64,000 bases of DNA from Photobacterium swingsii (GTDB lineage: Bacteria > Pseudomonadota > Gammaproteobacteria > Enterobacterales > Vibrionaceae): assembly GCF_024346715.1 (NCBI RefSeq), contig NZ_AP024852.1, positions 1,302,001-1,366,000 on the forward strand. The letters are read 5' to 3'. Shown here in pieces: positions 1 to 64,000 of this stretch. Position 1 is the stretch's first letter. Each line of letters opens with the position of its first letter. A program made the translations under genes and the position numbers. The notes below the pieces were generated by a model that worked only from the letters and a program-made list of their open reading frames with translations, was not told the origin of the DNA and ran no database searches.

Positions 1-891
1 AGCCTTGAAAAAGATTTAGAAAGAACGCTGGCCAAGTCAAAGAAAAGTAGTGGTTGGTTTAAAGGTTTGCTGGTGGCGGGTGCGGCGATGGTGGGCTGGC
101 AAACTGTCGATTATGTTGCAACTGCTTATCAGAGTGGAGATTGGCTTGCACTTGGTTGGAGTGGCATTACGGCTGCAATCGCAACGACGGGGATTGCTGC
201 GCTAGGACGAGAACTCTTTAAGCTGCGTCGTTTGAAGCAGCGTCAGACTGAGCGCGATCAGGCACAAGCGCTGTTGGATGCCGATGGCATGGGACAGGGT
301 AAAACGTTTTGTACCAAGCTAGCCAAGCAAAGTGGCATTCACAATGAACACGTAGGCTATGATCGCTGGCAGCAGTCGTTAGCAGCTACTCACAATGACC
401 GTGAAGTGATCCTTCTTTATGATCAAATGGTGATGTCGCAACAAGATAAATTAGCGCGACGTTTGGTCAGTAAGTATTCGAGCGAAGCTGCGTTAATGGT
501 GGCATTAAGCCCATTAGCCATTGCTGATATGTTACTGGTTGCTTGGCGAAACTTTAGATTGATTGAGCAAATATCGGCAGTTTATGGTGTCGAATTGGGT
601 TACTGGTCACGCATTCGCTTGGTTAAATTGGTTTTAGCTAACATGGCACTGGCAGGAGCCAGTGAGGTGGTGGCTGATACTGGCATGAATATGCTGTCGA
701 TGGATATTGCTGGTCGTGTTTCCACCCGAGTGGCGCAAGGTGTAGGCGTTGGATTATTGACTGCAAGACTCGGCTTAAAAGCCATGGCGTTAATGCGTCC
801 CTTACCATGGCAAGAGGGATCCCAGCCTAAACTGGGTGAAATACGCCGCGACTTATTAGCGCAATTAACTAAGAAACAAGATGATGCGTAA
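1..891 (+). CDS. ycjF: YcjF-family inner-membrane protein (DUF697), 5'-truncated
   Basis: The reading frame is open from the first base, so the gene begins outside the window; the TTG at 67 is not its start. The visible 296 codons begin with a lysine-rich segment, followed by two hydrophobic segments near codons 23-70, and the rest is the conserved DUF697/UPF0283 domain. E. coli YcjF has this layout and is encoded beside the GTPase-like YcjX and upstream of tyrR; the same ycjF-tyrR order is seen here, so ycjX should lie just off the left edge. The family's function is not firmly established. A terminator follows at 927-952. Confidence 0.85.
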   Translation, partial: SLEKDLERTLAKSKKSSGWFKGLLVAGAAMVGWQTVDYVATAYQSGDWLALGWSGITAAIATTGIAALGRELFKLRRLKQRQTERDQAQALLDADGMGQGKTFCTKLAKQSGIHNEHVGYDRWQQSLAATHNDREVILLYDQMVMSQQDKLARRLVSKYSSEAALMVALSPLAIADMLLVAWRNFRLIEQISAVYGVELGYWSRIRLVKLVLANMALAGASEVVADTGMNMLSMDIAGRVSTRVAQGVGVGLLTARLGLKAMALMRPLPWQEGSQPKLGEIRRDLLAQLTKKQDDA

Positions 892-926
892 TTTATAATC
901 TACGCGCATCTTTCAATATTTACTTT

Positions 927-952
927 AAAGGCAACCTTGTGTTGCCTTTTTC
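927..952 (+). terminator. Intrinsic terminator after ycjF
   Basis: A nine-base stem (AAAGGCAAC / GTTGCCTTT) with a five-base loop is followed by a short T run. It separates ycjF from tyrR, so tyrR needs its own promoter. Confidence 0.8.
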
Positions 953-1166
953 TCGCCTGTTATTTTATTTTCCCGGACGATGTTTCTGGATCTGGCTGCG
1001 ATTGGTTTCACCTATGTTTCTTTATAAAAGATGCCGCCTTGGTAAGGTTTGTGTCAGAAGTCGGATTTTGACTCGCTTAGCTGATCTTGAGCACATTTAA
1101 CTCGATAATTGTTACAGGTTATCAGGCTCTACTTGACTCAAATTACACATCGACGCACACTTCAAG

Positions 1167-1184
1167 TGTCAGGAATAGTTGACA
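1167..1184 (+). promoter_or_regulatory. Candidate TyrR box in the tyrR leader
   Basis: The 18-mer TGTCAGGAATAGTTGACA has the TGT-N12-ACA framework of TyrR boxes (consensus TGTAAA-N6-TTTACA), with the near-invariant G and C at positions 2 and 17. It is nested in a perfect eight-base inverted repeat (AAGTGTCA 1164-1171 / TGACACTT 1180-1187) that ends just before the ribosome binding site. E. coli tyrR is autoregulated, so autoregulation here is a reasonable inference. The same repeat could also act as an RNA hairpin beside the ribosome binding site. Confidence 0.55.
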
Positions 1185-1201
1185 CTTTTGGAGTGGAAAA
1201 T

Positions 1202-2734
1202 ATGAGGCTACAAGTCTTTTGTGAAGATCGTTTAGGGATTACCCGTGAATTGCTGGATATTCTCACCAATCAGCAGATTGATCTTCGCGGGATTGAAATT
1301 GATCGCATTGGCATTATTTACTTAAACTGCCCTGAGATTGAATTTGAACCATTCAGTCAGTTAATGTCGCAAATACGCCAACTTGATGGCGTAACTGACG
1401 TGCGAAAAATTCAGTTTATGCCTAGTGAACGTGAGCATAAAGAGTTAAGTGCCTTATTAGAAACACTGCCTGATCCTGTTTTCTCGATTAACCTTCATGG
1501 CAAAATAGATCTTGCCAATGAAGCGGCGGAACGTTTGATCGCCAAGCAACGCGAAGAGATTTTGGGTGAACCGATACAAACTATTCTTGGGTTTAATTTT
1601 CAGCAGTGGCTAGAAAATCAAGCGGGTGAGCATCGCAGTGAAATGGTGGTGATTTCTGGCTTAGATTACATGATGGAAATTATGCCAGTATTTGTGACTG
1701 ATGATAATGAAGAGTCAGTCATGGCAAGTGCTGTTGTACTGCTCAAGTCTTTATCCGAAGCTAAAATGCCAATCGCCATGCGTAAAATTAGTGGTGATAA
1801 TGGGTTTGAGCACCTTGTTGGTCAGTCATCTCGTTTTAAGCATCTGCTATCTCAAGCTAAAAAGCTTGCCTTGCTTGATGCTCCGTTATTGATCCAAGGT
1901 GAAACAGGAACAGGTAAAGAAATGTTGGCGCGGGCGTGTCATCAACGTTCTGTTCGCCGTGACCAACCTTTTATGGTGGTGAACTGTGTGTCAATGCCTG
2001 ATAACGCTGCCGAGACTGAGCTTTTTGGTTTTGCGGGCAGTGCGACCGAGCCAAGTAAAAAAGGGATATTTGAACAAGCAGATGGCGGTACGGTTTTCTT
2101 GTATGAAATCGGTGAGATGTCGGCGCACCTTCAAATTAAACTATTGCGCTTTTTACAAGATGGCACTTTTCGACGTGTGGGCGAAGAGCACGAAATTAAA
2201 GTTGATTTACGTGTTATTTGCTCAACACAAAAGAAATTACCAGATTTGATCACCGCAGGGCAATTCCGTGAAGATTTATATTATCGACTTAATGTGCTGG
2301 CATTAGTGGTGCCGCCATTACGCGAACGTACTGCAGATATCGTACCGCTCGCGGATCTGTTTTTATCTCAATTTGCCCAAGAGTTGCAGCAACCTAAGCC
2401 AAATATTTCCGATAAGTTGGCTCAGTATCTTAGCCAATATGCTTGGCCGGGTAATATTCGTCAGCTAAGGAATGTTTTGTTCCGTGCGATGACTCAAGTG
2501 GATAGTGATGAATTGGAAATTGAAGACATTCAATTACCTGAAAATGAAACCACCAGTATCATTAGTGACGAAATTCTTGATGGTTCATTAGACGACATCA
2601 TGAAGCGCTATGAATCGGGTATTTTGACAAATCTGTACAAGAGCTACCCATCAACGCGTAAGTTGGCAAAAAGACTTGGAGTGTCTCATACCGCTGTGGC
2701 GAATAAGCTACGCGAATACCATATTAATAAGTAG
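1202..2734 (+). CDS. tyrR: Transcriptional regulator TyrR
   Basis: 510 residues (E. coli TyrR has 513). It controls aromatic amino acid synthesis and transport genes in response to Tyr, Phe and Trp. Domains in order: N-terminal ACT domain (MRLQVFCEDRLG at residue 1), PAS domain near 80-190, AAA+ domain with Walker A GETGTGKE at 233-240, and a C-terminal helix-turn-helix in the last ~30 residues (RKLAKRLGVSHTAVANK). As usual for TyrR there is no GAFTGA loop for sigma-54 contact. The start is the ATG at 1202, because the ACT domain begins there and GGAG precedes it; the upstream in-frame TTG at 1109 is not used. Oddity: the Walker B segment reads FLYEIGEM, with Tyr301 where the family has Asp. 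Confidence 0.95.
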   Translation: MRLQVFCEDRLGITRELLDILTNQQIDLRGIEIDRIGIIYLNCPEIEFEPFSQLMSQIRQLDGVTDVRKIQFMPSEREHKELSALLETLPDPVFSINLHGKIDLANEAAERLIAKQREEILGEPIQTILGFNFQQWLENQAGEHRSEMVVISGLDYMMEIMPVFVTDDNEESVMASAVVLLKSLSEAKMPIAMRKISGDNGFEHLVGQSSRFKHLLSQAKKLALLDAPLLIQGETGTGKEMLARACHQRSVRRDQPFMVVNCVSMPDNAAETELFGFAGSATEPSKKGIFEQADGGTVFLYEIGEMSAHLQIKLLRFLQDGTFRRVGEEHEIKVDLRVICSTQKKLPDLITAGQFREDLYYRLNVLALVVPPLRERTADIVPLADLFLSQFAQELQQPKPNISDKLAQYLSQYAWPGNIRQLRNVLFRAMTQVDSDELEIEDIQLPENETTSIISDEILDGSLDDIMKRYESGILTNLYKSYPSTRKLAKRLGVSHTAVANKLREYHINK

Positions 2735-2776
2735 ATGCTAGTAGGTAGCCGCCATAGGCGACTACTGACAACAAAA

Positions 2777-3262
2777 CTACTTTTTATGGGTAGAAATCAA
2801 CGCGAGTTGTCCGGTTTCAAGGGCATGTAGCTGTTGGATGACATCATCACCAAAGTGATAGCGTGAAGAGACGTTACTCGCAATGCGGTGGCAAGGAATA
2901 ACGATAGGGATTGGGTTTACATTTCTTGCCATTCCCACTGCACTGGCGGCATGCGGCAAGCCTAATTGTTGTGCAATTTGTAGGTTAGTTTGGTGTTGAT
3001 TAAACGGGATATGGCGAAGAGCTTGCCATACTTTAATTTGAAAGCTTGTGCCCTGTGGAGCGATAGGAAAGGTGAATTTTTTCCTTTTTCCTTGGAAATA
3101 CTCTTTTAATTCATGAGTATAGAGCTGCATTTTGGTTGGTTCATGCTCCCATTCCTTATCAGGGCAGAAGCCTGGGCTGCAAATAGTGAGTTGGCGTAGA
3201 CCTTGTGAGTCTGCAAGTAAAAAAATTCTACCAATATCAGTATCAAGATAGTCGAAATACAT
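2777..3262 (-). CDS. ogt: Methylated-DNA--protein-cysteine methyltransferase (Ogt type)
   Basis: 161 residues, the usual length for Ogt/AGT DNA repair proteins that move O6-alkyl groups from guanine to their own cysteine in a suicide reaction. The active-site motif IPCHRIA and the preceding NPIPIVIPC stretch are intact, as is the DNA-binding helix region before it (AASAVGMARNVNP). After the active site the family's GYAGGL-type loop is replaced by a divergent stretch (SSRYHFGDD), so substrate range may differ. The start codon is only 22 bases from the divergent rimJ start. No good Shine-Dalgarno sequence precedes it. Confidence 0.88.
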   Translation of the reverse strand: MYFDYLDTDIGRIFLLADSQGLRQLTICSPGFCPDKEWEHEPTKMQLYTHELKEYFQGKRKKFTFPIAPQGTSFQIKVWQALRHIPFNQHQTNLQIAQQLGLPHAASAVGMARNVNPIPIVIPCHRIASNVSSRYHFGDDVIQQLHALETGQLALISTHKK

Positions 3263-3284
3263 AGTTACGGCTTAAGGGACTAAT

Positions 3285-3863
3285 TTGTTTAATTCTATTA
3301 TAAACCGTTCATCAAATTTAGCAGTCGATGATCTGAAAATTCGCCTGATTGCTAACAAAGATGCTGAGCAGATTACAGCCTATTACCAAAAAAATCGCGC
3401 TTACCTTCAACCTTGGGAGCCTTTGCGCGAGGAGCACTTTTATACATTAGCGGGTTGGGAAAAACGTTTAATTCAATTGACTGAGTTACAAAAGCATCAT
3501 CTTGCGTATTATTTCGTTATTTTCAAAGCGGGAAGTGATGAAATTTGTGGTGTGGTGAATTTCAGTAATCTAGTGAAACACCCGTTTCATGCGTGTCATG
3601 TTGGTTACTCGCTAGGTGAGCATTATCAAGGTCAGGGCATTATGCGTCGTGCTGTGGCTGCGACAGTTCAATGGTTATTTGAAGAGCATAATTTTCATCG
3701 TGTGATAGCGGGTTATATGCCTCGTAATGCAAAAAGCGAAAAAGTATTGGAATCATTAGGCTTTGAAAAAGAAGGGTATGCTAAAGATTACCTGCTAATA
3801 AACGGTAAGTGGGAAGATCATGTGCTGACTTCGAAAATAAATCCGAATTGGCAGACGCCATAA
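3285..3863 (+). CDS. rimJ: Ribosomal-protein-alanine N-acetyltransferase RimJ
   Basis: 192 residues; a GNAT-fold enzyme that acetylates the N-terminus of ribosomal protein S5 using acetyl-CoA. It aligns along its whole length with E. coli RimJ (194 residues), including the PWEP, NFSNLV, FHACHVGYSLG and LGFEKEGYAKDYLLI motifs; the acetyl-CoA loop is QGQGIMRRA. The start is a TTG placed six bases after AAGGGAC, and the encoded MFN... N-terminus matches the family, so the TTG is likely real. It faces away from ogt with a very short shared intergenic region. Confidence 0.92.
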   Translation: MFNSIINRSSNLAVDDLKIRLIANKDAEQITAYYQKNRAYLQPWEPLREEHFYTLAGWEKRLIQLTELQKHHLAYYFVIFKAGSDEICGVVNFSNLVKHPFHACHVGYSLGEHYQGQGIMRRAVAATVQWLFEEHNFHRVIAGYMPRNAKSEKVLESLGFEKEGYAKDYLLINGKWEDHVLTSKINPNWQTP

Positions 3864-3913
3864 AGTACTTGCAGAAGTCGAGGCACCTGATTCATCAATT
3901 AACCTTGATATAA

Positions 3914-3946
3914 AAAGGGCTTGCACAGTGCAAGCCCTTTGTTTTT
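3914..3946. terminator. Bidirectional terminator between rimJ and pykA
   Basis: A 13-base stem (AAAGGGCTTGCAC / GTGCAAGCCCTTT) is flanked by A and T runs, so it can end both the plus-strand rimJ transcript and the minus-strand pykA transcript. Confidence 0.85.
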
Positions 3947-3965
3947 TGTGCTGTATTTCTAGCTA

Positions 3966-5411
3966 TTACTCAACAGTTAGAATACGCATGTTGTTGGTTG
4001 AACCAACGGTATCCATCACATCACCTTGAGTGATAATCACAAGATCACCTGTTGCTAGGTAGTTTTGTTCTTTCAGCACAGCAACGGCATGTTTCGCTGC
4101 TTCAAGGCCCGCATCGCTTTCACGATCAAAGAAGATCGGTGTGACACCACGGAATAGTGCAGCACGGTTAAGCGTACTTTCATTGCGTGACATGGCGAAA
4201 ATAGGTAAACCCGATGAAATACGAGACATCATCAGTGGTGTACGGCCAGACTCTGTCATCGTTACCATCGCTTTAACGCCTTCCATGTGGTTAGCTGCGT
4301 ACATGGTAGACATTGCAATTGTTTCTTCTGGTGATTCAAACGTACGCGCTAGACGGTGGTTTGAAACATTGATACTAGGTTCTTTTTCAGCACCCAGACA
4401 GACACTTGCCATTGCTGTTACGGTTTCAACAGGGAAATCGCCAGCGGCTGTTTCAGCAGATAGCATTACGGCATCTGTACCATCAAGAACCGCATTTGCC
4501 ACGTCCATAACTTCTGCACGTGTTGGCATTGGGCTAGTGATCATCGATTCCATCATTTGCGTAGCAGTGATCACAGTACGGTTCAGGCTGCGTGCACGAC
4601 GAATAAGTTTCTTCTGAACGCCTACAAGCTCAGGGTCACCAATTTCAACACCTAGGTCACCACGTGCAACCATTACTGCATCAGAGGCTAAAATGATGTC
4701 ATCCATTGCTTCTGTTGTCGCAACAGATTCAGCACGCTCTACTTTCGCGACGAGCTTAGCTTCAAGGCCTGCGTCAACAGCTAAACGGCGTGCATATTTC
4801 ATATCTTCACCGTTACGCGGGAACGAAACAGCAAGGTAATCCACTTTCATTGCAGCTGCGGTTAAGATGTCTGCTTTATCTTTGTCCGTTAGCGCTTCTG
4901 CAGATAGACCGCCACCTTGTTTGTTGATGCCTTTGTTATTTGATAAAGGACCACCAACTGTTACTTCGGTGTGAACCTTATTACCTTCAACAGAAACAAC
5001 ACGTAGCTGTACACGACCATCATCAAGTAATAGAACGTCACCAGCCGTTACATCTTTTGGCAGCTCTTTGTAGTCAAGACCAACAGCGTCTTGGTTACCT
5101 TCGCCTTTTGCCAAGTCACTATCAAGTGTGAATTTATCACCAATAGCGAGTTGAATTTTGTTGTCTTTAAACGTTGAAACACGAATTTTAGGGCCTTGTA
5201 AGTCGCCTAAAATTGCAACGTGTTTACCTAGCTTAGCCGCAATTTCACGTACAGTTTTAGTACGTTGGATATGATCTTCAGGGCTACCGTGGGAGAAGTT
5301 CATACGAACAACATTAGCGCCAGCTGCGATAATCTTTTCAAGGTTGTTATCGCGATCCGTTGCTGGACCCAGAGTAGTTACGATTTTAGTGCGTCTTAGC
5401 CTATCAGACAT
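3966..5411 (-). CDS. pykA: Pyruvate kinase II (PykA type)
   Basis: 481 residues; converts phosphoenolpyruvate and ADP to pyruvate and ATP, the last step of glycolysis. The N-terminus [19 protein letters not shown] and the C-terminus follow E. coli PykA (480 residues) rather than PykF. Catalytic landmarks visible are [30 protein letters not shown] and ATQMMESM. The ATG at 5411 is preferred over the in-frame ATG at 5423, because GGAG sits six bases before it. The gene lies downstream of hexR on the same strand, as in E. coli, but a terminator and a separate HexR-like site between them indicate its own regulated promoter. Confidence 0.95.
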
Positions 5412-5485
5412 TGGGAACTCCATTTATGATTCATAAAGAAAAATGGACTGGTTAGGAACGGGCCAGTTAAAACCATTAATCTGTT

Positions 5486-5500
5486 TGAAATATTACTACA
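5486..5500 (-). promoter_or_regulatory. Candidate HexR operator upstream of pykA
   Basis: Read on the minus strand the 15-mer is TGTAGTAATATTTCA, differing at one position from the gammaproteobacterial HexR consensus TGTARTWWWAYTACA (recalled). It lies about 75 bases before the pykA start. HexR regulates central carbon genes, and hexR is the adjacent gene. Confidence 0.7.
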
Positions 5501-5650
5501 AGACAAGCGAAATGTTCGTTGTTATTCATCAATAAACTGTAAGAAATATACATGCAACAGATGAAATAAAAATGAACTTCAGCGGTAGTTTATTCAATGA
5601 AGTAAGTGTAGCGGTTAGAAAAGGGCTGCAGAGAACAAGTTAGCCATTTA

Positions 5651-5685
5651 AAAAAGAAAAGGCATGAATATAAATGCATGCCTTT
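5651..5685 (-). terminator. Intrinsic terminator after hexR
   Basis: The nine-base stem AAAGGCATG / CATGCCTTT is followed on the minus strand by a T-rich tract. It separates hexR transcription from pykA. Confidence 0.85.
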
Positions 5686-5715
5686 AGAGTATGGTTGGAC
5701 TGATTTGTGGTTGGC

Positions 5716-6570
5716 TTAGATAAGATCTTGTTTAGAGAAACGAGAGTCTTTCAACGAATCTTTCACTCGTTTAAGGTTTTCACGAAAACCAGCGCCACGA
5801 CGTAATGTAAAGCCTGTTGCGAGTACATCAATAACCGTCATTTGTACAACACGGCTAGCCATAGGCATATAAATGTCTGTGTCTTCAGGTACATCCAAAC
5901 AGATAGATAGCGAACACTCATGATCCAACGGTGAGTCTTTGGCTGTGATACCAATAACCGTTGCGCTATTTTCGCGTGCCATACGTGCTATTTCGACCAG
6001 GCTCTTAGTACGCCCGGTGTGTGAAATAACAACGACAACATCGCCGTCACTACAGTTAATAACGCTCATACGTTGCATCACAATATCGTCAAAACAAACG
6101 ACTGGGATGTTAAAGCGGAAAAACTTGTTTTGTGCATCATGCGCAACAGATGCTGATGCGCCAAGGCCAAAGAAAGATATTTTCTTAGCCTGTGTTAGCA
6201 AATCAACAGCACGATTAACTTGAAGTGGCTCCAGGCTGTTTTTCGCAACATCTAGGCAAGCCATTGTTGATTCGAAAATTTTTGATGTGTACGCATCTGG
6301 GCCATCTGTTTCTTCAACGTTGCGGTTCACATAAGGTGTACCATTTGCAAGGCTTTGTGCTAAATGTAATTTAAAATCGGGAAAGCCTTTTGTGTCTAAG
6401 CGGCGACAAAAACGGTTTACCGTTGGCTCACTCACATCAGCCATTTTGGCTAATGTAGCAATGCTTGAGTGAATAGCAGTTTGCGGGGAAGCAATGATAA
6501 CTTCTGCAACTTTACGTTCAGACTTACTGAAGTTATCTAAATTTTTCTGAATTTTTTCTAGGGTATTCAT
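5716..6570 (-). CDS. hexR: HexR, RpiR-family regulator of central carbon metabolism
   Basis: 284 residues. An N-terminal RpiR-type helix-turn-helix (IATLAKMADVSEPTVNRFCRRL, near residues 37-58) is followed by a SIS sugar-phosphate isomerase domain (FFGLGASASVAHDAQNKFFR and VVVVISHTGRTKSLVE). In proteobacteria HexR responds to 2-keto-3-deoxy-6-phosphogluconate and represses or activates zwf, edd, gapA and pykA-type genes. Its place upstream of pykA supports the name. A weaker HexR-like site at 6628-6642 suggests autoregulation. The Shine-Dalgarno sequence is weak. Confidence 0.92.
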   Translation of the reverse strand: MNTLEKIQKNLDNFSKSERKVAEVIIASPQTAIHSSIATLAKMADVSEPTVNRFCRRLDTKGFPDFKLHLAQSLANGTPYVNRNVEETDGPDAYTSKIFESTMACLDVAKNSLEPLQVNRAVDLLTQAKKISFFGLGASASVAHDAQNKFFRFNIPVVCFDDIVMQRMSVINCSDGDVVVVISHTGRTKSLVEIARMARENSATVIGITAKDSPLDHECSLSICLDVPEDTDIYMPMASRVVQMTVIDVLATGFTLRRGAGFRENLKRVKDSLKDSRFSKQDLI

Positions 6571-6874
6571 CGAGATTACCGCGCTTCGTTACTGAGTTTC
6601 AAAAGACTACATAGTTAGCCAATATGGTGAAACTATACTACCTCTGTGATTGTTACTCCTAGTGAATCGATCAATATCGGCATTCCTTTTTATTATAATT
6701 TGACAGGGATCGAGTTTTCTCTTTCAGAATTGAAAATAAAATGCGTTAAATCATCAATAATACGCGCGATTTGGCACTTATTCTGTTATTTAATTTCATA
6801 TTGTGGGAATTAATTTACAGCTTGAAATTAATAGTGCAGTTAATAATGCTTATTAGAGAATGAAAGGAAATATC
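6571..6874. other. Divergent promoter region between hexR and the YeeZ-like gene
   Basis: AT-rich and without an ORF. It holds the HexR-like site at 6628-6642 and a TTGACA hexamer at 6700-6705 followed by only a weak -10 (CAGAAT at 6725), which may serve the plus-strand gene. No terminator or structured element was seen. Confidence 0.5.
6628..6642 (-). promoter_or_regulatory. Weaker HexR-like site upstream of hexR
   Basis: TGAAACTATACTACC agrees with the recalled HexR consensus TGTARTWWWAYTACA at about 12 of 15 positions and lies about 60 bases before the hexR start. It would fit autoregulation but is weaker than the pykA site. Confidence 0.4.
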
Positions 6875-7711
6875 ATGAAAGTCAGTATTTGTGGATGTGG
6901 GTGGTTAGGGTTACCACTTGCCCATTATTTAAAAAATCAGGGAATGCAGGTACAGGGATCTAAGCGTACTCTCGCGGACGCACAAGCTCTTAGTCATAAC
7001 GGTATTCTCGGCTTTCCATTAGCATTGCCGTTGAACAAGGAAGCAGTAGAAGAACTGAATGACTTTTTTGATTGTGATGTGATGGTAGTGAATATCCCAC
7101 CAGGTCGAAAAACGTTGCTATCGGCACAGTACGCGCAATCTATTTTAATCTTGTGCGAAGAAGCCAAAAGAAAAGGGTGTCGAAGATTGATTTTTATCAG
7201 TACAACGTCCGTTTATGGTGACTGTACTGGTACCGTTTCTGAGAAGACGACTCCTATGCCGACGACAGAGTCAGGCAAGGCACATTATGAGATTGAACAA
7301 GGTTTGATGGCCTCTTGGGGTGAACAGGTCACTGTACTTAGACTTGCAGGTTTGATTGGTCCGAATAGGCACCCTGTTAAATTTTTATCAGGGCGTAGTA
7401 ACATTCAGCAAGGTGGGGCACCTGTTAACTTGATTCATCAGCAAGACTGTATTCGGGCGATAACGGCGATTATTCGTTCTCAGCCTGTGCAAAGTGTTTT
7501 CCATCTTGCTGCGAGCCAGCATCCTTCTCGAGCCGATTACTATACTGCGATGGCGAAATTAGCAGGGTTAGCGGTGCCAGAATTTACTGATAATTGTGGT
7601 GAGAATGAGAAACAAGTTGACGCTTTGTTTACCTGCGAACAGCTTGGTTTAGTGTTAGACAAAGATGATTTGATGCAGGTAAAACCTGAGCTAGATGACC
7701 TTAAGTATTAA
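6875..7711 (+). CDS. YeeZ-like NAD(P)-dependent epimerase/dehydratase family protein
   Basis: 278 residues. The N-terminal dinucleotide-binding motif is CGCGWLG and the SDR-type segment STTSVYGD is visible, but the usual YxxxK catalytic pair is not; E. coli YeeZ (274 residues) shows the same layout. The sequence LRLAGLIGPNRHP matches the family's NTP/sugar-side loop. The physiological substrate is unknown. The start at 6875 is chosen over the ATG at 6860 because AAGGAA sits five bases before it and MKVSICG begins the Rossmann strand. The gene converges on the first small RNA gene, whose terminator lies about 10 bases past its stop. Confidence 0.8.
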   Translation: MKVSICGCGWLGLPLAHYLKNQGMQVQGSKRTLADAQALSHNGILGFPLALPLNKEAVEELNDFFDCDVMVVNIPPGRKTLLSAQYAQSILILCEEAKRKGCRRLIFISTTSVYGDCTGTVSEKTTPMPTTESGKAHYEIEQGLMASWGEQVTVLRLAGLIGPNRHPVKFLSGRSNIQQGGAPVNLIHQQDCIRAITAIIRSQPVQSVFHLAASQHPSRADYYTAMAKLAGLAVPEFTDNCGENEKQVDALFTCEQLGLVLDKDDLMQVKPELDDLKY

Positions 7712-7720
7712 TTTTTAGAT

Positions 7721-7749
7721 AAAAAAACGCTGAGCAAAGGGCTCAGCGT
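7721..7749 (-). terminator. Terminator of sRNA copy 1
   Basis: Nine-base stem (7727-7735 with 7741-7749), five-base loop, and seven T residues on the minus strand. Confidence 0.9.
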
Positions 7750-7881
7750 GAATATCCAAAAAATTCGGAGTTTAAGCAGCAGTGGCAGTTCAAGATTAAA
7801 TGCATAAGGACTCAGTAGCACTTACCCATAACTAAAAACACATTAATAATTCAGTGATGGGTAAAGAATTAATCTCAATCT
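7721..7881 (-). ncRNA. Predicted sigma-E-dependent sRNA, copy 1 of 3
   Basis: Transcript of about 160 nt, with its start predicted six to eight bases after a sigma-E-type -10 (7888-7892). A 5' stem (TTACCCAT at 7857-7864 pairing with 7822-7829) precedes the conserved motif GCCACTGCTGCTTAAACTCC (minus strand, first base 7786). Downstream is an A/T-rich linker and a nine-base terminator stem (ACGCTGAGC/GCTCAGCGT) with seven T residues. There is no ORF shared between the copies. The motif matches the 5' end of enterobacterial RybB (GCCACUGCU...) as I recall it, and the layout recalls the sigma-E sRNAs VrrA and MicV of Vibrio. The 5' end is an inference. Confidence 0.82.
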
Positions 7882-7887
7882 ATATAA

Positions 7888-7914
7888 TATGACTTCACGA
7901 AATCAGCTTGGTTC
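7888..7914 (-). promoter_or_regulatory. Sigma-E-type promoter of sRNA copy 1
   Basis: Minus strand: -35 GAACCA (7909-7914), 16-base spacer, -10 TCATA (7888-7892). The same spacing recurs in copies 2 and 3. The sigma-E consensus is GGAACTT, about 16 bases, TCAAA/TCTGA. Confidence 0.8.
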
Positions 7915-7995
7915 AAAATAATTTCAGAAAAAATGATATTTTAATGGTTCGGTGCTTTTTAGGTGATGAAGGGAACTTTTTTGTGCATAAAGCGT

Positions 7996-8026
7996 AAAAA
8001 AATCCCGCTGAGTCCTCAGCGGGATT
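7996..8026 (-). terminator. Terminator of sRNA copy 2
   Basis: Twelve-base perfect stem (8001-8012 with 8015-8026) with a T run on the minus strand. Confidence 0.92.
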
Positions 8027-8132
8027 ACCAAACGGTATAATTCATTTACACAAAATAAGGAGTTTTAGCAGCAGTGGCATCAATGATTAATGATGAAAAC
8101 ACTCTTTTTGCATCACCATTAATTTGAATGTC
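7996..8132 (-). ncRNA. Predicted sigma-E-dependent sRNA, copy 2 of 3
   Basis: About 137 nt. It has the same plan as copy 1: sigma-E promoter at 8139-8165, a foldable 5' part (an AATTAATGGTGATG-type segment pairing imperfectly with CATCATTAAT just upstream of the motif), the conserved motif GCCACTGCTGCTAAAACTCC starting at 8078, a TTATTTTGTGTAAAT stretch shared with copy 3, and a 12-base terminator stem with seven T residues. Copies 2 and 3 are more alike downstream of the motif than either is to copy 1. The 5' end is predicted from the promoter, not mapped. Confidence 0.83.
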
Positions 8133-8138
8133 ATATAT

Positions 8139-8165
8139 TCAGACTGGCTGTTTTCAGAATGGTTC
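8139..8165 (-). promoter_or_regulatory. Sigma-E-type promoter of sRNA copy 2
   Basis: Minus strand: -35 GGAACCA (GAACCA at 8160-8165), 16-base spacer, -10 TCTGA (8139-8143). This is the best match of the three to the sigma-E consensus. Confidence 0.83.
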
Positions 8166-8244
8166 CAATAAATTTAAAAAAAGATTCAAAAAAGCTAAAA
8201 ACCATTAAATATCAGCTGCTTAGTGTTTTGCCTGCTTTGTGGGT

Positions 8245-8273
8245 AAAAAAAAGCCCACTAACATTGAGTGGGC
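8245..8273 (-). terminator. Terminator of sRNA copy 3
   Basis: Seven-base GC-rich stem (GCCCACT/AGTGGGC) followed by eight T residues on the minus strand. Confidence 0.88.
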
Positions 8274-8383
8274 GAAGCTCTATTTACACAATTAGGAGTT
8301 AAGCAGCAGTGGCATCGTAGATTGAAGAGAAGAATGCGTGTTGGCGGCCTGCGAACAATTCATATATCGTCAATCTTAATGTC
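8245..8383 (-). ncRNA. Predicted sigma-E-dependent sRNA, copy 3 of 3
   Basis: About 139 nt. The promoter is at 8390-8416. A long-range seven-base pairing (AGATTGA near 8370-8376 with TCAATCT just upstream of the motif) encloses a GC-richer loop. It is followed by the motif GCCACTGCTGCTTAACTCC starting at 8313, a TAATTGTGTAAAT stretch, a seven-base terminator stem and eight T residues. It is the most upstream copy in the minus direction and lies divergently from the M20 peptidase gene. Any plus-strand ORF here (for example 8268-8459) is a shadow. Confidence 0.82.
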
Positions 8384-8389
8384 ACTATA

Positions 8390-8416
8390 TATGACTGGTG
8401 TTTATCGGCTTAGTTC
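8390..8416 (-). promoter_or_regulatory. Sigma-E-type promoter of sRNA copy 3
   Basis: Minus strand: -35 GAACTA (8411-8416), 16-base spacer, -10 TCATA (8390-8394). The spacer is similar to those of copies 1 and 2 near its ends (AGC at the -35 side, CAG at the -10 side). Confidence 0.8.
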
Positions 8417-8597
8417 AAAGAAATTATCTAAATTTATAGTTTTTATTTTAACTTCATGATTTTAAATTGAATTTAAAGCAAGGCTATTTCTGTTCTGCAA
8501 AAAATGATGTAAATCAGGGTTTATCTTGTCGCGCTCTGCCACTATGCCTGCTCATATTGTTGTAAAGACAGTCTCTATGTCGTTAAAGGAGAATGCG

Positions 8598-9722
8598 ATG
8601 ACTCAGAGTTTTTCGCTGAATACGTACCTTGAGCAATTAGCACAATTAGTGAATATCGATTGTGGTAGCCACACCCCAACAGGCATTGCGCAGGTGGCAG
8701 ATGTACTTACCCCTATGTTTGAATCTCTTGGCTTTACGGTGAGCCGTCATCAGCCTCATCCCGATTCCGGGCCATGTCTGGCAATCACCAATAAACCAGA
8801 TGCTGAGCATTATGATGTAATGCTGAGTGGTCATATGGACACAGTATTTCCTGTCGGCACTGTCGCCGAACGTCCTATGACCTTTGATGATGAGAAGGTG
8901 TATGGCCCTGGCGCAACTGATATGAAGTCAGGCATTCTGAGCGCATGGTATGCATTAAAAGCGCTCACTGACGAAGAACGTTCCCGCCTTGCGATTGTGG
9001 TTGTTTTGAATTGCGATGAAGAAATTGGTTCTATCTATTCTCGTGAGTGGCTGGAAGGCTTTGCACGTAAGAGCCGCCAAGTCTTGGTTTGTGAAGCATC
9101 ACGCCCAACAGGTAACTTAATCCGCTCTCGTAAGGGTAATGCTAAGTACGAAATTGAATTCCACGGTGTAGCTTCTCATGCTGGCTCTGCATTGGCTGAT
9201 GGTGTAAATGCAATTTATGAATTAAGCCACTGGTCATTAGCCATTAAAAATATGGTTAACCTCGAAACGGGCACCACTATGAATGTGGGTGTGATTGAAG
9301 GTGGTATGGCTGTCAATGTTGTTCCTGATTACGCGAAAGCAACTGTAGACCTGCGTTTTTGGAATACCGATGAAGCAGAAACGATCCACGAAAAGCTATT
9401 AGCAATGGCTGAAGCACCATTTGAAGCGGGCGCGAGTGTGACGGTCAACCGAGTGACTTTCAAGCCTTCGATGCAGCCTTCAAGCGATACTGAAGCACTG
9501 ATCAAACTTGTTAGTGAAGAAGCTGATAAGCTGAATATTGTGTATGGCTGGGAAGATGCAGGTGGTGGTTCCGATGGTAACTTCACTGCGGCACTTGGCA
9601 CACCGACATTGGATGGTTTTGGTCCTATGGGGGCTGGCTTCCACAGTGATAAAGAATATCTGTTGATTGATTCGATTGCGCCTCGCATTGAGCTGTTAGC
9701 AAATACGCTACGCCGTTTGTAG
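8598..9722 (+). CDS. M20 family metallopeptidase (glutamate carboxypeptidase/CPG2-like)
   Basis: 374 residues, a usual M20 length. Zinc-site residues are visible: His79 and Asp81 (SGHMDT), bridging Asp108 (GATDMKSG), catalytic Glu141-Glu142 (CDEEIGS), Glu in CEASRP, and His in GFHSDKEY. The lid-domain residue in SHAGSA is also present. The family hydrolyses C-terminal glutamate or similar residues from small peptides and folates; the true substrate here cannot be told from sequence. There is no signal peptide, so it is cytoplasmic. The start at 8598 is chosen because AAAGGAG precedes it by six bases; the longer in-frame start at 8526 has no ribosome binding site. Confidence 0.85.
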   Translation: MTQSFSLNTYLEQLAQLVNIDCGSHTPTGIAQVADVLTPMFESLGFTVSRHQPHPDSGPCLAITNKPDAEHYDVMLSGHMDTVFPVGTVAERPMTFDDEKVYGPGATDMKSGILSAWYALKALTDEERSRLAIVVVLNCDEEIGSIYSREWLEGFARKSRQVLVCEASRPTGNLIRSRKGNAKYEIEFHGVASHAGSALADGVNAIYELSHWSLAIKNMVNLETGTTMNVGVIEGGMAVNVVPDYAKATVDLRFWNTDEAETIHEKLLAMAEAPFEAGASVTVNRVTFKPSMQPSSDTEALIKLVSEEADKLNIVYGWEDAGGGSDGNFTAALGTPTLDGFGPMGAGFHSDKEYLLIDSIAPRIELLANTLRRL

Positions 9723-9742
9723 ATTGACTTAATGTCATAGCG

Positions 9743-9774
9743 AAAAGCCAAAACTGAAAAGTTTTGGCTTTTTT
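9743..9774 (+). terminator. Terminator after the M20 peptidase gene
   Basis: Stem of at least 11 bases (AAGCCAAAACT / AGTTTTGGCTT), GAAA loop, then a T run. Confidence 0.9.
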
Positions 9775-9787
9775 ATTACCTTAACGC

Positions 9788-9819
9788 TTGACCTTGGACT
9801 TAGCTCCAAGGTTTATCTT
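9788..9819 (+). promoter_or_regulatory. MerR-family-type promoter and dyad upstream of zntA
   Basis: -35 TTGACC (9788-9793) and -10 TATCTT (9814-9819) are separated by 20 bases, the over-long spacing typical of MerR-family promoters. Within the spacer is the dyad ACCTTGGA-N6-TCCAAGGT (9791-9812). CueR, ZntR and CadR promoters share this TTGACC...AAGGT arrangement. The regulator gene is not in the window. Confidence 0.75.
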
Positions 9820-9889
9820 TGTTATCAGAACAATCATTCATACCGTCAACACTGTTTATTACGGTATGAAAGTATTAAGGAGATGCGCT

Positions 9890-12421
9890 ATGTGTGCTCA
9901 ATGTAACAGTAAGAAAAACCATATTCATACAACTAAAGCCGCAGTAGGGAGTGCAAGCACAGTTAAAGTTGAAAGTGCAGTGACAACTGATTGTTGTTCA
10001 ACAGGCACTTCTTCAAGTTGCAGCAGCACTTCAGATACAAGTGATGGTGATGATGGTGGTGATGCTGCCTCCTCAGGAGCCGTGATTAACCAACCTTTGG
10101 CAGATAAATCTATGACAAAATTTAAAGCATTCACTACGGTTGAAAATGCTGACTCATCTTCGGTATTAACTCCGCCTTCTGGCTCTACTCAACCACATTG
10201 TCATGACACACCTATTAGTCATAATGCCGCTGGTAGTAGCAATGCCTCTGATTGCTGCAGTGCAGGACAATGTTCAGCAAACGAAGATGTGTTGAAAGAT
10301 GAAAATATTGAAGCTGCGCTTGTCAATGAGTCTGGTCATACCCAGCGTTGGAATATTTTAGGCATGGACTGCCCAAGCTGTGCCGCTAAACTTGAAAAGG
10401 CTGTTCTGAGTCTTACCGGTGTTGAGCAAGCCAAAGTGATGTTTGCGACTGAAAAATTAGTGGTAAGCAGTGCGTCTCCAATGGCGGATAAAATTGAAGG
10501 CAAAGCTAAAGAAGCAGGTTTTCGATTAGTTGGATCGACATCTTCAGTCAAAGATGATCAGCCTAGTTTTATTCAGCAACATTTCGCTGTGATTGCCATT
10601 GCATTCATGATGATCGTCTCGTTTGCAATTGATAGTCAGTCTGAGTTTTATGGCCTAATTGCGTTTTCTGTCACCACAATATTGGGCTTAATCCCAATCT
10701 TAAAAAAATCGATTAACCTCGCTAAGTCAGGTTCACCATTCTCAATTGAAACCTTAATGTCTATCGCAGCATTAGGTGCGCTTTACTTGGGTGAAACTGC
10801 GGAAGCGGCAATGGTACTCTTGCTGTTTTTACTTGGTGAGCAACTGGAAGGTTACGCTGCCTCTCGTGCTCGCAGCGGTGTAAAAGCCTTGATGGATCTT
10901 GTACCTGAAGAAGCGACTGTGGTGCGACCTAATGGCGAACGTACCAAAGTCGCAGTTGAAAGTCTGAAGAAAGGTGATGTGATTGAGGTTGCGCCAGGTG
11001 CACGCTTACCTGCTGATGGTATTGTCTTAGATATTGCGGCGAGCTTTGATGAAAGTGCTCTGACAGGGGAATCGGTGCCTGTTGAGCGTATGCCTGGTGA
11101 TAAAGTGATGGCAGGTTCATTAGTTGCTGACAAAGTGGTGCAATTAACTATTGAATCGGAACAAGGTGATAATGCTATCGATCGTATTCTTCATTTGATT
11201 GAAGATGCCGAGTCTCGTAAAGCACCATTAGAACGTTTTCTGGATAAGTTTAGCCGTTGGTATACGCCAGCAATGATAGTGTTAGCGGCTCTAGTGATTG
11301 TTATTCCACCTATGTTATTTGGGCAGTCATGGGATGAGTGGTTATACAAAGGTTTAACGCTACTGCTTATTGCATGTCCGTGTGCCTTGGTGATTTCAAC
11401 GCCAGCTGCTATTACTTCAGGTCTAGCCGCCGCGGCTAAACGTGGTGCTTTAATCAAGGGGGGCGCTGCGCTTGAACAGTTAGGCCATATTCAAACCGTT
11501 GCTTTTGATAAAACAGGTACCTTAACGGAAGGCAAACCTGTGATGACTGATCTGGTGAGCTGGGAAGGGGATGAGACGAGGTTATTACGTCAAGCCGCTG
11601 CGATTGAAGCAGGCTCGCTTCACCCACTTGCTATGGCAGTGATCAAAGCTGCAGAGAATAAGGGTATTCATATCCCAGAAGCTAAGCATCGTGAAGCATT
11701 GGTGGGTAAGGGTATTCAAGGTGAGGTTGATGGTGAGATGCTTTTACTATGCGCAGCCGATCGCCTACCTGAATCAGTGCTACTGACCGTAGAGCAGCAG
11801 CAAACCGTAGATAATCTAGAAAACCAAGGTAAAACGCTGGTCGTTGCGATGAGAGGTAGCCTTCCTGTTGGTGTTATCGCGTGGCGTGATAATCTGCGAG
11901 ATGATGCTGCTAAAGCAATTATTGCTCTTAAAGAAATCGGTGTTGGTGCGGTCATGTTAACGGGTGATAACTGTCGTGCAGCAAGCGCCATTGCTGCGGA
12001 TATTGGTATCGACTTTCGTGCTGGCTTGTTACCTGCAGATAAAGTGTCTGCGGTACGTGAGATGAACGACAGGCATAATATCGCCATGGTTGGCGACGGC
12101 ATTAACGATGCGCCTGCAATGAAAACAGCGTCGATTGGTATCGCGATGGGGGGCGGCACAGACGTCGCGTTAGAAACTGCTGATGCAGCCTTAACACATA
12201 ATCGCGTATCTGAGTTGCCGAATATGATTGCGCTGTCACGTGCAACACTAGCGAATATTCGTCAAAACATCGTGCTTGCTTTGGGTTTGAAAGGTGTGTT
12301 CCTTGTGACGACGTTATTAGGAATGACTGGGTTGTGGGTCGCAGTATTGGCCGATAGTGGTGCAACAGCTCTGGTGACATTAAATGCGCTCAGGCTACTT
12401 CGCTTTAACCCTGATAAATAA
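9890..12421 (+). CDS. zntA: Zn(II)/Cd(II)/Pb(II)-type P1B ATPase with a long Cys/His-rich N-terminus
   Basis: 843 residues, about 110 more than E. coli ZntA. Heavy-metal-associated domain with GMDCPSC at 158-164, TGES actuator loop, transmembrane CPC motif at 496-498, phosphorylation motif DKTGT at Asp540, and GDGINDAPA hinge. It should pump divalent zinc-group metals out of the cytoplasm at the cost of ATP. The extra N-terminal 150 residues are rich in Cys, His, Ser and Asp (CAQC, TDCCSTG, DGDDGGD, PHCHD, SDCCSAGQC), suggesting an added metal-binding tail. The start is the ATG at 9890, with AAGGAG seven bases upstream. The in-frame TTG at 9788 is part of the promoter -35 element. Metal preference is inferred from family and promoter. 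Confidence 0.88.
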   Translation: MCAQCNSKKNHIHTTKAAVGSASTVKVESAVTTDCCSTGTSSSCSSTSDTSDGDDGGDAASSGAVINQPLADKSMTKFKAFTTVENADSSSVLTPPSGSTQPHCHDTPISHNAAGSSNASDCCSAGQCSANEDVLKDENIEAALVNESGHTQRWNILGMDCPSCAAKLEKAVLSLTGVEQAKVMFATEKLVVSSASPMADKIEGKAKEAGFRLVGSTSSVKDDQPSFIQQHFAVIAIAFMMIVSFAIDSQSEFYGLIAFSVTTILGLIPILKKSINLAKSGSPFSIETLMSIAALGALYLGETAEAAMVLLLFLLGEQLEGYAASRARSGVKALMDLVPEEATVVRPNGERTKVAVESLKKGDVIEVAPGARLPADGIVLDIAASFDESALTGESVPVERMPGDKVMAGSLVADKVVQLTIESEQGDNAIDRILHLIEDAESRKAPLERFLDKFSRWYTPAMIVLAALVIVIPPMLFGQSWDEWLYKGLTLLLIACPCALVISTPAAITSGLAAAAKRGALIKGGAALEQLGHIQTVAFDKTGTLTEGKPVMTDLVSWEGDETRLLRQAAAIEAGSLHPLAMAVIKAAENKGIHIPEAKHREALVGKGIQGEVDGEMLLLCAADRLPESVLLTVEQQQTVDNLENQGKTLVVAMRGSLPVGVIAWRDNLRDDAAKAIIALKEIGVGAVMLTGDNCRAASAIAADIGIDFRAGLLPADKVSAVREMNDRHNIAMVGDGINDAPAMKTASIGIAMGGGTDVALETADAALTHNRVSELPNMIALSRATLANIRQNIVLALGLKGVFLVTTLLGMTGLWVAVLADSGATALVTLNALRLLRFNPDK

Positions 12422-12486
12422 GTGGACTATTTGGTGAGAATTTCTGATTAATATTCCAGCGTTAATACTCGCCCACTAACTAAAAT

Positions 12487-12523
12487 AAACCGCAGCCAAC
12501 AGAAATGTTACTGCGGTTTTTTT
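12487..12523 (+). terminator. Terminator after zntA
   Basis: AAACCGCAG / CTGCGGTTT stem with an inner AAC/GTT pairing, followed by seven T residues. Confidence 0.85.
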
Positions 12524-12602
12524 GTGATCTTTGCCATCCGCAAACGATTTTAGGTGACTCGTGTCACTTTTTTGTGAGAAATGAAAACTAATCGATTTTG
12601 TT

Positions 12603-12624
12603 TAACGTGATTGCTGTCACTAAA
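12603..12624 (+). promoter_or_regulatory. CRP site upstream of udp
   Basis: The core CGTGA-TTGCTG-TCACT matches TGTGA-N6-TCACA at eight of ten positions. E. coli udp is controlled by CRP (with CytR), which supports the call. Confidence 0.75.
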
Positions 12625-12761
12625 AAGTGTGATTTGATGGGCTATCGTAAGAACATGCTTTTGAGAGTGAAACTTGCTGAGTATGACTCTTAACGTACCC
12701 TATGATTAAAGTATTCTGACGACTCTACACAGAATGCAATAACGATAAAAAGGATATCAAT

Positions 12762-13529
12762 ATGTCTGACAATAATGTTTTCCACTTAGGTGTTAATAAA
12801 GCGGATCTTAACGGTGCTGAACTAGCGATCATCCCAGGTGATCCAGCTCGCGTTGAAAAGATTGCCAACCTAATGGATAACCCTGAGTTTCTAGCAAGCT
12901 CTCGTGAGTACACAGTATTTCGCGCGAAACTTGATGGTAAATCAGTGGTAGTTTGTTCGACAGGTATTGGTGGTCCATCTACGTCGATTGCTGTAGAAGA
13001 GCTAGCACAACTTGGTGTTCGTACTTTCCTACGTGTTGGCACAACTGGCGCGATTCAGCCACACATCAACCCTGGCGATATGATCGTAACAACGGGCTCA
13101 GTTCGTCTAGACGGCGCTAGCCTTCACTTTGCCCCAATGGAGTTCCCTGCGGTTGCTGACTTTGATGTTGCAACAGCAATGAAAGCCGCGTGTGATGCTG
13201 ATAACGCAACTGTACATACAGGTGTGACGGCATCAAGCGATACTTTCTACCCAGGCCAAGAGCGTTACGATACATTCACTGGCCGTGTTGTACGTCGTTT
13301 CCAAGGTTCTATGGATGAATGGCAGCAAATGGGTGTACTTAACTTTGAAATGGAATCTGCAACCTTGCTGACTATGTGTGCAAGTTCTGGTTTACGTGCT
13401 GGTTGTGTTGCGGGTGTTATTATCAACCGTACTCAAAAAGAGATCCCTGATCACGCAACACTGAAAGCGACAGAAACTCGCTCAATCAAAGTCGTGGTTG
13501 ATGCCGCACGCCGTATGCTTGCTGAATAA
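12762..13529 (+). CDS. udp: Uridine phosphorylase
   Basis: 255 residues (E. coli 253). It cleaves uridine with phosphate to uracil and ribose-1-phosphate in nucleoside salvage. Visible family motifs: [10 protein letters not shown] (phosphate loop), [25 protein letters not shown], and the substrate-binding FEMES segment ([10 protein letters not shown]). A good ribosome binding site (AAAAAGGA) precedes the ATG. It is monocistronic: a CRP site lies upstream and a tight terminator downstream. Confidence 0.96.
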
Positions 13530-13565
13530 TGTTTCTAAAATGAAGCTTTGGCTTCTACACGTCTA

Positions 13566-13589
13566 AAACCACCTTCGGGTGGTTTTTTT
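13566..13589 (+). terminator. Terminator after udp
   Basis: AAACCACC-TTCG-GGTGGTTT stem-loop with seven T residues. Confidence 0.92.
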
Positions 13590-13932
13590 ATGGCCGCTAT
13601 TCAAGGATGGGTCAAGTGATAGTAAGAGTAATCACTGTATTTACGTCGTTTTGTGGTGATTTCTGGATATTCATAGCAACCTTGTATCAAGGTGCATATT
13701 TATCTATAAAATTACGTTTTTTACACTTGGTTACACTTGTGGGTGGGAGTTAATTGTACTTAATATTTACTTAAATCAAAAAAGTTGAATGTTTTTCTCT
13801 TTTTGCTGCCTTTTTCAGCGTTTGCTGGATTGATCTTGCCGTGATCATCCATTAGAATTCGCCGCGCATTACAGATGCACACATTTTTTAATATTTATTA
13901 CTTTTTTTGAACTACTCCTGTAGGGGAACTCA
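13590..13932 (+). other. Long upstream region of satP
   Basis: No ORF. Notable elements: a small dyad ACCTTG-TAT-CAAGGT near 13679-13693, the tandem TTACACTTG repeat at 13721-13739, and an AT-rich stretch before the AGGGGA ribosome binding site. Its length suggests regulated transcription of satP. Confidence 0.5.
13721..13739. repeat. Tandem 9-mer TTACACTTG, 10-base period
   Basis: Two identical 9-mers begin at 13721 and 13731, one helical turn apart. On the minus strand this reads GTAAC-N5-GTAAA (13720-13734), close to the CpxR box GTAAA-N5-GTAAA. It could be a response-regulator site for satP; the identity of the regulator is a guess. Confidence 0.4.
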
Positions 13933-14526
13933 ATGTCTACAAAACTAGCTAACCCAGCACCTTTAGGTTTGATGGGCTTTGGTATGACTACCATCCTTTT
14001 AAACATCCACAATGCGGGTTTCTTCCCTATTGATTCAATGATCCTAGCAATGGGTATCTTCTACGGCGGTCTTGGTCAAGTGCTTGTAGGCATGATGTGC
14101 TTCAAGCGTGGTGATACGTTTGGTACAACAGCATTTACTTCTTACGGTCTATTCTGGCTAACACTTGTCGGTCTAATCGTTATGCCAAAAATGGGTCTAG
14201 CGGCAAGCCCTGCACCTTTCATGGGCTGGTACCTACTATTATGGGGCATCTTTACTGGCTTCATGTTCATCGGTTCACTTTGCTACCCACGTGCTAAGCA
14301 ATTCGTTTTTGCTTCACTAACTGTATTGTTCTTCCTTCTTGCCGCTCGTGATTTCACAGGTAGCGCACTGATTGGCACAATCGCTGGTTTCGAAGGTATC
14401 ATCTGTGGTGCAAGTGCAATCTACTTCGCTATGGCACAAGTATTGAACAACGAATTCGGTCGTACAATTCTGCCTGTAGGTGAGAAAAAAGTAGCGCAAG
14501 CAGCACCGCTTAAAGCTGCAGCTTAA
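13933..14526 (+). CDS. satP: Acetate/succinate transporter, SatP (YaaH/GPR1/FUN34) family
   Basis: 197 residues, six predicted transmembrane segments. The family signature NPAPLGLMGFGMTT is at residues 7-20. In E. coli SatP carries acetate and succinate with protons. The C-terminal tail is Ala/Lys-rich and cytoplasmic. AGGGGA lies before the ATG. It is a single gene between terminators, with a long upstream region that probably carries regulation; acetate-switch control is a reasonable expectation from Vibrio biology but not shown. Confidence 0.92.
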   Translation: MSTKLANPAPLGLMGFGMTTILLNIHNAGFFPIDSMILAMGIFYGGLGQVLVGMMCFKRGDTFGTTAFTSYGLFWLTLVGLIVMPKMGLAASPAPFMGWYLLLWGIFTGFMFIGSLCYPRAKQFVFASLTVLFFLLAARDFTGSALIGTIAGFEGIICGASAIYFAMAQVLNNEFGRTILPVGEKKVAQAAPLKAAA

Positions 14527-14542
14527 TCGCACCTTATTGATG

Positions 14543-14571
14543 AAAAAACCTCGCTTCGGCGAGGTTTTTTT
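14543..14571 (+). terminator. Terminator after satP
   Basis: AAAAACCTCGC-TTCG-GCGAGGTTTTTTT stem-loop. Confidence 0.92.
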
Positions 14572-14572
14572 G

Positions 14573-14615
14573 ATCGTCTAGAATAGAAGTGTCTCAGCTT
14601 CACCTTCTAGACGAT
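14573..14615 (+). promoter_or_regulatory. Perfect 11-base inverted repeat abutting the ribosome binding site of the next gene
   Basis: ATCGTCTAGAA (14573-14583) and TTCTAGACGAT (14605-14615) pair perfectly around a 21-base loop that itself has GAAG/CTTC. The AAGGA ribosome binding site starts at the next base. It may be an RNA leader hairpin or a DNA operator; the satP terminator ends two bases before it. Confidence 0.6.
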
Positions 14616-14626
14616 AAGGAATCAGT

Positions 14627-15586
14627 ATGGCACAGCGATATGCAGCGATTATGGGGGCCCTCATCGCAGACGCTGCGAGTATGGGGACTCATTGGATATA
14701 TTCTCCTGAGCGAGTGAAATCGCTTTTATCTCTCCCGCACTTCCCTTTTATTGAACCCAATCCCGAACATTATAAAGGTGTTGATGGTTACTATGCGCAC
14801 GATAGGTTGGTTGCGGGCGAATCGACTATTTATGGAGAATGGCTTGCGCTGTACATTCGGTTGCTGAGTGACCCTACGATTAGCACTCACTATATTCAAC
14901 AGCATGTTTTAGAACATTTCGGTCCAGGGGGGGAGTTCATTGGTTATGTTGATAGTCCAACTAAAGCGTTAGTTTTGTCACTCTCCTCGTTAGACCCTGA
15001 TGATTGGCCTGAAGACTCAGGCAGCGATGATGATCAAAATCCAGCCTTATGCGCAATCCCTGCGCTAGTTGCCTTAAAATACCCCTCAGAGAAGCTTGAG
15101 CAAGAAATTGATCGTATTGTTGGTATTACTCACCAAAACGAGACAGCACTACAATGCTCAAAAGCTTTTGCTTGTGCCCTTAATGAGGCGTTACGTTCTC
15201 GCCGTATAGATCCTGTTTTGAATATATTGAAAATTAAATCGCCTGAGGAAATAAGAGAAAAGATAGAGCAGGTACGGGTGTTAAAAGGGGAAGTGAATGA
15301 TTTAAGCCATGTGCTTACTATCGTTAATCAGGCTTGTCGTTTAGCCGATAGCTTACCGCTTGCCGCATGGGTGCTTAACAACAGTAATAGCTATACCGAA
15401 GCGGTGTTGAATAATATTAAAGCATCGGGGGATAGCTGTGGCCGAGCCATGATAGTAGGAGCAATTGCAGGGGCTTGCTATGGCTTTGGTGATGAGAATG
15501 GCATTCCCATCTCATGGCTGACAACATTGCAAAATGGTGAGGCAATAGCGGAAGATATAGAAGCCTTATTAGCAGCATCATATTGA
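14627..15586 (+). CDS. ADP-ribosylglycohydrolase-family protein, J1-crystallin-like
   Basis: 319 residues. The opening (AAIMGALIADAASMGTHWIY) and the closing GDSCGRAMIVGAIAGACYG stretch place it in the ADP-ribosylglycohydrolase fold. However, the metal-binding motifs of active enzymes (an early TDDT and a late GDTDT) are absent: the late motif reads GDSCGRA. That pattern is typical of the J1-crystallin-like branch, whose activity is uncertain, so hydrolase activity should not be assumed. There is no signal peptide or transmembrane segment. AAGGA precedes the ATG. The gene stands alone, with an unusual inverted repeat just upstream and a terminator shared with the convergent neighbour. Confidence 0.75.
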   Translation: MAQRYAAIMGALIADAASMGTHWIYSPERVKSLLSLPHFPFIEPNPEHYKGVDGYYAHDRLVAGESTIYGEWLALYIRLLSDPTISTHYIQQHVLEHFGPGGEFIGYVDSPTKALVLSLSSLDPDDWPEDSGSDDDQNPALCAIPALVALKYPSEKLEQEIDRIVGITHQNETALQCSKAFACALNEALRSRRIDPVLNILKIKSPEEIREKIEQVRVLKGEVNDLSHVLTIVNQACRLADSLPLAAWVLNNSNSYTEAVLNNIKASGDSCGRAMIVGAIAGACYGFGDENGIPISWLTTLQNGEAIAEDIEALLAASY

Positions 15587-15587
15587 T

Positions 15588-15619
15588 AAAAAGGCGCTCA
15601 TTTATTGAGTGAGCGCCTT
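15588..15619. terminator. Terminator shared by convergent genes
   Basis: AAGGCGCTCA / TGAGCGCCTT stem with a nine-base loop. It has a five-T tail on the minus strand (serving the sulfatase-family gene) and a weaker tail on the plus strand. Confidence 0.8.
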
Positions 15620-15626
15620 GTTAATA

Positions 15627-17471
15627 TTATGAGTAGCTTGCCGTTTCCCCATTATAGAGGAGTTGCTGAGAGTATGATGTGTAGGCTCTAACTTCTTTTA
15701 TTAATGCTTGAAACTCTTCACTTTCACAAGGTGTATTTTCTAAATCTATCGTGTTTTCTCCAACGAAAGCACATTGCTCAATACTGCCTGTTTCAGCATT
15801 TATTTTGACTAACTTATTGTTTTTGATCCAAGTAGCGGACTTACCTTGAGAGAAGTCTGCTGAGCTGCTGTAATTGTTGTCGAACATTGACTGACCGGTA
15901 AACCATCTTGCTGATCCTCCCATAATATCGAGTATCGTTGGCGCGACATCTCGCTGAGATGCGTTGATGTAAGGTTTAGTTTTAGGAACATCCACATTGA
16001 TCCCATACATCAAGAAGGGAATGGAATTACGCTGTAACCCTGTATGAGGCATACCTGCGGTATGGTCGGACATTAAAACAACAATAGTCGGTTCAGTAAC
16101 AGTAGCATTAAGTTTAACGATGAATTTTTCGAGAGACTTATCAGCATTATTTAGAACACTATATCTTATTTGTTCTCGAGACTGAGTCCCAAAATTATAG
16201 TCACTTTCATTTGGCAAATAAGTATCATGCGTTGTGCCTGTATTAATGGCTATAAAATAGGGTGATTTAAGCTCTTTAATTTTATCTAATGAAAATTGAT
16301 AAATGTCATCATCCATATATCCCCAGTGGTTAAGTATAGAATCACGATTATAATCATGTTCTCCATAGGAATATTTAAAACCCAGAGTTTGAGAAAAAGA
16401 GCCAACGATTCCTTTTCCACTTCCTTGAACAAAATGGGTGCTCCAACCTTTATTATTAAGAATTCTTGGGAGACACATATAATTCATATTTTGAAGTTGG
16501 GTACCTGCAACACCTGCACCAATGGGATTTGAATAAGAGCAAAAAGAAGCAAACATTCCTTCTACAGTTCTGAATCCATTTGCATACATAGAGTGAGGAG
16601 AGAATGATTCTTTTCTTAATTGATTAAAGAAAGGGGTTACATCAGTATGATTGGCATAACTCTTCATATCAGCCGCTCCCCAACTTTCAAGTAAGAGAAA
16701 AATGATATTTAGGGGTTTTATTTCAGATAGTTTAGTTTCATAACTTTGGGGTAGTTGTTTTCGTAGTTGTGAAATGCTGGTGTCATCGATGACCGGTGTT
16801 ATACGATGCGCGGCTTTCTTAACGCCTTTAACAAGGTAGTAGGTGATTGCGTAAGGGGCATTCCACGCGACTTCTGCTTGCTTAGGATCACCTATCTTGT
16901 AAACACTCATCGGTGATTGTGGATGGTCGTGCCAGCCTCCACGTATCATTGTGACCGCAAAAATGATCCATACAAGTGAATACGCTAAATTACTTTTAAG
17001 TCTACTTAGTGAATAACGTTGAGGTAAGTAAATCTTAACCGTTATAAAAGCCGATATAACACAAAGCGTAAAGGCTGCAATACTTTGAAGCGGGAATTTG
17101 ATAAGACATGTGATGAATAGAGCAAATCCAGAACCTTCGCCTGTGAATACTTCAAAAGTTATATGTCGTCCAGCTTCTATAAAGTAGATAGCATCTGCTG
17201 TTGTAGAAATGATTATCCACCAAGATATAAGTATAATTGGAAGTTTTTCAATTATACTATTTTTAGCAAATAATAGAGCTGTAGGGATATTTAAAATAAG
17301 ACATAAAGTCGTAAAGATAGCGACGGTTGTTAAATCTAATTGTAGCCCCCAAAAAAGAGCATAAAGAGATTCAAACGAAAAAGGAATAACACCTAAAGAA
17401 AATACGACAAGTTTACTTAATAAGGTGAAGAAGAATAAAATAAATGAGGTTATTAATATATTGAAGAGCAA
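15627..17471 (-). CDS. LTA synthase-like membrane sulfatase/phosphoglycerol transferase
   Basis: 614 residues. About five transmembrane segments in the first ~180 residues are followed by a periplasmic sulfatase-fold domain. Metal and nucleophile landmarks include LLLESWG (metal-binding Glu), NGFRTVEGMF (predicted Thr nucleophile), NTGTTHD and MSDHTAG (metal Asp-His). This is the LtaS/OpgB type, which moves phosphoglycerol or phosphoethanolamine onto cell-surface glycans; the substrate here is unknown. The start is an in-frame TTG with a mediocre AGG upstream, and no better candidate exists before the membrane part. The gene is visibly more AT-rich than its neighbours, which may mark horizontal transfer. 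Confidence 0.8.
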   Translation of the reverse strand: MLFNILITSFILFFFTLLSKLVVFSLGVIPFSFESLYALFWGLQLDLTTVAIFTTLCLILNIPTALLFAKNSIIEKLPIILISWWIIISTTADAIYFIEAGRHITFEVFTGEGSGFALFITCLIKFPLQSIAAFTLCVISAFITVKIYLPQRYSLSRLKSNLAYSLVWIIFAVTMIRGGWHDHPQSPMSVYKIGDPKQAEVAWNAPYAITYYLVKGVKKAAHRITPVIDDTSISQLRKQLPQSYETKLSEIKPLNIIFLLLESWGAADMKSYANHTDVTPFFNQLRKESFSPHSMYANGFRTVEGMFASFCSYSNPIGAGVAGTQLQNMNYMCLPRILNNKGWSTHFVQGSGKGIVGSFSQTLGFKYSYGEHDYNRDSILNHWGYMDDDIYQFSLDKIKELKSPYFIAINTGTTHDTYLPNESDYNFGTQSREQIRYSVLNNADKSLEKFIVKLNATVTEPTIVVLMSDHTAGMPHTGLQRNSIPFLMYGINVDVPKTKPYINASQRDVAPTILDIMGGSARWFTGQSMFDNNYSSSADFSQGKSATWIKNNKLVKINAETGSIEQCAFVGENTIDLENTPCESEEFQALIKEVRAYTSYSQQLLYNGETASYS

Positions 17472-17510
17472 CTGAAGCCTGACCTTTATTTATCACTTAT
17501 AATATAAAGG

Positions 17511-17539
17511 CAAAAAAATGCCCCTAAAGAAAGGGGCAT
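17511..17539 (-). terminator. Terminator after sdaA
   Basis: ATGCCCCT / AGGGGCAT stem with a seven-T tail on the minus strand. Confidence 0.9.
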
Positions 17540-17560
17540 AATATATAATTTTAAATCTAA

Positions 17561-18922
17561 TTAACAGATAACTTTAATAGCTAGGCCACCTTGAGAAGTC
17601 TCACGGTATTTAGCATTCATGTCTTTACCTGTTTCCAGCATAGTCTCGATAACTTTATCAAGTGATACGCGTGGTGCAGATGCACGGCGTAGTGCCATGC
17701 GGGTTGCGTTGATTGCTTTAACTGCAGCAATACCGTTACGCTCGATACAAGGTACTTGTACCTGACCAGCAACAGGATCACATGTAAGACCTAGGTTGTG
17801 CTCCATTGCGATTTCAGCAGCCATACATACTTGCTCTGGGCTACCACCCATAAGCTCTGCAAGACCAGCTGCCGCCATAGAACAAGCAACACCTACTTCA
17901 CCCTGACAGCCTACTTCAGCACCAGAGATAGAAGCGTTGCGCTTGTAAAGGCCGCCGATAGCACCAGATGCTGCGAAGTAACGCGTGTAATCTTTAGGGC
18001 CAACAGATTGAATGAACTTGTCGTAGTAAGCTAAAACGGCAGGGATGATGCCACATGCGCCATTTGTTGGTGCTGTAACAACACGACCGCCTGCAGCGTT
18101 TTCTTCGTTAACAGCGAAAGCGTACATGTTAACCCAATCAACAACCGTCATTGGATCGTTGCTTAGCTTTTCGTTCGTCATCAGTTGTTGACGAAGTGCT
18201 GCTGCACGACGAGGTACACGTAGTGGACCTGGTAGAATACCTTCTTCGTTCATACCGCGTTCCATACATTCACGCATGGTTTTCCAGATATTAGCGAAGT
18301 AAGTGCTGATTTCGTCTTCTGCGTTCATCGCGCGTTCGTTCGCCATCACTAGTGAACTTACTGATAAACCGTGTTCTTTACATTGTTCAACCAGCTCTTC
18401 AGCTTTAGTGAACATGTAAGGTACTTTAACTGTAGACGCTGCTTCTTTGCCGAAGTTTTCTTCGTCAACGATGAAGCCACCACCGATAGAGTAGTATGTC
18501 TTGGTGTACGCAACATCTTCACCAACGAAAGCTGTGATAGTCATGCCGTTTTCGTGAAGAGGAAGGTTAGTCGTATGGAAGTTCATGCCACCGTCACGAG
18601 GGAAGTCGACAGTGTGGCAGTGCATGCCAACAGGAAGACGCTCTGTTTCTTCAACACGAGCAATAAAACCAGGGATGCTATCAATATCAACATGTTCAGG
18701 GCTGTTGCCCGCTAGACCCATGATGATAGCGATATCTGTGTGGTGACCTTTACCGGTAAGAGAAAGAGAACCATAAACGTCAACGGTAATTTTGGTTACA
18801 TCACGTAATTTGCCCATTGCACGCAGGTCGTCGATGAATTCTTTACCTGCTTTCATTGGGCCGACAGTGTGTGAACTGGAAGGACCCACACCGATTTTGT
18901 AGATATCAAAAACACTGATCAT
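17561..18922 (-). CDS. sdaA: L-serine dehydratase (ammonia-lyase), iron-sulfur type
   Basis: 453 residues (E. coli SdaA 454). It deaminates L-serine to pyruvate and ammonia using an oxygen-sensitive 4Fe-4S cluster. The N-terminal beta domain has the serine-loop [11 protein letters not shown]. The cluster cysteines lie in [23 protein letters not shown] and [13 protein letters not shown]. The ATG at 18922 is preferred over 18946 because GAGG sits at the right distance and MISVFD matches the family start. It lies downstream of the serine transporter gene sdaC on the same strand, but a terminator-like hairpin at 19012-19051 separates the two. Confidence 0.95.
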
Positions 18923-19011
18923 GTTCATTACCTCAGCCTGTTTCAAAGCACTCTGCTTTAAATTTGGACTGTATCGTTTTATTTGTCTCGCCCCTTCCTT
19001 GGCGAGATGTA

Positions 19012-19051
19012 GAAAAACAAAAGAGCAGTAGATGAATCATCCCTGCTCTTT
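19012..19051 (-). terminator. Terminator or attenuator between sdaC and sdaA
   Basis: AAAGAGCAG / CTGCTCTTT stem (19020-19028 with 19043-19051) with a T-rich tail on the minus strand. It lies 110 bases after the sdaC stop and 90 bases before the sdaA start, so sdaA expression depends on readthrough or its own promoter. Confidence 0.75.
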
Positions 19052-19160
19052 AGGTTGTCTATTTTACGCTAATTCTCTGTGAAGACCATGCGTTGTAGCA
19101 CATTTTCTTATCAGAAATCAGCGCTGGTAGTAAATAATACTCTAAGAGTGTTATTTAACC

Positions 19161-20411
19161 TTATAGTGCACCGTAGATTACAGAAGTAATCGCTGCAACA
19201 CCACATAGTGCTGTGAAAATGCGTACAGGTGCTGAAGTTTTGTACTTAGCCATTGCTGGTACTTTGTACATTGCGAATACAGGCATTAGGAACAGGATAC
19301 CTGCAATCATTGGTGCACCCATAGTCTCAATCATACCCAAGATGCTTGGGTTAACAATTGCTACAACCCAAGTCGTGATTACGATGAAACCTAGAGAGAT
19401 TTTCTCTGCTTTCTTAGCTGGTGTTTTCTCTGATTTAACTAGACCAACAAGACCTTCGTGAGCACCAAGGAAGTGACCGAAGTAGCTTGATGTGATAGCT
19501 GCGAAAGCAACCAGTGGACCTAGTAGAGAAATCAATGGTGATTCGTGAACGTTAGCTAGGTAAGAAAGAACACTGATGTTCTCTGCTTGTGCCATTGCTA
19601 GTTGCTCAGGAGACATTGAAAGTACTACAGAGAATACGAAGAACATTACGAAGCCCATAAGCATCATCGCTGCACCACCAGTGATCATGTCAGTTTTTGC
19701 AACTGCGTTGTCACCGTATACACGACGTTGTTCTTTTGTGAACTGGCTAATGATTGGGCTGTGGTTAAAAGAGAAAACAATGATTGGAATTGCTAACCAG
19801 ATAACAGTAGGCATTGCGCTCCAGTCTGGTGTTACTTCCATCATAGAAGTGTTCCAGCCAGGAATCAGGTAAACAGAAAGTGCTAGTAGGATGAATACTA
19901 GTGGGTAAACCATTGCTGATGTTGCTTTAAGCATAAGTTCTTTACCGAACACTACACCCGCAGTCATTAGAGCGATAAGCACACCAGACAGTAATGGACG
20001 AGGAAGTTGTTCCATGCCCATTTGGTTTACAAGGAAAGAGTCAACGGTATTAGTAATACCTACACCGTAGATAAGTACAATTGGGTAAATGGCAAAGAAG
20101 TATGCGAACGTAATAATTTTTGCGCCAGATTTACCAAAATGCTCTTCAACAGTATCAGTGATATCTGCGTCAGGGTTTTTCGAAGAAAGAACAAAGCGTG
20201 CTAGACCTTTATGTGCGAACCAAGTCATTGGTGCAGCGATAAGAGCCAAAATAACAAGAGGCCAGAAGCCACCAGCGCCAGCTTTGATTGGAAGGAAAAG
20301 TACACCGGCACCAACAGCGGTACCAAATAGTGATAATGCCCAAGTGAAATCTTTATAGGTCCACTTTGCTTTTGGAGCAGTTGCTGATGCGGAACTTGTA
20401 GTAGTTTGCAT
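19161..20411 (-). CDS. sdaC: Serine/proton symporter, HAAAP family
   Basis: 416 residues, about eleven transmembrane segments. The N-terminal half begins WALSLFGTAVGAGVLFLPI, the hallmark of the hydroxy/aromatic amino acid permease family; later segments (FSFNHSPIISQF, SSYFGHFLGAHEGL) match SdaC-type serine permeases. It imports L-serine with protons and feeds SdaA. A strong CRP site lies about 120 bases upstream, consistent with catabolite control of serine use in E. coli. Related YhaO/DlsT-type proteins could transport D-serine or threonine, but the pairing with sdaA supports L-serine. Confidence 0.9.
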   Translation of the reverse strand: MQTTTSSASATAPKAKWTYKDFTWALSLFGTAVGAGVLFLPIKAGAGGFWPLVILALIAAPMTWFAHKGLARFVLSSKNPDADITDTVEEHFGKSGAKIITFAYFFAIYPIVLIYGVGITNTVDSFLVNQMGMEQLPRPLLSGVLIALMTAGVVFGKELMLKATSAMVYPLVFILLALSVYLIPGWNTSMMEVTPDWSAMPTVIWLAIPIIVFSFNHSPIISQFTKEQRRVYGDNAVAKTDMITGGAAMMLMGFVMFFVFSVVLSMSPEQLAMAQAENISVLSYLANVHESPLISLLGPLVAFAAITSSYFGHFLGAHEGLVGLVKSEKTPAKKAEKISLGFIVITTWVVAIVNPSILGMIETMGAPMIAGILFLMPVFAMYKVPAMAKYKTSAPVRIFTALCGVAAITSVIYGAL

Positions 20412-20529
20412 AGTATAAATCCAATTTTCGGAACGGGAACGTTAGGAACGAGGCGCATTTTGAGGATTTATAGAAGTAAAACTTTGATTAAGATCTCGTT
20501 ATTGAATGTATACATTTTGCAATACAATT

Positions 20530-20551
20530 AAAAGTGATCGCCGTCACATTT
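20530..20551 (-). promoter_or_regulatory. CRP site upstream of sdaC
   Basis: Core AGTGA-TCGCCG-TCACA, nine of ten positions of TGTGA-N6-TCACA, with an AAA/TTT frame around it. It lies between nudL and sdaC, about 120 bases before the sdaC start. Confidence 0.8.
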
Positions 20552-20591
20552 TACTTGGTATTTGCATTAGCTAAAGTAATCCGTCGCAATA

Positions 20592-21218
20592 TTATATTTC
20601 ATGCCAAAGCTGCATTGATAGAATTTTAATCATTTGTGCGGTGGCACCCCAAATTGAATATTTGCTGAATGATATGGAATAAATATCATGTAAATGGCCA
20701 TTTACAGGGAATTTATGGCTTTTTATATTCAATGGGTTGATTAAGTATTCGAGTGGAACTTCGAATAAACTGTCAACTTCGTTGCGATCTAATGTGGGAG
20801 AGTAGTGCGGGGAAATGGTTGATAAATATGGTGTGACGACATATCCACTTATTGTTGGAAGTGGCGGAAGTTGTCCTAAAATGTTATCGCGGTTACAAAT
20901 AATTCCTGTCTCTTCATAGGTTTCTCTTAGCGCAGTGTCGATAAGATCAACATCAGAGTGTTCTTTTTTACCACCGGGAAAAGCAACTTGCCCTGGATGA
21001 TGCTTTAAGTGATGGGCACGTTGGGTTAACACAACGTTAAAGGTGTTATTACGAGGCACAAGCGAAATCAGCACGGCAGCTGGCTTAAACGGAGAGCGGT
21101 GTTGTTGGGTAGTCAGGGAGTGAGCAGCAAGATGCTGGCGCACACGCAACTGATGACTTTCGTCATAGTCTGCGGTTGGCGCCAGTATAAATCGACTTAA
21201 TAACTGCTGCTGGTTCAT
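20592..21218 (-). CDS. nudL: Nudix hydrolase NudL, probable CoA pyrophosphatase
   Basis: 208 residues (E. coli 192). It carries the CoA-pyrophosphatase signature VVLTQRAHHLKHHPGQVAFP joined to a complete Nudix box (GGKKE...ALRETYEETGI). The family hydrolyses coenzyme A and some acyl-CoAs to 3',5'-ADP and phosphopantetheine. The start at 21218 (MNQQQLL) is chosen over 21284: GGAAGG precedes it and the upstream residues are low-quality. It sits between pabB and the sda genes, as in E. coli (pabB-nudL-sdaA), here with sdaC inserted. Confidence 0.9.
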   Translation of the reverse strand: MNQQQLLSRFILAPTADYDESHQLRVRQHLAAHSLTTQQHRSPFKPAAVLISLVPRNNTFNVVLTQRAHHLKHHPGQVAFPGGKKEHSDVDLIDTALRETYEETGIICNRDNILGQLPPLPTISGYVVTPYLSTISPHYSPTLDRNEVDSLFEVPLEYLINPLNIKSHKFPVNGHLHDIYSISFSKYSIWGATAQMIKILSMQLWHEI

Positions 21219-21429
21219 AACCCTTCCGTGGTTCACTCTGCATTTTGGTGATCTGCAGCTTCTAGTGTAGTCGCTAGGGGACACAGGCGACTGTTTGACA
21301 TTATATTCAGCTATCCGTTGCTAAATATTGGTTGAAACAAGCTACAGAGTAGCCGTGTTTCAGAGGCAGATTCAATACTCATATAGTTTTATTGTTAAAT
21401 CGATCACTGTGTAAGTTATCAGTTTGTAA

Positions 21430-22827
21430 TTATAAGATTGGCAAAATCTTACTGAGTTTGTCCAGTGTTTCTTGATACTCACTGGTTACTTCACTGTCTG
21501 CGACTATGCCACCCCCTGCCCAAGCATATATTTTTTGGTTTTCTGCAATAAGAGTACGAATTGTGATACTGGTGTCCATCTTGCCGCATTGACTAATATA
21601 GCCAATGCTGCCGCAATAGAGGTTTCGACGGTTGGGTTCGAGTTCTTCAATGATCTCCATGGCACGCACTTTTGGGGCGCCTGTAATTGAACCACCAGGA
21701 AAGCAAGCACGCAGCAAATCAGACGGGGAATACTGGCTAGCTAACTCACCAGTTACCGTACTAACAAGGTGATGAACGGCAGGGAAACTTTCGATAGCGA
21801 ATAGACTTGGGACTTTTACAGTGCCTGCTTTTGCTACTCTGCCAATATCATTTCTCAATAAATCGACGATCATCAGGTTTTCTGAGCGATCTTTTTCAGC
21901 TAAGCGTAGCGCTTCTGCACTGGCATGATCTTCTTGTTCGTTTTTAAAGCGAGGGCGAGTGCCTTTGATTGGCTTAGTTTGAATCTGGCCTTGCTGATGC
22001 TGTAAGAAACGTTCAGGCGAAACAGATAAAATGCTGCTTTGATCTGTGCGAATAAAGGCTGAAAATGGCGCGCCATTCGTAGCGTCTAATTTACAATATG
22101 CGTGCCACTCATTCCCGCAGTAGCTGGCTGAAAAGCGCTGAGCAAGGTTTATTTGATAACAATCACCGGATGTTAAATATTCTTGTACTTGATTAAACTT
22201 TTCGCAATAACTCGCAAAAGTCATGTTGGCAGACCAATCAGATGTTAATGCAAATTCATCAGGATGTTGTGAAACATCTTTTTCGTGGTTCAATTGTGCA
22301 GTGTTTTTCAGATCCTGAAGCCAAGTTAAGCGGTTACTGTCTTTTGGTGAAACTAAGAACAGTTCTTTACGTTGGTGATCGGCAATGAGTGCCCAGTCAT
22401 AGATCCCTACAGCCATATCAGGAGTGGCTAAATCATGTTCTGCTAATGTAGGTATAGTTTCTATACGTCTTCCTAAATCGTAACCAAAAAAGCCTAAAGC
22501 CCCACCAAGAAAAGGGATACCCGTCATAGTGTTAACTGACGGTAATAATGATGCTTGGAGTGAAGCAACGAGCTTGAAGGGATCCTCGGTGCTTGTTTTT
22601 TCGGCACCATCTGACAATTTAATACGGGTTATTTCACCTTGTGTCTCTAAAGTGGCTAAAGGATCAGCAACTAAAATATCAAAGCGATTATCTGGATGAT
22701 TGTTGGCAGCAGAGCGTAATATCATAGCCCACGGCATTGCAGAGAGTGGTGAAAACCATTCCAGTGACGCAGTTGGATGATACTTGAGCTGTTCAATCTT
22801 TAGCGAGGATTGTGATTTACAAATCAT
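21430..22827 (-). CDS. pabB: Aminodeoxychorismate synthase component I
   Basis: 465 residues. A chorismate-binding enzyme that makes 4-amino-4-deoxychorismate for folate synthesis, with PabA supplying ammonia (pabA is not in the window). Key segments: GDCYQINLAQRF, SPERFL, the PIKGTRPR motif with the PabB-type active-site lysine, DLLRNDIGRV, GGSITGAPK, and YCGSIGYIS. The N-terminal domain (residues 1-150) is the usual anthranilate synthase I N-region. The ribosome binding site is weak (AAAGAAA). It is divergent from the fumarase gene and followed 145+ bases later by nudL, so it is probably loosely co-expressed. Confidence 0.93.
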   Translation of the reverse strand: MICKSQSSLKIEQLKYHPTASLEWFSPLSAMPWAMILRSAANNHPDNRFDILVADPLATLETQGEITRIKLSDGAEKTSTEDPFKLVASLQASLLPSVNTMTGIPFLGGALGFFGYDLGRRIETIPTLAEHDLATPDMAVGIYDWALIADHQRKELFLVSPKDSNRLTWLQDLKNTAQLNHEKDVSQHPDEFALTSDWSANMTFASYCEKFNQVQEYLTSGDCYQINLAQRFSASYCGNEWHAYCKLDATNGAPFSAFIRTDQSSILSVSPERFLQHQQGQIQTKPIKGTRPRFKNEQEDHASAEALRLAEKDRSENLMIVDLLRNDIGRVAKAGTVKVPSLFAIESFPAVHHLVSTVTGELASQYSPSDLLRACFPGGSITGAPKVRAMEIIEELEPNRRNLYCGSIGYISQCGKMDTSITIRTLIAENQKIYAWAGGGIVADSEVTSEYQETLDKLSKILPIL

Positions 22828-23101
22828 TTTCTTTTTTGTGACAGGTGTTCGATTAGCGCATAGCGCGAAGTTGCCCGCAAGAGTATCATAAAGTGAGTTT
22901 TGAATACGACGCCCAAGGAAGAACCTTTTGGCTTATTTATGGCGATTTATGTCAGTAAATATAACAAAAGGGTTATGCCGCAGGATATTGGCAAAGTGAT
23001 TGTAACTTTCCCTACTGATACCTATTTGTATCTCAAGGTTGCAATCATTGAAAGGATGCAAATCGGGCGCCATGGAATGATAATAATCAACGAGGGCAAA
23101 T

Positions 23102-24610
23102 ATGACTGTCATCCGTAAAGAAGACGTGATTAGTAGTGTTGCAGATGCTTTGCAATATATCTCTTACTATCACCCATTAGACTTTGTTCAAGCATTGGAA
23201 AAAGCCTATAACAAAGAGCAAAGTCAGGCAGCGAAAGATGCCATTGCGCAGATTTTAATTAACTCGCGCATGTCTGCGGAAGGTCACCGCCCAATTTGTC
23301 AAGATACAGGCATTGTAACTTGTTTCGTAAAGATCGGTATGAATGTTCAATGGGACAGTGATCTGACGGTACAAGAGATGATCGATGAAGGTGTACGCCA
23401 AGCATACACTAACCCAGATAATCCACTACGAGCATCGGTTGTTGCTGACCCTGCTGGTAGCCGTAAAAATACCAAAGATAACGCACCTGCAGTTGTGCAT
23501 ATTGATATGGTACCGGGTAATAAAGTGGACATTCAGATCGCAGCGAAAGGCGGCGGTTCAGAAAATAAAACGAAAATGGTAATGCTAAACCCGTCTGATG
23601 ACATTGCAGAATGGGTTGAGAAAACCGTACCTCTGATGGGCGCAGGTTGGTGTCCACCTGGCATGCTGGGCATAGGTATTGGCGGTACGGCTGAGAAAGC
23701 AGCGGTACTGGCAAAAGAATCGCTGATGGAATCCGTGGATATTCATGAGCTGCAAGAACGCGGTGCACAAAATGCCGAAGAAGAACTGCGTTTAGACATT
23801 TTTGACCGTGTGAATAAGCTGGGTATTGGCGCGCAAGGCCTTGGTGGTATGACAACGGTTATTGATGTAAAAATCAAAACTGCACCAACCCATGCTGCTT
23901 CTAAACCTGTGTGCATGATTCCTAACTGCGCAGCAACACGCCATGTTCATTTCACTTTAGATGGCCAAGGTCCTGCGGAACTGACACCACCTAAACTGGA
24001 AGACTGGCCAGAAGTGACTTGGGAAGTGGGTAATAATGTTCGTCGTGTCAATGTTGATGATATTACCAAAGCCGATGTACAAGAGTGGAAGTCAGGTGAA
24101 ACAGTACTGCTGTCAGGTAAAATTTTAACAGGCCGTGACGCCGCGCATAAGCGCATTCAAGATATGCTAGCACGTGGTGAAGATTTTCCAGTTGATTTTA
24201 ACAATCGCTTTATTTATTACGTCGGCCCAGTAGATGCTGTAGGTGATGAAGTTGTTGGCCCTGCAGGCCCGACAACCTCAACACGTATGGATAAGTTTAC
24301 CGATATGATGCTAGAGCAAGCAGGCTTGACTGGCATGATAGGTAAAGCAGAACGCGGCCCAATGGCAATTGAGTCTATCAAGGAAAACAAAGCAGTTTAC
24401 TTGATGGCAGTGGGTGGTGCGGCTTACCTTGTCGCGAAAGCAATTAAGAAAGCACGTGTTGTTGCTTTTGAAGATCTTGGTATGGAAGCTATTTACGAGT
24501 TTGAAGTTGAGGATATGCCAGTCACAGTGGCTGTTGATTCAACGGGTAATAATGCTCACCAAACAGGCCCAGACATCTGGCAAGTGAAAATTGCTGAAAT
24601 GAATGCTTAA
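23102..24610 (+). CDS. Fumarate hydratase, class I (iron-sulfur)
   Basis: 502 residues, single-chain class I fumarase that interconverts fumarate and malate using an oxygen-labile 4Fe-4S cluster. Cluster cysteines are visible in ICQDTG, GWCPPGMLG and IPNCAATRH; the C-terminal beta domain has LSGKILTGRDAAHKR and GPTTSTRMD. It belongs to the ~505-residue branch found in Vibrio and Pseudomonas rather than to the 548-residue E. coli FumA/FumB form, so no E. coli symbol is given. GAGGG lies before the ATG. The preceding 274 bases contain an imperfect AACCTTTTG/CAAAAGGGTT repeat around a long loop but no clear operator. Confidence 0.93.
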   Translation: MTVIRKEDVISSVADALQYISYYHPLDFVQALEKAYNKEQSQAAKDAIAQILINSRMSAEGHRPICQDTGIVTCFVKIGMNVQWDSDLTVQEMIDEGVRQAYTNPDNPLRASVVADPAGSRKNTKDNAPAVVHIDMVPGNKVDIQIAAKGGGSENKTKMVMLNPSDDIAEWVEKTVPLMGAGWCPPGMLGIGIGGTAEKAAVLAKESLMESVDIHELQERGAQNAEEELRLDIFDRVNKLGIGAQGLGGMTTVIDVKIKTAPTHAASKPVCMIPNCAATRHVHFTLDGQGPAELTPPKLEDWPEVTWEVGNNVRRVNVDDITKADVQEWKSGETVLLSGKILTGRDAAHKRIQDMLARGEDFPVDFNNRFIYYVGPVDAVGDEVVGPAGPTTSTRMDKFTDMMLEQAGLTGMIGKAERGPMAIESIKENKAVYLMAVGGAAYLVAKAIKKARVVAFEDLGMEAIYEFEVEDMPVTVAVDSTGNNAHQTGPDIWQVKIAEMNA

Positions 24611-24632
24611 TGTGGATATTTGCTAAATAAAT

Positions 24633-24657
24633 AAAAAGGAGCTTCGGCTCCTTTTTG
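24633..24657 (+). terminator. Terminator after the fumarase gene
   Basis: AAAAAGGAGC-TTCG-GCTCCTTTTT stem-loop. Confidence 0.92.
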
Positions 24658-24915
24658 CTTTTCTGGTGTTATTTTATCTTGCTATTACGAGTTTACTTCA
24701 TAGAAAAAACTTGGTTCTACGCGCTTTTCCCTCTCGCTTTTCATGCCATAACTTAGCTTGCTATAAGCATAAATATTCTTGCTATTGAGCTAAGTGTCTA
24801 CACTGTTTAAAAGCATCCACAAAATTTTCACTGAATTAATGTGCAATTTTTCACATTTCAACAGACAAAAAAAGGATGTTTATCAGCGCTAGTTAGATGA
24901 CTGACAGGGGTGTAG
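24658..24915 (+). other. Upstream region of the RND operon
   Basis: AT-rich, no ORF. It contains a perfect eight-base inverted repeat (ACTTAGCT 24751-24758 / AGCTAAGT 24788-24795) that encloses two TTGCTAT copies starting 21 bases apart (24758 and 24779). This is a possible regulator site for the efflux operon. Confidence 0.45.
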
Positions 24916-26061
24916 ATGCCGATGATAATGGATAAGTGCGTAAGTGATCAGTCACAGAATTTCGCTAATCCGAGCTTTACAGCTGATAGCTTCACTAGTA
25001 AGCATTTATTAAAAAGTAAGCAGCAGATAACACGATTTTTTACGGCGATGGCAACGTGTTTATCATTGGCTGCATGTGGTGAAAAAGAAGACGTTGTGGC
25101 AGAGCCTGATTCACGTCCTGTGAAGTTAATGTCTGTCTCAGTAGGCAATAATGATACGTTTCGAACCTTTCCTGCAACAGTTGAAGCTGGTGATAAAGCC
25201 ATTCTTGCTTTCAGAGTGTCGGGGGAGTTGGCGAGCATCTCTGTGAATGCAGGGGATATCGTTAAAAAAGGTAAGCAACTTGCCATGCTGAATGTCGATG
25301 AGCTGACCCAGTTAATGAAGCAAGCACAAGCGAATTATCAGCTGGCGTTGGTCCAGTTTAATCGTGATGTTGAACTGCGAAAGACCAAGGTAATATCTGA
25401 ACTGGATTACGACACTTCTAAAGCGGCGTTAAAGCAAGCCAAAGCCTCTCTCGATAAAGCAAAAGCCAACCTTAAGTATGCCACTTTACTTGCCCCGTAC
25501 GATGGCAATATCTCGCTATCTTTGATTGAAAACTATGAATATGTGAACGCAAAACAGCCTGTTTTACATATCCAAAGTGCAGGGTTAATCAATGTGACCT
25601 TTCAGCTTCCTGACCATCTTTTTGCACGTTTTAAAGGCTACACCAATGCGATTAATCCACAGGTCACCTTTGATACTGAATTAGATAAATCTTATCCCGC
25701 ACAATTTAAAGAAGTCGATACAGAAGCCGATCCTAAAACCTCTAGCTACAAAGTCACCTTGTACATGGATCGTCCCAAAGGAAAAAATATTTTACCTGGT
25801 ATGTCAGGGCAAGTGCGTATAAAGATCCCTAAAGGAAAAGCAGGTGCAATACCTCAACGCGCCATACTCACCGAAGGAAGTGCTACCTATGTATGGCATG
25901 TTAATGGTGAGGGAATGATTAAAAAAACGGTTGTTGAATTAGATACCAATAATCATATCACTCAAGGTCTCCAAGATGGTGATCTTATCGCAACATCAGG
26001 TGTTGATGAGTTAGTCGATGGTCAGAAAGTGCGTGCTTGGGTAAAAGAGAGAGGGTTATAG
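24916..26061 (+). CDS. RND efflux periplasmic adaptor subunit 1 (lipoprotein)
   Basis: 381 residues. Membrane-fusion (HlyD/AcrA-type) adaptor: beta-barrel and lipoyl halves around an alpha-helical hairpin near residues 125-185 (the Lys/Ala-rich repeat region), with the lipoyl motif TLLAPYDGNIS. A lipobox LSLAAC gives acylated Cys54, an unusually deep position, so the true start may be later or the N-terminus is atypical. GGGG lies before the chosen ATG. It is first in a three-gene operon, followed by a second adaptor after one base and by the pump gene. Substrates are unknown. Confidence 0.85.
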   Translation: MPMIMDKCVSDQSQNFANPSFTADSFTSKHLLKSKQQITRFFTAMATCLSLAACGEKEDVVAEPDSRPVKLMSVSVGNNDTFRTFPATVEAGDKAILAFRVSGELASISVNAGDIVKKGKQLAMLNVDELTQLMKQAQANYQLALVQFNRDVELRKTKVISELDYDTSKAALKQAKASLDKAKANLKYATLLAPYDGNISLSLIENYEYVNAKQPVLHIQSAGLINVTFQLPDHLFARFKGYTNAINPQVTFDTELDKSYPAQFKEVDTEADPKTSSYKVTLYMDRPKGKNILPGMSGQVRIKIPKGKAGAIPQRAILTEGSATYVWHVNGEGMIKKTVVELDTNNHITQGLQDGDLIATSGVDELVDGQKVRAWVKERGL

Positions 26062-26062
26062 C

Positions 26063-27148
26063 ATGCAGACGTTATTACTCGTATTTTGCCTTTGTGCTTT
26101 TATGCTGGTCGGGTGTGACAAAGCGGCTGTTGAACCGCGTGTAATCGAACAACCGATAAAAATCACTACTGTTTCATTGGCCGATGCCGCGCCTTTACTG
26201 ACATTTCCTGCTGTCGCTGCTGCTGCGGATAAATCCAGCTTGTCGTTTCGTATTCAAGGTGAGGTAACCAAGGTATTGGTTCGCCCTGGTGATCTTGTTA
26301 AGAAAGGTCAGCTACTTGCCGAACTTGAGCCAACGGATTACCAACTGGAAGTCGATGATGCGCTTGCTAAATATAACGTGGCAGATAGCCAGTACCGTCG
26401 CTCGGCAAAATTGGTCGAGAAAGGTTATTTAGCACAATCACAATTTGATGAGCTACGTGCCCAGCGAAGCATTGCTAGAGCACGATTGGACTTGGCTCGG
26501 TTACGGTTAACTTTCACGAAACTACGAGCGCCATTTTCAGGAGTGATCTCCAAAGTGCCAATTGAAGAATTCGAGAATGTCCAAGTCGGTCAGCAGGTCA
26601 TGAATATCCACAGTACTAAGCGAGTGGATATCCATATTCAAGCGCCTGATATGATCTTTTCTCAGCGTTCTGCGGTTGAAATTGAGCGGGATCGTCCTAA
26701 TGCCCGGGTGATTATGCCTGATGGTGTGGAATATCGGGCGAAACTCAAAGAATTTACCACTGAGCTCGATCCTGATTCTGGTACTTTTCTGGTGACGTTA
26801 ACCATGCCTATGCCCACTGATCGTTTCATTTTAGATGGTATGGCGGTTGAGGTGAAAGCGGACGCCCAGAAGCTGAGAATATATCAAGCTGGTGAGCCTG
26901 TTGTGCCCGTAGAGGCGATTTTCAACGAAGATGGTGATGGGATAGAACAAGTTAATAAATTCGTTTGGGTCGTCAATACGGACAATACCGTGACTAAACG
27001 GCAAATCACAACCGACAAAGTGGTGCCTGAAGGAGTACGCATTTTTTCTGGTGTGACAGAAGGTGAGCAAATTGTCATCGCTGGTGGTAATCGCTTACGC
27101 GATGGACAGAGTGTGATTGTTGTTGATGAAGAGGATAACCAGCCATGA
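26063..27148 (+). CDS. RND efflux periplasmic adaptor subunit 2 (lipoprotein)
   Basis: 361 residues; a second membrane-fusion adaptor in tandem with the first, sharing its layout (lipoyl motif KLRAPFSGVIS; helical hairpin near 95-150) but clearly diverged. Lipobox FMLVGC gives Cys18. The signal peptide n-region lacks the usual Lys/Arg, which is odd. The gene starts one base after the stop of adaptor 1 and its stop overlaps the pump start (ATGA). Two adaptors beside one pump recall VexIJK of Vibrio cholerae, where both adaptors are encoded next to the transporter; this is a resemblance from memory. Confidence 0.86.
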   Translation: MQTLLLVFCLCAFMLVGCDKAAVEPRVIEQPIKITTVSLADAAPLLTFPAVAAAADKSSLSFRIQGEVTKVLVRPGDLVKKGQLLAELEPTDYQLEVDDALAKYNVADSQYRRSAKLVEKGYLAQSQFDELRAQRSIARARLDLARLRLTFTKLRAPFSGVISKVPIEEFENVQVGQQVMNIHSTKRVDIHIQAPDMIFSQRSAVEIERDRPNARVIMPDGVEYRAKLKEFTTELDPDSGTFLVTLTMPMPTDRFILDGMAVEVKADAQKLRIYQAGEPVVPVEAIFNEDGDGIEQVNKFVWVVNTDNTVTKRQITTDKVVPEGVRIFSGVTEGEQIVIAGGNRLRDGQSVIVVDEEDNQP

Positions 27149-30100
27149 AACAAGATATCGCATCCTATTTCATCGAGAACAAAGTGATCAGCTGGATGCT
27201 GACATTGATCTTTTTGATCGGCGGCACCATGGCTTTCTTTGGGCTTGGCCGTTTGGAAGATCCTGCTTTTACCATCAAAGATGCCATGGTGGTAACCTCT
27301 TACCCCGGTGCAACTCCGCTTCAAGTCGAAGAGGAAGTTACTTACCCGATTGAAAAAGCGATCCAGCAGCTGACTTATGTGGATGAGGTCAACTCTATCT
27401 CAAGCCGGGGTCTATCGCAGATCACCGTCACGATGAAAAATAACTATGGCCCAGATGACTTACCACAAATTTGGGATGAGTTACGTCGTAAGGTGAATGA
27501 TTTAAAGCCCAGCTTACCGCCAGGTGTTGCTGAGCCTTCAGTGATTGATGATTTCGGTGACGTGTTTGGGATTTTGCTAGCAATAACAGGGAACGGCTAT
27601 AGCTACAAAGAACTGAATGACTATGTTGACTACCTTCGACGAGAAATCGAGCTGGTTGACGGTGTCGGTAAGGTGTCTGTGACAGGCACACAACAAGAAC
27701 AGGTCTTTATTGAAATATCACTCCAGCGCTTGAATAGCCTTGGTATTTCCCCTCAAACGATTTACGGCACCCTAGCCGCGCAAAATTTAGTGAGTAGCGC
27801 GGGGGCGGTGCGTGTTGGGGATGAATACATTCGCGTGCATCCGACAGGGGAGTTCAAAAACGTTGACGAGCTCGGGGATTTAATCATTACCGAGAGTGGC
27901 GCTGAAGGGCTGATTTATTTACGTGATGTTGCCACTATCCAGCGTGGCTTTAAAGAAATCCCCTCTAATCTGATTAACTTCAATGGTAAGCAAGCCTTGA
28001 ATGTAGGGATCTCGTTTGTTTCTGGCGTCAACGTCGTGAAAATTGGTGACAAAGTTCAACGTCGCCTTGCAGAACTCAAAGAGCAACAACCCATAGGCAT
28101 TAATATCAGTGCGGTTTACAGTCAACCGACAGAGGTTGATAAATCGGTTAGTGGCTTTGTGGTCAGCTTAGGGCAAGCGGTCGCGATTGTTATCGTAGTG
28201 CTGCTATTTTTCATGGGGTTACGGTCTGGTATTTTGATTGGCCTGATTTTATTGTTGACGGTTCTGGGCACGTTTGTGTTCATGAAATGGATGGCGATTG
28301 ATCTGCAACGTATCTCATTGGGGGCTTTGGTTATCGCGCTTGGGATGCTGGTGGATAATGCCATCGTGGTGGTCGAAGGGGTGCTGATAGGCATGCAAAA
28401 AGGGCGGACTCGATCGCAGGCCGCTTCTGATATTGTCACGCAAACCAAGTGGCCATTGCTTGGAGCGACGGTGATTGCGGTCATGGCATTTGCCCCAATC
28501 GGTCTTTCGCAAGATTCAACAGGGGAGTATTGCCGTACTCTGTTTACCGTGCTGCTCGTATCTCTCATGCTCAGTTGGTTTACCGCTATTTCACTCACGC
28601 CCTTTTTCTGTGACATGTTCTTTAAGAGCGTCAAAACTGATGAAAACGCTGAGGACAATGATCCTTACGCGGGTAAGTTTTTTGTGGTGTACAAAGCATC
28701 ACTGGAATGGTGCATGCGCCGCGCGTGGTTCACGGTGATTTCACTTGTTTTCATGCTAGGTGCCAGTTTGTATGGCTTTACCTTACTCAAGCAGTCCTTC
28801 TTTCCATCTTCGACAACACCTATGTTCATGGTGGACGTATGGTTGCCAGAAGGTACCGATATTCGAGCAACGAATGCGGCGCTAAAAGAATTGGAAGGTG
28901 CTTTACAGCAGCAAGAAGGGGTCGAATATGTTAGCTCAAGCGCGGGGAAAGGTTCTCAGCGATTTATGCTGACCTACACGCCTGAAAAAAGCTATGCCTC
29001 GTACGGTGAGCTTATTGTGCGCTTGGATTCTTTTGATGCTGTGCTACCAAATATGGCGCAATTTAGTGAGTTACTTGATAAAGAGTTTCCGCAAGTCGAG
29101 TACAAGTTGAAGCAAATCATGCTTGGTCCATCTTCGGGGGCTAAGATTGAGGCACGTCTTGTGGGGCCAGACCCAACAGTATTACGTAGCTTAGGTAAGC
29201 AGGTGGTCGATATTATGCATGCTGATCCTGGTGCATTTAATATCCGTCATGATTGGCGTGAACGCACCAAGGTGATTGAACCTATTTTTAATGAAAGCCA
29301 AGCGCGCCGCTATGGTATTACTAAAGAAGAAGTAGATGATCTGTTACAGATGGCGTTTTCTGGACTCAGTATCGGTATTTACCGTGATGGGACTAATTTG
29401 ATGCCTATCGTGGCACGCTTGCCTGAAAAAGAGCGGGTTGATGTATCGACTATCGAAGGCATGAAAATATGGAGCCCAGCTAACCAAGGGTATGTGCCAC
29501 TTCAGCAAGTGATGCTTGGGGTTAATATACGTTGGGAAGATCCTTTGATAGTGCGAAAAGATCGCAAACGCATGCTCACTGTGATGGCCGACCCTAACCC
29601 ATTAGGCGATGAAACAGCGGCAACGGTGCAAGCGCGTATTCAACCTGTAATTGAAGGATTGGAGTATCCACCTGGCTATTCATTAGAGTGGGGCGGTGAG
29701 TATGAATCGTCAGCGGATGCTCAGGCATCGTTATTTTCAACCATGCCTATGGGTTATCTTGTGATGTTTTTAATCACGATTTTCTTATTCAAGAAAGTTA
29801 AAGAAGCCTTGATTGTATGGGCGACAGTGCCGCTGGCGGTGATTGGTGTGACGACAGGCTTATTGGCGCTGAATACGCCATTTGGTTTTATGGCATTGCT
29901 TGGCTTTTTAAGTCTATCTGGGATGTTAGTCAAAAACGGTATTGTACTGATTGATCAGATAGAAATTGAAGTCGCCAGCGGTAAATACATGTATAGCGCC
30001 GTGGTTGATGCTGCGGTAAGTCGGGTACGACCTGTGTGTATGGCGGCGATAACAACCGTACTTGGGATGATACCTTTATTACCTGATGTGTTCTTTAAAC

Positions 30101-30237
30101 CAATGGCGGTTACCATCATGTTTGGTTTGAGTTTCGCGACTGTACTGACCTTGATCGTGGTGCCTGTGCTTTACCGTTTATTCCACAAAGTACCTGTCCC
30201 AAATCATTCTCAAGCTAAGTTAGCAGCGCAGAATTAA
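27145..30237 (+). CDS. RND-family efflux transporter (inner-membrane pump)
   Basis: 1030 residues, the usual length of AcrB-type (HAE1-like) pumps with twelve transmembrane segments and two large periplasmic loops. The first helix block is at residues 13-33. The proton-relay helix reads GMLVDNAIVVVEG, with Asp-Asn where AcrB has Asp-Asp, as in many divergent RND pumps. The partner lysine helix GMLVKNGIVLIDQ is intact. It is translationally coupled to the second adaptor through ATGA. No outer-membrane TolC-type gene follows, so a channel encoded elsewhere must be used. A terminator closes the operon at 30267-30306. Confidence 0.92.
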   Translation: MKQDIASYFIENKVISWMLTLIFLIGGTMAFFGLGRLEDPAFTIKDAMVVTSYPGATPLQVEEEVTYPIEKAIQQLTYVDEVNSISSRGLSQITVTMKNNYGPDDLPQIWDELRRKVNDLKPSLPPGVAEPSVIDDFGDVFGILLAITGNGYSYKELNDYVDYLRREIELVDGVGKVSVTGTQQEQVFIEISLQRLNSLGISPQTIYGTLAAQNLVSSAGAVRVGDEYIRVHPTGEFKNVDELGDLIITESGAEGLIYLRDVATIQRGFKEIPSNLINFNGKQALNVGISFVSGVNVVKIGDKVQRRLAELKEQQPIGINISAVYSQPTEVDKSVSGFVVSLGQAVAIVIVVLLFFMGLRSGILIGLILLLTVLGTFVFMKWMAIDLQRISLGALVIALGMLVDNAIVVVEGVLIGMQKGRTRSQAASDIVTQTKWPLLGATVIAVMAFAPIGLSQDSTGEYCRTLFTVLLVSLMLSWFTAISLTPFFCDMFFKSVKTDENAEDNDPYAGKFFVVYKASLEWCMRRAWFTVISLVFMLGASLYGFTLLKQSFFPSSTTPMFMVDVWLPEGTDIRATNAALKELEGALQQQEGVEYVSSSAGKGSQRFMLTYTPEKSYASYGELIVRLDSFDAVLPNMAQFSELLDKEFPQVEYKLKQIMLGPSSGAKIEARLVGPDPTVLRSLGKQVVDIMHADPGAFNIRHDWRERTKVIEPIFNESQARRYGITKEEVDDLLQMAFSGLSIGIYRDGTNLMPIVARLPEKERVDVSTIEGMKIWSPANQGYVPLQQVMLGVNIRWEDPLIVRKDRKRMLTVMADPNPLGDETAATVQARIQPVIEGLEYPPGYSLEWGGEYESSADAQASLFSTMPMGYLVMFLITIFLFKKVKEALIVWATVPLAVIGVTTGLLALNTPFGFMALLGFLSLSGMLVKNGIVLIDQIEIEVASGKYMYSAVVDAAVSRVRPVCMAAITTVLGMIPLLPDVFFKPMAVTIMFGLSFATVLTLIVVPVLYRLFHKVPVPNHSQAKLAAQN

Positions 30238-30266
30238 TGAGTTGAAGATATAAAGAAGGTAATGAA

Positions 30267-30306
30267 AAAGGCTCCGCTTATATTCAAGCGGAGCCTTTAT
30301 ATTTTT
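30267..30306. terminator. Bidirectional terminator, RND operon and pyrC
   Basis: Thirteen-base stem (AAAGGCTCCGCTT / AAGCGGAGCCTTT) with A and T tracts on both sides. Confidence 0.9.
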
Positions 30307-30333
30307 TAGTGTTTTATTGTAACGAGAAAGTAC

Positions 30334-31362
30334 TTAGCGCACTTTCCATTGCATTTCTTCACCAGCCAGAATCGGGACAACTACATCGTCACCGAATGTC
30401 ATGGTTTCAGGCACTGCCCATGCTTCTTTCTGTAGCGTAATGGTATCGGTGTTACGCGGTAGATCATAAAAGTCAGGACCATTGAAGCTAGCAAAGCCTT
30501 CTAGCTTATCTAAAGCATCAGCTTCTTCAAATACACTTGCGTAAAGCTCAATAGCAGCGTGTGCAGTGTATGAGCCTGCACAACCACAAGCTGACTCTTT
30601 ACGGCCTTTAGCGTGTGGCGCTGAGTCCGTACCTAAGAAAAATTTCTTACTGCCACTGGTTGCCGCTTCAATCAAGGCTTGTTGATGAGTGCTACGTTTT
30701 AGAATAGGCAGACAGAAAAAGTGCGGACGGATACCGCCAACCAGCATGTGGTTACGGTTAAACATTAGGTGGTGAGCTGTAATCGTTGCTGCAACGTTAG
30801 GGCTTGCATTTTTCACAAACTCAACGGCATCTGCTGTGGTGATATGCTCAAGAACAATTTTCAGTTCTGGTAGCATTTCAACAATTGGGCCGAGTACGTT
30901 ATCTAGGAAGGCTTTTTCACGGTCGAAGATATCGACATCGTGCGTTGTTACTTCACCGTGGATTAATAGTGGCATACCTACTTCTTGCATTGCTTTGAAT
31001 GTTGGAAGCAGTTTTTCTACCGAAGTCACACCTGAATCTGAATTGGTTGTTGCACCGGCTGGATAAAGTTTAGCGGCGTAAACATGGCCAGTGGCTTTTG
31101 CTTTGCGGATTTCTTCAGGAGTGGTGTTGTCGGTTAGGTAGATAACCATAAGAGGGGAGAAATTGCCTTGAGGACCTTCAGCAAGAATACGTTCACGATA
31201 AGATAATGCGGCATCGGTGTCCGTTACTGGTGGGATCAAGTTCGGCATTATGATCGCGCGTCCCATATAACGGCTGATATCGCGAACCGTATCTTTTAGT
31301 ACGTCGCCATCGCGTAAATGCACATGCCAATCATCGGGGCGTGTGATAGTCAAAGTCGTCAT
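30334..31362 (-). CDS. pyrC: Dihydroorotase
   Basis: 342 residues; cyclises carbamoyl-aspartate to dihydroorotate in pyrimidine synthesis. Zinc-site motif HVHLRDG, the carboxylated lysine region [24 protein letters not shown] and LGTDSAPH are all intact (E. coli PyrC type). A very good ribosome binding site (GGGAGG) precedes the ATG. A PurR-box match lies about 100 bases upstream, consistent with PurR control of pyrC in E. coli. It is a single gene with terminators on both sides. Confidence 0.96.
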
Positions 31363-31459
31363 AGTCGCTTTCCTCCCAAAAAATTTGCCCGATTCTAAAA
31401 GTATAACTTAATGATGTAAAGGTGAATTCTACATCAAATTGAGCAAACGGTGATTTTAG

Positions 31460-31475
31460 ACGCAATCGTTTGCTG
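31460..31475 (-). promoter_or_regulatory. PurR box upstream of pyrC
   Basis: On the minus strand CAGCAAACGATTGCGT matches the PurR consensus ACGCAAACGTTTGCGT at 13 of 16 positions, with the GCAAACG core. A second GCAAACG copy sits on the plus strand at 31443-31449, making a wider inverted repeat with 31467-31473. Confidence 0.75.
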
Positions 31476-31507
31476 GGCGGGCGTGAAACTGTGGGTAAAA
31501 GACGGAT

Positions 31508-31534
31508 AAAAAAGGCCAGTGGATTCACTGGCCT
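31508..31534 (-). terminator. Terminator of the chemoreceptor gene
   Basis: AGGCCAGTG / CACTGGCCT stem, four-base loop, T run on the minus strand. Confidence 0.9.
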
Positions 31535-31572
31535 CAATATAGAGGGTAACCATTGCGATTATTTTTAGTGGT

Positions 31573-33576
31573 TTACACCTTAAAGCGATGCACCAAGCTA
31601 TTTTGCTGGTGGGCCAGTTGATCCAACTTGCTACTTGCTTCTGCGACTTCTTCCATTGAGGTAAAGTTTGCATCAGCAATATGGCTGATATCTTCAAGAC
31701 TGCGTGCAATACTCCCTGTGGTGCTGCGCTGCTCTTGTGCGGCATGGGCAATGTGTTCACTCATTTCGCTGATATCTAGAATAATGGCTTGAATTTCCTC
31801 CATTGCACCGTTGGCATCAGATGCTTGACTGATACTGTTGTCCATCTCGGTAACACAGCTTTGCATCATGTTAACGGCTTGGCCTGAACTGCTTTGTAGG
31901 CTTTGAATCATAGACTCAATTTCTGCTGTTGAATCTGTGGTACGTTTCGCCAATACACGCACTTCATCGGCAACCACGGCAAAACCGCGCCCCTGATCAC
32001 CGGCACGTGCCGCTTCGATCGCAGCATTTAGGGCGAGTAAGTTAGTTTGATCTGCAATGTTACGGATCACATCCAAAATTGAACCTATGTTGCTGCTCAT
32101 TTCTTGCAGCTTGCCAACCGCACTGACAGATTCGTCCAATCGTGATGAAAGTTGATGTGCGGTATTAATGTTGCGGCTCATCACTTCACGACCTGTATCG
32201 GCAGCTTTACTGACTTCAATCACGCGTTCCATAGAACTTTGCGCACTGCGTGATACATCAGCTACGGATTGCTCCATTTCAGTCATTGCTGTGGCAACGG
32301 ATCCCGTTTGTTGGCGTTGTTCATTCAAACGATCTTTTGCTGCTGTGGTGGTGGTTTGATTCTCTGTCGCTACGTTAGTGAGATCTTCCGATGCTGTGCC
32401 TATCTTACCGAGAATTTCCTGTAAGTTACCCGCGAGGGTATTGATATGACTGCTGAGCTTTTGGAACTCGATGAAATGATTATCTTCAATGCGTTGAGTC
32501 ATGTCTCCATCGGTTAGCGCCTCTAATGTTTTGAGGGTTGAGCGCAGAGGTTTTCGCACACTTTGTGCCAGAATCCAGCCGATGAAAATAGCAAATGCGG
32601 TGGCACATAAGCCAATAAGCACGGCATTGCGTAGACCTTGGTTATAGGCCGTTTCAGCTTTATTAATGGCACCATCCATCAAGTTGTTTGCCTGATTTTG
32701 GAAAGTGTTCAGTAAGTTAACGGCCTCATCAATTTCTGTTGCTAATACCGAGATATTGTCATAAAGACGTTTTTTTGCGTCTACATAGTCATAGTGAGTA
32801 GCCAGGATACCGCCACTTTGACCAATATCGCGGGTGTACTGCTGGATAGCGTCATCAAAGTTTTGTTTCAAGGTTGGCAGTTGTGCCGACAAACCACGGT
32901 ACGCATCGTTTAAATGACTGATTTGACGTCTGTTCTGTTTCATCGCCTTGCTGATGGCTTCTATATCATCAACCGCAAGCGCATCCGAGGTAATGGTTTC
33001 AGTCTGCTTTAATTTGATGAAGTAGCTCTTCGCCATCATTTTAACGGTAAAGCTATCTTGATCATCGATGTATTCTTTCATCTTTACACTAAGTTGCGGG
33101 TAAAGTTGCTGGAATCGTCGAGCCATTCGTTGACGCTCAGTTTGAGCAATAAGCTGAGCTCGATAGTTTGCCATCGCCTTATTCGCTTCTGCAAAATAGC
33201 GTTGCTCTAAGGTTAAAAGTTGATCGGTTTGGGTGCGAAGAGCCGCGTGCTTTTCTACTTCATTTAGCAATGCTTTTTGCGTGACTAAATAAGTATCGTG
33301 CGCTTTGGTGAAGTTGGCTTGATAGGTCGCCATGCGATCAAGGTTTTGGCTGGTGAGATAGTCTTTAAATATTTTGTCTGCGGCTAACAAGCGAACGCTG
33401 GCTTGGCTAGCGGTAGCAACAAGCGGTAAAGACTCTGAGGTAACAGCTTCGAGTTGAGCATGGATGCGGTTAGTCCCTTGCAGCATCAATGTTACTGTTA
33501 CAACAAATAGCAAAACCATGACGGCAAATCCCGCATACATTCGGCGTATGACCGAGGTTTGTCTTTTATTTTTCAT
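31573..33576 (-). CDS. Methyl-accepting chemotaxis protein
   Basis: 667 residues. First transmembrane helix near residues 15-33, a long helical periplasmic sensor domain (~34-320), second transmembrane helix near 325-345, HAMP domain after it (ending [19 protein letters not shown]), then the cytoplasmic signalling coiled coil with the conserved hairpin tip ([20 protein letters not shown]). The ligand is unknown. The start at 33576 (MKNKRQT) has AGGG six bases upstream; the longer in-frame start at 33627 has none. There is no C-terminal NWETF-type CheR tether. It is a single gene with its own terminator. Confidence 0.92.
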
Positions 33577-33928
33577 AATATCCCTAAAATAGTCGCTCAA
33601 AACATACTCGTGTACGTGTGTATGCAAAATAATTAAATGCGTTTGACTGCTGAGTCTGACTTCTTTTTCATCGGTGTTTCATTACAATCAAAATAGCTAA
33701 GTATTTGTTATGTACTATGTTTGACTGTAACACCTGTATCGGAGTCTTAATGTTAGGCTTGATAGTAATTGAGTTCTTAATACACATACTTTGAACTGCG
33801 CTGCAAAAAAAGAGTCACAAAATGCAATATTCACTGGAAAAGGTGTTTAAAACGGTGTTCAATATTGCCCTGAACGCTGGAGTCGAGCATACTCCCTTGT
33901 GATGTAATCTTTTGAAATGGAGCATGAC
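33577..33928. other. Divergent promoter region, chemoreceptor and hinT
   Basis: No ORF. On the plus strand GAACTG (33793-33798), 16 bases, TCACA (33815-33819) resembles a sigma-E promoter but is imperfect in both elements. No terminator or strong operator was seen. Confidence 0.4.
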
Positions 33929-34279
33929 ATGGCCGAAGAAACGATCTTCAGTAAAATTATTCGTAAGGAAATCCCAGCAGATGTCCTTTATCAAGACGAG
34001 ATGGTGACAGCATTTCGTGACATTAACCCGCGTGCGCCAAGTCATATTCTGATTATTCCGAATAAGCTGTTACCGACAGTGAATGATGTAGAAGCCGATG
34101 ATGAAGCAATGATGGGACGTTTATTTACAGTTGCTCGTAAATTAGCGGAAGATGAAGGTATTGCTGAGAATGGTTACCGCTTAATTGTGAACTGTAACCC
34201 ACATGGTGGCCAAGAGGTTTACCACATTCACATGCACTTGGTTGGTGGTCGTCCACTGGGCCCAATGCTTGTAGGCTAA
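33929..34279 (+). CDS. hinT: HIT-family purine nucleoside phosphoramidase
   Basis: 116 residues; hydrolyses AMP-lysine/AMP-NH2-type phosphoramidates. The catalytic histidine triad is seen as H99-x-H101-x-H103 followed by LVGG. The N-terminal [18 protein letters not shown] segment is typical. The start is the ATG at 33929, with GGAG about six bases upstream, rather than the ATG at 33917. It heads a run of plus-strand genes (lipoproteins, thiK, ycfP, ndh) with the same order as the E. coli hinT-ycfL-lpoB-thiK-nagZ-ycfP-ndh region. Confidence 0.94.
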
Positions 34280-34287
34280 TGAAGTCA

Positions 34288-34321
34288 GAGGAGTGATGCC
34301 GGATTACACGGTTCACTCCTC
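34288..34321 (+). repeat. Inverted repeat between hinT and the lipoprotein gene
   Basis: GAGGAGTGA / TCACTCCTC, a perfect nine-base stem with a further GCCG/CGG pairing inside. No T run follows, so it is not a classical terminator; it could be a 3' stabiliser for hinT or a weak terminator. Confidence 0.5.
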
Positions 34322-34378
34322 GCTATTGAAAGTGTGTTGGTGGTTTGCCAGCTAAATGGATGAAGGTTTATAAATTTC

Positions 34379-35764
34379 ATGCTGAAAAAAGTCGCAACGG
34401 TATTGTTATCTTTGACATTAGCAGCCTGCGCTAACTTATCTGCTCAAGGATTGTTTAGTCATTACAGCGCAGCGATGAGCCCAAGTCATACAGCTTTAGA
34501 GCAGGGGCGATATGAAGCCGCGATTGAATCATTGCCAGTTGCGCCTGCTGGTCCAATTCTTGATGGCATGGAGCAAGGTCGAACGCGTTTCGTTGCTCAA
34601 CAGTTTCCTTCCAGTTTTTCTGCTTTTCAGGGCACTGATGCTGCCGTGAAAGAGCAACAAAGCAAAGCCATTATCCAAGTATCTGAAGGTTTTAATCAGG
34701 CGGGTGCGATATTAACGAATGATAATATGATCACCTACCAACCGACTGACTATGAGTTGGGTTTTTTGCATCTTTACCTTGCGCTTAATTATGTACAGCA
34801 GCGCAAATTAGAAGGTGCCTTGGTTGAAGTGCGTCGCGCAAATATGGTGCAAGAAGCTGCACGAAAAATTCGTGAAAAGGAACTTGCGAGTGCGGAAAAA
34901 GCGGTTAAACAAAAAGGTATTAGCGATAACATTGGTGCGGTCTTAGCTCGTTACCCTGATGCGGGTACCACGTTAAGTGCGGTACAAAATGGTTATTTAT
35001 TTTTCTTATCAGGTGTGCTGTACGAAGCAGATGGCGATTTGAATGGCGCATATATCGACTTCAAACGTGCGCTAGCTGTGGCACCGGATAATCTTTACGT
35101 TGCTCAAACAGTATTACGTTTAGCAACGCGCCTGCAAATGCGAGATGATTTACAAACGTTAGAAGCGCGTTATGGTAAATATCAGCGACCAGCTGCTAAT
35201 GAAGGCCGTGTAATTATTTTTGATGAGCAAGGGGTTGTTGCTGCGCGTGATAACTGGCGACTACCACTTTACCTCCATGACAGCCGTGGGCAAGGTGCGA
35301 TCTATAACCTAGCATTGCCATATTATCGTAACGTGACACTACCGAGGTTATCACCACTAAAATTAGGTAATAAGCCCTTGAATAGTGAACAAGTTGCTAA
35401 TGTTAATAGTATGGCGCAACAGAGCTTATCGGAAGGTTTGCCCGCTATTGTTATTCGCCAAGCCTTGCGCGTAGTGGCAAAAGACGAAGTCAGACGTACA
35501 GCGGCCCAAAATGGCGATGATGTTGGCAATGTACTTGCCAATATTTTTAATACGCTGACAGAGCAACCTGATACACGTAGCTGGCAGACTTTGCCCGCTG
35601 CAATCAATATTTATCAAGACGATGTCAAAGCAGGAACGCAGACGTTAAGTTGGAATGGGCAACAGTTGGATGTTGAAGTGAAAGCAGGACGCACAACCAT
35701 GGTTTGGGTGTCACGCCAAGGCAATCAAGTCAGCTGGTGGTCAGTATTACTAGGAGCGAATTAA
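34379..35764 (+). CDS. COG3014-family lipoprotein with TPR-like repeats
   Basis: 461 residues. Signal peptide with lipobox LTLAAC, acylated Cys17. The middle (about 115-260) is helical and looks like tetratricopeptide repeats (LHLYLALNYVQQRKLEGALVEV; GDLNGAYIDFKRALAVAPDN). The C-terminal part is beta-rich. Function is not established; its overlap with ycfL and closeness to lpoB suggest a role in peptidoglycan synthesis or envelope assembly. The ribosome binding site is weak. The TAA stop overlaps the ycfL ATG by one base, so the two are translationally coupled. Confidence 0.8.
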   Translation: MLKKVATVLLSLTLAACANLSAQGLFSHYSAAMSPSHTALEQGRYEAAIESLPVAPAGPILDGMEQGRTRFVAQQFPSSFSAFQGTDAAVKEQQSKAIIQVSEGFNQAGAILTNDNMITYQPTDYELGFLHLYLALNYVQQRKLEGALVEVRRANMVQEAARKIREKELASAEKAVKQKGISDNIGAVLARYPDAGTTLSAVQNGYLFFLSGVLYEADGDLNGAYIDFKRALAVAPDNLYVAQTVLRLATRLQMRDDLQTLEARYGKYQRPAANEGRVIIFDEQGVVAARDNWRLPLYLHDSRGQGAIYNLALPYYRNVTLPRLSPLKLGNKPLNSEQVANVNSMAQQSLSEGLPAIVIRQALRVVAKDEVRRTAAQNGDDVGNVLANIFNTLTEQPDTRSWQTLPAAINIYQDDVKAGTQTLSWNGQQLDVEVKAGRTTMVWVSRQGNQVSWWSVLLGAN

Positions 35765-36150
35765 TGAGAGCACTATCCATATTGTTATTTGCCGTGATGC
35801 TGTCGGCGTGTGCGCCACGGACATCCGGTATAAGCATAGAAAGCAGTAATCAAAATGTAGTGATTGGTAATTCATCGTTAGCAAGTAAATTGACGATAGA
35901 AAAAGCCATGATCACTAACGTTAATGGGCTGATGAAGGCCGCTGTGCCTGTGACCAGCCAATCAGAGAAAGATCTCCAACTTCAGTATCGTATCTATTGG
36001 TATGACGCACAAGGTCTTGAGCTTGAGGGCAGTGATGCACCTTGGCGCCAATTTGTGATTCATGGAAAAGACTCGATGACACTCCAAGCGGTAGCAACGA
36101 ATGCTAACGCAAAGCAGTACCGAATTTATATTCGCCGCGCTAATTATTAA
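35764..36150 (+). CDS. ycfL: YcfL-family lipoprotein
   Basis: 128 residues. Lipobox VMLSAC gives Cys16. The rest is a single small beta-rich domain (DUF1425 family). The start at 35764 is fixed by the signal peptide (MRALSILLF), the AGGAG before it and the one-base overlap with the upstream stop; the longer in-frame start at 35704 runs inside the previous gene. In E. coli ycfL lies directly upstream of lpoB, as here. The function is unknown. Confidence 0.87.
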   Translation: MRALSILLFAVMLSACAPRTSGISIESSNQNVVIGNSSLASKLTIEKAMITNVNGLMKAAVPVTSQSEKDLQLQYRIYWYDAQGLELEGSDAPWRQFVIHGKDSMTLQAVATNANAKQYRIYIRRANY

Positions 36151-36173
36151 TTGATTATTTAAAAGGTAAGAAA

Positions 36174-36767
36174 ATGAAAAAAGGCCTAATCGCTGTACTA
36201 AGTTTAGCTATGTTACTTGGTGGCTGTGCTCAGAAAGTTAGCTACGGTGACGCTCAAGAAGCTGAAACAACCACGATCGAATTTGGTTCGACTGACTTGC
36301 AGAAAATTGCGGTAGAAATGACAGATAGCATGCTAGCGTCTGGTTCTGTTGCTTACATTACTGCAAACGGCAAGCGTCCTATTATTGTGGTTGATAGCGT
36401 TAAGAATAAAACCAGCGAGCACATTGATACTGAGTCTGTCACGGATTCAATCAGCACGCGTCTACTTAACTCTGGTAAGTTCCGTTTTGTTGACATGACA
36501 CGTGTAGAAGCCGTGCGTAAACAACTTAACTTCCAAAATAACGATGAGCTTGTAAACCAAAGCACTGCGATTCAATTCGGCCAAATGGTTGGTGCGCAAT
36601 ACATGCTTTACGGCAACCTAGCGAGCATCGTTAAGCAAAATGGTAGTGATAAAGACGTTTACTACAAAATGACTATGCGTTTGATGGATCTTAAAACAGG
36701 CCTGATCGAGTGGGCGGATGAGACTGAAATCCGTAAACAAGAAGCGAAGTCACTATTTGGCATGTAA
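36174..36767 (+). CDS. lpoB: Penicillin-binding protein activator LpoB
   Basis: 197 residues. Lipobox MLLGGC, acylated Cys18; outer-membrane lipoprotein. The globular domain (about 55-197) follows E. coli LpoB, which reaches through the peptidoglycan to activate PBP1b, but the linker after the lipid anchor is short. Landmarks: RPIIVVDSVKNKTSEHIDT, QFGQMVGAQYMLYGNL and GLIEWADETEIRK. Its place after ycfL supports the call. A terminator ends this lipoprotein operon. Confidence 0.92.
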   Translation: MKKGLIAVLSLAMLLGGCAQKVSYGDAQEAETTTIEFGSTDLQKIAVEMTDSMLASGSVAYITANGKRPIIVVDSVKNKTSEHIDTESVTDSISTRLLNSGKFRFVDMTRVEAVRKQLNFQNNDELVNQSTAIQFGQMVGAQYMLYGNLASIVKQNGSDKDVYYKMTMRLMDLKTGLIEWADETEIRKQEAKSLFGM

Positions 36768-36791
36768 TAGCAATTAGTCACTGATTCAACA

Positions 36792-36828
36792 AATAGCGCC
36801 AATGAGTTTTCGTTGGCGTTATTTTTTT
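36792..36828 (+). terminator. Terminator after lpoB
   Basis: CGCCAA / TTGGCG core with flanking AATAG/TTATT pairing, followed by seven T residues. Confidence 0.8.
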
Positions 36829-36836
36829 GCCAAAAA

Positions 36837-36850
36837 AGTACGATCGTGCT
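36837..36850. promoter_or_regulatory. Palindromic operator 1, upstream of the hypothetical-tetR operon
   Basis: AGTACGATCGTGCT, a near-perfect 14-base palindrome in an A-rich frame. The reverse complement differs by a single base from the sequence at 37882-37895. It is probably the TetR autoregulatory site. Confidence 0.72.
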
Positions 36851-36893
36851 AAAAAGAGGTGTTGAGTGATTGTATTTGATTCAGGAGTGGCTA

Positions 36894-37208
36894 ATGAGAA
36901 GCGATAGTGCAGATCCAGCTTATGAAACATTAGAAATTAGCACGCCTTTGGATTACACCACAGATATGTACAAAGTGTATTTTGAGGTTAGGGATCATGA
37001 TGGAAAGGCTTACGCGATCATTGCTGCATTTGTGGGTGATGATAGGGTAGATACAATTACTCGCCTAGCGCATGGTTATGAAGTTCCCTTACCTATTCAG
37101 TGTATACCGGATATAGTCCGAATGTTGGCGGAGCATAATATTGCGGTATATCAGGTGATACGTTATGCCAAGTTAAACCAGTCATGGCCATCACCAGACA
37201 GCCACTAG
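36894..37208 (+). CDS. Hypothetical protein, 104 residues
   Basis: Not recognised. Soluble, acidic N-terminus (MRSDSADPAYETLE), with a beta-rich centre (DMYKVYFEVRDHDGKAYAIIAAFVGD) and no signal peptide, membrane segment or cysteine pair. The start at 36894 is chosen because AGGAG lies six bases before it; the in-frame TTG at 36870 has none. It is followed after ten bases by the TetR-type gene and preceded by the shared palindrome, so it is probably in the tetR operon and repressed by it. Confidence 0.7.
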   Translation: MRSDSADPAYETLEISTPLDYTTDMYKVYFEVRDHDGKAYAIIAAFVGDDRVDTITRLAHGYEVPLPIQCIPDIVRMLAEHNIAVYQVIRYAKLNQSWPSPDSH

Positions 37209-37218
37209 AGTTAAGAAC

Positions 37219-37815
37219 ATGAGTAAGAAGAAAGCCACTCGAGAGCATATTCTAGCAACGGCCTTTGACGTTGCTAGCACGACAGGGTTAGACAGTTTAA
37301 CGATAGGGAAACTGGCGACGGATGTCGGTATGTCTAAAAGCGGGCTATTTTCTCATTTTCAGTCGAAAGAAAACTTACAGGTCGCTGTTGTCGAATATAC
37401 AGGTCAGCTGTTTATTGAGCGGGTGATCCAACCTGCACGAATAGCACAGACTGAGAATGTTGAGCACAAGTTACGTTTACTGTTTAAACATTGGCTTGCT
37501 TGGAATCGTTCATTCCAAGGCAGTTGTATGTTCATCGATGCGTGGAAAGATAAAGCCGATGAGGCTGATTGCGTTTTACAGGCCGCTTTACAAGGAATGA
37601 CGCGTCGTTGGCTGGATTATTTGGTACACCAAATCGAGAAAGGTAAAGCGAGCGGGGAGTTTCATGTAAGCATTGATAGCTGGCAGGAAGTTTATCGCTT
37701 ATATGGTATCTATTTGAGTAGCCATTTATTCCAATCTTTAGCATTAGAAACCCACGACCATCAGCGTTTTTGGTTGGGGATTGATAGCTTGTTTAGTGAA
37801 TGGCGACAATCATAA
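37219..37815 (+). CDS. TetR-family transcriptional regulator
   Basis: 198 residues. An N-terminal helix-turn-helix (DSLTIGKLATDVGMSKSGLF and HFQSKENLQ, residues ~24-52) is followed by an all-helical ligand domain. The ligand domain has no family I can name. It is encoded between a small hypothetical gene and an alpha/beta hydrolase gene, and the same palindrome stands before both transcription units, so it probably represses both. The ligand is unknown; a lipid or ester substrate of the hydrolase is a guess. Confidence 0.88.
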   Translation: MSKKKATREHILATAFDVASTTGLDSLTIGKLATDVGMSKSGLFSHFQSKENLQVAVVEYTGQLFIERVIQPARIAQTENVEHKLRLLFKHWLAWNRSFQGSCMFIDAWKDKADEADCVLQAALQGMTRRWLDYLVHQIEKGKASGEFHVSIDSWQEVYRLYGIYLSSHLFQSLALETHDHQRFWLGIDSLFSEWRQS

Positions 37816-37869
37816 TAACTAAGGTGTAGATAGCGGCGATGAATCATCGCTGTGGCTATGCCTTAAATT

Positions 37870-37897
37870 TTAACAACAAAAAGCACGGTCGTACTAT
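37870..37897 (+). promoter_or_regulatory. Promoter of the hydrolase gene
   Basis: -35 TTAACA (37870-37875) and -10 TACTAT (37892-37897), 16-base spacer. The palindromic operator overlaps the spacer and -10, as expected for a repressor site. Confidence 0.6.
37882..37895. promoter_or_regulatory. Palindromic operator 2, at the hydrolase promoter
   Basis: AGCACGGTCGTACT. On the minus strand it reads AGTACGACCGTGCT, one base from operator 1 at 36837-36850. It overlaps the -10 element. Confidence 0.72.
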
Positions 37898-37959
37898 TTT
37901 GATGTTTAGTGAATAACACAACGTTAGTGAGGGCCGTCGCGCTTAGGAGAAAGGTTAGG

Positions 37960-38808
37960 ATGAGCAGTAAAATTTATTTTAAGCAAGGCAAAAGCGTGAA
38001 CATACGTCGTCGTTTAATCAATATGGCATCACGCTTTCACCATCGTGTGGCTCCTGCGCATGCTAAGCAATTTGCCAAGAAATTACTGCTAACCCCAGTG
38101 CGCTCATCGCGATCTGTCGTTGAACCTGACGGTTTAGAGCGTCAAGTTGTGATGACCAAAGAAGGTAAAATCATGACTTACCGTCTAGGTAGTGGACCCA
38201 CTTGGGTGTTGGGGCACGGTTGGTCCGGTGCATCCAGTCAGTTTTACCCTTTGATGGAACACATTGCAGCGGCGGGTTATACCGCGCTGGCTTTTGATAA
38301 TCCTGCGCATGGCGAAAGTGAAGGGCGCTTTGGGCATATTCCGGCATTTGTAGCGGCGTTGGATGGTGTTTTGGAGCAACAATCTTCAATAGCGGGCGTT
38401 GTCGCACATAGTATGGGGGGCGCTATGGTATTAGAAAGCCGTCACCAATGTTTAGAAGGTAAACCAGTGTTGCTGGTGGCGCCTGTACTGGATTATGTCG
38501 ATAACCTGCTGACAACGGTTGAACGCTCAGGCTTTTCAATGAAATTATTCCAAGAAGTGATCGATGAAATTGCGACAAACTATCAATATGAATTAGAAAG
38601 TATTAACCCCCAGCAGCGTTTAGCATCAGCGAACACTCGGACTGTGATCGTACACGATAAAGCCGATAAGTTTGCCTCTTTTGCAGCATCTCAGCAGGCG
38701 GGGGAATTATCGCATGTTACCTTGATTGCAACTGAAGGGCTTGGGCATGGGCGTATTCTTAAAAGTGAGCAACTACGTCAAGGTTTTGATTTATTAGCCC
38801 AAGCTTAA
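37960..38808 (+). CDS. Alpha/beta-hydrolase family protein
   Basis: 282 residues. Oxyanion-hole segment GHGWSGAS, nucleophile elbow AHSMGGA, candidate acid in VHDKADKF and candidate base His in EGLGHGRIL, in the normal order. The substrate is unknown; esterase or lipase is most likely. The basic N-terminal 60 residues (many Arg, Lys, His) are not part of the fold and may contact membranes. The start at 37960 is uncertain: AAAGG is upstream, but an in-frame GTG at 37909 is possible. Probable target of the neighbouring TetR protein. Confidence 0.82.
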   Translation: MSSKIYFKQGKSVNIRRRLINMASRFHHRVAPAHAKQFAKKLLLTPVRSSRSVVEPDGLERQVVMTKEGKIMTYRLGSGPTWVLGHGWSGASSQFYPLMEHIAAAGYTALAFDNPAHGESEGRFGHIPAFVAALDGVLEQQSSIAGVVAHSMGGAMVLESRHQCLEGKPVLLVAPVLDYVDNLLTTVERSGFSMKLFQEVIDEIATNYQYELESINPQQRLASANTRTVIVHDKADKFASFAASQQAGELSHVTLIATEGLGHGRILKSEQLRQGFDLLAQA

Positions 38809-38851
38809 AGTGCAAGCTATTGGGTTTAAGTACAAATAGGTTGAAGAAGAC

Positions 38852-39691
38852 ATGGTAACAGAGGTCGGGGAGTTGATTTTCAATCCAACGCTCAAAGCAA
38901 TGATTGAGTCACGGCTCAATCAGCCGATTATTAACGCTGTTCCTTTACAAGGAGGTTTGAGTAATCGTTGTTGGCGAGTCGACTTTGGTTCTTTTTCCGC
39001 TGTGTGGCGCCCTGTTGCTGAGGCATCAGAGGCGTTTGCTGTTTCACGGCTTCATGAAGCCAATGTGTTAAGACAATTAAAGCCGCAGGCATTTTCGCCC
39101 AATGTATTGCTACTTAGTGATGAAGGGCTACTTGTGGAGTGGCTTGAAGGGGAGGTCTATGGTGCACAATGTACGCTTGGCACTATCATGGCATTACAAA
39201 CTCGTATTCATCAATGCCCCCCACCTTTACATGCATTGGATGTTCATAAAAAAGCGCAGCAATATTGGAATGCGATAAACCCAGATGATAAGTCAGTTAA
39301 TCTAGATCGTCTTTTTCAGCGATTCCAGCAGACGCCACTGCCTTATGCTTTTCCTCTTACATGCTGTCATTTTGATTTAGGGTATTACAATGTAATTCGC
39401 TGTGACGGGCAGATAGATGCGGTTATCGATTGGGAGTATGCCGCAGCAGGTGATCCGTCCTTGGATTTGGCGATGACGATTCAAGCGAATGGCTATGCGT
39501 TAGAAGAGGCGGTTACTGCATACTGCCTTGCGAGTGGAGAAAGCAATACTCAACGCTGGCAAGAGGCTGTGACTGAGTGGCAACCGTGGTGTGATTATTT
39601 AGCAATGCTATGGTACTTTGCTGGAGCGCATGTGTGGCAAGATGAGAGTTATCGCGTGCAAGCTAAACGTTTGTTAAATCAATTACTTTGA
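38852..39691 (+). CDS. thiK: Thiamine kinase / aminoglycoside phosphotransferase-fold protein
   Basis: 279 residues. APH-type kinase fold: GGLSNRCWRVDFG (nucleotide loop), Brenner-type catalytic CCHFDLGYYNVI (H-x-D-x4-N), and IDWEYAAAGDPSLDLA (metal-binding Asp). E. coli ThiK phosphorylates thiamine; the gene order (lpoB, then thiK, then ycfP and ndh) supports the same identity, although related choline-kinase-like proteins exist. GAAGAAG lies before the ATG. It may be co-transcribed with the hydrolase 43 bases upstream. Confidence 0.83.
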   Translation: MVTEVGELIFNPTLKAMIESRLNQPIINAVPLQGGLSNRCWRVDFGSFSAVWRPVAEASEAFAVSRLHEANVLRQLKPQAFSPNVLLLSDEGLLVEWLEGEVYGAQCTLGTIMALQTRIHQCPPPLHALDVHKKAQQYWNAINPDDKSVNLDRLFQRFQQTPLPYAFPLTCCHFDLGYYNVIRCDGQIDAVIDWEYAAAGDPSLDLAMTIQANGYALEEAVTAYCLASGESNTQRWQEAVTEWQPWCDYLAMLWYFAGAHVWQDESYRVQAKRLLNQLL

Positions 39692-39849
39692 TGAAAACAG
39701 ACAAATGTCGTTATAGTTATAATGGTTGAAGTTACACGGAATGTAATTTCTCTTCGTTGTAACGGTCTATATTGATCGTTAAAGGCACTAAATACGTATC
39801 CAGTCGTGCCACTTGAATTGGCTGACTCCAAGGATTAGTGAGGTTAGTA

Positions 39850-40731
39850 TTGAAGTCTCTTTTCTTAACGTTATCTCGTCGTTCTTCGTTGCAGTATTGC
39901 TTTCTTAGGGTAAGTGTCGCTTTTGTGGCACTGCTGCTAACGGGATGTGTGCTTAGGCTCGGCTACAACACGCTTGGGTTTTGGATCCCTTACTATGTTT
40001 CTGATTATGTTAGCTTGGACTCCGCACAAGAGCGTGAGTTTGAGCGTAATCTCGATCAGGCATTGGAGGTGCACCGCCAAAAAGAGTTACCTAAAATACA
40101 TCGGTTAATATCCGATTTACAAGAAGACCTAGAGAAGCCACTGACCTTCCATCAAATCAGCGATTATCACTTTAAATTTACTGCAGTAGGGCAAGAGTCT
40201 TCGACGATTTTTATACCGACTTTTTCAGCAATGCTGAAATCTTTGAATGCTGAGCAGCGAACACAGTTCAATCAAAAAATTGCTGATGATATTGAGAAGA
40301 TTCGTCAGGAACGGGCAGTCTTAACGACAAAGCAGAAGATCATCAAACGCAGCAAAGGATTACAAAAAACGGCGAAAGAATGGCTGGGGACGCTAACCAA
40401 CAAACAGCGAAATTTGCTCACTGAGCTGGCGGGCTATCAGGTTGAGATGGAGCCAACATTTTTCTCTATTCGTGAAAACTTCTTATCAGATTGGAAAGCA
40501 CTTATGGCTGAACCACAGTCAGACGTATTTCAACAGCAATTAAAGGTGACGGTGCATCAATTATTAGCCTTTGAAAACCCAAATGCAGAAAAAGAGCTGA
40601 TTTTCTATTTGAATAGGCGCTTTGATGTCATGCGGCGGTTAAACCATAGTTTGAGCAATAAGCAGCGTGACCATTTACAAGCTTTGCTAACAGACTTACG
40701 AAAAGATATCGCATTACTTATTCATGAGTAA
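39850..40731 (+). CDS. DUF6279-like lipoprotein
   Basis: 293 residues from the TTG at 39850 (GAGG lies six bases upstream); a GTG at 39838 is the alternative start. Signal peptide with a long n-region and lipobox LLLTGC (Cys33 from the TTG). The mature part is highly helical and charged, resembling uncharacterised proteobacterial lipoproteins of the DUF6279 type. Function unknown. In E. coli nagZ occupies the slot between thiK and ycfP; here this gene is found instead. Confidence 0.72.
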   Translation: MKSLFLTLSRRSSLQYCFLRVSVAFVALLLTGCVLRLGYNTLGFWIPYYVSDYVSLDSAQEREFERNLDQALEVHRQKELPKIHRLISDLQEDLEKPLTFHQISDYHFKFTAVGQESSTIFIPTFSAMLKSLNAEQRTQFNQKIADDIEKIRQERAVLTTKQKIIKRSKGLQKTAKEWLGTLTNKQRNLLTELAGYQVEMEPTFFSIRENFLSDWKALMAEPQSDVFQQQLKVTVHQLLAFENPNAEKELIFYLNRRFDVMRRLNHSLSNKQRDHLQALLTDLRKDIALLIHE

Positions 40732-40981
40732 TGCAGTTTGCGTACTTAGAAAACAAGCGGCATAGTGAGTTAATAGAATAAATCGCTACAAAGACAGTCG
40801 TGTAGTGGGTAAAGCGCTACATTATTGCATTGGGCGCATGAAAAATGAGCGTGTATCTGTGATGTGACTAGAACTGTGGAGTATTCCTCGGTTTTGCATA
40901 CAAATCCCGACAATTGACTTTTAAACCCTACGAAACGTGTTAGATTAATTTTGCAAGATATATAAACCGAGGGAGAAAAGG

Positions 40982-41524
40982 ATGATCATTTATCTGCATG
41001 GCTTTGATTCAACAAGCCCAGGTAACCACGAGAAGGTTTTACAACTACAGTTTATCGATCCCGATGTACGGTTTGTTAACTACAGTACGCGCCATCCTAA
41101 ACACGATATGCAACACTTACTCAAAGAAGTGCATAAGTTGATTGACGAGTCGAGTGATAAAGCCCCAATCATTTGTGGGGTTGGTTTGGGGGGATTTTGG
41201 TCTGAGAGGATCGGTTTTTTATGCGGTATTAAACAGGTCATTTTTAACCCGAACTTACGTCCAGAATTGAACATGGAAGGTAGAATCGACCGACCTGAAG
41301 AGTATTTAGACATAGCGACTAAATGTGTTGCTGAATTTAGAGAAAAAAATGCAGGTAATTGCCTGTGCATACTTTCAACTCAGGACGAAGTATTAGATAA
41401 TCGTCACACAAGTGATGCTCTGGGTGATTACTACAAAATCATCTGGGATGAGACACAAACTCATAAATTTAAAAAATTATCTCAGCATCTACAAACTATA
41501 AAAGCGTTTAAAGAAACAATCTAA
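40982..41524 (+). CDS. ycfP: YcfP/YqiA-like alpha/beta-hydrolase fold protein
   Basis: 180 residues, the same as E. coli YcfP, and very closely similar ([58 protein letters not shown]). The nucleophile elbow reads CGVGLGG, without the serine of active esterases; E. coli YcfP shares this, so catalysis is doubtful. Function unknown. GGGAGAAAAGG precedes the ATG. A weak inverted repeat (AAGGAC/GTCCTT, 41541-41565) after the gene may end transcription before ndh. Confidence 0.9.
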
Positions 41525-41690
41525 GCCTCCTACGCCCTTGAAGGACTGACCAGAAATCGGTCCTTCTATCTATTTGCCCTCTGAAATCGTGAGGTTTCAT
41601 GGTCAGTTTGTCTTAGTGTTTACTGTTGTCAGCCAGAGCTAAGTCGAGCTATTCAAGACAAGAATTCGATAAATCAAAGAGGAAGTAATC

Positions 41691-42980
41691 GTGACACGAA
41701 TTATCGTTGTTGGCGGTGGTGCCGGTGGGCTTGAGCTTGCTACAAAATTGGGCCGTACATTAGGCCGTAAAGGTCGTGCAGAAGTTACGCTTGTTGATCG
41801 TAAAGCAAGCCACTTATGGAAGCCGCTTTTACATGAAGTCGCAACAGGTTCGATGGACGCCGGTGTAGATGCACTTAGCTATCGTGCACATGCTAAAAAC
41901 CATCACTTCGACTTCCAAATGGGAAGCCTGCAAGAGATTAATCGTGATGAAAAAACGATTACTTTATCTGAATTGCACAATGAGCAGGGTGAACTGTTAA
42001 TGCCTAAGCGTGAGCTTGCGTATGACATCCTTGTTATGGCAATCGGCTCAACGTCTAATGACTTCAATACTCAAGGTGTACGCGATAATTGTATTTTCCT
42101 TGATAGCCCAGAACAGGCGCACCGTTTCCGCACAGAGATGAACGATCAGTTCTTGAAGCTTCATGCTAATAAAGAACAAAAGACCGTTGATATTGCGATT
42201 GTTGGTGCCGGTGCGACAGGCGTAGAGCTTTCAGCTGAGTTACACAATGCTGTGAAAGAACTACAAAACTATGGTTTTGGCGATCTCGATAGTTCACGCT
42301 TGAACGTAAACCTTGTTGAAGCAGGTGAACGTATTCTACCTGCATTACCTCCTCGTATTTCATCCGCTGCACACAGCGAGTTAACCAAACTTGGTGTGAA
42401 TGTGCGTACTGCGACCATGGTAACCAAGGCGGATGAGTCGGGTTTAACCACCAAAGACGGTGAGCACATTCCTGCACAAATCATGGTTTGGGCGGCGGGT
42501 ATTAAAGCGCCTGACTTCATGAAAGACATTGCGGGTCTAGAAACGAACCGAATTAACCAGTTGGTTGTTAAGCCTACACTGCAAACAACGCGTGATGATG
42601 ACATTTACGCAATTGGTGATTTAGCGTCTTGTGAACAAGCTGATGGCAGCTTTGTGCCACCGCGTGCACAAGCTGCTCACCAAATGGCGAGTCGTTGTTT
42701 CTCGAATATCGTTGCAAAGATCACTGATCGTGAACAAAAACCTTATGTCTACAGTGACCATGGTTCACTTGTTTCACTTAGCCGTTTCTCGACTGTGGGT
42801 AGCCTAATGGGTAACCTAACAAAAGGGTCAATGATGGTTGAAGGCCGTATTGCTCGTGTTGTATATATTTCGCTATACCGCATGCACCAGGTTGCCTTAC
42901 ATGGTGTGATTAAGACTGGCTTGATGATGTTAGTTGGTCGAATCAACCGAGTACTTCGTCCTAACCTGAAACTTCACTAA
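41691..42980 (+). CDS. ndh: Type II NADH dehydrogenase
   Basis: 429 residues; single-subunit non-proton-pumping NADH:quinone oxidoreductase at the inner membrane. FAD-binding [13 protein letters not shown] at the N-terminus, NADH-binding [14 protein letters not shown] near 165-180, AIGDLA FAD motif, and a C-terminal amphipathic membrane-binding region ([19 protein letters not shown]). The start is GTG, preceded by AGAGGAAG. E. coli ndh follows ycfP in the same order. Confidence 0.95.
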
Positions 42981-43005
42981 GGTTAGCCTGAATCAACCGG
43001 GTAAT

Positions 43006-43036
43006 AAAAAACCGCCGTGATTAAGGCGGTTTTTTT
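43006..43036. terminator. Bidirectional terminator between ndh and the FKBP gene
   Basis: AAACCGCC / GGCGGTTT stem with an eight-base loop and A/T tracts on both sides. Confidence 0.9.
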
Positions 43037-43057
43037 ATGTCGGTAGTTTATTAGCTA

Positions 43058-43531
43058 TTAATTAATTTTGATGAGTTCGACATCAAAAATTAATACAGAG
43101 CCCGGTGGAATACTACCAATCGCACGGTTGCCATAAGCCAGATTGGCCGGAATAAAGAAGCGTGTTTTTTCACCTTCAACCATGAGTTGAACACCTTCTG
43201 TCCAGCCAGCGATCACTTGGTTTAAACCAAAATCAATTGGCTGACCGCGATCAACTGAACTATCAAATACTGAACCATCTAAAAGCGTACCGTGGTAATG
43301 CACAGTGACTTTATCTGATGCTTTCGGATGGACAGTACCTGTGCCAGCTTGCAGTACTTGATATTGCAGGCCAGAGGCTGTGGTATGTACATCTTCATTT
43401 TGTTGGTTTTCTGACAAAAAGACTTCGCCTGCTTGGATATTTTCTGCTGCTGCTTTTTTATTGCTCTGAGAGCGATACATGAAAAAAATCACAAAACCAA
43501 TAATGGCAATCGTTACGATAATCTTGAACAC
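43058..43531 (-). CDS. FKBP-type peptidyl-prolyl isomerase, membrane-anchored
   Basis: 157 residues. An N-terminal hydrophobic segment (residues 4-19) is followed by a short linker and one complete FKBP domain (SGLQYQVLQAGTG, VTVHYHGTLLDGSVFDSS, PANLAYG, GSVLIFDVELIKI). This points to an inner-membrane-tethered periplasmic isomerase, like a short Mip/FklB relative. The start is GTG with AAGGA six bases upstream. A single gene. Confidence 0.88.
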   Translation of the reverse strand: MFKIIVTIAIIGFVIFFMYRSQSNKKAAAENIQAGEVFLSENQQNEDVHTTASGLQYQVLQAGTGTVHPKASDKVTVHYHGTLLDGSVFDSSVDRGQPIDFGLNQVIAGWTEGVQLMVEGEKTRFFIPANLAYGNRAIGSIPPGSVLIFDVELIKIN

Positions 43532-43658
43532 AAGACGTCCTTTAAGTGTTTGAATGGAAATTATAATACGCGAGTTAAGTTATACCTATTTAGGCTCAGT
43601 GCTAAGCACTTTCTGCATATTGCCTCGTTTAGCTTATAAATATAATGGGTACGTCGCT

Positions 43659-44228
43659 TTAGAAAGCCTCATCCAAGAGTTTTGTATCACTCGGTATAAT
43701 GGAGTAAAGGTTGGCATCAATCGGCTTTCCATACATCATTATTTTATTTCGTAGCAAGCCTTCAAATTTAGCCCCTGAAGTCAGTGCAGTGCGTTGGCTG
43801 GCAATGTTATCGGGGTGGGTGACAATATCAAGACGCGTCAACCCGAGTGTGATAAAGGCTAAGCGGCAAATGACGTGTAGCGCTTCAGATGCAATGCCTT
43901 TTCGGTGATGGCTTGAACGGATCCAGTAGCCAACATTGGCGGAATTAGAATTAACTAATACATCGTAGAGTGAAATACTGCCAATAAAAGTGTCGCTACA
44001 CCGATCAAAGATGGCAAGCTCATAGCAAACATCAGATCGCCAGTTTACACGGCTAGTAGCTATCCATTCATTTGCATCATGCTGATTATAGCTATCGCCG
44101 CACCACTCTAACCAAGGCGTAAGATCGGACAACGACTCGTGCACCGCTTCTAAGTGGGGAAGCAAATCTGCACTTTTGTATGGACGCAGGCTCAGGCGCG
44201 CTGTGTGGTAGATATAGTCTAAATTCAT
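43659..44228 (-). CDS. GNAT-family N-acetyltransferase (RimL-like)
   Basis: 189 residues. It resembles the ribosomal-protein acetyltransferase branch (RimJ/RimL): TARLSLRPYKSADL, GSISLYDV, the acetyl-CoA loop RKGIASEAL and LGLTRLDIVTHPDN. The substrate cannot be assigned with certainty. It lies alone between the FKBP gene and csiV, with a weak ribosome binding site. It is about as different from the rimJ gene at 3285-3863 as expected for paralogues. Confidence 0.82.
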   Translation of the reverse strand: MNLDYIYHTARLSLRPYKSADLLPHLEAVHESLSDLTPWLEWCGDSYNQHDANEWIATSRVNWRSDVCYELAIFDRCSDTFIGSISLYDVLVNSNSANVGYWIRSSHHRKGIASEALHVICRLAFITLGLTRLDIVTHPDNIASQRTALTSGAKFEGLLRNKIMMYGKPIDANLYSIIPSDTKLLDEAF

Positions 44229-44251
44229 CTGTATCGAATAGGTTTAGATAG

Positions 44252-44277
44252 AAAAAACCTCGCCAAAGCGAGGTTTT
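44252..44277 (-). terminator. Terminator after csiV
   Basis: AAACCTCGC / GCGAGGTTT stem, CAAA-type loop, T run on the minus strand. Confidence 0.9.
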
Positions 44278-44282
44278 AAAAT

Positions 44283-45119
44283 TTATGCACCAACACGACG
44301 TACTTGAATAATCATACCCATTAGCGGGTGATCCAAGTAGTGCGTTTCGCTACTTTTCATTCGACGTGTTTGCTTAAAGCGGAAGTCTTTAAGAAACTCC
44401 TCAACTTCAACACGTTTCTTAACTTCTTGAAGGTGACCGACTTGAACGTTGCCTTCACCGCCTAAGGTGTCGATTTCTAGTGGTTCAGTTCCCACGATAA
44501 CTTCACGACGGCCTGGCTCACGCAGATCTATGTCAGCGTCAACAAATAGGTAGTGCTGTACATAAACTTGCAACTTACCATCGAGCTCAAACAGAGATTG
44601 ATCCATTGCTGGCTCGTTGAGGCCCGTATCTGTTAGGCCGTTATCGGTTGTGACAACAATACCGTTTTCAGTACTTGGCACGGCAGCTGTGCTGATACCC
44701 AGGGGCTGCTCCGAAGTGACTGCATCACGTGAGGTGCCATCAGCAAAATAGCGGTCGGAAAAGTTTTGGCCTGCGGTCAGGTGAATACGAGGTGCTGCAC
44801 CTTTACCTTGGTCACCCTGACGCCATGCAATATGCGCAAGCGGTGTGAAACCAGCATGGTTTTTAAGCTTGTTGTATTCACTGTTTAGTTGGTACTGATT
44901 AGGTGATAAAACACGTACACCTTTAGCTGCAAGGTGCTCTTTATCATCAAATTCAATCGTGCCACGTAAGTCGACAGCCTTTTGGGTGTCAGGCCATGAC
45001 TCATTGACTTGTTCTGGGTTTATGTTGCGTTTAAACAAAATGACTTCGATATCAAATTGTCGTGCCGCAAAACTTGGCCAACTTACTGCTAAAAGCAGTA
45101 AATAGATAAACTTTTTCAA
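44283..45119 (-). CDS. csiV: CsiV-family periplasmic protein
   Basis: 278 residues from the TTG at 45119, which has GGAG seven bases upstream and begins a standard signal peptide (MKKFIYLLLLAVSWPSFAA); the in-frame GTG at 45134 is less likely. The mature protein begins RQFDIEVILFKRN, typical of CsiV of Vibrio cholerae, which binds peptidoglycan and is needed for normal cell shape together with LpoA/PBP1a. It lies 29 bases after mfd on the same strand and probably shares its transcript. Confidence 0.82.
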   Translation of the reverse strand: MKKFIYLLLLAVSWPSFAARQFDIEVILFKRNINPEQVNESWPDTQKAVDLRGTIEFDDKEHLAAKGVRVLSPNQYQLNSEYNKLKNHAGFTPLAHIAWRQGDQGKGAAPRIHLTAGQNFSDRYFADGTSRDAVTSEQPLGISTAAVPSTENGIVVTTDNGLTDTGLNEPAMDQSLFELDGKLQVYVQHYLFVDADIDLREPGRREVIVGTEPLEIDTLGGEGNVQVGHLQEVKKRVEVEEFLKDFRFKQTRRMKSSETHYLDHPLMGMIIQVRRVGA

Positions 45120-45148
45120 GATAATACTCCGCACGTTAGTGCTTTCAA

Positions 45149-48100
45149 TTATAAGCGGTTTTCAACAAACTGTGTTAAGACATCGTCAACAAACTTGATA
45201 CGGTCTTTGGTATTGTTTAACGGTGTAGCTAATTTCAACTTTGTTGGTCCTTCCATACGGTATTTTTGCGGTTGCGATTGCAGTAAACCGACAAGGAAGG
45301 TTGGGTTGATATTGGCATCTGGATTAAATTCAAGATACCCACCTTTTTCACCCGCTTCAATACGCTTAATCCCAATACCTGCCGCTTTGAGTTTGATTTT
45401 ATTCAATGCTAACAGGTTCGTTGTGGCTTCGGGTAGTAGGCCGAAGCGATCAATGAGCTCAACTTTCATTTCATTGATCGCATTTTCATCACTGGTGCTT
45501 GCAATGCGTTTGTATAGTGACAAGCGTGTATTGATATCTGGGATGAAATCATCAGGGATCAATGCGGGAACACGTAGCTCAACTTCAGTTTGTTGTTTCA
45601 ACAAGTCATCCAATGACGGCTCTTTGCCTTCTTTTAAGGCTTCAACAGCTTGTTCTAGCATTTCCATAAACAGGGTGAAGCCTACGGATTGGATTTGACC
45701 ACTTTGGTCATCGCCTAATAGTTCACCGGCACCACGAATTTCAAGGTCGTGCGTGGCAAGGGTAAAACCTGCCCCCAGGTCTTCTAATGACGCGATAGCA
45801 TCTAAACGTTTCACCGCATCTTTGGTCATGCGTTTAGGGTGTGGCGTTAATAAATAGGCGTAGGCTTGATGGTGCGAACGACCGACACGACCACGTAGTT
45901 GGTGTAGCTGGGCTAAACCTAGGTTATCGGCGCGATTCATAATAATGGTATTTGCGGTCGGCACATCAATACCGGTTTCAATGATGGTGGTACAAACCAA
46001 TACATTGAAACGCTGATGATAGAAATCGCTCATGATACGTTCGAGTTCACGTTCTGGCATCTGTCCGTGTGCAAACGTGATACGCGCTTCAGGCACTAAT
46101 TTAGCGAGTTCATCGACTGTTTTTTCAATGCTATCAACTTCATTATGTAGGAAGTATGTCTGACCACCGCGCATGATTTCACGCAGAATAGCCTCTCGTA
46201 CGACGACATCATCTCGTTCACGTACAAAGGTTTTGATTGCAAGACGACGCGCAGGTGGTGTTGCGATAATGGATAAATCGCGCATGCCACTCATTGCCAT
46301 ATTCAGCGTACGCGGAATCGGTGTTGCCGTTAGGGTTAAGATATCGACATCGGCACGTAGCGATTTGATTTTCTCTTTTTGGCGTACCCCGAAGCGGTGT
46401 TCTTCATCGACGATCAGTAAGCCGAGGTCGTGGTACTTAATTGAAGCATTCAGTAGTTTGTGGGTACCGATCAGAATATCGATTTTCCCTTCTTCGACAT
46501 CTGCCATGATTTGCTTTTGTTCTTTCGGCGTTTTAAAACGAGAAAGCACTTCAACCCGAACAGGGGTATTGGCAAAGCGGTCACGGAAGTTTTCAAAGTG
46601 CTGCTGAGCAAGCAGTGTAGTGGGTACTAACACGCTAACTTGTTTATTGTTATCAACAGAAACAAAGGCAGCGCGCATAGCCACTTCTGTCTTACCAAAA
46701 CCAACATCACCACATACTAGGCGATCCATGGCTTTTGCTTGGCACATGTCAGACAATACCGCATTGATGGCTAAGGCTTGATCGTGGGTTTCTTCAAATG
46801 GGAAGCCAGCGCTGAAGTCAGCGTAGCCTTCGCGGTCTAGGATAAACTTATGGCCGGGTTTGAGTTCTCGTTTCGCGTACACATCCAGCAATTCTGCAGC
46901 GACATCGCGCACTTTCTCTGCCGCACGTTTACGTGCTTTGGTCCAAGCTTCACCACCTAGCTTATGCAGTGGGGCCGTTTCTTCAGCACCACCAGAATAA
47001 CGACCAATCAGGTGTAAAGAGGCAACAGGGACGTAAAGCTTAGCGCCGCCTTGGTATTCGAGTGTGACGTATTCCGTTTTTAACCCGCCCGCTTCAAGCG
47101 TTTGTAGCCCTTTAAAGCGTCCGATACCGTGATCTATGTGTACCACTGGCTGGTCAATTTGCAGTTCAGCCAAGTTGCGAATGATGGTATCGGCATTAAT
47201 GGTTTTCTTTTCTTCTCGGCGACGACGTTGAATGACGCGCTCACCCAACAAATCGCTTTCACAAATAAGCGCGATGTTGGCATCTGCCAAGATAAAGCCG
47301 TTTTCTGCGGCCCCAATAATCAGCGTGTGTTCACTCGGTGCTTGCAGGGCTTCGGTTAGGCTTTGACACACCATAGGGCGAAGTTTAATGCGTGCCAACA
47401 GATCTAATAGGGCTTCACGGCGACCTTCAGAAGCAACAGAGAAAATGACTTTACCGGTGAATTGTTCAATGAAGCGGCGTAGCTCAGCGAACGGCTCTTT
47501 GAGCTGATGGTTAATTGTGAGCTCTGGCACAACCGATAAGGCAGGGTTGTATCGGCCTGCCTTTTCTGGCTCGGCTTCATGGCGAAGGCGTACTTGTGGC
47601 AAAGGCTTAAAGCCTGCGAACATTTCATCTTTGCCTAGCCATAACTCAGCAGGTGGAAGCAGAGGACGCAGTGGATCAACTCGACGTTGATCGTAACGGT
47701 ATTCCGCATCGGCTAAAAACTGATCGACGGGCGCTTCAAGTTCGCCCACTGTGACCAATAAGCTGCTTTCTGGTAGGTAATCAAAAAGGGTTTCTGTTTG
47801 CTCAAAAAACAGTGGTTGCCAGTATTCGATACCTGCAGGCCAAGTGCGTTTGCTGACTTGCTGGTAAATGGATTCTGGTTCACGGCGCGCTTCAAAGCGT
47901 TCACGCCAGCGCATACGGAAGTTTTCTACGGCAATTTCGTCGGTTGGAAATTCGTGAGCGGGTAGCAGATGGATTTCGTTAATTTCGCCCGTTGATCGCT
48001 GATTTTCAGGGTCAAACTGACGGATGGAGTCGACTTCATCATCAAAGAAGTCAATTCGGTATGGGTGGTTGCTGCCCATTGGGTATAAATCAACCAGCGA

Positions 48101-48604
48101 GCCTCGGCTGGCATACTCACCGTGTTCCATCACCTGATCAACATGGCGATAGCCAGAGGCTTCAAGTTGAATACGGAGTTTTTCAAGCGATAAGCGATCG
48201 CCATTGCTGACTAATAGCGCATGCTGGTGCAAAAACGATTGTGGCGTTAAGCGCTGTAGCAGTGTACTTACTGGAATGAGTAGCACCCCAGCGGTTTGAG
48301 TCGGTAGCTTATATAAGCAGGCAAGACGATCAGAGATAATATCTTGGTGTGGCGAGAAATTATCGTATGGCAAGGTTTCCCAGTCAGGGAATACACTGAC
48401 TTCATGCGCGGTAAACTGGCTGACTTCAGGCTGAAGGCGCAGCGCTGATTGGGAATCAGCGACAACAACCAGCAGTGGTCCTTGATGTTCATTGGCAAGC
48501 TCAGCGATAGAGAGGGCTAGTGCCGCCCCAGAAAGGTTGCCTACGAATCGTTTGTCACCCGCTTTTTGTGGATGAGGTATAGCAAGAATAGATTCTGTTT
48601 TCAT
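45149..48604 (-). CDS. mfd: Transcription-repair coupling factor
   Basis: 1151 residues (E. coli 1148). It removes RNA polymerase stalled at DNA lesions and recruits UvrAB. UvrB-homology region (residues 1-~330), RNA polymerase-interacting domain near 480-550 (IDHGIGRFKGLQ), and a RecG-like translocase with Walker A GDVGFGKTE (about residue 630), DEEH box, and helicase motifs GRVGRSHHQAYAY. The C-terminal TRCF domain is intact. The ribosome binding site is weak (AGAG), but the start is only ten bases after the stop of the PilZ gene, so translational coupling is likely. Confidence 0.97.
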   Translation of the reverse strand: MKTESILAIPHPQKAGDKRFVGNLSGAALALSIAELANEHQGPLLVVVADSQSALRLQPEVSQFTAHEVSVFPDWETLPYDNFSPHQDIISDRLACLYKLPTQTAGVLLIPVSTLLQRLTPQSFLHQHALLVSNGDRLSLEKLRIQLEASGYRHVDQVMEHGEYASRGSLVDLYPMGSNHPYRIDFFDDEVDSIRQFDPENQRSTGEINEIHLLPAHEFPTDEIAVENFRMRWRERFEARREPESIYQQVSKRTWPAGIEYWQPLFFEQTETLFDYLPESSLLVTVGELEAPVDQFLADAEYRYDQRRVDPLRPLLPPAELWLGKDEMFAGFKPLPQVRLRHEAEPEKAGRYNPALSVVPELTINHQLKEPFAELRRFIEQFTGKVIFSVASEGRREALLDLLARIKLRPMVCQSLTEALQAPSEHTLIIGAAENGFILADANIALICESDLLGERVIQRRRREEKKTINADTIIRNLAELQIDQPVVHIDHGIGRFKGLQTLEAGGLKTEYVTLEYQGGAKLYVPVASLHLIGRYSGGAEETAPLHKLGGEAWTKARKRAAEKVRDVAAELLDVYAKRELKPGHKFILDREGYADFSAGFPFEETHDQALAINAVLSDMCQAKAMDRLVCGDVGFGKTEVAMRAAFVSVDNNKQVSVLVPTTLLAQQHFENFRDRFANTPVRVEVLSRFKTPKEQKQIMADVEEGKIDILIGTHKLLNASIKYHDLGLLIVDEEHRFGVRQKEKIKSLRADVDILTLTATPIPRTLNMAMSGMRDLSIIATPPARRLAIKTFVRERDDVVVREAILREIMRGGQTYFLHNEVDSIEKTVDELAKLVPEARITFAHGQMPERELERIMSDFYHQRFNVLVCTTIIETGIDVPTANTIIMNRADNLGLAQLHQLRGRVGRSHHQAYAYLLTPHPKRMTKDAVKRLDAIASLEDLGAGFTLATHDLEIRGAGELLGDDQSGQIQSVGFTLFMEMLEQAVEALKEGKEPSLDDLLKQQTEVELRVPALIPDDFIPDINTRLSLYKRIASTSDENAINEMKVELIDRFGLLPEATTNLLALNKIKLKAAGIGIKRIEAGEKGGYLEFNPDANINPTFLVGLLQSQPQKYRMEGPTKLKLATPLNNTKDRIKFVDDVLTQFVENRL

Positions 48605-48614
48605 GGGGCTCTAA

Positions 48615-49223
48615 TTAACTATCTGAACGTTGTTGTGCGCGTTCGCGCAGCAGTTTTTGTTGAACATGCAAAGCAGCGCGGATCAGTAAATCGCGGTCGC
48701 TCTCAAGTAGTTGGGTATAGCGTAGGTGGACTTCGTAGTTGCTTTTATCGCAGCTGTTGTCGCTATCATCACCGCTTTGACTGCCATAAGGTTGGCAGTC
48801 AATGATCTCGCCATAGCAATATATCGCAGCTGGAGGATCGTTTAAGAATAGTTTTATCCGTGCATTGCGACCAAGGGTTAATGGTGTCGGTGAGATGAAA
48901 CTCAGGCGGCTGGCACCAAAGGTGCGGGTCGTAAAGCGGATAGTTGGGTCATCTTGCTGTGAAAGAACATAAGAGAGCAGCAAGTTGATTTTAGTATTTT
49001 GCGCCCCAAGGTAGCCAATCAGTGCTTTGCTATCGTCACTGCCAAAATTAGACAGTAAGCGCTCGGTACTTTCTTCGAGCTCGCTGCATTCACTGGCAAC
49101 ACGAAATAGTGGGGGAATTTCTAAACGAAAGGCCTCGTCATCAGGGCATGCAGTGTTATCGTCAAGCGGCTCTACATTGATGGTCAGCCCTGCATGGACT
49201 GAAAAATATTCATCCTGAATCAT
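48615..49223 (-). CDS. PilZ-domain protein (PlzB-like)
   Basis: 202 residues from the ATG at 49223. Located directly before mfd, as for PlzB of Vibrio cholerae. It has a YcgR-like N-terminal half and a C-terminal PilZ-like barrel (RFTTRTFGASRLSFISP; YGEIIDC). The c-di-GMP contact motifs RxxxR and D/NxSxxG are not clear in this part, so c-di-GMP binding is doubtful. A TTGACA hexamer overlaps the longer GTG start at 49262, which favours the ATG. It heads the operon PilZ-mfd-csiV. Confidence 0.78.
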   Translation of the reverse strand: MIQDEYFSVHAGLTINVEPLDDNTACPDDEAFRLEIPPLFRVASECSELEESTERLLSNFGSDDSKALIGYLGAQNTKINLLLSYVLSQQDDPTIRFTTRTFGASRLSFISPTPLTLGRNARIKLFLNDPPAAIYCYGEIIDCQPYGSQSGDDSDNSCDKSNYEVHLRYTQLLESDRDLLIRAALHVQQKLLRERAQQRSDS

Positions 49224-49422
49224 TGGGTGCTCTGTTTTTAAATTCAATTTATGGATTATCACGCACCTTTGTCAATCGAGCAAGTTAAGCGGGTTAACTG
49301 CTCATTATTTGTCTATTTTTAGCCATTGTTTTTCCATTAGTTTTACTTCGGTGATTGGTAATCATTCACGGCAAGGGTTATGCTTGCAGGCAGTTATTTA
49401 TTGATGGTTTTTGAGCGAGTTT

Positions 49423-50631
49423 ATGTTTCATCCCGTCTCACTTTTTATAGGGTTACGCTATTTGCGTGGCCGTTCGGGCGACCGATTTAGTCGGTTTGTC
49501 TCTTATATGTCGACCGCAGGCATTACGATAGGTGTACTGTCTTTAGTGACAGTGCTGTCTGTGATGAACGGTTTTGAGCAACAACTCAAGCAGCGTATTT
49601 TAGGGGTAATGCCACAAGCTGTGATTAGCGAACCGGCTAATGCCACCTTATTAGCCAATCAAGCACCAGCATGGCTTGCTGAGCTGCCACACACGACACA
49701 AGTTACTCCGATTGTACGTGGTGAAGCGATTTTACAGAGTGCGCAGTCACTCTCTGCTGGTATGTTAATGGGCGTTGACCCATCTGCGTCAGAACCGATT
49801 GCCCAGCAAATGACACTCGGTAGCCTTTCTGATTTAACCTCAGGCAGCTATCACGTTGTGTTAGGTCAAGCATTGGCAGTTCAGTTGGGGGTTCAGGTTG
49901 GTGATAAAGTGCGTTTGATGGTGACCAGTGCAAGTCAGTACACACCATTAGGACGCATACCTAGCCAGCGAAACTTCACGGTATCAGGCGTGTTTGATAC
50001 CGGATCCGATGTGGATAAACAACTCATCGTGGTGAATATTCATGATGCAGGTAAGCTGCTACGTTTAAAGAGAGATGAGATATCTGGTTGGCGTTTATTC
50101 CTCGATGATCCCTTTGCTGTCACTGAGCTGGCGAATATATCATTGCCTGATGATTGGCAGTGGTCTGATTGGCGTGAGCAGCGTGGCGAGTTGTTCCAAG
50201 CCGTTAAGATGGAAAAAAATATGATGGGCCTGATGTTGGGGCTGATCATTGGTGTGGCCGCATTCAATATTATCTCTGCTTTGATCATGGTGGTGATGGA
50301 GAAACAAGCTGAAGTCGCCATCTTAAAAACTCAAGGCATGAGTAATTTTCAAGTCTTGATGGTGTTTATTGTCCAAGGGGCAAGTAGTGGTGTGATTGGT
50401 GCTCTGGCGGGGGGCTTACTTGGCGTTTTGTTAGCACTCAACTTGAATACAGTGATGACGGTATTGGGCGTTCAGCTGATTACGGTTGGTGGTTCACTGC
50501 CTGTTGTTATATCCCCACTTCAAATTTTATTTGTGATTGTCGGTGCAATAGCATTAAGCCTATTAGCCACTATTTTCCCTTCTTATCGTGCAGCTACTGT
50601 TCGTCCTGCTGAGGCACTTCGTTATGAGTAA
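49423..50631 (+). CDS. lolC: Lipoprotein-releasing system permease LolC
   Basis: 402 residues. MacB-type permease with four transmembrane segments and a large periplasmic domain between the first and second. N-terminal [28 protein letters not shown]-type segment and [19 protein letters not shown] after the second helix are typical. It forms the LolCDE complex, which releases mature lipoproteins from the inner membrane to LolA. The ATG at 49423 (GAGCGAG upstream) is chosen over the TTG at 49411. Its stop lies inside the lolD start (ATGAGTAA overlap). Confidence 0.94.
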
Positions 50632-51313
50632 TTCGTTATTAGTTTGTCATGGTCTACGTAAAATTTATCGCGAAGCTCAGATGGAAACCGAGGTATTAAA
50701 AGGCGTTGGCTTTAGTATCGATAATGGCGAACTTGTCGGTATCGTCGGTTCATCAGGTTCAGGCAAAAGTACCTTATTGCATCTGCTAGGCGCATTGGAT
50801 GAACCAACAGCAGGGGAGGTCTTTTTTAAGGGCCATAACCTCAGTGTGATGAGTACTAATAAGCAAGCAAAACTGCGTAACCAAGACATAGGTTTTGTGT
50901 ATCAGTTTCACCATCTTTTAGCTGATTTTAGTGCTTTAGAAAATGTGGCTATGCCGTTATTGATTGGTGGTGTATCGATCAATGAAGCGAAACGACGTGC
51001 CGAAGAATTACTGACTATGGTTGGATTAAGCCACCGCATTGAACATCGCCCATCAGAACTCAGTGGTGGTGAACGTCAACGTGTGGCAATTGCGCGTGCG
51101 TTAGTGAACAAGCCTTCACTGGTACTTGCTGATGAACCGACAGGTAATTTAGACCATAAGACAGCATTAGATATTTATGATTTGATGCGTCGTTTGAATA
51201 AAGATTTTGGCACGGCATTTTTGGTTGTGACACATGACAAAGAATTAGCCGCGAAACTCGATCGTTGTATGCACATGCAAGATGGTGAGTTGGTACAGGT
51301 TGAGGTGGCTTAA
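50624..51313 (+). CDS. lolD: Lipoprotein-releasing system ATPase LolD
   Basis: 229 residues. ABC ATPase: Walker [11 protein letters not shown]-loop near [11 protein letters not shown] (the LolD-specific region), signature [10 protein letters not shown], Walker [10 protein letters not shown], and H-loop THD. It powers lipoprotein release. It starts within the last eight bases of lolC; lolE follows with a one-base overlap. The longer in-frame start at 50588 lies inside lolC and is rejected. Confidence 0.96.
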
Positions 51314-52557
51314 TGTTTCGACCTTTATCTCTCTATATTGGTAGCCGCTTTAGTCGCGCTAAGCAGCGTAACAAGATGGTATCGTTTATTTCGATGTCGT
51401 CAACGCTGGGGATCGCTATTGGCGTTGCTGTGATTATTATTGGTTTGTCTGCCATGAATGGTTTTGAACGCGAGTTACAAAATCGCGTGTTATCTGTTAT
51501 TCCTCATGGCGAACTACAAGCAGTAAAGCCACCGTTTACTGACTGGCAATCTGTGATTGAGACAGCAGAGCAGCACCCACGTGTAACTGGTGCTGCGCCG
51601 TATATTCTGTTCACGGCTTTGCTGGAAAAAGGGACAAACCTAAAGGCGGTTGAAGTGCGAGGTGTTGACCCGAGCCAAGAAGAGAAAGTCAGCGCAATTC
51701 CACAATTCATCAAAGATGGAGCGTGGCAGCGATTTAAAGCAGGTAATAAGCAGGTGATCCTCGGGCAAGGTGTCGCGGATAAGCTGGGCATTGAAGTGGG
51801 TGATTGGATTACCGCTATGATCCCAAACCCCGATCCTGCACTGAAGCTACGTGCACCGCATCGTGTTCGTTTGCAAGTTTCTGGCTTATTAGCGCTTGGT
51901 GGACAGATAGATCATAACTTTGCCTTGGTGCCGTTAGCGGATGCACAAGACTATTTATCAATGGGGGAGGGCGTGAGTGGGGTCTCTTTACAAGTTGATA
52001 ATGTGTTAGATGCGATGTCGATTGTACGTGAGGTCGGTTACACCCTGCCTGTGTATGTGTACTTGAAAAGTTGGACGCAAAAGTACGGTTATTTATACCG
52101 AGATATCCAGATGGTTCGCACTATCATGTACTTAGTTATGGTGTTAGTGATCGGTGTTGCTTGTTTCAACATAGTCTCAACTTTAATGATGTCAGTAAAA
52201 GACAGAGCACCCGATATAGCTATCCTTCGTACTATGGGGGCGAGTGACGGCTTGATTAAATCTATCTTTATTTGGCACGGTGTTTTATCTGGCGTGCTTG
52301 GTAGTTTGGTGGGGTCGGCTGTTGGTTGCTTAGTTGCGTTAAACTTAACATCCATCATTAAAGGGCTAGAGCGCTTGATTGGCCATCAGTTCTTATCTGG
52401 TGATATCTATTTTGTTGACTTTTTACCTACAGAGTTAGCCATGCAAGATGTTGCCTTAGTGACGATAACTGCGGTTATCCTTAGTCTGCTTGCCACTTGG
52501 TATCCCGCTCGCCGTGCCAGTGCACTGCATCCTGCGCAAGTGCTGAGTGCCAAGTAG
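51313..52557 (+). CDS. lolE: Lipoprotein-releasing system permease LolE
   Basis: 414 residues, paralogous to LolC ([39 protein letters not shown]). Four transmembrane segments. It is the LolE half of the heterodimeric permease: the LolC and LolE copies are distinct here, unlike the single LolF gene of some bacteria. Starts by overlapping the lolD stop (TAATG). Terminator at 52581-52608. Confidence 0.95.
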
Positions 52558-52580
52558 TTGATTTAATATTGGTAAGCTAT

Positions 52581-52608
52581 AAAAAGCAGCGTTCGTCGCT
52601 GCTTTTTT
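52581..52608 (+). terminator. Terminator of the lolCDE operon
   Basis: AAAAGCAGCG / CGCTGCTTTT stem, five-base loop, T run. Confidence 0.9.
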
Positions 52609-52800
52609 GTGCCTGTTAGTATGGATATCGGCAGGGCAAAGCTGAGGATAACGCCGTTCTCCTGATACAATTTAATGCTTAATAGTTAACGGTATTGTGT
52701 AATTACAGTGATTTGTCAGTGATAGGGGTTTTAGCGTTTACTCGCATTTACCTTATCTTCCCTTAGGCATAAAGAGCTTATCTGGCATTATTTTGGTATT

Positions 52801-52843
52801 AAAAAACCTCGTTACCCATTGTTGATGGATGACGAGGTTTTTT
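52801..52843. terminator. Terminator downstream of the DUF2062 gene
   Basis: AAAAAACCTCGT / ACGAGGTTTTTT stem with an inner CCAT/ATGG pairing; T runs on both strands. It mainly serves the minus-strand gene. Confidence 0.85.
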
Positions 52844-52864
52844 GTGTTTTAGGGCTCAGGGGGG

Positions 52865-53395
52865 TTATAACTCTGAGCTAAATGGCTTTCTGAATCGGCG
52901 TTTGTTCCAGCTTCTTACTACAGAGTATCGCCATAAGCCTTGAATGCCAAAATAACCGACAAGGGCGCACGCGACACTGCAAATAAAGCAGCCAAGTAAG
53001 AATGGGGGGCCAATCTGGCTCATCTGGTGGAGCAAGAAATCCCACGATAATTCAAAGTGGAAAGCTTGATGTGGAGTGTGCATCAACCATGCCCCGATCT
53101 TATATGCGCCATAGAAAAGCACAGGCATAGTGATTGGGTTACTTATCCACACTAAAGCGACAGATAGCGGTAAATTAACACCGAAACAAACAGCTAAACC
53201 CGCGGCCATGATCATCTGGCTGGGTAGGGGAACAAAAGCCATAAAAAGGCCAACAGCGAATGCACCCGAAGCAGAACGACGGTTCAGACACCATAAGTTC
53301 GGGTTATAGAGAGTGTTGCCGAAAATCTTTAAAGCCTTTTGACGTTTGATCACGTCGTGGCTTGGCAAGAAACGTTTTATAAGTTGTTTAGGCAT
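52865..53395 (-). CDS. DUF2062 membrane protein
   Basis: 176 residues. Three or four hydrophobic segments, with the family motif (RRSASGAFAVGLFMAFVPLP) at residues 39-58 and WISNPITMPVLFYGAYKIG after it. DUF2062 proteins are small inner-membrane proteins of unknown function and are sometimes linked to glycosyltransferases. It is divergent from comEC across 29 bases, an arrangement seen in other Vibrionaceae as I recall it. Confidence 0.85.
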   Translation of the reverse strand: MPKQLIKRFLPSHDVIKRQKALKIFGNTLYNPNLWCLNRRSASGAFAVGLFMAFVPLPSQMIMAAGLAVCFGVNLPLSVALVWISNPITMPVLFYGAYKIGAWLMHTPHQAFHFELSWDFLLHQMSQIGPPFLLGCFICSVACALVGYFGIQGLWRYSVVRSWNKRRFRKPFSSEL

Positions 53396-53424
53396 CTTTA
53401 TTTCATACTAATCAAGTAACTAAA

Positions 53425-55971
53425 ATGGTTATCCAAGCAGCTGTTGGTTTTTCTATCGGATTATTGTCTCTTCATTACTGGTCTTACGTACCAGCAACTC
53501 ATGAGTTGACCATTATTACCCTGCTTGGTGGGGGTGTCGCTTTATTCCTACGCTACTATTTATGCCATTATGCCTTGGCAAATGTATTGATATGGGCCCT
53601 TGCTGGTGGTTTGTTTGTCTACATTTCAACCAGTAACTATATCTATACAGTGAAACAGATCCCTCCGATGGGAGCGAATATTACCATAGTTGGCATAGTT
53701 GATAGCATACAAAATGTGAATATTCCTTCTGATAACTTTGATTTCATTATCAAGGAGTGGCGAGGGCAGCCTGAAACATCCATAAGGGAGATGAAAGTTC
53801 GATTTTATTGGGACAAAGCCAATACTCTTAAACAGGGTGAGGTTCTCCAACTTCAAGCGATGCTACGCCGTCCTTACGGTCGAGTGAATCAGGCGGGTTA
53901 CGATGCCGAAAAATGGTACGTTGGGCATGGCTTTCACGGTCGAGGTCATTTACTTTCAGTTATACCTGCCGCGTCTTCTGCGCTGCAGGGAACTGTTTCT
54001 ATCAGGCAAAGGTTCTTTGATACCGTTGTTGAACAAGTTATCGATTCCCAACATCATGGACTATTACTGGCTTTAAGTTTTGGTGTGAAAGATGCGCTCA
54101 CTGCGGACGATTGGCTGTGGTTACGTGATAGCGGGTTGGCACATCTAATGGCTATTTCGGGTTTGCATATTGGTTTAGCCGTGGCGCTAGGTTGGTGGGG
54201 AGGGTTGCGTTTACGGGGTGCCTTACCTGAAGCCCCTAATTTGACTTGGCTACCAATGTGGCTTGGACTGTTAGTCGCACTTAGCTACGCATGGTTAGCT
54301 GGTTTTAGTGTTCCGACACAGCGTGCGCTACTCATGGCATGTATTGTCATGCTCTTTACGCGGCTGTTAATTCTGTCGCCTGGTTGGTTTATTTTACTAC
54401 TGACGTTTGTACTCTGCTTGGCGATAGATCCTTTAGCAAGCTACACCATGGGCTTTTGGCTCTCATTTTCGGCTGTGTTTGTGTTGTTGCTTTTACGGGT
54501 AAGCCGGCATGATATGGGTGAACAATACGCGATATCAAGCCAACAGGAAGAAGCACTGAATACTCCAAGTAAGCAAAGGGGGCCAAGCAGTTTAGCAACA
54601 ATGTTATCATCGGGTGTTAACGCGATAACCTGCATACTATTACGGGTGTATCGAGGTGCCAAACAACTGTTGGTTTTACAGCTTTATTTACTGGCCTTAA
54701 TGCTACCTTTGCAGTGGTACTTCTTTGGTGGCTTTTCGGCATTTGCACCTGTGGTTAATTTTATCGCTTTACCTCTTGTCAGTTTTATCACTGTGCCTTT
54801 GATTTTTGCTGCTCTACTTTTCATGAAATGGCCAGAGTTAGCCTCGTTTTTTTGGTGGTTAGCGGACTTTAGTTTGCAGCCTGTAGCTTGGCTTGGTAAG
54901 TCTTCAGTTGGTGCTTGGTTTGAGTTTTCTGCTCAATGGTTGCCGCTTGTTGTGATATTTGCTGGTGGCATCTTTAGCCAGCGTGTGCTCCCATTTCGCT
55001 TTTTTCCTGCGCTCTATCTTAGTATTTTCGTTGTATTCTGCAGTTGGCAGTGGCGGCAACATCTTCCATTTTTTAATACCTTGCTTCAGCAGACTTTAAC
55101 ATTCGATGGCACTGTTTCTACGCATTCTTCTTCTATGGCTATGAAAAGCGGTGTAACTTCACTCGATGCTTCTGGTGTATTGGAGTGGCGAGTAGATATG
55201 CTTGATGTTGGCCACGGCTTAGCGGTGATCATTACCCGCAACGGACGAGCTGTGTTGTATGATACTGGGAATCGTTGGCTGCAAGGGAGCATTGCTTCAT
55301 CCGTTGTTGAACCCGTTTTGAAAGATAAAGGAATGTATCATTTAGATGGTTTGATCCTGAGTCATGCCGATAGTGATCATGCCGGTGGTTCACACTACAT
55401 GGTCGACAGATTTTCGCCAAGCTGGAAAAGAAGCAGTGACAACAGGGCTGGGTATTTACCTTGTGTGAAAGGAGAGTCGTGGCAATGGCAGTCGTTATCT
55501 TTTACTGTTATTTGGCCGCCTAAGCGTGTGAAACGTGCTGCGAATCCACACTCTTGTGTCATTACAATCAGTGATAAATTGCTTGCACGTCAATATGGCT
55601 TCCAAGCAACTGAAGTTTTGCTGACTGGTGATATCGACGCGATCTCTGAGTTATTAATCGCCAGAGCATACCCGCAACTATCTCCTGATGTGTTTTTTGT
55701 CCCTCACCACGGCAGCAAGACGTCATCGAGCGTAACTTGGTTAGAGCGGATAACGCCGCAGTTAGCATTAGTCTCGGTCGGACGCTATAACCCTTGGCAA
55801 CTTCCAGCACCCTCTGTGAAAGCGCGTTATCTGCAGCGTGATATTCCATGGTTGAGTACCGCAGAATTAGGCCAAGTTTCCGTTGTGATTGGGCAAGGAG
55901 AGGTACAATATCAAGCGGCAAGAACAAACTTTCGACAGGCATGGTATCGAGATGCTTTTTCTGCTTTGTAG
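53425..55971 (+). CDS. comEC: ComEC/Rec2 DNA-uptake channel
   Basis: 848 residues, full length. An N-terminal DUF4131 region with an OB-like part (residues 70-180), a Competence domain of about seven transmembrane helices (HLMAISGLHIGLAVALGWW at ~240), and a C-terminal metallo-beta-lactamase-like domain (LDVGHGLAVII, SHADSDHAGG near 646, LTGDID, VPHHGSKTSSS). It carries transforming DNA across the inner membrane. All landmark residues are intact, so it is probably functional. The ribosome binding site is weak. Confidence 0.93.
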   Translation: MVIQAAVGFSIGLLSLHYWSYVPATHELTIITLLGGGVALFLRYYLCHYALANVLIWALAGGLFVYISTSNYIYTVKQIPPMGANITIVGIVDSIQNVNIPSDNFDFIIKEWRGQPETSIREMKVRFYWDKANTLKQGEVLQLQAMLRRPYGRVNQAGYDAEKWYVGHGFHGRGHLLSVIPAASSALQGTVSIRQRFFDTVVEQVIDSQHHGLLLALSFGVKDALTADDWLWLRDSGLAHLMAISGLHIGLAVALGWWGGLRLRGALPEAPNLTWLPMWLGLLVALSYAWLAGFSVPTQRALLMACIVMLFTRLLILSPGWFILLLTFVLCLAIDPLASYTMGFWLSFSAVFVLLLLRVSRHDMGEQYAISSQQEEALNTPSKQRGPSSLATMLSSGVNAITCILLRVYRGAKQLLVLQLYLLALMLPLQWYFFGGFSAFAPVVNFIALPLVSFITVPLIFAALLFMKWPELASFFWWLADFSLQPVAWLGKSSVGAWFEFSAQWLPLVVIFAGGIFSQRVLPFRFFPALYLSIFVVFCSWQWRQHLPFFNTLLQQTLTFDGTVSTHSSSMAMKSGVTSLDASGVLEWRVDMLDVGHGLAVIITRNGRAVLYDTGNRWLQGSIASSVVEPVLKDKGMYHLDGLILSHADSDHAGGSHYMVDRFSPSWKRSSDNRAGYLPCVKGESWQWQSLSFTVIWPPKRVKRAANPHSCVITISDKLLARQYGFQATEVLLTGDIDAISELLIARAYPQLSPDVFFVPHHGSKTSSSVTWLERITPQLALVSVGRYNPWQLPAPSVKARYLQRDIPWLSTAELGQVSVVIGQGEVQYQAARTNFRQAWYRDAFSAL

Positions 55972-56050
55972 TTAGAAAAGGTAAAGCGACATAGCTAATT
56001 TGAAGCTATAGATAACAAGATGAGAAATGGCTGTTGACGGTCACTAGTTA

Positions 56051-56075
56051 GCCCACCTTCAGGTATAAGGTGGGC
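56051..56075. terminator. Hairpin between comEC and the chemoreceptor gene
   Basis: GCCCACCTT / AAGGTGGGC stem with a seven-base loop, between convergent genes. T tails are poor on both strands, so it may be a weak terminator. Confidence 0.5.
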
Positions 56076-56136
56076 ATTTAATGAACTTGAGGCTAAAACT
56101 ATCGCCTCAGCATCATTGTTACGTTCAGGTTATGGG

Positions 56137-57768
56137 TTAAACAATCTTAAACTGTCTAATCACATCCTGCATATTAACGGCCAGTTGACTAAGCTGCATA
56201 CACGCCTGAGCCGTTTGAGATGAACCTGTCGCAACCTCCCCTGAGAATTGATTGATATGCTCAACATTACGTTGTAGTTCTTCAGATACAGAGCTTTGTT
56301 CACTACAAGCGCTTGCAATTTGAATGCTCATGGCCGCCATATCATTAATTGAAGCCGTAATTTGACCTATGGTATTTCCTGTTTGCTCTGTTTGCTCCAC
56401 ACAGCGAAGAATTAACTCACAGCTATTACTTGTTCCTTGTACTGCTGTTTTTGAACGAGATTGGAGCTTATCGATAATTGAAACGATCTCTTCTGTTGAA
56501 GATTGTGTTCGCCCAGCCAAGGTTCTTACTTCGTCAGCAACCACCGCAAAGCCACGCCCTTGTTCACCTGCACGTGCAGCTTCAATTGCTGCATTGAGTG
56601 CGAGTAAATTTGTTTGTTCTGCAATGCTTTGGATAACATCTACAACCATACTGATGTTAGAACTATCTTGTTCTAGCTGCTCAACCATCTCGCCCGTTTG
56701 TTGGATCACTCTCTGGGCTTGTTGGATGTTTTCGATGCTTAGTTGCACCACGGTTCGACCTTCTTCTGCATCTGAGGTTGCATTGCGAGCTGACTGAGAG
56801 GCTTCTTCAGTATTGTTTGCGACATCATTAACTGTGGCCTGCATTTGATTCATGGCCGTTGCGATCAAATTAAGCTGATTTTGCTGTTCGTTCATGCCTT
56901 GCGAGGTTTGTTCTGAAATAGCGCTCACTTCTTCAATCGAGGCACTTAGTTGAGTGGCAGTACTTGAAATTTGTTCTATTAGAGCTAGCAATTTGTCCTG
57001 CATTTGCTGAAAACTATCAGCGAGCTGACCCATTTCGTCATTGCCAATTTTGTCTCGTGCAATCCGATGTGTTAAATCACCAGACGAAATTTTATGTGCT
57101 AATTCCATAACCAATTCAAGGGGGTTACACACTTGACGGCTGAGCAGCGATCCCATTCCGATCATAAAGCCTAGTAGTAAAATTACCCCCACAAACGCAT
57201 ACAAGCGAGTGTCTTCCACCCTTTGGTTACTTGTGGCTTTATCTGAGGTCATATAAGACTGATTTAATTTTTCAAGATTTGATAAAGCAGCTTGTAGTTT
57301 TTGAAAGCTACTTAAGCTAGAGAGAACAATGTGATTGGCCTTATCGATATCACGTCGCTTTAATGCCGGAATAAACTCTTGAGATTGATTAAGGTAGTGC
57401 TGCCAAGCTTGTGTTACTTGCGTATAGGCTTGCTTATCGTTGTCATCCCATAAACCACTTTCATACTCACTTAGATAGGTATTAATGCGCTTTTCTGAGT
57501 CTACAATACCTTGAATCCAATTAATGAGTTGCGGGTGATCTATGTTTGGTAAAAGAGAAAACTGATCTTTACGCAGCGTTATGACTTCATTTTGTGTGTT
57601 TTTGACTAAAACAACACTGGGTACTGTGGTTTCGGCGAACTCGACCAAGGAGTCATTCACGTGATTGAGTTGGTTCATTATAAAAAAGATTAGGAAAATA
57701 ATCGCAGCAGAGATACTGGCGAAAACAGCAAACATTTTTTTTCTGATACTTAAATCGGATATTCTCAT
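56137..57768 (-). CDS. Methyl-accepting chemotaxis protein with 4HB sensor
   Basis: 543 residues. The first transmembrane helix (residues 12-32) is followed by a four-helix-bundle periplasmic sensor (about 33-190), a second helix near 192-210, a HAMP domain ([23 protein letters not shown]), and a complete signalling domain with the hairpin tip [21 protein letters not shown]. It differs strongly from the other chemoreceptor in its periplasmic part. There is no CheR tether at the C-terminus. The ligand is unknown. No convincing ribosome binding site. Confidence 0.92.
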
Positions 57769-58261
57769 AGGATAAATACTTAAAATTGATCTACATAGAG
57801 ACTGCTGAGGAGTTCTAGCTCTATCAGTATCATCGTTGAAAGCGACTACTTGTTATGGCAATGCCTCAGCAGGATGGTAACGTCATGTTGATTAAGCGGC
57901 TAATGTCATGGCGGAATGAAATTATAGAGTGATTACTCAACTGTATTTATGCGCTAAATCACAGCAATAGCCCGATGTTTTATACGAATTGTGTGTTTGC
58001 TGACCTTTATGGTCACTTTAACAAGGAAAGAAAGTGCGGATTGTCGATGTTAGGCTGTTCGTTTTTTTACTTATCATTGATGGATTCTTGCAACCAATTA
58101 AGTCGTGCTTCAACAAATGCTGGGCTTAACTTGAGGCGGTTTATTGATGGCTTAATTGTATAAAAAGGGAACAGTACGAGTGTGTTAGCGGTAACATATT
58201 TGGAGCACAGCATAGATTGAGAGTAGAATAGACAAATAGTTTAAAATAATGATGGTCTTTC
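57769..58261. other. Long intergenic region between the chemoreceptor gene and msbA
   Basis: 493 bases with no gene that can be supported. The minus-strand frame 58067-58213 (48 codons) has protein-like composition at its C-terminal half (LSPAFVEARLNWLQES) but no ribosome binding site. A plus-strand 62-codon frame (57975-58163) covers the same place. No terminator or palindrome stands out. Confidence 0.5.
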
Positions 58262-60031
58262 ATGAATAAGCAGCAACAAGAAACTGAAGCGACGGTATTA
58301 GAAACCTTCAAGCTACTGTGGCCTTATATCAGTATTTATAAAGCAGGCTTAGTCGTCGCTATTATTGCGCTGATCGTTAACGCGCTAGGCGATGCAGTAC
58401 TTATCTCTATGATCAAGCCTTTAATGGATGAAAGTTTTGGTGGGTTAGGTTCGATTGAAACTGACTTCTTAGCGATGATGCCATGGTTTGTACTTGGCTT
58501 AATGATAGTCCGAAGCCTAAGTAGCTTTGTCTCGACGTATTGCCTTGCATGGGTGTCTGGTAATGTTGTCATGAATATTCGTCGTAAAATGTTTAATCAT
58601 TTTATGGCAATGCCTGTGAGCTTTTTTGATAAAGAATCTTCGGGTAGCTTATTGTCTCGTATTACCTACGATTCAGAGCAGGTTGCCAATGCAACCAGTT
58701 CAGCCTTGATTAATATTGTTCGTGAATGTACGACAATTGTTTCTCTGGTTGCTTTAATGTTTTGGAACAGTTGGCAGCTCTCTGCGATTTTGATCATCAT
58801 TGCACCTGTAGTTGCGATTGGTATCAAAATGATTTCTGCACGTTTCCGTAAAGTGTCGCGCGGCATGCAAGACGCGATGGGTTCGGTGACAGCACAGACA
58901 GAACAAATGTTAAAAGGCCATAAAGTTGTTCTGAACTTCGGTGGTCAGGAAAAAGAAAAAGCACGCTTTGAAGACGTAAGTAATCAAATGCGTCAACAAT
59001 CAATGAAGCTAACTGCAGCAAATGCAATCTCGACGCCTGCCATTCAAATGGTCGCTTCGTTAGCGTTGGTTTTTGTTCTGTTCTTAGCGGGTTCTGAATC
59101 ATTACGCTCTGAATTAACACCCGGTACGTTTGCTGTTGTATTTGGTTCAATGTTTGGTCTAATGCGTCCGATCCGTGGTTTAACCAACGTTAACTCACAA
59201 TTCCAACGTGGTATGGCGGCATGTGGCACCTTGTTTGCTCTTCTTGATTTAGAGACAGAAAAAGACAATGGTAAACATGAAGTTGAGCGTGTATCTGGTG
59301 CGGTAAAAGTGAATGACGTAACCTTTACTTACCCAACGAAAGAGACACCAGCTTTGCGTAATGTTAGCTTTGACTTAGAAGCAGGTAAAACGCTAGCACT
59401 GGTGGGGCGTTCGGGGTCAGGTAAGAGTACGATTGCCAACTTGTTGACACGTTTTTATGACATTGATAGTGGCTCTATCAGCATTGATGGTCATGAAGTT
59501 AAAGACTACACCTTGAAGAATTTGCGTGAACAAGTTGCTGTCGTTTCGCAAAACGTACACTTATTTAATGACACCTTAGCGAACAATATTGCTTACGCGT
59601 GTGGCGATAAATATAGCCGTGCAGAGATAGAAAAAGCAGCTGAGCTTGCATCAGCAATGGACTTTATCCGTGATCTGGATGATGGTTTAGACACTGTCAT
59701 TGGTGAGAACGGTGTGAGCCTGTCAGGCGGTCAACGCCAACGTATTGCGATTGCACGTGCGCTATTGCGTAATGCCCCAATTCTTATCCTTGATGAAGCG
59801 ACATCTGCGTTGGATACTGAATCTGAGCGCGCGATTCAATCAGCATTGGATGAGCTACAAAAAGACCGCACTGTGCTAGTGATTGCGCACCGTTTATCAA
59901 CTATTGAAAATGCCGATCAGATTCTGGTTGTTGATGAAGGCGAAGTGATTGAGCGCGGTAGCCATAGCGAGTTAATTGCAAAAGAAGATGGCTCTTACGC
60001 TCAACTTCACCGTATTCAATTCGGCCAATAA
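58262..60031 (+). CDS. msbA: Lipid A export ATP-binding/permease protein
   Basis: 589 residues, a half-transporter ABC exporter that flips lipid A-core across the inner membrane. Six transmembrane helices (to about residue 310), then the nucleotide-binding domain with Walker [10 protein letters not shown], signature [16 protein letters not shown], Walker [13 protein letters not shown] and H-loop IAHRLS. The stop overlaps the lpxK start by one base, so the two are co-translated. It opens the msbA-lpxK-ycaR-kdsB operon. Confidence 0.96.
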
Positions 60032-61062
60032 TGAGTACATTGATTGAGAAAATCTGGTTTCAGCGCCATCCTGCAGGGATAGCGCTGATGCCTGTTTTAT
60101 GGCCGTTAAGTAAACTTTTCGGCGCAATTAGCCAACACCGTCGTAAGCAATTTACAGCGGGGATAAAGCCATCGTATCGTGCCCCTGTGCCAGTTGTGAT
60201 TGTCGGCAATATCACGGCTGGTGGTAATGGTAAAACGCCAGTTGTGGTTTGGTTGGTTGAGCAGTTATTAGCACAAGGCTTAAAGCCGGGTGTTGTCTCT
60301 CGTGGTTATGGCGGCAAAGCACCGCATTACCCTTACCAAGTCAGTATCGATAGTCCAACTTCTTTTGTCGGTGATGAACCTGTACTTATTCATCGTCGTA
60401 CCGGTGTGCCCGTAGCCGTTTCACCAGTGCGGGCGGAAGCTGTTCAGCTGCTACTTGCTGAGAAAGAGGTATCGAAACGCGTTGATGTCATTATTACCGA
60501 TGATGGTTTACAGCATTACGCTCTTCAGCGAGATATCGAAATTGTTGTTATTGATGGTCAGCGTCGTTTTGGTAATCAGCACCTGATCCCTATGGGACCA
60601 TTGCGAGAGTCTTGTGAGCGTCTTGATGAGGTTGATTTTCAGATCTGTAATGGTGGTAAAGCGCAACCGGGTGAAATTCCTATGCGGCTATCTCCTTCAA
60701 CTCTGATTAACCTAAAAACAGGTGAGCGATGTTCAGTTACTGAGCTGAAGGACATTGTTGCAATGGCTGGTATAGGTCATCCTCCTCGCTTCTTTGCAAC
60801 ATTACGAGAGCTAGGTGTTGAGCCTATCCATTGTCAGCCATTTGCTGATCACCAAGCATTTAAACAAGAAGAATTAACAGTGTTGGCCACTAAAGGCCAG
60901 CACCTAGTCATGACAGAGAAAGATGCGGTGAAATGCCACGCTTTCGCTGAGTCAAATTGGTGGTATTTGCCTGTAGATGCTGAGTTACCAGCGGAACAGG
61001 CACAGGACATCATCAGTCAGATTATAAAGGTAAAGGAACAATATGGATCACCGTCTGCTTGA
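60031..61062 (+). CDS. lpxK: Tetraacyldisaccharide 4'-kinase
   Basis: 343 residues; phosphorylates the 4' position of the lipid A disaccharide precursor. An N-terminal membrane-binding helix is followed by the P-loop [11 protein letters not shown] and the usual SRGYGGK and [12 protein letters not shown] motifs. It starts within the msbA stop and ends 20 bases inside ycaR. Confidence 0.95.
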
Positions 61063-61222
61063 AATCGTTGCATGCCCAGTGTGTAAAGGGAAATTGAACT
61101 ACGATAAAGAAAAGAACGAACTTATCTGTAAATTTGATCGTCTGGCTTTCGCTATTAATGATGGCATTCCTGTGTTGCTTGAACCAGAAGCACGCACACT
61201 GAGTGCAGAAGAGGTTAAATAA
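61043..61222 (+). CDS. ycaR: YcaR/Trm112-like small protein
   Basis: 59 residues, overlapping the end of lpxK by 20 bases in another frame. Starts [18 protein letters not shown] and closely follows E. coli YcaR (UPF0434), including [11 protein letters not shown] and [12 protein letters not shown]. The CPVC pair and a third cysteine are left from the Trm112-type zinc ribbon, so full zinc binding is uncertain. AAAGGA lies before the ATG. The function is unknown; it is always found between lpxK and kdsB in this family, as here. Confidence 0.92.
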
Positions 61223-61225
61223 AGC

Positions 61226-61972
61226 ATGGCTTTTACTGTCGTTATACCTGCTCGTTATCAATCATCCCGCTTACCGGGTAAACCTTTAGCTGATATTGGC
61301 GGTAAGCCAATGGTGCAATGGGTATATGAACAAGCAAGTAAGTCTGGTGCAGATCAAGTTATTGTAGCGACAGATGACCAACGCATTGTCGATGCAGTGA
61401 CCGCTTTTGGTGGTGAAGTCTGTCTAACGCGCAGTGATCATGAATCAGGCACTGAGCGTTTGGCTGAAGTGGTAGAAAAGTACCAGCTTGCTGATGATCA
61501 CATTGTAGTAAATGTTCAAGGTGATGAGCCGCTTGTCCCTGAAAGTATTATTCGCCAAGTGGCCGATAATATTGCGCGTTGCGATGCACCTATGGCAACA
61601 CTGGCCGTTCAGATAGATCATGCGGATGAAGTTTTTAATCCGAATGCGGTAAAGGTTGTTACGGATGCCTACGGGTACGCACTGTACTTTAGCCGTGCTT
61701 CGATTCCATGGGATCGTGATAACTTTGCGAAGCGACCGCAAGAGATTCATCAGAGCTTGCTACGCCATATCGGTATTTATGCGTACCGTGCAGGTTTCAT
61801 TAATACTTATATTAATTGGGAACCGAGTGCGCTTGAGAAGATTGAATCTTTAGAGCAACTTCGTGTGCTTTGGTATGGTGAGAAAATCCACGTTGATGTG
61901 GCCATTGATACCCCACCAGCTGGTGTTGATACACCTGAAGATTTAGAAAAAGTGCGTCAGCTTATTGGTTAG
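61226..61972 (+). CDS. kdsB: 3-deoxy-manno-octulosonate cytidylyltransferase
   Basis: 248 residues; activates Kdo with CTP for addition to lipid A. N-terminal nucleotidyltransferase motif [15 protein letters not shown], then [12 protein letters not shown] (metal-binding Asp) and [11 protein letters not shown]-type end. Starts three bases after the ycaR stop, with AGAGG upstream. Last gene of the lipid A/Kdo operon; terminator at 62029-62061. Confidence 0.96.
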
Positions 61973-62028
61973 ATTCTTGAGTTTAAGAATCAATTATAGC
62001 CCACAATGAGTGATAAACCGTGAATACA

Positions 62029-62061
62029 AAAATGCCACCTTAGCGATAAGGTGGCATTTTT
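62029..62061. terminator. Bidirectional terminator between kdsB and tcyP
   Basis: Fourteen-base stem (AAAATGCCACCTTA / TAAGGTGGCATTTT) with a GCGA tetraloop. A further CAGTCAGG/CCTGACTG hairpin lies nearby (62090-62110), closer to the tcyP stop. Confidence 0.92.
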
Positions 62062-62121
62062 ATTTGTGGCGAGAGCTGTTCTGTTTTAGCAGTCAGGATT
62101 CCTGACTGCATACTAAGCTGA

Positions 62122-63504
62122 TTACGCTTTTGCTGTTTCCACTTCACCATCTTGTTGGAAAATAGATTCATCAGCCTGACCAAGTAAGCGTGATGTAATG
62201 GTGCCTGCTGTCATGGAACCACTAACGTTGATAGCGGTACGGCCCATATCAATTAAAGGCTCGATAGAAATCAGTAGACCAGCGAGAGCAACAGGCATAT
62301 CAAGTGCAGAGAGTACAATCAGAGCGGCAAATGTCGCACCACCACCCACACCCGCAATACCGAATGAACTGATGGTGACAATAGCAACCAATGTTAGGAT
62401 AAAGCTGATATCCATAGGGTTAATACCTACAGTTGGTGCAATCATCACAGCCAGCATTGCAGGGTATAAGCCAGCACAGCCGTTTTGCCCCATAGTTGCA
62501 CCAAATGATGCCGAGAAGTTTGCAACGCCTTCACCATTACCTAGCTGCTTCACTTGCGCATCAATGTTCAATGGAATTGTGCCTGCGCTTGAGCGAGAAG
62601 TGAATGCAAAGGTAAGTACTGGCAGAACCTTTTTCAGGAAGCGAATCGGGTTAACGCCAACCAAAGATACCAGAACAAGGTGCATAACCAGAATGATACC
62701 TAAACCAACGTATGACGCCATTACAAAGTTAATGAGGCTTAGAATGTCATCAAGGTTTGAGCCTGCAACTACTTTGGTCATGAGCGCAAGTACGCCGTAT
62801 GGGGTTAGACTTAACACCATACGTACCAGAGTACGAACAATTTCCTGAGCAACTTGCACAAATTTCTCAAAGCTTGCACCAAGTTCAGGTTGAGTGCGAA
62901 TCACGCTCAGGCCAGCCACACCGATGAAAGCAGAGAAGATAACAACAGCAATGGTTGAAGTTGCACGGCTACCTGCTAGATCTGCGAATGGGTTACCAGG
63001 GAAGAAGGAAATAATCATATCGGCAAATGAGATTGCTTCGACAGTTGAAAGGCGTGTTTCTAAGAGTTCACCGCGTGCGATCTCGCGAGCACCTTGCACA
63101 ATGCCTTCTGCTGATAGACCAAACAGGTGGCTAACGAACAGGCCGATCACAGCAGATGCGGCAGTAGTCGCGAGTAAAATACCAATCGTCAAACCTGAAA
63201 TCTTACCCAGCGAACCTGAGTCTTTTACTTTAACGATAGCGCCAATGATAGACACCATGATTAACGGCATGATGATCATTTTTAGTAGGCTAACGTAACC
63301 AGAACCCACAATGTTCACATATTCTAATGTGCTACCAATGACAGCGCTGCCGCCACCGTAAATGACTTGTAGAGCGCCGCCAAATAACACACCAAGACCA
63401 AGACCAGTGAATACACGCTTAGAGAGAGTTTGATCTGTTTTTTGCTGTTTCGCTAATAACGCGATGAGTAGGGCGAAAATCGCCAAGTTAATAATCTGAT
63501 ACAT
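62122..63504 (-). CDS. tcyP: L-cystine uptake symporter TcyP (YdjN)
   Basis: 460 residues (E. coli TcyP 463). Dicarboxylate/amino acid:cation symporter fold with about eight to nine transmembrane helices and two re-entrant loops; conserved landmarks are FTSRSSAGTIPLN (HP1), GQNGCAGLYPAML, and GVGGGATFAALIVL (HP2). It imports L-cystine as a sulfur source. The ATG at 63504 (MYQIINLAIFA) is preferred over 63630; AGAG lies before it. A 16-base near-palindrome at 63591-63606 lies about 87 bases upstream. Confidence 0.9.
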   Translation of the reverse strand: MYQIINLAIFALLIALLAKQQKTDQTLSKRVFTGLGLGVLFGGALQVIYGGGSAVIGSTLEYVNIVGSGYVSLLKMIIMPLIMVSIIGAIVKVKDSGSLGKISGLTIGILLATTAASAVIGLFVSHLFGLSAEGIVQGAREIARGELLETRLSTVEAISFADMIISFFPGNPFADLAGSRATSTIAVVIFSAFIGVAGLSVIRTQPELGASFEKFVQVAQEIVRTLVRMVLSLTPYGVLALMTKVVAGSNLDDILSLINFVMASYVGLGIILVMHLVLVSLVGVNPIRFLKKVLPVLTFAFTSRSSAGTIPLNIDAQVKQLGNGEGVANFSASFGATMGQNGCAGLYPAMLAVMIAPTVGINPMDISFILTLVAIVTISSFGIAGVGGGATFAALIVLSALDMPVALAGLLISIEPLIDMGRTAINVSGSMTAGTITSRLLGQADESIFQQDGEVETAKA

Positions 63505-63590
63505 AATCTCTAGCCACCTAACTGCTTGATATGTGATTCTTGTAATGGCTGAAATAATAAAGAGGTGTGATGAAAAACGGGAGCGGTTTC

Positions 63591-63606
63591 TATAGCGATC
63601 ACTATA
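63591..63606. promoter_or_regulatory. Near-palindrome upstream of tcyP
   Basis: TATAGCGATCACTATA, symmetric except for one C/A pair. It lies in the promoter region of tcyP. It does not match CRP, CysB or Fur models that I know. Confidence 0.4.
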
Positions 63607-63676
63607 TGAATTTGGCACATGATATAACAAAAATTGCTATCAGCGTGGAATTCGGCTGTTTTGTGCTCATATAATG

Positions 63677-63702
63677 TAAAAAGCCAGCTAAGTTAGCTGG
63701 CT
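63677..63702 (-). terminator. Terminator after the partial gene at the right edge
   Basis: AAGCCAGCT / AGCTGGCTT stem with a T run on the minus strand. Confidence 0.85.
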
Positions 63703-63748
63703 TCGAGGTTTATACTGAATGTGAGTCAATTATTGCTTTTAATGACTG

Positions 63749-64000
63749 TTAAGAAAAAGCTTCATCGTGAGTGATAACAACAGCGGTCTTGGGTGTTTCT
63801 TTTTTTATTAGCTGTTCATTATTACCGATAATATTACGTAATTTTTGCCACCATTGTCCTAGCGTTTCATGCCAATAACGCTCTGTTTGCTCTAAATATT
63901 TAGCTTGTGGTGTGTATTTGGCCCAAGGCTGTTCAATATTGCGGTGAGCTAAATAGTTAGTTGGCGCAGGTGTTGGCTGTAAACCCGCCTCATTAAATTC
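63749..64000 (-). CDS. elyC: C-terminal part of a YdcF/ElyC-family (DUF218) envelope protein
   Basis: The last 83 codons of a minus-strand gene that continues past the right edge. The visible sequence (GLQPTPAPTNYL; YLEQTERYWHETLGQWWQKL) has the late DUF218 pattern of ElyC/YcbC. In E. coli, elyC lies close to kdsB, which supports the name. ElyC is linked to peptidoglycan/envelope homeostasis. The acidic, Thr-rich tail (KKETPKTAVVITHDEAFS) is not conserved as far as I can tell. Confidence 0.7.
   Translation of the reverse strand, partial: EFNEAGLQPTPAPTNYLAHRNIEQPWAKYTPQAKYLEQTERYWHETLGQWWQKLRNIIGNNEQLIKKETPKTAVVITHDEAFS

Follow-up and report, generated by a model that had tools for sequence, protein, structure and literature searches.

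Downstream of an epimerase-like gene in Photobacterium swingsii, on the minus strand of the window (the whole 64,000-nucleotide stretch analysed here), three short units of similar layout follow one another at positions 7721-8416. What kind of genes are they, and why does one locus hold several? The first-pass annotation had read them as a triplicated family of envelope-stress small RNA (sRNA) genes, each behind a sigma-E-type promoter (GAACYA-N16-TCWKA). All three lie where it placed them, with bodies of 138-162 nt (about 135-160 by its estimate) and terminators ending in T8, T7 and T7 that a terminator scan recovered (Table 1). Our best explanation, to which we assign a probability of roughly 0.86, is a tandem array of trans-acting sRNA genes homologous to VrrA, sigma-E-driven multi-copy repressors of outer-membrane proteins.

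Table 1. Features of the array and its flanking genes, in window coordinates
Feature	Positions	Strand	Details
NAD-dependent epimerase-like gene	6860..7711	+	Pfam PF01370; array flank in genus
Unit C intrinsic terminator, T7	7721..7749	-	terminator scan
Unit C putative sRNA, ~162 nt, derived, long 5' hairpin, without GGCCGY loop	7721..7882	-	model R1, 58.4 bits over 7720-7859; in training set
Unit C predicted pairing region TGCCACTGCTGCTTAAACTCC	7767..7787	-	
Unit C sigma-E-type promoter	7888..7914	-	GAACCA-N16-TCATA
Unit B intrinsic terminator, T7	7996..8026	-	terminator scan
Unit B putative sRNA, ~138 nt, derived, without GGCCGY loop	7996..8133	-	model R1, 93 bits; in training set
Unit B predicted pairing region TGCCACTGCTGCTAAAACTCC	8059..8079	-	
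Unit B sigma-E-type promoter	8139..8165	-	GAACCA-N16-TCTGA
Unit A intrinsic terminator, T8	8245..8273	-	terminator scan
Unit A putative sRNA, ~139 nt	8246..8384	-	model R1, 107 bits, E 1.6e-17; own sequence in training set
Unit A predicted pairing region TGCCACTGCTGCTTAACTCC	8295..8314	-	RybB-type seed + anti-Shine-Dalgarno block
Unit A apical motif GCAGGCCGCCAACAC	8338..8352	-	common to VrrA of other genera
Unit A sigma-E-type promoter	8390..8416	-	GAACTA-N16-TCATA
M20 peptidase gene	8595..9722	+	Pfam PF01546, PF07687; other flank of array

The annotation held that three such units are hard to explain by chance. The promoter pattern by itself, with one mismatch allowed, has 9 matches in the window against 6.7 expected and is no rarer than chance, so the case for the units rests on conservation. 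There the claim holds. Among 111 homologous Photobacterium units in 40 stretches, found with a covariance model (R1) from which the promoter was excluded, GAAC-N18-TCnnA lies at most 60 bases upstream in 105 (shuffles: mean 1.0, maximum 4), a count that is partly circular and not fully independent, because the training units of R1 were originally chosen with the promoter pattern. The spacing is always 18 bases in the units that have the element, though 16-19 were permitted; in the remaining six, third copies from one lineage, the element was seen by eye farther upstream. The element also precedes all eight vrrA loci considered below, with the same spacing of 18. On sequence grounds, this comparison across genomes rules out chance for three promoter-bearing units. 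A fourth exact promoter match, at 7924-7950, is probably a chance one, as two close relatives have GAAG in place of its GAAC.

The strongest feature that units A, B and C have in common is TGCCACTGCTGCT, followed by 1-3 bases and then ACTCC. GCCACTGCTGCT has exactly three mismatch-free occurrences in the window, each of them in an array unit. From the -10 element to the seed the distance is 75 nt in unit A, 59 nt in unit B and 100 nt in unit C. The first-pass annotation had overlooked this core of TGCCACTGCTGCT and ACTCC.

To which known RNA do the units belong? The Rfam search that the annotation had proposed gave no match at the gathering threshold to any family, for any unit in the window or in 11 related Photobacterium loci. 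VrrA (RF01456, gathering score 50 bits) was not among the array matches even with E relaxed to 5, RF01456 had no match in the window genome, and the best permissive matches in the array, ncr1575 (27.1 bits) and Hrs12 (24.2 bits), fall far under their cut-offs. Covariance models nevertheless connect the two families in both directions. R1, built from Photobacterium units only, matches 8/8 vrrA loci tested, the eight best loci of our RF01456 search (33.7-45.9 bits, E 7.5e-6 to 1.6e-3), and RF01456 matches one Photobacterium unit below threshold (G117, 34.6 bits, the best in the genus), which lies beside the same epimerase. Since RF01456 is a Vibrio family, we take g12, the genus of the eight loci, for Vibrio. 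Under strict filters R1 missed vrrA in many genomes with high RF01456 scores (91.3 bits in G012 and 105.3 bits in G025, for example), so the Photobacterium units and vrrA are distant.

Motif content points the same way. GGCCGY is present in all eight VrrA sequences from other genera that were inspected, and exactly one GGCCGY unit was found in 38 of 40 Photobacterium arrays, against a shuffle rate of 0.7% per unit; G064 has two, and in G133 the GGCCGY unit was absent by the first pattern and present in a unit initially missed. In the window array it occurs in unit A and not in units B and C. Furthermore, the ACTGC and ACTCCT blocks match the pairing regions of V. cholerae VrrA in motif and order, though not base by base: according to an excerpt of PMC4108314, ompT is the pairing partner of VrrA residues 69-78, and the rbmC Shine-Dalgarno sequence the predicted partner of ACUCCU at 91-96, although for rbmC residues 100-102 outweighed the ACUCCU block in the published test. 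The covariance matches in both directions, together with the GGCCGY content and the fadE-tetR neighbourhood described below, indicate that the units share descent with VrrA, a sigma-E sRNA.

How far does the array extend beyond this species? A scan for the core pattern in one genome per species (84,980 species) returned 21 stretches, all of them Photobacterium. A family search with R1 under strict filters, whose counts are lower bounds, covered 159 genomes (52 Photobacterium, 107 of other genera) and found 1-7 matches in 49 of the 52 Photobacterium genomes, with at least two in 43 of these 49. A search of related genomes, which the annotation had suggested, thus extends its envelope-stress family, as one related to VrrA, to nearly the whole genus, while 'triplicated' proves too narrow. 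The seven-copy count (G087) is spread over two contigs; laxer filters add a third unit in six genomes; and the three genomes in which R1 had no match (G124, G134 and G136) are 74-85% complete. Among the other genera, 22 of 107 genomes match R1, with exactly one copy each, and the one exception to single copy outside Photobacterium is G029, where RF01456 scores weakly twice, on separate contigs (36.8 and 33.9 bits). Across the order, 247 genomes were searched, and matches came from three g12 genomes in addition to the window genome. In the latter (5.65 Mb), the unit model has three matches, all in this array. Tandem multiplication was not seen outside Photobacterium among the genera examined.

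The copies in the window are far from identical. Within the genome, their 5' domains resemble one another by no more than 54-56%, versus 90-96% for same-position units of the nearest relative (G089) and 69-90% for those of G017; in other genomes, unit B is best matched by the second units of G089 and G017, and unit C by their third units. A tandem-repeat finder did not detect the window array, as its copies are too diverged, and we read the copies of this species as old. In G131 and G082, copies 2-6 each have a best match of 95-100% within their own genome, with a 255-base period in G131. Old, diverged copies here and near-identical ones there suggest an array that is both ancient and, in places, recently amplified.

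Such divergence could also mean that, rather than adding to the dose of VrrA, units B and C are specialised RNAs, in which the seed was kept while new 5' hairpins alter stability, timing, Hfq affinity, targets or a role as sponge. We consider this possible, though we lean against it. Three copies that differ within a genome and match their counterparts in G089 look like different copies kept apart, and the GGCCGY loop was retained in unit A only; however, none of the three has lost its seed, promoter or terminator, and the near-identical copies 2-6 of G131 and G082 fit dosage or recent amplification.

The neighbourhood of the array is itself informative. The epimerase is matched in 51 of 52 genomes of the genus and adjoins units in all 40 stretches fetched (from 40 of these 51 genomes), every epimerase-downstream stretch holding at least one unit. 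Among the 40, tetR is found in 35, fadE in 37, a short RybB-type sRNA gene in 33 and the M20 peptidase gene in eight, lying between array and RybB-type gene in L047, L064, L069, L076 and L085. The Photobacterium order is fadE - tetR - RybB-type sRNA - (M20 peptidase) - VrrA-type units - epimerase, and at the g12 loci vrrA adjoins tetR and fadE in 3/3 tested. The locus is split in the window genome: epimerase, array and M20 gene are here, and fadE, tetR and the RybB-type gene lie 1.27 Mb away.

A model of this RybB-type partner (R2, built from 25 units) matches 140 of the 159 family genomes, nine of them twice, the window genome included, and 49 of 52 Photobacterium genomes. The window genome's own copy, at the tetR-fadE site (G000:C1:2576904), has a promoter and carries the same seed at its 5' end; a second match there (C2:1167328, 39.1 bits) was set aside because the sequence inspected holds no sigma-E-like element. 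In six genomes of other genera, chosen because their coordinates suggested adjacency, RybB-type and VrrA-type genes share a strand, with 66-279 bases between them and tetR adjoining, and the epimerase is present in four; in one of the six (G008), the R1 match is weak (23.8 bits) and RF01456 scores 60.5 bits. In the g12 genomes compared (for example G090, G062, G092 and G370), the RybB-type gene is remote from vrrA, either by hundreds of kilobases or on a different contig. One of the g12 genomes, viewed in detail, has a RybB-type gene with a GAAC...TCTA element beside an open reading frame that we take to be argH, a position that presumably fits MicV. The RybB-type gene is probably MicV.

Could the array units be tandem RybB or MicV genes rather than relatives of VrrA? 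We think this very unlikely. They do carry GCCACTGCT, which we take to be the RybB-type seed, and R1 and R2 cross-match, weakly, at no more than 28.4 bits; but a separate RybB-type gene with its seed at the 5' end is matched in 49 of 52 genomes of the genus, whereas in the units the seed follows a hairpin, 59-100 nt beyond the promoter, and R1, their model, matches vrrA. According to an excerpt of PMC7602753, MicV and VrrA have a seed in common, of RybB's kind, and the pairing of the two genes at one locus suggests that they may share an origin there. A fuller account, which we would put somewhat short of an even chance, is that VrrA and MicV are tandem paralogues of one RybB-like sigma-E sRNA at fadE-tetR. 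VrrA would have gained a 5' hairpin before the seed, Vibrio would later have parted the two, and Photobacterium would have made the VrrA half a dynamic array, in which one GGCCGY copy stays under selection, derived siblings multiply and diverge, and copy number tunes the non-coding arm of sigma-E.

Do the units fold as RNAs? Pattern searching gave 104 units, which filtering by length and at 80% identity reduced to 46; the alignment (A2) holds 45 of these. R1 recovered units that had escaped the early pattern, for instance six third copies and a unit of G133. RNAalifold predicted no pairs on the MAFFT alignment of the 45 units, a null result that we put down to hairpins of very unequal length. 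A consensus structure was therefore written by hand from single-sequence folds and counted on the 45 units. It has 79.1% of cells paired, compared with 70.5% in shuffles and 37-47% when slid, although the slide control is biased in its favour because the structure was drawn from the same sequences. Changes on both sides are seen in 18 of its 24 pairs (8 of 9 in the terminator stem), and its covariation score is 0.275 against 0.154 in shuffles, with 0/500 shuffles as high, a control that is not to be read as a probability. The order is a 5' hairpin (for example ATTAAAG...CTTTAAT), the seed with the ACTCC block, and a terminator hairpin. The predicted unpaired fraction of the seed is 0.51 in unit A, 0.67 in unit B and 0.83 in unit C, and in some units the first seed bases are predicted to be covered by the outer part of the 5' helix. 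Single-sequence folds of the 5' domain have a mean z of -2.0 over 100 distinct units; in five single-copy genomes among those listed, z is near zero or positive, that is, no stabler than shuffles.

These features bear on two readings in which there would be no sRNA genes here. Units with strong terminators, set in tandem between genes, the last one (unit C) ending ten bases from the epimerase stop codon, might be palindromic intergenic repeats or a transcription-termination zone. Yet promoter, seed and covarying 5' hairpin are kept as well, terminator sequences vary while stem pairing persists, the model matches only these three copies in the genome, and the homologues include vrrA, a proven sRNA gene according to an excerpt of PMC2628432; we regard this reading as highly improbable. 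A mini-ORF, ATG CCA CTG CTG CTW AAC TCC TAA (MPLLLNS), in place of a seed is open in unit A and, of the 73 units (out of 104) that could be parsed, 50 keep its frame with a 2-base gap from CCACTGCTGCT to ACTCCT, but we rejected it on the indel pattern and give it next to no chance, as the gap is 1, 3 or 4 bases in the other 23 and breaks the frame, ATG precedes CCACTG in only 52 of the 73, window units B and C do not keep it, and the stretch upstream is a hairpin arm with no Shine-Dalgarno sequence by eye.

Which messages might VrrA-type units and their partner pair with? The window genome has 11 PF13609 porin matches, and the top-scoring one was followed across the genus (29 of 30 loci parsed; L281 dropped). 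All 29 genes have ggcagtgg at the Shine-Dalgarno site and 25 the full taagaaaaggcagtgg, a near-exact complement of the RybB-type 5' end; the whole porin leader is well conserved, so that conservation alone is no proof of selection for pairing. Predicted pairing of this region with the RybB-type sRNA averages -25.0 kcal/mol, compared with -12.6 for shuffled sequences, and reaches -20 or lower in 26 of the 29 genes; the VrrA-type seed is weaker on the same region (-16.8 against -13.9). On the window genome's own top-scoring porin the VrrA-type seed reaches -16.9, compared with a mean of -14.1 and a best of -21.7 for 43 control genes, and its energies with the genome's own porin leaders fall mostly inside this control range.

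Most of the ompA leaders parsed show complementarity as well. Across 32 of 35 ompA loci (L243, L244 and L253 dropped; L274, a second OmpA-family gene of the window genome, left out), AGTGG occurs at -48 to -20 in 22 leaders, the window genome's own gene (L273) included, against a shuffle mean of 0.69, and is absent from that interval in ten. In the window genome, AGCAGTGGC also occurs at +23 in a porin gene and at +17 in one for a TonB-dependent receptor. In the porin leader L233, TTAGGAGTTA complements the ACTCC block. AGCAGTGGC occurs at 74 places in this genome, compared with 30 for the reversed pattern, an excess that may in good part reflect codon usage; four of the 74 are the sRNA genes themselves, and most are not near an annotated-like start, as called automatically.

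An excerpt of PMC2628432 reports that VrrA expression needs sigma-E and that VrrA represses ompA by blocking 30S binding. By analogy with VrrA and with seed-sharing MicV (PMC7602753, likewise in excerpt), we ascribe to the array a probable role in repressing outer-membrane proteins. Each unit would be transcribed separately, from its own sigma-E promoter to its own intrinsic terminator, and the window genome encodes one full-length RpoE (347 bits, above the curated cut-off). The RNA would open with a 5' hairpin and close with a U-tailed terminator hairpin; between them, a pairing region of about 25 nt, partly to mostly unpaired, would combine a RybB-type seed, UGCCACUGCUGCU, with an anti-Shine-Dalgarno block, AACUCCU. 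When misfolded outer-membrane proteins release sigma-E, the RNAs would accumulate, presumably binding Hfq, and pair with the translation-initiation regions of ompA, porin and perhaps TonB-dependent receptor mRNAs; ribosome entry would be blocked and the envelope load lowered. Unit A would be the canonical VrrA copy, and units B and C old duplicates that keep promoter, seed and terminator but have an altered 5' hairpin, the doses of the three probably adding up. A MicV-like, RybB-type partner with the same seed would act from the tetR-fadE site.

With 1-7 tandem copies, nearly always one of them canonical, the genus allows selection on sRNA dosage, seed sharing and 5'-domain divergence to be compared, and the pair of RybB-type and VrrA genes at one locus is a possible origin of the seed common to MicV and VrrA. 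A VrrA-like sRNA under sigma-E is a kind already known; what appears to be new, although priority is uncertain, is the tandem expansion across the genus, the coexistence of one canonical copy with derived siblings, and the VrrA/MicV neighbourhood. Among the matches listed in the open literature, a set outside which the main MicV paper falls, no title or abstract start deals with VrrA-type sRNAs in Photobacterium or with vrrA arrays; one V. anguillarum genome paper (PMC10059132) contains the words 'Photobacterium', 'sRNA' and 'VrrA'.

Set beside known systems, the units most resemble VrrA, with a sigma-E-type promoter, a length of about 140 nt, a 5' hairpin, an internal pairing region with ACTGC and ACTCCT blocks, a terminator, the GGCCGY loop (unit A), complementarity to ompA leaders and, in relatives, the tetR-fadE neighbourhood. 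They differ from it in scoring below the Rfam threshold, in standing in tandem (three here, 1-7 in the genus) where VrrA is one, in a seed extended to GCCACTGCTGC, in the loss of the loop from units B and C, and in the separation of the window array from tetR-fadE. MicV and RybB share the GCCACTGCT seed and the same kind of promoter, but RybB-type genes are short and carry it at the 5' end, whereas in units A-C it is internal. The Qrr1-5 sRNAs of Vibrio are likewise siblings with a common seed and redundant or additive action; they differ from the array in serving quorum sensing, in depending on sigma-54 and in being dispersed rather than tandem. LhrC of Listeria is, to our knowledge, unrelated in sequence to the array units. 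LhrC1-5 offer a parallel in kind, as multi-copy sRNAs induced by envelope stress whose copies are probably additive, although, unlike the array, they answer to the LisRK two-component system and not to a sigma factor (PMC4132741, in excerpt).

The ancestral fadE–tetR locus is split by rearrangement in the window genome next to the M20 peptidase gene that flanks the array, and fadE, tetR and the separate RybB-type sRNA gene lie together 1.27 Mb away from the array.

The three promoters of the array are spaced by exactly 251 bases, both times, and in two close relatives the spacing is 250 bases, again both times; this equality, which is not kept in G017, is probably a coincidence. An extra exact GAACYA-N16-TCWKA element, the fourth such match, stands directly upstream of the unit C promoter, and is probably a chance match because its GAAC is replaced by GAAG in two close relatives.

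Coordinates of the features discussed
Feature	Location	Strand
Unit A promoter	window 8390-8416	-
Unit B promoter	window 8139-8165	-
Unit C promoter	window 7888-7914	-
Fourth promoter-like match	window 7924-7950	-
fadE, tetR and RybB-type gene (L182)	G000:C1:2573000-2582000	
Locus of the predicted small exported protein (L204)	G000:C2:862871	

Among relatives, one lineage (L065-L068, L075 and L077) carries a third unit in which the promoter-like element lies well upstream of the covariance model match and the leader differs. The units of genome G087 sit at the end of contig C39 (L227) and the start of contig C5 (L228), so that its count of seven copies hinges on an assembly break within the array.

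The 5′ end of the RybB-type sRNA is complementary over about 16 bases to the leader of the top-scoring porin (L279-L308), a leader that is nearly invariant throughout the genus. A predicted small exported protein with CAGCAGTGGCA 34 bases upstream is a possible further target.

Elsewhere in the family, the stretch from G009, of another genus (L225), contains tetR, fadE and the RybB-type gene, and no VrrA-type match was found within it. G029, also of another genus, has two matches to the Rfam VrrA model, both weak and on different contigs, and is the only non-Photobacterium genome with two.
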